Source of the DNA: a virus
Length of the DNA stretch: 29,005 nt
Reading direction: 5' to 3' (one strand)
IMG/VR virus record: IMGVR_UViG_3300036766_000013
Coordinates: 1 to 29,005 of that record
Of the stretch, positions 1-29,005 are shown one piece after another (position 1 is the stretch's first letter; every line of letters begins with the position of its first letter). The notes under the pieces are model-generated. The model made no database searches, was not told the origin of the DNA, and saw nothing but the letters and a program-made list of their open reading frames with translations. The position numbers were made by a program, and so were the translations under genes.

Positions 1-283
1 GGTCACAATACAGGCTCCATAAGATGAACGCTCCGGTGATCCACGACTTGGCCATGCCTCGGAAGCCAAGGATGACTGCACGCTCTGGCCCGTGTTGCAA
101 CCACCAGGCCAGGGATAGCTGTACGGCGCTTGGCTCTGGCAGCCCAAGGAACTCCCATATGACACACAGGAAGTTCCTGAAGTCCGCCACCAACTCTGGT
201 TCACGGCCATAGGGGTCCATCGGGTCAGATACACGCACACGGGCAAGCGTGGTGGTGCCGTTGAGGAGTGGGTCAATGAGCAT
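1..283 (-). CDS. Large terminase subunit, T7 gp19-like (partial, N-terminus only)
   Basis: This is the ATPase/nuclease motor that packages DNA through the portal. Only the first 94 codons lie in the window; the gene runs off the left edge. It starts at an ATG whose first base is 283, preceded by GGAG five bases upstream. Near residues 72-80 the sequence GFRGMAKS followed by WITGAF matches the P-loop region of T7-type large terminases (T7, from memory, has AFRGIGKSFIT). The usual glycine before the lysine is alanine here. The gene follows the small terminase and a hairpin terminator, so it may be expressed at a reduced level or from its own signal. Family assignment is strong from the P-loop context and gene order. 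The nuclease domain is outside the window. Confidence 0.85.
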   Translation of the reverse strand, partial: MLIDPLLNGTTTLARVRVSDPMDPYGREPELVADFRNFLCVIWEFLGLPEPSAVQLSLAWWLQHGPERAVILGFRGMAKSWITGAFILWSLYCD

Positions 284-304
284 ATCCACTCCATGAAATG
301 AAAA

Positions 305-330
305 GGCCCCACCCGGTGAGGGGTAGGGCC
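305..330 (-). terminator. Rho-independent-type hairpin between small and large terminase genes
   Basis: On the minus strand the 26 bases form a 10-bp stem (GGCCCTACCC pairing with GGGTGGGGCC, one T-G wobble) around a 6-base loop CTCACC, followed at once by TTTTC. Stem, loop and T-run fit an intrinsic terminator. It sits between the stop of the small terminase gene and the start of the large terminase gene. Confidence 0.75.
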
Positions 331-342
331 GTATAGGTTGGT

Positions 343-678
343 CTAATCGGCTGTGCCATCAAAGTCTGGACGCCTTCGCCGTTGAGGCAGCTTAGTGCGT
401 CTTTGAGGAGGCATATCCTCATCCCCCGGCTCCAGGGACTTGAGGGCAACCGTATTGTCCCGCAGCAGGCCACGAACGATGGCCAACTCCTGATGGCTCA
501 GGTTCCCACCCTTGACGCTGTGCGCCAGCATCCTCAGAGCATTTACCCGCAGGAAGTCAAGAAGCCTCCCCTCATCCATCGCCTCAATGTCATCCGTAGG
601 TCTATTGCACGTCTGACACCTAGGGCGGTCATCCGGGGGAGAACAGTCTAGGTCCTCCCCCAGGTTCCCGTTAGTCAT
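343..678 (-). CDS. Probable small terminase subunit, T7 gp18-like
   Basis: Small terminase recognises the concatemer and loads the large subunit for packaging. The call rests on position (directly before large terminase, after the tail fibre group), size (111 residues; T7 gp18 is 89) and a typical layout. There is a helical stretch around residues 33-75 (EGRLLDFLRVNALRML, then LSHQELAIVRGLLRDN), and the basic-then-acidic tail ends PDFDGTAD, similar to the LPDFD-type C-termini of T7-like small terminases. The N-terminal part carries a CQTC pair, which is unusual and could be a half zinc site. The ATG start has AAGG a few bases upstream. Sequence conservation of this family is low, so the call leans on context. 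Confidence 0.7.
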   Translation of the reverse strand: MTNGNLGEDLDCSPPDDRPRCQTCNRPTDDIEAMDEGRLLDFLRVNALRMLAHSVKGGNLSHQELAIVRGLLRDNTVALKSLEPGDEDMPPQRRTKLPQRRRRPDFDGTAD

Positions 679-685
679 GCTGACC

Positions 686-1363
686 TTATGTCAGGTCGGC
701 AGGTTGCAACTCCACGACGCCAGACATCGCGCCAGCCGTGGCGAACGATGCCGGGGTTACCGCTACCACTTGGCCCTTCTTGACCTTTGTGGTTGTGGAC
801 TGTGGGGTCGTTGGGTTGACAGTAGACTGGACGCCAGCCCCCGCCGAGTTGGCAATGGTGGCAACGAGGCCCGTGACGGCAACACCGTCAATGGATACCT
901 GAAGGGTGCCGCCCGTTGTGATGACCGACTCAACGGTAGCTGCCAGCCGCTCAAGGTATCCATCGCACGGCGCAATGAAGCTCTGGGCGGTTGGGGTCGT
1001 GATGAGGGTAGCGATAGGCAACGCGAACGGGAACACGAGGCGCTGGTCCTGCCGCTCCTGAGTACGGAAGGCCGCCTGGCGCGCTTCGAGGTGGCTGATT
1101 TCCGGGTTGACCGTGAACGAACCAATGGGCGTGTTACGGTAGAACGTGATGGCCGCCGCGTTAGCAGGGGCCGCGAAGAAGCGGACGCTAGGTGTCCGGC
1201 TGGTGGCCTCAACGATGGCGTAGTCCGTCCCGAGGACCTTCAGAACCCCGGCCACGAACACGCGGACGTGCTCTTGGGAGAGGATCGGGAAGGCAAGCTG
1301 AAACGTCTTGGTGACGGCATCCCCGGTGGCGGTGTTGGGGAAGAATGGGGCAACTCGTGCCAT
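686..1363 (-). CDS. Second fibre-type virion protein with T7-fibre-like N-terminal domain
   Basis: This 225-residue protein is probably a virion surface or accessory fibre protein. Residues about 10-82 (FQLAFPILSQEHVRVFVAGV, then VRFFAAP and AAITFYRNTPIG) follow the pattern of the T7 tail fibre N-terminal attachment domain also seen in the 515-residue fibre of this phage. That pattern is FxFPxLxxxHxxVxVxGV, a loop, then a hydrophobic strand and Rx-TP. After a short helix (about 90-106), residues 125-225 form a Ser/Thr/Val-rich beta domain beginning SFIAPCDGYLERL. This type occurs in small phage head-fibre or decoration proteins. The ATG start has AAGGAG nine bases upstream. It could be a second receptor-binding protein, a fibre adaptor or a capsid fibre; the sequence does not decide. 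Confidence 0.65.
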   Translation of the reverse strand: MARVAPFFPNTATGDAVTKTFQLAFPILSQEHVRVFVAGVLKVLGTDYAIVEATSRTPSVRFFAAPANAAAITFYRNTPIGSFTVNPEISHLEARQAAFRTQERQDQRLVFPFALPIATLITTPTAQSFIAPCDGYLERLAATVESVITTGGTLQVSIDGVAVTGLVATIANSAGAGVQSTVNPTTPQSTTTKVKKGQVVAVTPASFATAGAMSGVVELQPADLT

Positions 1364-1414
1364 ATTGTAGTCTCCTTGTAGTGGTTAAGTTTCAGTGGTT
1401 GGTGGGAGGGACCG

Positions 1415-1750
1415 CTATAGGGGTTTGAGCGGTTGACCACCCCAGAGCACGGGGAGGTAATACAACGCCCCTCCACCAAAGGCGGCAGTCACCATGCCAG
1501 CCACCCAGGCCAGCAGGGTATTCCGTAATCTGTTCTCCCCACGGCTAGTCGCCATGATGAGTTCAATGTTCTGCACCCTCTTGTCGAGTTGGTCCACCTT
1601 ACCCTGTAGGGCGAGGGTGGCTTGTAGCATACCCATCATGGTAGCCATCTGGGTCCGTATCTCTACGAGTTCCCGGTAGGAGACCATGATGCCAATGCCA
1701 TTGCGGGTGTCCGGTTGTGTAGGCGCGGATGGGCCTAGTTGTTCTCCCAC
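1415..1750 (-). CDS. Coiled-coil plus single-TM protein, XhlA/holin-like, putative lysis accessory
   Basis: A 111-residue protein with three parts: a polar N-terminus (1-20), a helical coiled-coil-like segment (about 24-66, SYRELVEIRTQMATMM to KVDQLDKRVQNIE) and a membrane segment (about 76-98, LRNTLLAWVAGMVTAAFGGG). This layout is that of XhlA-type haemolysin/holin partner proteins, and position next to the tail fibre gene matches where T7-like phages keep lysis genes (T7 17.5). The frame opens with GTG at 1750, overlapping the TAG of a 29-codon frame upstream. An internal ATG at 1687 would give 90 residues and keep all features. Function in membrane permeabilisation is inference; a structural membrane role is possible. 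Confidence 0.6.
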   Translation of the reverse strand: MGEQLGPSAPTQPDTRNGIGIMVSYRELVEIRTQMATMMGMLQATLALQGKVDQLDKRVQNIELIMATSRGENRLRNTLLAWVAGMVTAAFGGGALYYLPVLWGGQPLKPL

Positions 1751-1839
1751 TAGGGCGTTCCACCCGGAGCGGCACCACTAGCCCTGGCCATCCGGTTTGT
1801 ACCTGTTGTAATCGACGGAAATAGTTGTCGCTCACTCAT
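1750..1839 (-). CDS. Possible 29-residue leader or small peptide
   Basis: An ATG at 1839 overlaps the TGA stop of the tail fibre gene (ATGA), and the frame ends in a TAG that overlaps the GTG start of the XhlA-like gene (TAGTG). GGGGA lies about six bases upstream of the ATG. The peptide begins MSERQLFPSITTG and has no recognisable domain. The double stop/start coupling suggests a translational link between the fibre and lysis-type genes, but the frame may be chance. A competing GTG frame (1599-1835) reads into the next gene and looks non-coding. Confidence 0.3.
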   Translation of the reverse strand: MSERQLFPSITTGTNRMARASGAAPGGTP

Positions 1840-3383
1840 GCCAGGTCCCCGTAAGCAAAGGCTTGTATAAAGGCCGTACCTGTGGTCAAGCTGGTCACCG
1901 GGTATGAGCCGATGCCGGTCGTCGTCCCGTCATCACTAGCATAGGACATTCTTGCGAAGGTCATGCGGTCCGTCGCCCGCCCGGCGGGCGCCGTTTCAAG
2001 CGCGTCAGTGAAAAAGGTCGCGCTTGAATTTAAGAGGCTGCCGTGCGCCCCGTAGTTCGCCGATGAGAACGCCGAACCAAACACGAGAACTGGCCTCAAA
2101 GCCGTGTCACCTCCGACGAATTGTAGTATTGGTACGCTGCCGTGGCCATTGAACGTGTGGTGATTGGTGATGGTCAGCGCCCGTAGCGAGCCTCCGGTGA
2201 CCGACGCCGTGATGTTGACCGCGTTGGTGTCGGCAACGCTGTCGGCGTAGGTGAGGTAGAATTTCAGTACCGTCCCACTGATCGCGTTGACGTAATAAAG
2301 CGCGCCCATGGTCAGCCCCGTGGGCTGCGTTCCCCCCGAGAAGTAGACTAAATCTCCCGTGGCCCTGCCGTGAGCCGCCGACATGGTGACGCGCTCGGTG
2401 GTAATATCAACTGAGGAAACCGTGCCACTGAGCGCCGCCGTGGTAACCTGCCCGCGATAGACAAACTTGGGGTGTCCGGGGTTAAAATGCTGGCGGCCCG
2501 GAGTGGAGGCGGCCGCCGTGCTTGTGGCTGTTTCCTCATCGGCCTGTGTGGCAGCCGCCAGTCCGGTAGCCGGGAGGTTGGTTAGCTGAGAGCCGTCCAC
2601 GGCGGGCAACTTGGCGGCAGCGTCAAGCTTCACCAGGTTGTTGGCCGCCGTGCCGGTGGCATCCCGGATAGCCTTGGCCGTTACCGCCTTGGCGTCGTCC
2701 GTGCCCGTCACAAGCTCTGCGCCAATAGCCTTGGGGACGGTCAATGTACGATCCACCGATAGGTCCCCACCCCCCGTAACCAGACCACCAGCACTCACAA
2801 GCCGGGAGGATGGCACTGGAGTTCCAGCCTCAGCCAGGAGGGCGACCATCAGGTTGTATTCCGTCACGCAATTATTGTAGGCCGTCAGGGCATTCCCGGC
2901 CTGTGTCGTTGCAATCCCCGCCTGGGTGGTTGCCGTGTTGGCCCCAGTCGTTGCAGTCCCCGCCGATGTAGCCGCACCGTCCGCGCTTGCCTGGGCCGCA
3001 GCAACGGCAGCGTTGAAGTATCCCGTAACTGTCGCCAGTTGGTCCGCCGTAACCTGCCCAACGTCAAAGGCCTCCTCGCACACGTAGAGTAGCTGCGTCA
3101 TGGCCGAGTTGAGGTCCTTCGGGTCCAGTACGCTTGGGGACGAGAACTGGGTTGACAGTGTGTCCCGAGGAGTAGCCCGCCACACGAGTATGGTGGCCCC
3201 GGCTGTCGGCGTCGTCGGCAGGATGATGACCCCAGTGTTAAGCCACGAGAGTAGGGCGTCGTCGGTCTGCACCCCGTTGACTGATACGTGGATGTGGGCC
3301 GGAAGGATGTACGGGAAGGGCACCGTGACGTTTGGCGTAGAGCCAGTGGCCACGTAGGTAGCCGAACTGTAGATGACAGACAT
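1836..3383 (-). CDS. Tail fibre protein, T7 gp17-like N-terminus
   Basis: The receptor-binding fibre attached to the tail (515 residues). Residues 1-115 form the T7 fibre attachment domain (VPFPYILPAHIHVSVNGVQT, then ATILVWRATPRDT, then LNSAMTQLLYVCEEAFD). Residues 115-180 are a low-complexity Ala/Thr-rich coiled segment with TTQAG repeats. Residues 195-275 are the shaft-type region with a GSQLTNLPA motif common in phage fibres. Residues 325-405 hold a beta module starting AHGRATGD that resembles one in tail tubular protein B, and 405-515 is a tip region I do not recognise. The last 200 codons use many NCG codons (GCG, ACG, TCG), unlike the neighbouring genes, suggesting an exchanged tip. The ATG has AAAGGA seven bases upstream. 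Confidence 0.9.
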   Translation of the reverse strand: MSVIYSSATYVATGSTPNVTVPFPYILPAHIHVSVNGVQTDDALLSWLNTGVIILPTTPTAGATILVWRATPRDTLSTQFSSPSVLDPKDLNSAMTQLLYVCEEAFDVGQVTADQLATVTGYFNAAVAAAQASADGAATSAGTATTGANTATTQAGIATTQAGNALTAYNNCVTEYNLMVALLAEAGTPVPSSRLVSAGGLVTGGGDLSVDRTLTVPKAIGAELVTGTDDAKAVTAKAIRDATGTAANNLVKLDAAAKLPAVDGSQLTNLPATGLAAATQADEETATSTAAASTPGRQHFNPGHPKFVYRGQVTTAALSGTVSSVDITTERVTMSAAHGRATGDLVYFSGGTQPTGLTMGALYYVNAISGTVLKFYLTYADSVADTNAVNITASVTGGSLRALTITNHHTFNGHGSVPILQFVGGDTALRPVLVFGSAFSSANYGAHGSLLNSSATFFTDALETAPAGRATDRMTFARMSYASDDGTTTGIGSYPVTSLTTGTAFIQAFAYGDLA

Positions 3384-3404
3384 GATGGGTCCTTTTGCTA
3401 TGCC

Positions 3405-6400
3405 CTACTTGGGGAGTATGGTTGGGACTGGTAGATAGGCCCCAGTTGGAGCAAGCAGGCTGTTGAGGGACTTGGCCGCAGAGTTGGACCCAACGGTCTG
3501 TAGGTTCTTCTGGCCAGCGTTGATCCGGCTCAGGAAGTCAAGGCTGTCCTTCTGCCTCCGGTCGCGGAACACCTTGCTGTCAGCCGTGAGTTGGCCAAGG
3601 GCCTGCTCCCGGTACTTCAGCATTAGGGACGCCACCATGTGTTCCTTGCTGCCGTCCTGGGAGGGCCTACCATGTGGTACTGCCGTACTGTTGTACGCTG
3701 CGGATGACACCAGGGCGAGCAGGGCGTCCTTCATCGAAGGGGCACCTTTTGGATGTCCCATTAGCTCGTTGTAATGTTCGAAGGCCGTTCTGCCATCCTC
3801 AAGCTTAACGTCCCGCATGTCAAAGTGGTCCTTGCCAACTCGCGGTCCTGGGGACTGGATGAAGTTACCTGTCTCCCAATAGCTATCGTTCAATGCCTTG
3901 TGGAGTAGGCCGTACTTTGGGTCCTGGTTGAATAGGAACTTGGGGTACGTAGAGACCTTATCTCCGAAGGCATCATACTGCACCGCTACGCCGCTAGATA
4001 CCCCCGGTATAGCCGCCCGGAAGGCGTCGAACACGTTAGTTACCTCGTGCATGTACGGGTCTGGGTTAACCGACCGCATGATGGCCGATAGTGGTATGGC
4101 CATTCCTGGTCCTGCGCGCCGAACGAAGGCCGCCATACGCTTCTCATCCTGCATCGCCGCGAGGAAGTCCGACACGTTCCGCACCATAGTCTCGGACTTG
4201 AACAGGTTGGCCGTGGCGTAGACCATAGCCGCCGCCACACCGCTCGCCTTATCCTCGTCGATGTGCCTCTGCGCCCATATGGTAGTTGCCTCTGTTGCCC
4301 ACAGGAAGGGGAAGATGAACGGCCCGAACCGTGACAGGCTGAAGTGGCTACGGCTCCCATCGTCGTGCTGGAACACCACCGAGTTGGGCTTGTTGCCCTG
4401 CCGCAGCCATTCGGCGTTCTCCTTTGGGTCAGAAGGTCCGGTGCCAGTGATCCGCCCGGTTGACGCCAGGTAGGTTCCCAGCGAAAGGGACATGACGCCG
4501 AACATCATCTCTCCGGTAGCCCTGGACTGGGCCTCCACCCCGTGTAGCCCGCGTATATCGTTTAGGTACTGCTTCTGTAGCAGGTTAAGGCCTGGGGTTA
4601 GCCTGACACCCTGTCTGGACATATTGATGATGGTCTGTACGAACGGGACAGCAAGCCGTGATGGCGGCATCCCTGACACGCCGACTTGTAGCGTTGACCC
4701 AAAGCTCCTCCACCCGCCCCATGTGTCCTCCGTTCCAGGGCCTAGTAGCTCCCCCTGGAAGGATGTCTCACGGGCCTCCTTAAGCGCCACCGTATCAAGT
4801 GCCGCACCGTGGGCGTCGAGGGCCTGGTCGAGGCGAAGCCTTACGTGGTCGCCTATGGTGCCAAGGTACGCTGCGTTGTCAGCATCCTTGAGGCCCATGC
4901 CGATGCCTTCCATGTGGGCCTTAGCCATGACCTGGGCACGATAGGCAGCCATCTTCACGGCCTCGTCAGCCGCCCCCATGGCCCTTAGCGGTAGGGCGAG
5001 CACCTGCATTGTGGCCGTTCCCGGTGCTGTCTTGGCATCAAGAGCCGTCATCATGAGGTTGTATTGCACGTCATCCATGCCGGTGACTGGCCGCCACTTG
5101 TTGCTTCCAACAAGGTCACCAGCTCCGGGCCGCACGGCTGGGGTCGCACCAGGACCACCTACCCCAGCAGCCGTTACCTCCGATGTGTGTGGAGCTATCC
5201 TGCTGTCCCCAGTCTTGAAGGCCATAGCAGCCGAGTTCCAGGCCTCTGACATCTGCATGTGGGTCACCGCGGCCTGCTTAATGGCGGTATCCCTGACAAG
5301 CGCTGCCGATGCGGACAATCCTTCGTTACCAACAGCCTTGGCCACACCCTGTAGGCCCACCGCGCCGGCGGCCCGGACTCCAGGCCTGAAGTACAGGCTT
5401 ATCAGGTTACCGCCCATGTTGACGGCCTGTGATACGGCCCCAGACACGAGGCCAGCCGCCTGGTTCATCGTGATGAAGTCCACGACGCGGTTGAGTAGGC
5501 CCGGCTTCAGCTTGGACATTTGCCTGGTGTCGCCTCCAGTCACCAGGATGAGGTCTTTCAGGTCCTCCCCGGTGAGCTTGGAGATGTCCATCTCGGCAAG
5601 CTGCTTTGCACCCTTCGGCGTGAACTGCATTCGCCTTGTTGACCGCGCACCGGCAGCCGTCATGGCCTTCGCCGCCGCGAACATATCAATGGCCGCCACC
5701 GTGCGGTCCCTCAACGCCTGCCACGCATGTTCCTCACTCTGGAACCCCGCGAAGTTCTTGGCCTCTAGCTTCTGGGCCAGCGTGAAGGTGTCCTGAAAGC
5801 CCTTCTGTGAGATGAGGTAGGCCATGTCCATATCGGCGGCCAGGCCTTTGGCGTTATTACCTGCGGTCAGGAGCTTCCCCCGTATCCAGGCTTGGTCCTC
5901 GCCAAAGGCAGTGACCCGCTGGGCAACCATGCGTTCGACCATGAGGTCAGACATGACGCCCATGGCGTTGCCACCACGGACCTTGTGTATTGCGTCCGCA
6001 TTGTCGTGGATGAACCCGGACATCCAGGTCATCACATCGTCGCTGGACGTGAACTTAGCCCATGGGATGAGGTCCGGGCCGGTGAACACATGGCCCACAG
6101 CCTGCGCCGCACCCATGGACCCTGCGTCGTTGGCAATCTCTACATCACCCCGGACGCGCTCCAGATTGGTAGCCACTTGCTCGGGGGTTACGTTGACGCT
6201 GAGGGCCGCCGGTGCCTCAATGTTGCCACGAACACCACCTTCCAGGCCTGTATCAGCAGCCAATACCTTTGGTCCTGGACCAGTTGTGCCTACAGCGCCC
6301 TCAGGAGGCCCCACAGGGCCTTCCGCAGGCTGTCCGGTAGGATGGGTGCTGGCGGTTTTAGACGCACCAGCGGCCTCCCTAGGGGTTACAGACCCCTCGT

Positions 6401-7361
6401 CCCAGAATGATAGGGCAGGGTCCTTGATCTTCCCGGCAGCCGTGGTCTCCGTGGGGTGGTCCCAGAAGCCCATGGGGCCTTTGCCCTCAAGCCCGCCTGT
6501 GTCGATGGCCTTGATGAATTGCTTCTGTGCAGCCTCCTGGGCGGCGTCAGCCCCGGCTGTGTCACCGGCGGCACTGAGCTTGATGGCATCTATGGATGAC
6601 GTGAGGCCATCTATTAGTGGGCTTCCCCTACGGGATGCGGCCAAGCGCACGCCCTTAACCGCACCTGCAACGATGAGGTCAATACCTCCAGCAACTATAA
6701 GGTTCTCCATGGCCAGCTTGAACCGAGCCGTGGCCTCGTCATCCTTCGGGTCCGCCCCAAGGTAGGCCTCAATGATCGGACCTGCCATTGGAACGTCACG
6801 CATTAGGTTGGCGAGGTGCTCTGACCTTGGGTCCATACCAACCCCGGCAGCTACCCCCGCCTGAACAGCCGTGGCCACACTTGCAGCCACCTTCTGGCCA
6901 GTGGTAACTGCCTTGGCTACCTCACCAAGTTTAGCCACCGCGCGGACACCAGCCACAAGCTTGCCAACCCCGATGAAGGCGACCCCAAACTCAGAGATGC
7001 CAGACACCACGGCGTTGATAGGGGACTTGCTGGAAAGCTCCCGGTCGTAGCTCTCAACGGACTTCCTGAAGTCTGTCTTGTCCTCGTAGTTCGGCGCACC
7101 ACCTGTGAAGAAGTCCTTGGTGTTGAAGATGGACTTCATGGCCCCCGTACCGGCAGCCATTATAGGGCCAGGTAGCTCACCACTGTAGGTGCTGGTGTCC
7201 CCAGCCCCCGGCCCCGCAAAGTCCGCCGATGGGGTTGGGTCATCCTGTGGTGCGGCGGCATCGGTGGCCTGCTGATCGGCGGTATCCCTCCTGGCACTGA
7301 GGGAGTTGGCCGAGTCCGTAACCGCTTGTTGCCAGTCAGATAGGGCTGCGGGATCCGCCAT
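3405..7361 (-). CDS. Internal virion protein, T7 gp16-like (DNA ejection core protein)
   Basis: A very large protein (1318 residues; T7 gp16 is 1318) in the gp16 position, just before the tail fibre gene. In T7 it forms the part of the ejectosome that crosses the envelope and pulls DNA in. The first ~65 residues are polar and low-complexity. Ala/Gly/Val-rich hydrophobic stretches follow at about 105-140 and 150-175, as expected for a protein that inserts in membrane. T7 gp16 carries a soluble transglycosylase domain at its N-terminus; I see no such domain here (no catalytic ES-type motif in the first 250 residues). A lysozyme domain is instead present in the gp15-like protein. Identity rests on size, position and composition. 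Confidence 0.8.
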   Translation of the reverse strand: MADPAALSDWQQAVTDSANSLSARRDTADQQATDAAAPQDDPTPSADFAGPGAGDTSTYSGELPGPIMAAGTGAMKSIFNTKDFFTGGAPNYEDKTDFRKSVESYDRELSSKSPINAVVSGISEFGVAFIGVGKLVAGVRAVAKLGEVAKAVTTGQKVAASVATAVQAGVAAGVGMDPRSEHLANLMRDVPMAGPIIEAYLGADPKDDEATARFKLAMENLIVAGGIDLIVAGAVKGVRLAASRRGSPLIDGLTSSIDAIKLSAAGDTAGADAAQEAAQKQFIKAIDTGGLEGKGPMGFWDHPTETTAAGKIKDPALSFWDEGSVTPREAAGASKTASTHPTGQPAEGPVGPPEGAVGTTGPGPKVLAADTGLEGGVRGNIEAPAALSVNVTPEQVATNLERVRGDVEIANDAGSMGAAQAVGHVFTGPDLIPWAKFTSSDDVMTWMSGFIHDNADAIHKVRGGNAMGVMSDLMVERMVAQRVTAFGEDQAWIRGKLLTAGNNAKGLAADMDMAYLISQKGFQDTFTLAQKLEAKNFAGFQSEEHAWQALRDRTVAAIDMFAAAKAMTAAGARSTRRMQFTPKGAKQLAEMDISKLTGEDLKDLILVTGGDTRQMSKLKPGLLNRVVDFITMNQAAGLVSGAVSQAVNMGGNLISLYFRPGVRAAGAVGLQGVAKAVGNEGLSASAALVRDTAIKQAAVTHMQMSEAWNSAAMAFKTGDSRIAPHTSEVTAAGVGGPGATPAVRPGAGDLVGSNKWRPVTGMDDVQYNLMMTALDAKTAPGTATMQVLALPLRAMGAADEAVKMAAYRAQVMAKAHMEGIGMGLKDADNAAYLGTIGDHVRLRLDQALDAHGAALDTVALKEARETSFQGELLGPGTEDTWGGWRSFGSTLQVGVSGMPPSRLAVPFVQTIINMSRQGVRLTPGLNLLQKQYLNDIRGLHGVEAQSRATGEMMFGVMSLSLGTYLASTGRITGTGPSDPKENAEWLRQGNKPNSVVFQHDDGSRSHFSLSRFGPFIFPFLWATEATTIWAQRHIDEDKASGVAAAMVYATANLFKSETMVRNVSDFLAAMQDEKRMAAFVRRAGPGMAIPLSAIMRSVNPDPYMHEVTNVFDAFRAAIPGVSSGVAVQYDAFGDKVSTYPKFLFNQDPKYGLLHKALNDSYWETGNFIQSPGPRVGKDHFDMRDVKLEDGRTAFEHYNELMGHPKGAPSMKDALLALVSSAAYNSTAVPHGRPSQDGSKEHMVASLMLKYREQALGQLTADSKVFRDRRQKDSLDFLSRINAGQKNLQTVGSNSAAKSLNSLLAPTGAYLPVPTILPK

Positions 7362-7389
7362 GGTGCTTGTGGTCCTTGTGGGAGTGCAA

Positions 7390-7986
7390 CTAGTGCATCG
7401 CGTTAAGCATACCGTTTACCAGCCCGAGGAAGTCAGGCTTGGAGACGTTCTTTCCGGGGCAGTCGTGGTTTGTCGCCGGGTCCTCCTTGTGTAACCTGAC
7501 GGTGGTGTTGTTGGCCTGTAGCTTGAGCTTCCGTAGGAGGATTGCCGTGGCGGTAGCTGCGAGAATGCGGACCTTGCCACCATCACCCTCGGTAAAGCTC
7601 TCCTTGGCGTAGTCTCCCACCATCTCGATACCCCAGGCGTCTTTGTTCCATGACGGGGAGTGTGTCCCCTGCTTCCACAGCGGGGTGAACAGCCAGATAC
7701 CCGTCCAGTCCACGAACAGGTGAGGACCACCCGCCCACTTCTGGCGGTCCCGGTAGTCTGCCGTCATGTTCTTTTCACGGTCCACAACGTCATGGGATGC
7801 CCACTGTGAGTGGTTGGGTGTTGCCGTGTTATGGATGACAATGAAGCGGGGCTTAAAAGCTGGCCCAAGAAGCATCGGTTGCACATAGGCCGCGAACTCC
7901 TGGATGGTAAGGCGCTGACCGAGGGTTCCGCGCCACTTGGTGGACGGCGGTACGAGGTACTTTGGGTCTGCGGCTGTCTGGGTCAT
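7390..7986 (-). CDS. N-acetylmuramoyl-L-alanine amidase (endolysin, Amidase_2 family)
   Basis: It cleaves the amide bond between the glycan and the peptide of murein. This 198-residue protein has the Amidase_2/T7-lysozyme zinc-site pattern: RFIVIHNTATPN (about 48-59, first His ligand), PHLFVDWTGIW (about 88-98), WGIEMVGDY (about 118-126, conserved Glu) and RLHKEDPATNHDCPGKNV (about 164-181, His and Cys ligands). It starts with an ATG overlapping the stop of the gp15-like gene by four bases. It lies between two ejection-protein genes, whereas T7 keeps its amidase (gp3.5, also an RNA polymerase inhibitor) among the replication genes. It has no signal peptide, so a holin or another membrane protein would have to release it. 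It could act in lysis, during entry, or both. Confidence 0.9.
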   Translation of the reverse strand: MTQTAADPKYLVPPSTKWRGTLGQRLTIQEFAAYVQPMLLGPAFKPRFIVIHNTATPNHSQWASHDVVDREKNMTADYRDRQKWAGGPHLFVDWTGIWLFTPLWKQGTHSPSWNKDAWGIEMVGDYAKESFTEGDGGKVRILAATATAILLRKLKLQANNTTVRLHKEDPATNHDCPGKNVSKPDFLGLVNGMLNAMH

Positions 7987-10805
7987 GCCTTGTCTCCCAA
8001 GAGGCTACGAACTTCTGCTGCCCGTGAGGCCCTGTCCTTTGCGTACGGAGCGTAGGGTCTGAGGTAGGTGATGGCAGCCCGGGCCTTCTGCTCTGGTGTG
8101 CCAGCCTTGAGGATGCGCTGGAAGGCCTCCTTCTCTGCGCCATTCAGTTCATGCCACACGAACTCAAGCTGCGTGTTGAGGCTGGCAGGGTTCTCCCCTC
8201 GGGCCTTGGCGAAGGCCATGAGGTCAGACTTGCGGCCCTTACCAGGCTTTGGGTCCCTGAAGCCAGCGATGCCATACCCGGTGCCCCTATCATGCACCAG
8301 CGTGGTGTTAAGCTGACGCCCGCTCTCCTGTGTGAGGTTCCACACGATGGCCGCACTGTCCTCCTTGGAGAGGCCTTTGGCCTGGAAGAAGTTCATGGCC
8401 AGCTTGGCGCTGCTACTGGTAGGACCTGTAGGTGAGGCTGAGGCCATTGGTTGTCCTTTTAGTTCGGTCTGTTGGATGGCAGCCGTGGCCGTGGCAACCG
8501 AAGATGGGTCATTAAGGTCAATCTCTGACCTCTTGTACGGCTGAGAGTTCTTATGCCGCTGATCCATGAGTGTCCGCGTGTCCTTCTCCATGTAGGAGTG
8601 CATCTTGTCGTACCTCGACTGGGCCTCCTCTTGGGAGTTATAGGCCGGGTATTTACCCAGCCCGTCCGCCTTGGCGTGGGAAAGGGCCTCGTCTGGGGTG
8701 TGGGCCTTGCCATCCCATACGGTAGGAAGGCTGTACGTCTTGTCACCAACCCCAACGGTCGTGTGCATGATGGTGGACCTTGAGCCATCCTTATTGTCGA
8801 TACCACCTGGACCATACAGGTTACGCATGTGCATGACGTAGAAGTTCTGTTCCTGCGGGGTCAGCTTCATCTCCACCTTGGCGGCCTCGAAGTTGGTAGA
8901 CCGTGGGGACCTCCCGTGGATGTCGTTGAGTATTTCCTGTGGGTCCAGCTTCTTGCTGGCGGCCACGTTCTCAATGTAGGCCCGCATTTTCTTGCTTATG
9001 GATGGATCATTGAGCATCACCGGAGCCTCGGATGACTGGATGCGCGTTATCCACTCTGGGGTGTCAGGCACCGGCTTGATGGTGGACCCTGTGTCCCTGA
9101 CCGCTGGGTTGTTATACTCGAAGGGTTGCACCTGCTTGGTGGGGAACGACTGGCCAGCGGGGCCATCTACAGGTGCCACATCTGGAGGTAGGGCTTCACC
9201 AACCGGCCTGCCATCTGCCTGATCTATCGGTATCCCAAAGCGGGTAGTTCCTGGAGGAGGGGCCGTATACACAGCCGATAGGCCATCCTTTGATGACCTG
9301 CCAAGGACCGACTCAAGGAGCACGGCCTGGAAGGCCTGGCGCTCCATTGGCCTGGCGTTAGGATGGGCCGACTCCCAGGTCATAACGTCCATCTTGTATT
9401 CGTTGATGGCTGCACGTCCTGCCTGGGTAACGCCAGCGTCCCCGAATACCGAACTGATGAAATTCGGGTCCTTAAACTTGTTCTGGAGGACCACAAGCCC
9501 ACTCTTGGCGGTATCAGTTGTCAGGCCGCGCCCTTCGCCGCCGTGGAGGTTGTATTGCTCAACGGACTTAACGCGGTCTATGGCCTTGTTGAAGCTCTCT
9601 GCTGTCTTATAGGTGGTTCCGCGTAGGCCAATGACATCGTTAAGTCCATATGCCCCGGAGACAATCTTCTCGTCAGCATTGAGTTTATCAGCCTCGCTCT
9701 CTACAGCATCACGGTTGAGCATCTTGGTTCGTATGTCAGCCTGCTGGGTCAACCACAGCGGATGCTTCTTGGATATGACAACATCTTCCTCTGAGGTAGT
9801 CGTGGCATTAGGGTCTACCGCCAGCCTGTCAACATACGCACGTTGAGCCGTGTTGCTCGCCTCTGTGTCAAGGCGGTCATTCTCACGCCTCGCCTGGTCG
9901 GCAAGCGTTATCTTCTCAGTGTTTATACTGTGGGTTATCTTAAGCTTCTCCGTCGTACCGTAGACTGTTGACGATAGTGACTGTCCCCCTGATGCTGGGT
10001 TGTGGTCTAGGGCATTGAGAAGGTCCGTGCTGCGATTAGACTTGGCGGACAGGCCAATGGCGTCAATGACCAGATTGTCCACCTTGGCCTTCTCAAGCCC
10101 CATGGCGTATCCCTGCTCACGAAGGGCGTCAGTGGCAATCCCAAGCGCGGCAACATCCGGTTTCTCAGCCCCTATGAGGTAGGCCGTATTGCCAGCATCG
10201 TACACCCCCTTGAACAGACTATTGTATGCCTGTTGTGCCACGGCGGTGGACCTATCGGCTACGTACTTGGCCCTGTAGTGGTCGTTAAGCTGCTGGACCT
10301 GAGGCGTCCATGCGTTGAGGTAGGACGTTGACCCGCTCCTCGGGGAGTTCTCTGTGACGAAGCCACGGAACCACTTCTCGTAGGCTCCAGGAGTATTGTC
10401 AGTCTTGTCAAAAGTCTCGTACGAAGGCCCTACCTTCATCTTCAGTTCTTGGCCGTCATTGTGGCCCTGCATGGACTGGTCGCCGTGGAACATCCCAGGG
10501 AAGGCCTGGGATGGTATGCCGGTTGCTCCTCCAGACGCATTGAACTGGCGGACGCCCTCGGCGGCACCCTCCTTGTTGTCCATCCAGAAGGAGGCCTTGT
10601 CAGTGGCGAGCTTGTTGGCGGTAGCATCCTTGTTGGCAGCGTCCACAAGCCCCCCGAGGTCGGCGTCGAACTTGGATAGCGCGGCGGCCACCTCGTGCAG
10701 TGGGGACTTAACGAACCTAGGAGGGGAGATGTACTGGTCCACAACCTCGGTGTTGGGCCGAAGCATCTCCTCGATCTTGACTTCAGGGGCCTCTGGACGT
10801 GCCAT
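7983..10805 (-). CDS. Internal virion protein, gp15-like, with C-terminal phage lysozyme domain
   Basis: A 940-residue virion protein in the T7 gp15 position. Most of the chain (1-650) is helical, charged and Ala-rich, as in ejectosome proteins. Residues about 663-742 hold a conserved phage segment (GPGGIDNKDGSRST, LPTVWDGK, then SRYDKMHSYMEKD) that I know from other phage virion proteins. Residues 800-940 match the tail-lysozyme type family (PF18013): AMNFFQAKGLSKEDSAAIVW, then LTQESG with the likely catalytic Glu, HDRGTGYGIAGFRD and LNTQLEFVWHEL. The domain would open murein locally while DNA is ejected. T7 gp15 is 747 residues and has no such domain, so this is an extended, fused form. Starts at an ATG shortly after the gp14-like gene ends. 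Confidence 0.85.
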   Translation of the reverse strand: MARPEAPEVKIEEMLRPNTEVVDQYISPPRFVKSPLHEVAAALSKFDADLGGLVDAANKDATANKLATDKASFWMDNKEGAAEGVRQFNASGGATGIPSQAFPGMFHGDQSMQGHNDGQELKMKVGPSYETFDKTDNTPGAYEKWFRGFVTENSPRSGSTSYLNAWTPQVQQLNDHYRAKYVADRSTAVAQQAYNSLFKGVYDAGNTAYLIGAEKPDVAALGIATDALREQGYAMGLEKAKVDNLVIDAIGLSAKSNRSTDLLNALDHNPASGGQSLSSTVYGTTEKLKITHSINTEKITLADQARRENDRLDTEASNTAQRAYVDRLAVDPNATTTSEEDVVISKKHPLWLTQQADIRTKMLNRDAVESEADKLNADEKIVSGAYGLNDVIGLRGTTYKTAESFNKAIDRVKSVEQYNLHGGEGRGLTTDTAKSGLVVLQNKFKDPNFISSVFGDAGVTQAGRAAINEYKMDVMTWESAHPNARPMERQAFQAVLLESVLGRSSKDGLSAVYTAPPPGTTRFGIPIDQADGRPVGEALPPDVAPVDGPAGQSFPTKQVQPFEYNNPAVRDTGSTIKPVPDTPEWITRIQSSEAPVMLNDPSISKKMRAYIENVAASKKLDPQEILNDIHGRSPRSTNFEAAKVEMKLTPQEQNFYVMHMRNLYGPGGIDNKDGSRSTIMHTTVGVGDKTYSLPTVWDGKAHTPDEALSHAKADGLGKYPAYNSQEEAQSRYDKMHSYMEKDTRTLMDQRHKNSQPYKRSEIDLNDPSSVATATAAIQQTELKGQPMASASPTGPTSSSAKLAMNFFQAKGLSKEDSAAIVWNLTQESGRQLNTTLVHDRGTGYGIAGFRDPKPGKGRKSDLMAFAKARGENPASLNTQLEFVWHELNGAEKEAFQRILKAGTPEQKARAAITYLRPYAPYAKDRASRAAEVRSLLGDKA

Positions 10806-10809
10806 TTAA

Positions 10810-11343
10810 CTAGCCTCCCATGCCAAGGTTGCCGAAGTTGGCCCCAGCGAACTTTGCCACACCCCCAAGCGCCGTAAGGCCTACGGTATTAGCCGGTGAA
10901 ACTGGCCGCTCTACGGAGTTGATGCGAGACATTAGAGTGGTGTCGGTGGCCTTGAGCTTTTGCTGGAGGTTGGCCGCAGTGAACATATAGTTCTCATCCG
11001 CGTAGGTCTCGTTGAGTAGGGCCTTACCCTCGATGTCCCCCACTATGGCATCTACCGAGTGGCCACCAACCCCTGCGCTGCCAGCCTGGGCTGCTGCGAG
11101 GGCGGCCTTCTGAGCGCCTTCCAGGTCGTAGATGTGCTTCTTCTGGGTTGTCTTGGCCTGCTCCTCCAAGTTGTTATTGAGGATTTGCACCTGTTCCGTG
11201 CGGGCTGCGGCCTCTGAGTTTAGGACGTTCTGCTTCCAGATAGCGGCCTTGGCGGCGTAGTCGGCCTGCGCTGCGGAGTTCTGGGCGGCAGCCTGCATGA
11301 TGCCAACACCCATGGATAGCAGACCTGCAATCATCGCGCACAT
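10810..11343 (-). CDS. Internal virion protein, T7 gp14-like
   Basis: A 177-residue protein in the gp14 position, the smallest core/ejection protein, which in T7 goes into the outer membrane at infection. The start MCAMIAGLLSMGVGIMQAAA is a short hydrophobic helix. It is followed by a long Ala/Gln/Lys-rich helical region (AKAAIWKQNVLNSEAA to TTQKKHIYDLEGAQKAALAA) and a Gly-rich segment (GSAGVGGHSVDAIVG), then a second helix. This order matches gp14-type proteins of T7-like phages. Its ATG overlaps the TAA of the 59-residue gene upstream (TAATG), so the two are translationally coupled. Confidence 0.8.
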   Translation of the reverse strand: MCAMIAGLLSMGVGIMQAAAQNSAAQADYAAKAAIWKQNVLNSEAAARTEQVQILNNNLEEQAKTTQKKHIYDLEGAQKAALAAAQAGSAGVGGHSVDAIVGDIEGKALLNETYADENYMFTAANLQQKLKATDTTLMSRINSVERPVSPANTVGLTALGGVAKFAGANFGNLGMGG

Positions 11344-11522
11344 TACTTATGCCCTCCTCCAGATACCCCAGCCCTAGCCGTACTGACCACTTTGATGACT
11401 TCTGAGTGGTGGGCGACGCTGAGGAAGTAGGACGCGGCCCTGGCCCAGTCGCCAGTTGCCACAGACTTCATCCCAAGCTTGATATATTCCCGCCTGCATC
11501 TCTTGTGTTCTTTGAGGTCCAT
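11343..11522 (-). CDS. Small conserved-type protein, 59 residues, unknown function
   Basis: A short gene between the gp13-like and gp14-like genes. It begins with an ATG whose first base is 11522, preceded by AAAGGAG about nine bases upstream, one of the best ribosome sites in the window. It ends in a TAA that overlaps the next ATG. The protein starts MDLKEHKRCRREYIKLGMKS and continues with a helical GDWARAASYFLSVAHHSEVI segment. Its basic N-terminus and helix pair resemble small helical proteins seen at this place in other T7-like phages. It overlaps the 3' end of the gp13-like gene by 55 bases. Its function is unknown. Confidence 0.7.
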   Translation of the reverse strand: MDLKEHKRCRREYIKLGMKSVATGDWARAASYFLSVAHHSEVIKVVSTARAGVSGGGHK

Positions 11523-12049
11523 GGCTGTTGCTCCTTTAGGAAGTGAATGAAGGGAAGGCCGAGCGGACCGTGGGCCTCTGACCTGGCGTTAGGTGCGTAG
11601 CCCTCCCACAGTAGCCAGCGGTGGTGGTGGGTGTTACGGGCGTCAGACCAGCACTCAGTCAGGGGCCACCTCTCGAAGAACTCCCGGCTAAACTCCCGGC
11701 CCGCCTGTAGCAGCCACGTTGCATCCTTGGCGCTACGATTGGTTCCGAGCATCCACGTTGAGGCGTAAGCCCTGCCTTTGGCAGCGTAGCTCTTGACACC
11801 GAATATGACGTGGGCCTCGTCGGTTCTGTAGTCAGCAAGGGTCCAGCACTCGTCTGACATCATTATGGAATAGCCAAGATGTTCCTCTACGCCACCCTCT
11901 ACGGAGGCGTCCCACTCATCAGTATCCTCCTGGCGTATGTCCCTCAGTACCGTATCTGCATCCCTTATGGCCGATGACCTAAGCCTGTACCTGCCTGAGT
12001 TTCCCATCTGGTAGCCTTCCCACTTGTCCAGCGATGTGTGACGGCTCAT
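11468..12049 (-). CDS. T7 gp13-like internal virion/assembly protein
   Basis: A 193-residue protein following tail tubular protein B, the place of T7 gene 13, whose product is needed for virion assembly. The pattern RDADTVLRDIRQEDTDEW, then WTLADYRTDEAHVIFGVKSY, then ASTWMLGTNRSAKDATWLLQ and WPLTECWSDARNTHHHRWL fits the acetyltransferase-fold-like gp13/DUF2833 group: residues that evaluate ranking, a Trp-rich core and a late Asn-x3-His-x2-WL motif. The ATG overlaps the TGA of the upstream gene (ATGA). No evidence of enzymatic acetyl transfer is visible. The C-terminus (QQPWTSKNTRDAGGNISSLG) overlaps the 59-residue gene. Confidence 0.75.
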   Translation of the reverse strand: MSRHTSLDKWEGYQMGNSGRYRLRSSAIRDADTVLRDIRQEDTDEWDASVEGGVEEHLGYSIMMSDECWTLADYRTDEAHVIFGVKSYAAKGRAYASTWMLGTNRSAKDATWLLQAGREFSREFFERWPLTECWSDARNTHHHRWLLWEGYAPNARSEAHGPLGLPFIHFLKEQQPWTSKNTRDAGGNISSLG

Positions 12050-14868
12050 GAGTTACCTGCTCGGCCTTGTCCCGGCGTTGGCTTGGCCAGGAAGGAGGCC
12101 AGGTAGTTGTACTTGGCGGATGTCCACTTCGATGGAAGGAAGCTGTCGTTTATGAGCCGCAGGGTGTACCCAAAGCTCTCGCTGTTGATGGGGACGTTGA
12201 AGAAGCCCTCACCAAGTGGAAACATCCCTAGATGGTTATCTGGGCTACCGAACAGACGGCCACTCATAGGCACAACCTGGCTTGGCTTGTTGGTGTAGTC
12301 AACGATGGCCTTGAAGTATCCTGTCCCTGAGTAGGCCACCTCGAAGTCCTTGACTGTGAGGCGGTGCGCGGCGACCGGCCCGAACTGGTCCTTGAGGTAG
12401 AACGTGTTCTGTTCCCTCTCGGCACTGATCCGGTAGCCCACGTAGAAGCCCTCACCTGATGCGTCACCGGAGACCGTAATGGTGTCCCCAACGATGGACT
12501 TGATCCACCATGCCTTGCCTCTGAAGGCGTTCTCAGTGGTCACCCTCTGGGCCACGAACAGTGGGCAGCTATCCAGCAACAGCCCGAAGGGGTCAGTCCA
12601 CCCACTGACATCCGTGCAGGCGTATGGGAGTTTAATGGTCGTGGTGCCCGGCCCCGGATTGTACGCAATGCCACAGTCATATTCGGTGGTTCTAAAGTCC
12701 AGGCGCGTCAGGTAGGTAGCCCCTTCCTCGGTGTCTGTCAGGTCCACGCTGAGGTCAATCTTCAGGATTGCCGCACCATCATCCCTTTGCACCAAGAGAT
12801 ACAGGTAGTTACGTGATAGGCTGGCCCACAACACTGTGCAGTTGGCCGGTAGCCGCCACTTGTTCCACGCTGACTGGATGCGGTCGGTGGTCGTAAGCAG
12901 GTAGTTGTACACGTATAGGCTCTTGGGGTCTCTATCAGAGGCCACCACGATTGTCCCAAGGGTGTCGCTGGCCGTCACGTACCGGACGCCTGATGGGATG
13001 AACTTCTTGACGTGAGCCGTTACGTCAACAGCACCCTGTGACCGTCCATTAACGTCAACGGTGAGGTCTCGTATGGTGGCGTATGGCCCCGGCTCTGAGG
13101 CGAAGTACAGGCTCTCTCCAACGGAGCACGGCACGGGCACGGGGGAGAACTCATAGGCCGTCGATAGCTTGCTCTCAATGGTGTCGGCCTTGAAGGGATT
13201 GACGCCTGATGAGACGCGGAACTGTAGCTTCTGCGCCCATAGGTACGTCGCCTCGTTTATCTGGATCACCCGCCGCAGTATGGCGATGCGCTTACCGCCA
13301 CCGATGGTTGCGTCCACCGGGTCCGTGGCCAAGGTGGTCTGGGCGCTGTCAGGGAAGAACACATACGGGTTGCGTGTGTGGGACCACACAGCAGAGCCTT
13401 CGGTGAGGATGCCCAGCCTGGCGTTGTCGTAGAATAGGTCCTGTATCTGCTTGCCGATGAAGCTTGGATCAAGCGTTGAGTTGATGCCATCACCGGATAG
13501 GCGCTTGCCCCACGTAAGCTCTTTCCACTCGAAGGCTCCCTCCCCGGTATTTATCAGGGCGTGGGGCATGGTGGACGCCAATGGGCTGATCTTTGTTGCA
13601 GGCGCTACGCACTCCTTCCAGGCACCCGACACTCCATCGGCCCCGCTGAACGTCACGTAGTAGTCGTCTGAGGTGGCCTTGTTGGTCCCTATAACCCTGG
13701 TGGTGAAACCTACGAAACACCCGCTCGGCAAGTCGCTGAAAGCCTTAGCTGTGTCCTTTATAGCCTTGAGGTAGGTATCCCCCACGCCGTCCGTACAGTC
13801 CACCGTGTAGGGCTGGTTGTCTGAGCGGGACAGCTTGAGGCATGAGCCGTTGATGAACACGCTGAAGCCTACACTCGTTAGCAGGTCTCCAGAGGCCGAC
13901 GTTGATGATGCCAGAGGGGTAGCCGCAGCCTGTACGCCGCCAGTTCCACCTAACGTTGGTGGGTTTGCCCCGGTGAAGCCCTTGTAGAAGATGGCGGCAA
14001 GCTGGTTCGTGGCTATGTACGCCGCATTGGTTGATATGGAGTTGTCCGGGGTCAGGTAGGAATACGTGTAGGTAACCCCTGTAGCTACCAGTGTGTGGAC
14101 GCCTGACTGGGTGCCTGAGGTGATGATGGCCGTACCACCAGGAGCCAGTGCAGCCTGGAAGGTATTTGCTGTGAAGCCAGCCGCTAGGGCATAATACGTT
14201 GTGCCTGCCACAAGTCCTGTAGGGAGCGCCCCAGTGGTAGACAGCGTAAATGCCTGCCCGATGACCAGCCCGTGGGCCGCCTTGGTGAACACCGCAGGGG
14301 ATGCAATGGATATTGTTGGGCTGAAGGTGGCGCTGAGGGAGAGGTGGATGTTAACCTTGAAGGTCACCGAATACCCACCGGCACGCCAGTACAATATGCA
14401 GTCGTTGGCCACAGGTGGGGACAGTGTGTTAGGGTCCATAACCATGTTGACTTCACGGTTACCTATGAAGGTGATGTCCTCAAGCGTGGTGGCCGTGAAG
14501 GCGTCTTTCGGTGCGGCAGCCGAAAGCAGGTACGACTGGTCGGAGGTGAACTTGACGTAACACGGAAGGCCGCTGTTCAGGTCGAACACCCTGAGCCGGT
14601 TACCACTCACGTCAGGTGTATCGGATACAACGGCCAGGTAATGCTCTGTGTCTCCCCTGAAGATTTCGTACTGGTATGCGTTCTGGTACTGAGCGTCGGG
14701 GATCATGCCAACCAAGTCCGCCCCAGGACGTGCCTCACAGCCGTTGATGGGGGAGTTGATGCAATCCAGTTGGTCCTGGCACTGGGTGTCCCTACGCTGT
14801 TGTGATGTCTGTTGGGAAACACCCTGGACCATGTTACGGATGGGGTAGGAGCGTAGTTCATCGGCCAT
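12046..14868 (-). CDS. Tail tubular protein B, T7 gp12-like (nozzle)
   Basis: The nozzle protein of the short tail. The first 60 residues (SYPIRNMVQGVSQQTSQQRR to CINSPINGCEARPGADLV) are the family signature, with the GVSQQ and RPG motifs. The protein is 940 residues, against 794 in T7. Part of the excess lies at about residues 185-265, where a beta module (AAHGLVIGQAFTLSTTGALP to TSGTQSGVHTL) interrupts the family sequence. A related module is found in the tail fibre. Later landmarks include FYDNARLGILTEGSAVWSHT and the C-terminal SGRLFGSPDNHLGMFPLGEG. The start is an ATG shortly inside the 3' end of the preceding gene. Confidence 0.92.
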   Translation of the reverse strand: MADELRSYPIRNMVQGVSQQTSQQRRDTQCQDQLDCINSPINGCEARPGADLVGMIPDAQYQNAYQYEIFRGDTEHYLAVVSDTPDVSGNRLRVFDLNSGLPCYVKFTSDQSYLLSAAAPKDAFTATTLEDITFIGNREVNMVMDPNTLSPPVANDCILYWRAGGYSVTFKVNIHLSLSATFSPTISIASPAVFTKAAHGLVIGQAFTLSTTGALPTGLVAGTTYYALAAGFTANTFQAALAPGGTAIITSGTQSGVHTLVATGVTYTYSYLTPDNSISTNAAYIATNQLAAIFYKGFTGANPPTLGGTGGVQAAATPLASSTSASGDLLTSVGFSVFINGSCLKLSRSDNQPYTVDCTDGVGDTYLKAIKDTAKAFSDLPSGCFVGFTTRVIGTNKATSDDYYVTFSGADGVSGAWKECVAPATKISPLASTMPHALINTGEGAFEWKELTWGKRLSGDGINSTLDPSFIGKQIQDLFYDNARLGILTEGSAVWSHTRNPYVFFPDSAQTTLATDPVDATIGGGKRIAILRRVIQINEATYLWAQKLQFRVSSGVNPFKADTIESKLSTAYEFSPVPVPCSVGESLYFASEPGPYATIRDLTVDVNGRSQGAVDVTAHVKKFIPSGVRYVTASDTLGTIVVASDRDPKSLYVYNYLLTTTDRIQSAWNKWRLPANCTVLWASLSRNYLYLLVQRDDGAAILKIDLSVDLTDTEEGATYLTRLDFRTTEYDCGIAYNPGPGTTTIKLPYACTDVSGWTDPFGLLLDSCPLFVAQRVTTENAFRGKAWWIKSIVGDTITVSGDASGEGFYVGYRISAEREQNTFYLKDQFGPVAAHRLTVKDFEVAYSGTGYFKAIVDYTNKPSQVVPMSGRLFGSPDNHLGMFPLGEGFFNVPINSESFGYTLRLINDSFLPSKWTSAKYNYLASFLAKPTPGQGRAGNS

Positions 14869-15376
14869 CCGGTTCCCTTCCCTTAATGGCCCCTGGAAGT
14901 TTGCATAGGGAGACCAATTTGTTCACGTCTAAGTGGGGGCCATATATGGCCTTGCCCAGGTACTTGAAGGTCTCACGGACCTCGTGCTCTGCCGCTGCCA
15001 GGGCTGCCATCAAGGCCGTCTGCACCACCTCACCATCCGTCATGTGATATGAGAGGAGCCACTTACGTCCGTACCATGGTAGAGATTTTCCAGTAACGCT
15101 ACACGTCCCACTAAGATTACACACCTGTAGGTACGGGTGGTCGCCATTACGCGCTACTTTAAATGCCACGCCTTGGCACTGTAAACTATCCACAATCATG
15201 TCGAGCCTTCCAAAACCGCCGTTAATGCTTTGGGAGCTTGGGGAAGCCGTATTGGTGGGACCCGTATTCTGGCTTGGCTCTGGATCGACGCCGGTTTCCT
15301 GCTCCTGCCACTCGGAGAGGTTTCTGACAAGCTCTAGGTACAGGTCGTAATTGCTCTTGCGATGGTGGCTTGACAT
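14858..15376 (-). CDS. Conserved-type phage protein between tail tubular A and B, unknown function
   Basis: A 172-residue protein if read from the ATG at 15376, which has AGAGGA nine bases upstream. An ATG at 15385 is in the same frame, and the frame stays open upstream to 15499. Residues about 1-30 (KSNYDLYLELVRNLSEWQEQ) are helical, 31-55 are a Ser/Pro/Gln linker, and the C-terminal part (GRKWLLSYHMTDGEVVQTAL to GKAIYGPHLDVNKLVSLC) is a compact domain that I have seen in other T7-like phages without a known function. The stretch 15050-15260 is visibly richer in A and T than its neighbours. The gene overlaps the start of tail tubular B by 11 bases. It could be a replication or host-takeover protein inserted among structural genes. 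Confidence 0.65.
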   Translation of the reverse strand: MSSHHRKSNYDLYLELVRNLSEWQEQETGVDPEPSQNTGPTNTASPSSQSINGGFGRLDMIVDSLQCQGVAFKVARNGDHPYLQVCNLSGTCSVTGKSLPWYGRKWLLSYHMTDGEVVQTALMAALAAAEHEVRETFKYLGKAIYGPHLDVNKLVSLCKLPGAIKGREPDGR

Positions 15377-15542
15377 TGGGTGCATTCCTCTGGTCACATA
15401 GCATCCATGTAGGGTCCTTGCCGTCCAGGGCCATGGATGCCATGAAGGTTGCGAAGCGGTGTATTCCGGCCTGTAGGGTGTAGGCGTCCAGCGCCTCATC
15501 CTCAGCGTGGTCCCCTGCGTCTGGAGCGGACGGCGTGGACAT
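15222..15542 (-). CDS. Small unknown protein overlapping the 172-residue gene
   Basis: From the ATG at 15542 this frame encodes 106 residues. The first ~57 (MSTPSAPDAGDHAEDEALDA, then YTLQAGIHRFATFMASMALD) look like real protein with an acidic N-terminus and a helix. The rest overlaps the 172-residue gene in another frame and is Pro/Arg/Gln-rich, which suggests it is not under coding selection. The region before the ATG has only a weak ribosome site (GGCGGA). Either this is a short gene with a run-on tail, or its first half joins the next frame by a frameshift. No function is recognised. Confidence 0.45.
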   Translation of the reverse strand: MSTPSAPDAGDHAEDEALDAYTLQAGIHRFATFMASMALDGKDPTWMLCDQRNAPNVKPPSQEQLRPVPRACQKPLRVAGAGNRRRSRAKPEYGSHQYGFPKLPKH

Positions 15543-16131
15543 GGGGGTTATCCGCCATGGTTGACTGATCGGCGTCAGCCTCGGCCTGCTCAACGCGGGT
15601 CCGGGCAATGGATAGCTGGGCACCTACAGCCCGTGAGGCCGTAGAGGAGATGAGCTTGGCGGCCACCAGTCGGTTGGCTGCCTCAAGGGCAATATACGTT
15701 CTGGCGGCCTGCGGAAGCTGTGTGAACTCAAGGAGGAACACAATGTCCACCTTTACGGGATTTGTAGGGGTCGCCTTGATGTTGAATGAGTGGGCCTTAC
15801 GGTCGTATAGCTGGTTTCCACGCTGTACTAGCTCCTTGTTCCACCCGCCTGAGAACCACGCCTGTTTGACCTTGAGGGTGTTCAACGGCAGGGACACGGA
15901 GCCATCAGCATTGGAGGCCAAGATGTAGCTCTCCTCGGAGTTCCACGCCCAGCCCTGCTCCTGTATTTCCCTGTTGGCCTCACCAAGCTGTTTGAGTGCA
16001 CTGGAGCTATCGACCGTGGCATCCGCTGAGGATAGGGAGTTCACGGGGTTTTCCCCGATGGCAAGCAGCGCCACGTTTACGGCCTGTAGTTCCGTGGTGG
16101 TGACCATGAAGTCAGACAGTGTGGTAGACAT
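15502..16131 (-). CDS. Tail tubular protein A, T7 gp11-like (gatekeeper)
   Basis: The adaptor between portal and nozzle. The family pattern is clear: ELQAVNVALLAIGENPVNSL near the start, ALKQLGEANREIQEQGWAWN, a beta region with LYDRKAHSFNI, then RTYIALEAANRLVAAKLIS and the helical C-terminus. With the ATG at 16131, which has GGGAGA about nine bases upstream, the protein has 209 residues (T7 gp11 has 196). A TTG at 16149 would add six residues but has no good ribosome site. It follows the capsid gene and its terminator, as in T7. Confidence 0.92.
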   Translation of the reverse strand: MSTTLSDFMVTTTELQAVNVALLAIGENPVNSLSSADATVDSSSALKQLGEANREIQEQGWAWNSEESYILASNADGSVSLPLNTLKVKQAWFSGGWNKELVQRGNQLYDRKAHSFNIKATPTNPVKVDIVFLLEFTQLPQAARTYIALEAANRLVAAKLISSTASRAVGAQLSIARTRVEQAEADADQSTMADNPHVHAVRSRRRGPR

Positions 16132-16158
16132 TGTGTGTGGCTCTCCCAATAGAGAAGT

Positions 16159-16189
16159 AACCCCCCCGGTTCTTTAAGCCGGGAGGGTT
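16159..16189 (-). terminator. Hairpin terminator after the major capsid gene (T-phi position)
   Basis: On the minus strand AACCCTCCCGG pairs with CCGGGGGGGTT (11 bp, one T-G wobble) around a 9-base loop, with a short pyrimidine-rich tail (TTACTTCTCT). It lies 35 bases beyond the capsid stop and before tail tubular A, exactly where T7 has its T-phi terminator. The T-run is short, so it may be leaky, which would let tail genes be read at a lower level than capsid. Confidence 0.7.
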
Positions 16190-16224
16190 AATCACTAGGC
16201 TAGGCTACGCAAGTTCACCAACTA

Positions 16225-17235
16225 TTAGGTGTTGATGTCAGGGTGGTTGGCTCCACGGACGCCAGTGATGTCACTCGTGGCGACCTCAAAGGAGCACTCA
16301 GCACGGAGGATGCCGTGGCCATTGACCTTGGAGGCAATCAGAAGTGTTCCTTGGCGCTCCACCTGGTCCTTCATGGCGACCTTGAGGCCACGAAGGGACA
16401 ACGTGCCTACCGCCATTGGGTTCGAGATGTGGCCCATGGTTGCCGAATAGTCGCCCTGGAACTTGGCCAGCCCGGTTGTGAGGTTGGTCCGGGGGATATG
16501 GTTTGTGGCGTCAACCTTGAGGCCAGCAAGCTTACCCACGGTGCCTTCCGCACGGTTACCACTGCCCGTCCACTGGCGACTGTCCAGGCCGGAATACTTG
16601 GCGAGGAGGAGTTGCTGCGCCCACGGCATCATGTACGTGAGTTGCCCGCCCCCAACATCCCAACGCTTGATGTACCCCACTGCCGCGAAGGCCGCAGCCT
16701 CCATGGCGGAAGGGTCAGTGAAGATGTTGGCATCGAAGTAGCCGTTCGGGAGCGGACCACCTCCAGCATTGGCGAGCTTGCCGATACCATAGGGCCGCGT
16801 CACGATGCGTGATGCTGCGATGTGGAGGATGGCCACCCGGCGATCATAGGCGGTTGAGAGGGACTGCCCGAGTTGAACAGAGTAGGGGGCCATAACATCG
16901 TAGTGGAGCATCAGGCGGTCAATGTCGGCCACGAACACGGCGTCAACCACCAGCTTATCCACGGTGATTTCCACATCGTTGTGTTCAATGGTGCCACCCA
17001 AGATCATTTCGCCAGGCTCATGCTCGACGGCATCTCGCTTGCGGCCAATGATAGGGAAGGTGTCTGACTTACCCTGCGTGATGTTTCGGGTGTAGGTCAG
17101 GGACTCGTAGGAGTTGCTTTCTTCCCAAGCCTGGAGAACAAGGTCCCCAAACTCGGTAAGAAACAACGCCCGGTCGTCAGTCCCGGTATTCAGTCGTTGG
17201 CCGGGTCTGGCTCGTGCATCGGTAAAGTCTGACAT
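16225..17235 (-). CDS. Major capsid protein, T7 gp10-like
   Basis: The HK97-fold shell protein (336 residues; T7 gp10A is 345). Typical family elements include FLTEFGDLVLQAWEESNSYE near the N-terminus, ITQGKSDTFPIIGR with EHEPGEMILGG, then EITVDKLVVDAVFVADIDRL and SLSTAYDRRVAILHIAA. The late beta segment has GLKVAMKDQVERQGTLLIAS. The ATG has GGGAGA about eleven bases upstream. It follows scaffold and the holin-like gene and is followed by a terminator. No clear slippery site for a gp10B-type extension was recognised at the 3' end. Confidence 0.93.
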   Translation of the reverse strand: MSDFTDARARPGQRLNTGTDDRALFLTEFGDLVLQAWEESNSYESLTYTRNITQGKSDTFPIIGRKRDAVEHEPGEMILGGTIEHNDVEITVDKLVVDAVFVADIDRLMLHYDVMAPYSVQLGQSLSTAYDRRVAILHIAASRIVTRPYGIGKLANAGGGPLPNGYFDANIFTDPSAMEAAAFAAVGYIKRWDVGGGQLTYMMPWAQQLLLAKYSGLDSRQWTGSGNRAEGTVGKLAGLKVDATNHIPRTNLTTGLAKFQGDYSATMGHISNPMAVGTLSLRGLKVAMKDQVERQGTLLIASKVNGHGILRAECSFEVATSDITGVRGANHPDINT

Positions 17236-17237
17236 TG

Positions 17238-17843
17238 TTAAGGGGTCTCCCGTTGTTGGGTGTCAGAGGGTGAAGGACTGTAGTTAGTCACGGCGTCCTG
17301 GGCCGCTTCGGCAGCATCCATCGGCACGTCATCTGAGGCCTGCCCCATGGCCTGGACCATTCGTGAGAACCGTCCGGGTACGAGGAAGCTCTTGGTGATG
17401 TTGACGCCAAAGGTAGCCGTGAAGATCGCCGCCCAGCCGTAGGTAAGGATGGACGGGGCGTTTGGGTCTATGGAGGCCAGTAGCTTGAAGCCCTCTACTA
17501 TGGGTTCACGAAGCCCTGGTATCATCAGGCCTATGAGTGGGTAGGACAGTACCAGTAGTACGAAGTCGTCCTTCCACGTCTTGTCCATGGGGGTGGCGAA
17601 CTTAAAGTCCCACTCAATGTCCGCCTTAGCCTTATAGGCCGCCAGGTGCCAACCGGCCTTGGCCACGGCTAGTTCTGTGGTGAACTTCGCGGTGTTGATG
17701 AGTTCCCGTCGCCTTCTCCAGCGGCGGACCCTCCAGGGTAGCCTCAGCCCTCGTACCAGGCGGACGCCTTCATTCGCGCCCGGCTTTCGTTGAGGGCGGC
17801 CTGGTTGTTTGACTGGCGGGCTTCCCGGCTGGCCTTCTGCCAC
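17238..17843 (-). CDS. Holin-like membrane protein between scaffold and capsid
   Basis: A 201-residue protein in three parts: a basic, Pro/Arg-rich N-terminus (1-50), a helical stretch (50-82) and two hydrophobic segments, about 92-110 (DDFVLLVLSYPLIGLMIPG) and 131-153 (SILTYGWAAIFTATFGVNIT). The order, with W before the first segment and YGW...FG in the last, resembles the 3TM holin family (PF11351). The GTG start at 17843 has GAAGG six bases upstream and lies 100 bases inside the scaffold gene in another frame. No other ATG, GTG or TTG start lies nearer the scaffold stop. The C-terminus is acidic and polar. A holin role is inference; an inner-membrane or capsid-linked role is possible. Confidence 0.6.
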   Translation of the reverse strand: MAEGQPGSPPVKQPGRPQRKPGANEGVRLVRGLRLPWRVRRWRRRRELINTAKFTTELAVAKAGWHLAAYKAKADIEWDFKFATPMDKTWKDDFVLLVLSYPLIGLMIPGLREPIVEGFKLLASIDPNAPSILTYGWAAIFTATFGVNITKSFLVPGRFSRMVQAMGQASDDVPMDAAEAAQDAVTNYSPSPSDTQQRETP

Positions 17844-18664
17844 TCGGCCTTCGTAGCGTAGCCCTCTACGGCTCCCGCCCCGCCCGCTGAGTTCCCCCCC
17901 TGCGCCCCCACTGATCGCAAAGGGACGACACGCCGTTCCTTCGGGACTGCCGTAGTGAAGTCTGACATGAGAAGGCGCACGGCATTGGCGCGGCGGACAC
18001 CCCCGGCAGACCTGTCAGCATTGTAGGTGTCACGTTGCTCCTTGGACCAGGTGTCTATGGCCCACCTCTGCGCCATGCGGTACTCAGGCTCGCCACCGGC
18101 CAGCTTGAAGGTATCCCCAACGTCCGCCATGGCCAAGGCAATCTGCCCAGCCTCAACGGACTTTACGGTTGCCCGGTCGTAGCCCTTGCTTTCGAGGAAC
18201 CTGTAGGTGGCCTCTGGCAGCGCCCCTCCGGTCACATTGCCGGAAGCATCCTTGGTCGGGACCCACGCGGCTGAAAGCTTCTCCATGGAGGGAGCACCGG
18301 ACGGATCGAGGTAGGCCTTGTTGTACGAGGCCACAACGTCAGGCTTGGCCGGGTCAAAGTCCACCATGGCAGCTGGAGGTTCCGCAGCGGGGAGGGGCTT
18401 GCCATCGGGGCCTATGCCAGCATCCTTCGGGGCCTCCCCCAGGTTGGCGTTCTCAAGCCGTATCGTGTCGGCATTGCCCATTCCCACTTCAGCCTGGATG
18501 CCATCCGTGGTGTTGACAACCTTGTGCTGGTTCTGGCCCTGCTCAAGGCCGGTAACTCCAAGGTCAAGCGACTGGCTCTCCCCGTCACCAACCTGTATTG
18601 ATACGTCCTGTCCTGCCGGTCGGCCCAGAACTTTGGCCGCCGGGGCCTTCGCTTCGTCTGCCAT
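17744..18664 (-). CDS. Capsid assembly scaffolding protein, T7 gp9-like
   Basis: It directs procapsid assembly and leaves before packaging. The protein is 306 residues (T7 gp9 is 307), Ala/Asp/Glu-rich, with a disordered N-terminal third (EAKAPAAKVLGR to PDGKPLPAAEPP). A helical middle follows (RFLESKGYDRATVKSVEAGQ, MAQRWAIDTWSKEQRDTYNA). The family C-terminus EWQKASREARQSNN followed by MKASAWYEG is the capsid-binding type tail. It sits between portal and capsid. Its last 100 bases are shared with the holin-like gene in another frame. Confidence 0.9.
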   Translation of the reverse strand: MADEAKAPAAKVLGRPAGQDVSIQVGDGESQSLDLGVTGLEQGQNQHKVVNTTDGIQAEVGMGNADTIRLENANLGEAPKDAGIGPDGKPLPAAEPPAAMVDFDPAKPDVVASYNKAYLDPSGAPSMEKLSAAWVPTKDASGNVTGGALPEATYRFLESKGYDRATVKSVEAGQIALAMADVGDTFKLAGGEPEYRMAQRWAIDTWSKEQRDTYNADRSAGGVRRANAVRLLMSDFTTAVPKERRVVPLRSVGAQGGNSAGGAGAVEGYATKAEWQKASREARQSNNQAALNESRARMKASAWYEG

Positions 18665-18670
18665 GATGTA

Positions 18671-20377
18671 TTACCCTTTCGGTGGTGTTGGAGGTGAAGT
18701 CATTCCGGCAAGGTTTGCCTGTTGGTTCTGGCTTCCCTGTTGCATCGCAAGCAGAGCCTCCGGTGACATATGCTGGGCCATTCCTGCGATGGCTGGCCCG
18801 GTGCCCTGCTTAAGCATCTCTGCCTTCTGGGCTGCGGCCTCCATGGCCTGCTCGTTAGCCTTGGCCACCTCATCGGTGTTGATAAGGCCCTCCTGCTTGA
18901 TGCTGCCCCCGGCCATTATCCTGCGGATGCCATCCCCAGCGTTGATGTAGAACTGGGCCTTGGTGGGGAACAATTCGTTGGCTGTCCCGATAGCCCGCTC
19001 GGTGGACTGGGCCTCCAGTGACCTGCCCATGGCCTCAACCCCGGTAACCACTGACATGCGGATGACGCCAGGTGGGAGCTTTGGAAGGTCCTTGTCCTCC
19101 TCGTTGTGGAGGGCGATGGCTCGGCGTATGACGTGGCGCTGGAAGCTTTGAGCAATCTCGGTGTAGAGGCCGCCAGTGGCTTCCTCAATCTCAGCGGTCA
19201 TGTCCCGTATCTCCTCGGCGGTGACCCGCTCGCCCTTGCGCTGGACGGATGACACGAGGAGGAAGGCCCTCCCTAGGCGCTTGATGGCGGCCTCAAGGTT
19301 CTGGTTCACGAAGGCGAAGTCAGGCCCCTTGTTGAGTTGGAAGGCGGACAGGTCCCCGGCTTCTCCAGGAAGGATGCTGAGGTTCTGGGCCTTCTTTACC
19401 TGCTTGATGGATGTCCGTGACCCGGCCTTGAGGAACAGAAGCACGAGGGACGCCAGCGCCGACCCATCGTTTAGTGAGGCCTCAAGCCCCTCAACCTTAT
19501 ATAGGTCGCCCTGATACTCCTCGCAGTACCCACGCCCCCAGTTCTGACCATATACAGGTATCATCCAGGCGGCGTAGAGGGGTGGCTGCTCATAGTCGGC
19601 TTCGTACCGGGTGCCTTCGAGTATTTCCCCTTTGTACTCCTCCCAGTATTCCCAATAGTAGGTGCCTGGCTTCTTGTCTGGCATACGGCGACACACACAG
19701 TAGATGTCAACGGCTATCTCATGTTCCTCCTTGTCGTCCCTGGCAAGCTCAGGGGTCTTGGCCAGGATGGTGTCCTTGATGTCCTGGTCAAGGTCCATGA
19801 GGTCCATGGTCTGTTTCAGGATCACCAGCAGTTGCTCACCCGCTGGGTTTCGTCTTACCACGTAGTTGAGCATTGTGTGGTAGACCGGGAAGTCCAGACG
19901 CATATGCTGCCAACAGACGTTGCCCCCAACTAGGAGACACTTAAGGGCACCAATGTAGGCCGCCCGCAAGTTGGTGGACTCGAAGCGGTCACGGTGGGCT
20001 ATCTCCAGGCGGGACAGGGCGGACTGAATGATTGTCCACAGTGAGGGGTTGGCCTGGATGTCCTTCTGTAGCTTGCTCTCAATGGGCTGGAAGCGGACCA
20101 GAGGGCGGTCTGGGGGCAACGCCATGTATTGGAGCTTGGAGGCCAGCGTGTTGACGCACATGGCCCCTACACTCTGGTTCTCCTCGCTTATGTTGTTACC
20201 TGTGCGGTATCCGTCAGGGGGCATGACGCTGGGGATGGTGATGGATGCCATCTCGCGGGCCTTGTTGATGACCTGCTGCCTCCACTTGGCATGGAACGTG
20301 TATAACTTCTCAGCGGGGACATGCAGGCCATACGGGCCTGGGGTCACCTGTGAGGGGTTATTCTCGGCGGTTGCCAT
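18671..20377 (-). CDS. Portal (head-tail connector) protein, T7 gp8-like
   Basis: It forms the dodecameric ring for packaging and ejection. It has 568 residues (T7 gp8 is 536). Family landmarks are LYTFHAKWRQQVINKAREMA (about 25-44), MCVNTLASKLQYMALPPDRP (about 73-92), RVTAEEIRDMTAEIEEATGG (about 382-401) and a helical, Met/Gln-rich C-terminus (MAQHMSPEALLAMQQGSQNQ). The ATG has AAGGA ten bases upstream. A gap of 123 bases precedes it, the longest in the head region and a plausible place for a late promoter. Confidence 0.93.
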   Translation of the reverse strand: MATAENNPSQVTPGPYGLHVPAEKLYTFHAKWRQQVINKAREMASITIPSVMPPDGYRTGNNISEENQSVGAMCVNTLASKLQYMALPPDRPLVRFQPIESKLQKDIQANPSLWTIIQSALSRLEIAHRDRFESTNLRAAYIGALKCLLVGGNVCWQHMRLDFPVYHTMLNYVVRRNPAGEQLLVILKQTMDLMDLDQDIKDTILAKTPELARDDKEEHEIAVDIYCVCRRMPDKKPGTYYWEYWEEYKGEILEGTRYEADYEQPPLYAAWMIPVYGQNWGRGYCEEYQGDLYKVEGLEASLNDGSALASLVLLFLKAGSRTSIKQVKKAQNLSILPGEAGDLSAFQLNKGPDFAFVNQNLEAAIKRLGRAFLLVSSVQRKGERVTAEEIRDMTAEIEEATGGLYTEIAQSFQRHVIRRAIALHNEEDKDLPKLPPGVIRMSVVTGVEAMGRSLEAQSTERAIGTANELFPTKAQFYINAGDGIRRIMAGGSIKQEGLINTDEVAKANEQAMEAAAQKAEMLKQGTGPAIAGMAQHMSPEALLAMQQGSQNQQANLAGMTSPPTPPKG

Positions 20378-20500
20378 GGGCGGTGGTCCTTAAATGGGCA
20401 TAAGTAGGCCATCACGGTCCATAGCGGAGGCCCGTGGTGCGTTATTCCTGATGGTCAGGTGGGGTGGTAGCCTGGACTTTACGGCCTACCAGTGGGCTTC
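20378..20500 (-). other. Intergenic gap upstream of portal, with imperfect inverted repeat
   Basis: This 123-base gap holds no convincing gene; only a 10-codon ATG frame is present. An imperfect inverted repeat at 20466-20490 (GGTAG, CC, loop, GG, CTACC with one bulged base) is not followed by a T-run. A promoter is plausible in front of the structural genes, but I could not match it to any other gap in the window. Confidence 0.3.
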
Positions 20501-20707
20501 CTAGAGGTTAAGCCCGCTGCCACCTTGCGTCCCACCGTCAGCCGATCTGTCAACGCGGGTGCTGGGGCCGAGAGGTGTCCCGAAGGCCGTCAGGTTCTCA
20601 GCCTTGCGTCCCGCGCCTACGGATGTCTCGGTGGGGGCTGCGGCTGGTGGTGCGGGTGCTGGGGCCGGGGTTACCGGGGCCGGGGTCTGTTGTCCGCCAA
20701 AGCACAT
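20501..20707 (-). CDS. Small MCFGG-type virion-like protein, T7 gp7.3-like (second copy)
   Basis: A 68-residue, Pro/Ala/Gly-rich protein starting MCFGGQQTPAPVTP and ending GGSGLNL. From memory, T7 gp7.3, a tail protein encoded directly before the portal, ends SSGGGINI, and T7 gp6.7 starts MCF. The present gene has the same position, the same start motif and a similar end. GGGAG lies nine bases before the ATG. Likely a minor virion protein involved in adsorption or ejection. It is low-complexity and not strongly alignable, so the call rests on position and termini. It is a paralogue of its neighbour. Confidence 0.6.
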   Translation of the reverse strand: MCFGGQQTPAPVTPAPAPAPPAAAPTETSVGAGRKAENLTAFGTPLGPSTRVDRSADGGTQGGSGLNL

Positions 20708-20711
20708 GGTC

Positions 20712-20906
20712 TTATACTCCCAAGTCTGTGTTGATGCCAGAGCCCTTCGAGGATTGGTCGGAGCCAGGAAGGTTTGCCTTGCTGGCCGCTACCGGGTCCT
20801 TGGCGGGCGGGTCTGTGGTGATGTTGACGCTTGGCCTGCTGTCCGTGAGAGAGGCAGCGGGTAGTTGCGTCGGGGCTGTTGGCTGTGAGCCGCCTCCAAA
20901 GCACAT
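20712..20906 (-). CDS. Small MCFGG-type virion-like protein, T7 gp6.7/gp7.3-like (first copy)
   Basis: A 64-residue protein starting MCFGGGSQPTAPTQLP and ending GSGINTDLGV, rich in Ser, Pro, Ala and Thr. It has the same N-terminal motif and a similar C-terminal GSG-(I/L)-N motif as the next gene, only five bases away. AGGAGA lies ten bases before the ATG. T7 gp6.7 (recalled N-terminus MCFSPK) is a virion protein ejected with the DNA, which makes this the best comparison. No membrane segment or signal peptide is present. The second-position cysteine is invariant between the two copies. Confidence 0.6.
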   Translation of the reverse strand: MCFGGGSQPTAPTQLPAASLTDSRPSVNITTDPPAKDPVAASKANLPGSDQSSKGSGINTDLGV

Positions 20907-20923
20907 GATGGTGGTGTCTCCTG

Positions 20924-21250
20924 CTAGGTGGTTTTTGGTGATGGTGACTTGAGGCTGTTGACGGCAATGCGAAGGGCCTCCTCCTCGTCGGCCTCTGCCT
21001 GTTCCTCCTCGGAGAGGGTAAGTCCCGGAGTAGGTCCGCCCATGGAGGAGCGGAGGACGGCCACAAGCTCCACCTTACCGGCATAGCGCAGGTGGTCCTC
21101 AACGCTCTCATGTAGGCCAAGGCAGCGTGGGGGGAACATGCCTTCAAGGAACTCAACCTGTACATCATTGAACTTTGGGAATACCGCCTGACTATCAGCC
21201 ATCCTGGCCAACACTCGGCGTAGGAACGGCTGGCGTCCTTCAGTTGGCAT
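20924..21250 (-). CDS. Conserved-type small protein, unknown function
   Basis: A 108-residue protein. The central part (FNDVQVEFLEGMFPPRCLGL followed by ESVEDHLRYAGKVELVAVLR) has the look of a phage family with FPPRC and EEHLxYAG motifs seen near DUF3310 genes in other phages. The C-terminal part is a highly acidic helix (LSEEEQAEADEEEALR). Its ATG overlaps the end of the DUF3310 gene by 11 bases. No catalytic motif is seen and no function can be given. Confidence 0.65.
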   Translation of the reverse strand: MPTEGRQPFLRRVLARMADSQAVFPKFNDVQVEFLEGMFPPRCLGLHESVEDHLRYAGKVELVAVLRSSMGGPTPGLTLSEEEQAEADEEEALRIAVNSLKSPSPKTT

Positions 21251-21671
21251 AGTGCAACTCCTTCTTTATGGCATCAGTGAAGTCCTTACCGTAGGGCTTC
21301 CACCAGTACGGGTTGCCAAGTAGGAACTTGGCGTACATGACGGTGAAGCGGATGGCCTTAAGAAGGTCCTCCTGCCCGTTGTCGTTATGCTTGTGTTCTG
21401 CCCGCATGATGTACTTGTTGATTGAGAACTGGAAGGCGTTAAGCCTGTTCTCGACGGCGTAGTGTAGCGGCTCGATCTTGAAGCGGGCGTAGTGCATGGG
21501 CATGTTGACTGCATCCCCAACACCAGGGTTGAATGTGCGGTCTGGTGCCTTCGGTGGCTGTATCATGCGGCAGATTGGCAGGTCTTTGGTTGGAACCACA
21601 CGATGTCCACCCACATATGGGTCCGGCTGGTTGATCTTGGCGTGGGCGAAGGTATCCTCGTGGTGTCCCAT
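21240..21671 (-). CDS. DUF3310 domain protein (putative nucleotide-metabolism type helper)
   Basis: A 143-residue protein. Residues about 58-110 match the DUF3310 pattern: MHYARFKIEPLHYAVENRLN, then INKYIMRAEHKHNDNGQED followed by LLKAIRFTVMYA (PxHY-like start, IEPxxY, N-K-YxxRxxxK, DLxKAxxY). The N-terminal 57 residues are polar. The family is widespread in phages; its role is not established, and it resembles MazG-like helical proteins only loosely. GAAGGAAAG lies 13 bases before the ATG, at the end of the exonuclease gene. Confidence 0.8.
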   Translation of the reverse strand: MGHHEDTFAHAKINQPDPYVGGHRVVPTKDLPICRMIQPPKAPDRTFNPGVGDAVNMPMHYARFKIEPLHYAVENRLNAFQFSINKYIMRAEHKHNDNGQEDLLKAIRFTVMYAKFLLGNPYWWKPYGKDFTDAIKKELHYAN

Positions 21672-21679
21672 GTGCGTGT

Positions 21680-22600
21680 CTACTTTCCTTCAGAGCTAGT
21701 CCTACGGGTGATGCCTTTTGGTGGCACCCACAGCGTGATGGCCCCTGTCGTCTGGTTATAGTCCGCGTGCCGCAAGATGTGCGCCATACGGGCCGTGAGT
21801 AGGGCGTCCTTCTCGGTAAGACCAGCCTTCTCGTAGTTGGACACCACGCAACCCCACAAGTTACCCGCCGCTGGTGAACTCACCCACTTGGTGGTGCGCT
21901 GGCCCTTGCGGATGCCCCGCGTCACGACACCATGCTCCGGGGACAAAAGCTGTGGGTCCGTCAGAATGTCCTTCGCCCGCGTCATGCCAATACCTGGGCA
22001 GCCAATGTAGCCGTCAACGCGGTCGCCAGCGAGGGTCTGCACAAGGTGGAACCAGTCGGCAAACTCAGGGGTTACCCCCCGGACGAACCGCTTACCGTTT
22101 GAGTTAATGTCCCGGTGAAGCTGGTGGTGGAGGCCGGGGATTGTATCGAAGTCCTTGTCCTTGCCGACTATCACGGTACGCCCCGGATAGTCTGTGTTGG
22201 GGTTGGTAGCCATGATGCCGATAAGGTCATCTGCCTCAAGGGTTGGCATGTGGGTAGCACCGTATTTGTCCCTGAGGTATTGCTTCAGGTGTCCCAGAAG
22301 CATGGGTCTTACATCAAGCTCCCCTTCGGCCCTAGCCCTGTGTGCCTTATACTCAGGCATTAACTCCATGCGCCAGTTGGCAAGCGGGTCGCTGAGGAAC
22401 ACCATGATGCCGTGGGCTTCCAGGTCCCGCATGAGGCCAAGGATCATGTTGTCAACAACGGTCTCGCCCTGCATGGCGTTGGCCAATGGCTTGATGAACC
22501 CGTCAAAGTCCATCACGTTCTCCTGACAGGCCGCCGACGCCATGTAGGCTATGGTGTCCCCGTCAATGAGCAAGGTGGTCTGCTCGTCGGTGGTGGTCAT
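21680..22600 (-). CDS. 5'-3' exonuclease, T7 gp6-like (FEN/PIN type)
   Basis: It removes RNA primers and degrades host DNA in T7. The 306-residue protein (T7 gp6 is 300) shows the FEN-type acidic residues in order: LLIDGDTIAYMAS (about 10-22), FLSDPLANWRMELMPEYKAH (about 68-87), PTLEADDLIGIMAT (about 117-130) and VGKDKDFDTIPGLHHQL (about 142-158). QTLAGDRVDGYIGCPGIG (about 188-205) is the helix-hairpin-helix. The ATG overlaps the stop of the preceding small gene by four bases. It is placed after DNA polymerase, as in T7. Confidence 0.92.
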   Translation of the reverse strand: MTTTDEQTTLLIDGDTIAYMASAACQENVMDFDGFIKPLANAMQGETVVDNMILGLMRDLEAHGIMVFLSDPLANWRMELMPEYKAHRARAEGELDVRPMLLGHLKQYLRDKYGATHMPTLEADDLIGIMATNPNTDYPGRTVIVGKDKDFDTIPGLHHQLHRDINSNGKRFVRGVTPEFADWFHLVQTLAGDRVDGYIGCPGIGMTRAKDILTDPQLLSPEHGVVTRGIRKGQRTTKWVSSPAAGNLWGCVVSNYEKAGLTEKDALLTARMAHILRHADYNQTTGAITLWVPPKGITRRTSSEGK

Positions 22601-22815
22601 GCCTCCTTACTCCTTTTGGCCCTAGGCTTGTGCCGTAAGGCGAACAGCCCTTGCGCCGTTATGTGCCACGTTCTGTTGTAGGACAGACCGTCAGGTGAGA
22701 TGACCGATATCCAGCCCTCTGATGAGGCGAAGGCCACGGCCCAACGGAACTCCCGCGCGAAGTTGCTCTCAATGCTAAACGGGAACTCCCAGGCCACAAC
22801 CAAGGTGTGCCACAC
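22597..22815 (-). CDS. Small winged-helix-like protein (start uncertain)
   Basis: The frame is open from 23031, but everything before about 22880 lies inside the DNA polymerase gene and is Arg/Ser/Gly-rich shadow. The supported part is about 72 residues from a GTG at 22815: WHTLVVAWEFPFSIESNFAR, then WAVAFASSEGWISVISPDGL, then RTWHITAQGLFAL and a basic tail. This has the order helix, NFAR-x-AVAxAxxxGWI helix and wing strands RxWxITxxGL, as in small winged-helix proteins common in T7-like phages. It may bind DNA. A start at 22797 (GTG) or an upstream in-frame start cannot be excluded. Confidence 0.6.
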   Translation of the reverse strand: MWHTLVVAWEFPFSIESNFAREFRWAVAFASSEGWISVISPDGLSYNRTWHITAQGLFALRHKPRAKRSKEA

Positions 22816-22879
22816 GAGGTGGTGTACGGTGCCCCTGTAGCCCGTTCCTGCAACGGTGCCACGGGATCGGCCCAGGAGA

Positions 22880-25024
22880 TTAGTGGGTTTCCGCCCAGTT
22901 CCGGCCCGTCTTGCTCTCGGTCCTGAAGGAGCCTTTAAGCCCAAGGAACTCCCCTGCCTCTTTGGCTGCCTCGTTGGATATGCTCTTGATGGCCTCCCCG
23001 ATGCCAGGCCTGTGCTCGATTTGCTTTTCATCGTGGACCCATAGAACCTGGTTGTAGTCTACCTTTAGGTGATACCCGGCCCCTGCCATGCGGCGCTGGA
23101 AGATGATGATCCAGACCTTGCAGGCTATGGCCCCGGCACCTTGAAGCTTGGTGTTGAGGGCGGCGAAGGCCTTGCGGATTACTAGCTTCCTACCGTCAAG
23201 CGCCACAATCCACCCCCTAGCGGCCTCCTTTGCGGTGGCCTCCTTAAGCTCTTTCAGCCCGGTGATGGCCGCCTCGAACTTCTTGATGACCGTGCCACCC
23301 TTGGCTATGAGCGCCTTGTTGTGGTCAGATGGTTCCCTGTAGTCGTCCCCTAGGTTGCGTTGCATCCATTTCAGGGTGGCCAGCATCCCCTTGTCGTCTT
23401 GCAGGTCAGCCACCTCGTCATCCGTGACGCCTACAGAGCTACCGATGTTTAGTTTACCGGCACCGTAGATGTACGCATACCAAATGGTCTTGGTTGGTGC
23501 CCGCCCCAGGCCGGTCATCACACCATGTTCCGTATGGGCATCCCGCCCAGGGTCACACACACGCTCCGAGAACACGCCACCGTCAAGTGGATGTAGGTAG
23601 TGTCCTAGGCATATGAACTCCAGGCTGGACATATCTGAGCCTGTAAGCTCCCACCCATCGCGGGCCTTGAACAGGGATCGGCCCTCGTAGCCGAACCCTC
23701 CGGGTATTCCCATTAGTATGTTGCCATCGTCGTCCTTCCTTACGGATGGAACCTGACCAAGATTAGGATTGAAGTGAGAACCGCGTGAGCTAATGGTGCC
23801 AAGGGGATCAACACGCCCATGAATACGCTCATCATCAGAGAGGAAGGCCATCCACGACTTGCCCCCGTCATGGACCATTCCCAGCATCTTGGTGACAATG
23901 AAGTAGTCCAGTATAGACTTGCGCACCTCATCGCTTATTATCCCAGGTGGGAGGGACTTGATGGCACCCTCGTCAACAGTAGGCTTGCCATTAGGGTTGA
24001 AGATGTTGGGGACCCAGCCGAATAGCTTCTGTAGGCGGTCAGCCAGGTGGTCACGGCTGTTCGGGTTGAACTCAGTGTAGTCTATGCGGCAATACGGCGA
24101 CCCCGCAATGTAATACTCTTTTGGTGGACCAACATACGGTGCCAGCGGCTTGCCACTCTTGCCTACTCGTTGGACCGTAATGTCTGGGAACTGAGGCAGC
24201 TTAAGGGTGCGGTCCCGTGGCATCGTCCTTCCGGTCTTTTGGTTGTCACGGGATATGTACCATGAACCAAACACCTTTCGAAGGTCAGAGCCAAGCGCCG
24301 CCTTCTGGTTGTCCAGTGAGGCCTTAAGGGCAACCACTCCGTTGGTGTCAAAGGCAACCCCGATGTCCTCCTGGGAGGATATGATGTTGGCGAACTCATG
24401 CTCAATCCATATTGGCTTATATGGCCACACGTAGTCACCCAGTGCAGGGTCCTCCCACCCTAGGCGCTTGAAGATGAGCTTGAATAAGGCCCTGTTTACC
24501 ACGCCGTCCTGGACCATATAATCCTGCATGGACTGGTCCCACGGGGTATCGTACCAACCATCAGCCGGGACGAACTCTCCCTTATAGTTCCCGAGCCTGT
24601 AGCCCCAGGCCCCCAAGCTCTGGCGCTTGAGGTATTTACCCGGCATCCTACCAGACCGGAATAGCTTCATGTCAGGCACGATGAGGCTGTCTGCGGGCCA
24701 TATCATCTTACAGATTATAAGGCTGTCCAGCGTGAGGAGCCGCTTGAAGTCGTACGTAGGGAAGATGTACTGTATAGCCCGATTGTCAAAGTTCTGGAAG
24801 TTGTGACCCCCTACGACGCCAACCTCATCCATCATCCACTCTGGGTACTGCTTGATGGTGTCAGGCGTCCACTCGAAGGTCTCACCCGTGAAGTAATCTA
24901 TGGCGGTAGCGCAGTGCATCTTGTCCATGGGCTTGGACTTGGACATGCCTGGGAGGAGGCCGTTGGTCTCTACATCCGAGATAACGAACCGGCCTTTAGG
25001 CACCTCCATTGGGAACTGAAGCAC
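22880..25024 (-). CDS. DNA polymerase, family A, T7 gp5-like
   Basis: The replicative polymerase with proofreading (714 residues; T7 gp5 is 704). The exonuclease part has DVETNG (17-22), GHNFQNFD (about 73-80) and YMVQDGVVNRALF, matching Exo I-III acidic residues. The polymerase part has motif A SDMSSLEFICLGH (463-475, metal Asp464), motif B RAPTKTIWYAYIYGAG (508-523, with Arg508, Lys512, Tyr516) and motif C VHDE (663-666). T7 polymerase uses host thioredoxin through a thumb loop; I cannot tell whether this one does. It starts with GTG at 25024, with GAGGTGA seven bases upstream. An ATG at 25009 is an alternative. Confidence 0.95.
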   Translation of the reverse strand: MLQFPMEVPKGRFVISDVETNGLLPGMSKSKPMDKMHCATAIDYFTGETFEWTPDTIKQYPEWMMDEVGVVGGHNFQNFDNRAIQYIFPTYDFKRLLTLDSLIICKMIWPADSLIVPDMKLFRSGRMPGKYLKRQSLGAWGYRLGNYKGEFVPADGWYDTPWDQSMQDYMVQDGVVNRALFKLIFKRLGWEDPALGDYVWPYKPIWIEHEFANIISSQEDIGVAFDTNGVVALKASLDNQKAALGSDLRKVFGSWYISRDNQKTGRTMPRDRTLKLPQFPDITVQRVGKSGKPLAPYVGPPKEYYIAGSPYCRIDYTEFNPNSRDHLADRLQKLFGWVPNIFNPNGKPTVDEGAIKSLPPGIISDEVRKSILDYFIVTKMLGMVHDGGKSWMAFLSDDERIHGRVDPLGTISSRGSHFNPNLGQVPSVRKDDDGNILMGIPGGFGYEGRSLFKARDGWELTGSDMSSLEFICLGHYLHPLDGGVFSERVCDPGRDAHTEHGVMTGLGRAPTKTIWYAYIYGAGKLNIGSSVGVTDDEVADLQDDKGMLATLKWMQRNLGDDYREPSDHNKALIAKGGTVIKKFEAAITGLKELKEATAKEAARGWIVALDGRKLVIRKAFAALNTKLQGAGAIACKVWIIIFQRRMAGAGYHLKVDYNQVLWVHDEKQIEHRPGIGEAIKSISNEAAKEAGEFLGLKGSFRTESKTGRNWAETH

Positions 25025-25033
25025 TGTGTCACC

Positions 25034-25237
25034 TCATATGATAAACCCCATGACTGACCCAAGGCTTGGTACGAACAGACCAACAGCCCGCAAGGCAAGC
25101 TGTGTGGGAGTTCCGTGGAGCATGGCCAACATAGCGGCGTTGCTGACCCACCCCCCTAGGGATAATACTGTGGTGGCGGCGAAGCCTGCCATCACCACCC
25201 ACTTGAGGATCACATACCGCACCTGTGAGGGGCGCAC
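25034..25237 (-). CDS. Small two-segment membrane protein (paralogue B)
   Basis: A 67-residue protein with hydrophobic segments at about 8-30 (YVILKWVVMAGFAATTVLSL) and 46-67 (QLALRAVGLFVPSLGSVMGF). Its GGWxxN motif and C-terminal LRxVGxFVxxxGxxxGxI pattern match the 69-residue protein encoded directly upstream, so the pair looks like a tandem duplication. The start is GTG at 25237, immediately after the TAG of that gene. It could be an inner-membrane protein that affects the host or a holin-like protein. No family is recognised. Confidence 0.65.
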   Translation of the reverse strand: MRPSQVRYVILKWVVMAGFAATTVLSLGGWVSNAAMLAMLHGTPTQLALRAVGLFVPSLGSVMGFII

Positions 25238-25444
25238 CTAGTAGATGTATCCGAGGATCACGCCTATGGGGAAAACGAACATGCCCACCACGCGCAGCAC
25301 AACCATGCCGCTGATCTCCCTAGCGTGGGCAATGTGGACGATGTTGGCCCCCCACCCACCGGCAGCAGCGATGAAGAACAGGGTGGGTACAGCGATCATG
25401 GCGGCGAATTGCCAGCGCTCCTTAGCGTCGAGTTTTATCGGCAT
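25238..25444 (-). CDS. Small two-segment membrane protein (paralogue A)
   Basis: A 68-residue protein from the ATG at 25444, which overlaps the TGA stop of the upstream gene (TGATG). A GTG one codon earlier (25447) is possible. Hydrophobic segments lie at about 14-30 (AAMIAVPTLFFIAAAGGW) and 46-68 (MVVLRVVGMFVFPIGVILGY), joined by a loop NIVHIAHAREISG. It shares the GGW and VLRxVGxF pattern with its downstream neighbour. Topology is short loop, two helices. Function is unknown. Confidence 0.65.
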   Translation of the reverse strand: MPIKLDAKERWQFAAMIAVPTLFFIAAAGGWGANIVHIAHAREISGMVVLRVVGMFVFPIGVILGYIY

Positions 25445-25746
25445 CACTTGACCTCCTTGAAGCCCTTACGGGCTACGGCTGCTGATATGTCGTTCTCAAC
25501 CCTGGAAAGATAATCCATGACTAGGACCTGGCCCTTTGTGGCGTCTACCTTGGCTGCGGCGTCCAGGAGAGTGCTGTCCTTATAGGCCTTGAGTTCCCTG
25601 TAGTTGACACGGTGGTAGAGAAGCGCGTTGTATGCCTTTGTAAGCATCGCCACGAAGCCGCGCGCCAGGTTGAGCCTGATGCCAAGGAGCTTGTTGTCCT
25701 CGATAAGGCCAGTAGGGTCCCCATCATCGGGGGCATTGTTCTTCAT
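25444..25746 (-). CDS. Small helical protein, unknown function
   Basis: A 100-residue protein that starts MKNNAPDDGDPTGLIEDNKL and is predicted helical through the middle (LNLARGFVAMLTKAYNALLY, then RELKAYKDSTLLDAAAKVDA). It ends basic (AVARKGFKEVK). The ATG overlaps the TAA of the primase-helicase gene (TAATG) and the TGA overlaps the next gene, so it is translated in a coupled run. There are no cysteines and no recognisable motif. It may assist the helicase, judging only from coupling. Confidence 0.65.
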   Translation of the reverse strand: MKNNAPDDGDPTGLIEDNKLLGIRLNLARGFVAMLTKAYNALLYHRVNYRELKAYKDSTLLDAAAKVDATKGQVLVMDYLSRVENDISAAVARKGFKEVK

Positions 25747-27485
25747 TACTTGAAGTCCTCGTCGCTAGATGACACGGCGGGAAAGCCCTTGCACACGTCC
25801 GTCTTCTTAGGGGGCCACTTGTCCTTTGTTGGGGCATACCGCCCAGTGTCCATGTCGTACTTGAGCATGGCTATTACGCCAGTAATCCCTATAGCTCTCT
25901 GCTTTAGGACACGGACCCTTAGCAAGTCTGTACGTTCTCCTTGCTGGTCCCGCTCATACGCATACACGTTGTTAGAGAACTGGTAGAGCGCGCCGGAGCC
26001 TTTGATGTCCTGTATTCTCACCTCGCCACCTTCCTCGAAGGGAGTACCATCCGCCTTCTTGAGGTGATATCCTATGTGGATGTGGACCCCGGTGGACCGA
26101 GCTATGGTTGCCAACTCAGCGGCCACCTGGTCCTCAGCCTGGGTGCGGTTTGCTGATGGTAGACCGGCCACTAGGTAGGTCATTGGGTCTATGAACACGA
26201 TCTTGCAGTCCAGGGCTCGTACCATGTACTTCATGTACCCTAGGATGGCTTGTAGCCCGTACTCGGCGTTCTCAGCGTCGTACATCTCCATCAGCCCGCT
26301 TCCGAACAGGTCGGCGTAGAGAAGGGCCGCCTCATCGTTGGGCACAGGGTTGAGGTGCAGACGCCTCCCCGTATGGATTGACAGGAGGCCAAGCTTGACG
26401 GACTTCAAGTTATCCTCGAAGCCGAACCAGCCGATCTTACACGGAGGCTGCGTAGGTGTCCCAGGTGTAAACGTCTTGCCTTCCCACATGAGGAGGTGCT
26501 GGGCGTAATGGAGCATAAGGGTCGTCTTGGCAATGCCAGTCCCACCAACATGATAGCTGACCTCCCCAGGTCTCATCCCAAGTAATTGATCGTTGAAGCA
26601 CGGCCACGGGTACGGCCAGGCTGCAACCTGTATGCCACCGGCCAGTATGTCCGCAAGTCCGTCCCTGGCGTTGATGATGCCAACAGGCCGCCACGTTGAG
26701 GCTGACCACACGGCCTGGTCAATGTCGCCACCACGGTTCGCCACCAGGGCGGCGTTGATCGTGTGGTGCTCATCAAGCTTGGCTATCTTGACCTTACCGG
26801 CGTCGAATAGGGCAGCGCACTGCTGGGCCGCACGGTCCCACTCAACGCCTGGCTGGAAGAACAGGACAATCTCGGCAAAGCGGTCCAGCCAGCGGTAGTT
26901 GGCCTTGATGGACCTGCTGGCGGCCTCTGCCCCTGCGTTGACGGATACAGCCGGGACGCGGAACCTTGTGACCTGGCCTACTGACATGGCGTCTAGGCGG
27001 TCTGATGTGACGATGACCTTACGGTCCTTCGAGTCACCATATACGTGCCTGCCGTAAAGCTGCGTGGTGTCGGCATCCACCCTGTCCCCGGTTGGATATA
27101 GCGTGGCGGTCGTCCCATCGCCTTTGCGGGCAAGCTGGGCTACCATCTCTCCGGTGTCGTTATACAGCGGGGCTATCAGGCAGCTCTCGCCCCCATGCCC
27201 GGCCACGAAGGTCCCGTACCGGCGCAAGGTGTCCTGGTCCAGGTTGCGGGCGGATAGGCGCTGGAAGGCTCCATCCCGTGGGCGTATCAGGCCTGGCGGT
27301 ATAATAGCCTTTGTAGGAGGCTGCCACGTCCTGCCCTTCCTATGTCCGCAGCCCTTGGTAAAACACACCTCCGAGCCGTCCGCGTATATCTGCACTGAGT
27401 TCTTCTTGTTGCAGCCGCCGCACGTTACCCTGGAGATTGGCGTCTGGGCCGGGTCCCCATCACCTTCCGTGGGCTTCTCGCTCAT
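25746..27485 (-). CDS. Primase-helicase, T7 gp4-like, with degenerate TOPRIM active site
   Basis: The replicative helicase (579 residues from the ATG at 27485; the frame is open to 27602, but that extension lies inside the upstream gene and looks non-coding). Domains in order: a zinc site C22xxC25...C41xxxxC46GH, a TOPRIM-like region (about 100-250) and a RecA-type helicase (about 270-579). The helicase keeps Walker A GGTGIAKT (314-321, Ala in place of the last Gly), Glu357, Walker B IVFID (429-433), His474 and the Arg finger region LKQR (527-530). The TOPRIM acidic residues look lost: T7 VTEGEID is VTSDRLD (159-165) and T7 FDMDEAG is FQPGVEW. The tail SSSDEDFK is acidic with a Phe near the end, like the T7 polymerase contact. 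Confidence 0.92.
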   Translation of the reverse strand: MSEKPTEGDGDPAQTPISRVTCGGCNKKNSVQIYADGSEVCFTKGCGHRKGRTWQPPTKAIIPPGLIRPRDGAFQRLSARNLDQDTLRRYGTFVAGHGGESCLIAPLYNDTGEMVAQLARKGDGTTATLYPTGDRVDADTTQLYGRHVYGDSKDRKVIVTSDRLDAMSVGQVTRFRVPAVSVNAGAEAASRSIKANYRWLDRFAEIVLFFQPGVEWDRAAQQCAALFDAGKVKIAKLDEHHTINAALVANRGGDIDQAVWSASTWRPVGIINARDGLADILAGGIQVAAWPYPWPCFNDQLLGMRPGEVSYHVGGTGIAKTTLMLHYAQHLLMWEGKTFTPGTPTQPPCKIGWFGFEDNLKSVKLGLLSIHTGRRLHLNPVPNDEAALLYADLFGSGLMEMYDAENAEYGLQAILGYMKYMVRALDCKIVFIDPMTYLVAGLPSANRTQAEDQVAAELATIARSTGVHIHIGYHLKKADGTPFEEGGEVRIQDIKGSGALYQFSNNVYAYERDQQGERTDLLRVRVLKQRAIGITGVIAMLKYDMDTGRYAPTKDKWPPKKTDVCKGFPAVSSSDEDFK

Positions 27486-27486
27486 G

Positions 27487-27864
27487 TTAGTGGGGCCTGG
27501 GTGTGGAGTGGGGCGTCTTGGCGTAGATTGTGTTGGTGACGACATATGCGTAGACCTCGTTGCAGTCCACCATATCTCCAAAGTTGTTCCATGGGTGGTC
27601 AATTACCCATGTAATCGGATAAGAAGGTACTGCCCCACTGTTGCATATACTTTCATGGTACTGGGCTAGGAAGTACCTGTCAGAGCAACGTAGTACGAAC
27701 TCCTTGTGGAGTGTAACATATATGTTGTGGTGGAACCGTAACCTACAAGTTATAACCTCATTGGTAACCTTCTTTAGATGGTTATTAGCCACCTTGGCGC
27801 ACTCAATCCACGTACCGGCATTAACGTCTTTAAGGGTTAGTAGGTCCTCCTTGTCGAACAACAT
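27487..27864 (-). CDS. Unknown protein in an AT-richer patch
   Basis: A 125-residue protein. The ATG has GAGGAAAGGG about eight bases upstream, a strong ribosome site. The sequence (LLTLKDVNAGTWIECAKVAN, LRFHHNIYVTLHKEFVLRCS, TWVIDHPWNNFGDMVDCNEV) has mixed alpha/beta character with four cysteines and ends in a Pro/His/Thr-rich tail. I recognise no family. Base composition is lower in GC than in the flanking ligase and primase genes, which suggests separate acquisition. It ends one base before the primase-helicase start. Confidence 0.65.
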   Translation of the reverse strand: MLFDKEDLLTLKDVNAGTWIECAKVANNHLKKVTNEVITCRLRFHHNIYVTLHKEFVLRCSDRYFLAQYHESICNSGAVPSYPITWVIDHPWNNFGDMVDCNEVYAYVVTNTIYAKTPHSTPRPH

Positions 27865-27891
27865 CGTGGTGCCCTTTCCTCTATTGTAAGA

Positions 27892-27993
27892 TCAGTGGTT
27901 TACCCAGATATTAAATGCAACCACCAGGACAATCACCCCTAAGAGGAGATACGGGACTTGGCCGCCGAGATTTATGAGGGCGTCGTAGTACAT
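27892..27993 (-). CDS. 33-residue single-pass membrane peptide
   Basis: Its ATG overlaps the TAA stop of the ligase gene (TAATG), and GAGG lies seven bases upstream at the end of the ligase gene. The peptide begins MYYDALINLGGQVP, has one hydrophobic stretch of about 16 residues (YLLLGVIVLVVAFNIW) and ends VNH. The stop is TGA at 27892-27894, 27 bases before the next gene. The coupling, ribosome site and clean membrane segment support a real gene. Its role is unknown; it could be a small host-membrane effector or a holin-like peptide. Confidence 0.6.
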   Translation of the reverse strand: MYYDALINLGGQVPYLLLGVIVLVVAFNIWVNH

Positions 27994-28697
27994 TAGGCTG
28001 CCTCATTGGCGGTCTTGTCCCAGGTCCGGTCCCGCACGAAGCGCGGATGCCTGAACTTGCCGTCCTTGGTGATGGACATGGCGGCCACCTCTATGACTGC
28101 CGACCCGATGTGCTTACGACGACGCCACCAGGCCTCCCTCTCCTCATCGGAGAACCCGGTCCCAACCTTGCCATTAGGCGTCATGAGGGCACCCATCCGG
28201 CCCATGTGCTTTCCGGTGCCTGGAAGGACTGCCGTTACGGGTACATCGTGGGTCTCTAGTGGCTTGACTTTGATCCACTTGTAGGTGCCTCGCAGGACCA
28301 GGCCTTCAAATCCAGCGTAAACGGCATCCGCCATGTACATCCTGATCGCCGTCTCGGAGGGGTTTTCCAATATGGCCACACACTGGCAGGCTAGTCGGCT
28401 GTCAATGGTGGGCCACAACTCGTAGATACACTCAGGAGGGACTGGTACGCCATCCTTACGCCGCACGAGTCCTACGCTGGTCCCGATGTCATCCTTGAAC
28501 ACCTCAACGATGCGGAGTGGCTGGTCTGGCCGCCATGGCAGGTGGGCATCAAGATTGTAGAGTGGTTTGCCAGCGCGGGATACGGCCCTGTCATGGTGGA
28601 GGCGGGCTTGCACACCGTCTATTTTGAGGGTGACTTGGTAGGGGCCTTGCAGGGACTTGCCGTTCCACGGTGTAGGCTTGATCCAAGGTCCTGTCAT
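27993..28697 (-). CDS. ATP-dependent DNA ligase (compact, phage type)
   Basis: It seals nicks after primer removal and repair. The nucleotidyltransferase motifs are in order: motif I K25-I-D-G (adenylated Lys25), a downstream Arg in VSRAGKPLYN (motif Ia), RIVEVF (62-67, motif III Glu), GFEGLVLR (129-136, motif IV) and WIKVK (141-145, motif V). Residues 155-234 look like an OB-fold (GRMGALMT, TGFSDEEREAWW, then TKDGKFRHPRFVRDR). At 234 residues it is much shorter than T7 ligase (359). The ATG overlaps the stop of the upstream HTH gene. It is complete, with no sign of truncation. Confidence 0.92.
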   Translation of the reverse strand: MTGPWIKPTPWNGKSLQGPYQVTLKIDGVQARLHHDRAVSRAGKPLYNLDAHLPWRPDQPLRIVEVFKDDIGTSVGLVRRKDGVPVPPECIYELWPTIDSRLACQCVAILENPSETAIRMYMADAVYAGFEGLVLRGTYKWIKVKPLETHDVPVTAVLPGTGKHMGRMGALMTPNGKVGTGFSDEEREAWWRRRKHIGSAVIEVAAMSITKDGKFRHPRFVRDRTWDKTANEAA

Positions 28698-28930
28698 TCT
28701 TCAAGGTCCTTTTTGAGTTCCAGCCAATACTCCTTGTACATCCTGCCGTGGTTATCGACCTTCCAGCGGTCAGCTATGCCATGCCCGGCCCGGCGAAGCT
28801 CACGTATACAGGATGATATGGACGTGATGCCAAGTCGTATGCTGGCCATTAGCGGGGTTAGCCCATGCCCTTCCCGCGTGAGTAGATGTTCAAGGGTGAG
28901 TTTGGCCTGAGGTGTAAGCTCCTTGGTCAT
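28694..28930 (-). CDS. Small helix-turn-helix protein
   Basis: A 78-residue protein of the small phage HTH type (PF14090-like). It has an N-terminal helix (QAKLTLEHLLTREG), then LTPLMASIRLGITSISSCIR, which has the helix-turn-helix spacing with GI before the recognition helix, then ELRRAGHGIADRW and a C-terminal wing with MYKEYWLEL. It probably binds DNA, possibly as a regulator, though such proteins often have no known target. The ATG has AGGAGG about seven bases upstream, the strongest ribosome site in the window. The gene overlaps the ligase start (ATGA). Confidence 0.75.
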   Translation of the reverse strand: MTKELTPQAKLTLEHLLTREGHGLTPLMASIRLGITSISSCIRELRRAGHGIADRWKVDNHGRMYKEYWLELKKDLEE

Positions 28931-28941
28931 CGTGTGGCCTC

Positions 28942-29004
28942 CTACTTTGGCTTATTGCTGAAGTGCTCCTGGTTGATCCTCAAGCGCTCCAGCAGGACCG
29001 TTAG
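28942..29004 (-). CDS. C-terminal end of an upstream gene (partial)
   Basis: The last 20 codons of a minus-strand frame that enters from the right edge and ends in TAG at 28942-28944, with a tail LTVLLERLRINQEHFSNKPK. The helical, charged tail and the stop 11 bases before the next gene fit a real gene end. Identity cannot be given from this fragment, and another frame is not excluded. Confidence 0.4.
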   Translation of the reverse strand, partial: LTVLLERLRINQEHFSNKPK

Positions 29005-29005
29005 C

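Follow-up and report, generated by a model that had tools for sequence, protein, structure and literature searches.

The DNA analysed here (the window) is a whole virus record of 29,005 bases, in which nearly all genes lie on the minus strand. It was found to carry a T7-like set of genes encoding a ligase, gp4, a family A DNA polymerase, a gp6-like exonuclease, portal, scaffold and capsid proteins, and tail tubular and internal virion proteins. The capsid, portal, tail and polymerase genes are T7-like, and the record, a 29-kb fragment, stops short of the RNA polymerase gene. The features of the replication region are as follows, with L091 and L092 denoting two relatives described below.

27993..28697, minus strand: ATP-dependent DNA ligase, 234 aa
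25746..27485, minus strand: gp4-type primase-helicase, 579 aa (PHROG 239, T7 gp4 in PDB, AlphaFold)
27348..27422, minus strand: zinc-binding domain of gp4 with Cys22, Cys25, Cys41 and Cys46; the four cysteines are kept and the rest of the sequence has diverged
27108..27167, minus strand: stretch of the RNA-polymerase domain in which, by alignment with T7, Y111, K122, K128 and F130 are L107, L118, G124 and T126
26991..27011, minus strand: TOPRIM Glu motif, VTSDRLD (T7 VTEGEID); E157 is Ser161, and D161 is retained as Asp165
26838..26858, minus strand: TOPRIM DxD motif, FQPGVEW (T7 FDMDEAG); D207 is Gln211 and D209 is Gly213
26754..26768, minus strand: third TOPRIM acid motif, HHTIN (T7 CKDAN); D237 is Thr242
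25815..26633, minus strand: RecA/DnaB-type helicase domain (Pfam AAA_25, E 4.5e-11; match to T7 helicase 1e0j_A)
26523..26546, minus strand: Walker A motif, GGTGIAKT; the Gly before the Lys is Ala in the window and L091, Ser in L092 and Gly in the sister genomes
25444..25746, minus strand: 100-aa ORF between gp4 and the polymerase, conserved in the clade of the window and its sisters
22880..25009, minus strand: family A (T7 gp5-like) DNA polymerase that retains the active-site motifs of both its exonuclease and its polymerase
21680..22600, minus strand: gp6-like 5'-3' exonuclease, which would remove RNA primers

The gp4 start was placed at the ATG at 27485 (MSEKP...), giving 579 codons; the mechanically called ORF reaches a TTG at 27602. 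The protein matched PHROG 239, 'DNA primase/helicase' (E 1.9e-103), and T7 gp4 in the PDB (E 1.4e-56), and it has full-length homology to gp4 and the gp4 domain order of zinc domain, RNA polymerase domain and RecA helicase. The highest identity to any phage in a collection of 50,697 records was about 33%, and no DNA-level relatives of the window were found among the phage records of that collection, so that cultured members of the lineage appear to be missing from it. The ORF is a T7 gp4-type primase-helicase from an uncultured Autographiviridae-like phage.

T7 has the textbook replisome in which unwinding and priming are carried out by one protein. With T7 gp4 the window protein shares homology over its whole length, the folds of all its domains, the catalytic residues of its helicase and its zinc cysteines, and its gene neighbourhood (SSB, endonuclease, gp4, family A polymerase, exonuclease) is T7-like as well. 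It is unlike T7 gp4 in that the metal-ligand acids, all but one, and the primer-binding residues have been replaced. The first-pass annotation of this DNA, by direct alignment with T7 gp4, had placed VTSDRLD at residues 159-165 and FQPGVEW at 210-216, with the catalytic Glu and the DxD pair replaced by Ser, Gln and Gly. When the T7 register was determined by phmmer, MAFFT and structure-based comparison, all three agreed, the placements proved exact, and the three replacements were confirmed. The losses had been under-counted: the TOPRIM metal ligands E157, D207, D209 and D237 are all absent, with only D161 retained, and Y111, K122, K128 and F130 are gone as well. Residues R84, Y111, F130, K122 and K128 of T7 gp4 are important for primer synthesis (PMC9198812).

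It had also been claimed that the zinc site and all helicase motifs remain, which held for the most part. Cys22, 25, 41 and 46 align with T7 C17, C20, C36 and C39 and form a four-cysteine zinc site, with a spacing of C-x2-C...C-x4-C compared to C-x2-C...C-x2-C in T7; the longer spacing is also present in the TOPRIM-intact sisters. The helicase residues K320, E357, D433, H474 and R530 are retained (equivalents of the Walker A Lys, the catalytic Glu, the Walker B Asp, H465 and the Arg finger R522), whereas the P-loop Gly is not. This Gly before the Walker A Lys is nearly invariant in general, and the change to Ala, Ala and Ser indicates that the helicase motor was altered along with the primase.

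A structure prediction, one of the checks proposed for the first reading, was run with AlphaFold on a 53-sequence alignment. The model of the window gp4 had a mean pLDDT of 90.5, with values >90 through the TOPRIM domain, which is predicted with confidence to have an intact fold. In the model, Ser161 is located right after strand 156-160 and Gln211/Gly213 right after strand 205-209, the sites of the T7 acids. The T7 primase domain 6n9u_F matched residues 63-265 with a Z of 24.9 (rmsd 2.0 Å over 194 residues), and the T7 helicase 1e0j_A matched the model with a Z of 35.1 (rmsd 1.7 Å over 257 residues). The metal-site argument rests on the sequence register, the secondary structure and this overall structural match.

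Relatives were gathered by helicase-only, polymerase-based and NYRWLDRF-based searches. A search by TOPRIM motif patterns can return intact relatives only, with degenerate members escaping, and a search with the single gp4 protein found no degenerate relatives. When the helicase half was used as the query, L091 and L092 were recovered, their helicase halves being 56 and 48% identical to the query. These are two independent contigs, with gp4 proteins 49 and 44% identical to that of the window, and the primase loss is common to both. The residues that replace the motifs differ, being VIHRDPRDAMS and FFGADSTW in L091 (which retains an Asp at the D209 position) and VVCQTPKDAMA and LFEASPEG in L092. 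The sister group consists of five contigs with an intact gp4 (L011, L200, L201, L203 and L205). It was found that Y111, K122, K128, F130, E157, E159, D207 and D237 were lost in all three clade members and kept in all five sisters, and that the zinc cysteines and helicase residues K318, E343, D424, H465 and R522 (T7 numbering) were kept in every member of both groups. Similarly, the Pfam Toprim_2 profile matched four sister genomes (E 1.8e-12 to 1.2e-14) and failed to match any of the three clade members with the cutoff relaxed to E<=1. An annotation of 'DNA primase/helicase' can be wrong for half of the protein.

A maximum-likelihood tree was built from the helicase region alone, with the columns of the primase trait excluded. 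The three genomes formed one clade (support 100/97) within an eight-member group that also holds the intact sisters (100/100). At the four scored acid columns, E, D, D and D were present in 169 of 179 gp4 rows, these being the rows with all four columns; many of the loci were fetched via the polymerase, and hence were not chosen for gp4. The ten departing rows comprised eight from the three clade genomes (some fetched repeatedly), L063 (D209N only) and L097, so strong departure among the 179 rows was confined to the window clade and one Rhizobacter prophage (L097), and the tree requires a separate loss in each. Because 169 of the 179 rows keep these acids, and because two independent contigs share the loss with different replacements, the loss of the E/D acids in the window gp4 is not due to chance.

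Two other gp4 proteins deserve mention in their own right. The L063 protein (L063:1442-2959) has an Asn in place of the second Asp of DxD (DEN) and is otherwise intact. The gp4 of Rhizobium phage RHph_I20 (L227:10292-11827) is annotated without a zinc-binding domain, and its TOPRIM acids are intact, a situation opposite to that in the window; its annotated start may be wrong.

The window is a single metagenomic record, and a sequencing error, a chimera or a decaying pseudogene could in principle give such a sequence. The frame is open, the flanking NYRWLDRF is conserved, the helicase catalytic residues are intact and the fold is confident, and the same loss with different replacements was seen in three independent contigs. 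An artefact is scarcely credible on these grounds, and was ruled out by the independent clade members L091 and L092.

The acids that might substitute in the metal site, Asp162, Asp165, Glu215 and Asp217, had been named beforehand as what would overturn the reading of a loss. Across the clade, position 162 was D/D/T, 215 was E/T/E and 217 was D/E/L, leaving Asp165 as the one conserved acid; no alternative conserved acid was found in the TOPRIM pocket across the three members, so the reading stands. It is conceivable that gp4 still primes via a rearranged site in which D165 is joined by acids close to the pocket that are not conserved, which would agree with the presence of D165 in all three proteins, the Asp at the D209 position in L091 and the retained zinc cysteines. 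However, a second pocket acid is not conserved, and the primer-binding residues K122, K128, Y111 and F130 are gone too, and we consider continued priming by gp4 to be very improbable.

The divergence of gp4 was compared to that of other proteins of the same phages. Identity of the DNA polymerase was equal in the two groups (0.54 within the clade and 0.54 within the sisters), and that of the portal protein was 0.52 within the clade vs 0.53 within the sisters. For gp4, the respective values were 0.33 vs 0.72 in the zinc domain, 0.48 vs 0.71 in the TOPRIM domain and 0.52 vs 0.68 in the helicase. These identities point to a relaxation that is greatest in the primase half. Structural TOPRIM stretches such as NYRWLDRF stay conserved in the clade; therefore, the TOPRIM domain is retained as a fold.

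As the first-pass annotation had suspected, the gp4 of the window clade very probably lacks primer-making activity, to judge from residues: the metal ligands and primer-binding residues are gone clade-wide, and the fold and the helicase are retained. The protein would be a genuine orthologue of gp4, now a helicase whose primase domain is catalytically dead; the metal-binding acids and primer-binding residues were presumably lost once in the lineage, which retained the ring helicase, the zinc cysteines and the fold of the TOPRIM domain. The N-terminal half of T7 gp4 and of human Twinkle is reported to help in loading of the ring on DNA and in coupling to the polymerase, and the N-terminal half of the clade gp4 was probably retained for the same purposes.

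Primase-dead gp4 homologues are already known in animals. Animal mitochondria combine Twinkle, a gp4 homologue whose primase is dead, with a T7-like RNA polymerase (POLRMT) and a family A DNA polymerase (PMC9860392, PMC7231222, PMC12230644), and the clade is like this metazoan system in having a gp4 homologue with a folded and very probably dead primase beside the same two kinds of polymerase. The Twinkle-type combination, a gp4 fold whose RNA polymerase domain has lost its catalytic residues (PMC12230644, PMC9860392), is present in the window protein. Human Twinkle has just one of the four zinc cysteines left (PMC7231222); in the phage clade, by contrast, none of them is missing and it is the polymerase-domain residues that are lost, and the phage loss is of independent origin. 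The zinc site, lost in animals and retained here, thus makes the two losses distinguishable. The window clade appears to belong to the gp4 family by descent, to lack the catalytic trait by which a primase is defined, and to work like Twinkle with the zinc site kept. The 56-kDa short form of T7 gp4, gp4B, is also a helicase without primase activity and comes from the same gene; unlike the window protein, gp4B lacks the zinc domain, because its translation starts internally, and acts together with gp4A, whereas the window gene keeps the zinc domain and cannot encode a form with the TOPRIM acids. In the open-access literature, itself only part of the literature, we found animal Twinkle and no phage precedent for a primase-dead gp4. 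The clade offers, in a virus of bacteria, a parallel to the primase loss of animal Twinkle. A T7-like clade that has very probably dropped priming and kept the rest separates the two functions by evolution, and it raises the question of how the lagging strand is copied.

The other replication genes bear on this question. The L091 record (G001:C1:1-46790) has a 127-base exact end overlap and T7-like genes in circularly permuted order; therefore, it represents a complete circular genome, G001. This temperate-type T7-like phage with an integrase is a useful reference for the uncultured clade. It encodes a T7-like RNA polymerase, a gp2.5-like SSB, endonuclease I, an amidase, gp4, DNA polymerase, exonuclease and an integrase. 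G001 and G002 (the latter from L092), the two clade genomes that extend over the region, each encode a T7-like RNA polymerase with intact catalytic motifs, and each carries the integrase, which marks these as temperate-type phages. In the DNA polymerases of all three clade genomes, the DxE of the exonuclease and motifs A and C of the polymerase are retained.

A recognisable replacement primase is absent from the one complete genome of the clade. Pfam profiles for Prim-Pol, Toprim_3 and the DnaG zinc ribbon gave no match, and Toprim_2 matched only the sisters' own gp4. The ORFs of the clade without an assigned function, when compared to Pfam, yielded an integrase, regulators and DUF3310, and no primase. 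A gene-by-gene comparison of the clade with the sisters found no clade-shared extra gene of primase size, the clade-shared genes absent from the sisters all being <=~100 aa except for a diverged spanin-like protein. The earlier suggestion that another enzyme would be needed to start Okazaki fragments is supported by this absence, and the source of the primers is something we infer. About 20 small ORFs in G001 were left unexplained by any search, about 2 kb at 25001-27520 is poorly called sequence, and the window record covers only part of its phage genome, so a phage primase of an unrecognised kind might reside among the small genes of each phage. Given the lack of a match to the Pfam primase families and of a shared gene of sufficient size, we regard this as unlikely.

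The phage DNA polymerase would still be in need of primers made outside gp4, most likely transcripts of the phage RNA polymerase or products of host DnaG. The simplest source would be RNA from the phage single-subunit RNA polymerase. Three points put this enzyme first among the candidates: it is present and intact, the T7 replisome is able to start synthesis from an RNA transcript (PMC5997990), and animal mitochondria, in which POLRMT primes and Twinkle no longer does (PMC9860392, PMC7231222), have the same combination. We hold its role as primer source to be plausible, at somewhat less than even odds. The best explanation as a whole is that of a primase-dead gp4 orthologue with RNA primers made by the phage single-subunit RNA polymerase, to which we assign a probability of roughly 0.45. 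Several observations count against it. If there is no longer any use in recognising a template for priming, it is odd that all four zinc cysteines are retained; the fourfold-site GC skew of the clade was not above that of the sisters, giving no sign of asymmetric replication; and the window fragment ends before the RNA polymerase gene, as well as there being the unexplained ORFs of G001. Counts of GTC-type primase sites showed no consistent difference.

The main rival as a primer source is host DnaG, which is compatible with the same sequence data. It would make the lagging-strand primers after recruitment to phage forks, either directly or by single-stranded DNA, leaving the phage reliant on its host for that single step, and the temperate nature of the phages, with an integrase in both genomes covering that region, is in its favour. 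However, the clade retains its own DNA polymerase with intact motifs and its exonuclease, as well as the SSB and RNA polymerase where covered, and no element for DnaG binding or helicase bridging was identified by the general sequence searches.

A further point on the side of DnaG comes from the Rhizobacter sp. Root404 prophage. Its gp4 (L097:9209-10960) is like that of the window in that the TOPRIM residues (VVVTSSELGALS, ILAFESDEREQ) and K122/K128/F130 are lost and the helicase is kept. Unlike the window, it lies on a separate branch of the tree, has lost three of the four zinc cysteines, and belongs to a prophage without a family A DNA polymerase, a gene found directly behind gp4 in its sisters L099, L074 and L143. 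This primase loss is independent of that in the window clade. Because the zinc site and the family A polymerase were lost alongside the primase residues, L097 reads naturally as a prophage whose replication has passed to the host replisome, and primase loss in this company is what would be expected under such a takeover. Overall, we view priming by host DnaG in the window clade as possible and rather less probable than priming by the phage RNA polymerase.

If the phage RNA polymerase is indeed the source, the clade may have independently rebuilt a mitochondrial-type replisome, with a non-priming gp4 ring, a T7-like DNA polymerase and an RNA polymerase that makes every primer. We put this forward tentatively, with the odds leaning against it; were it true, lagging-strand synthesis would begin at promoters or transcripts and not at primase sites.

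Two minor observations concern neighbouring genes. The short ATP-dependent ligase is present in the window and L092 and absent from the complete L091 genome. Compared to four sister RNA polymerases, which have none of these insertions, the RNA polymerases of L091 and L092 (G001:19852-22554 and G002:6214-8910) have in common an insertion of ~19 residues that follows motif C, close to the C terminus, and contain further small insertions.
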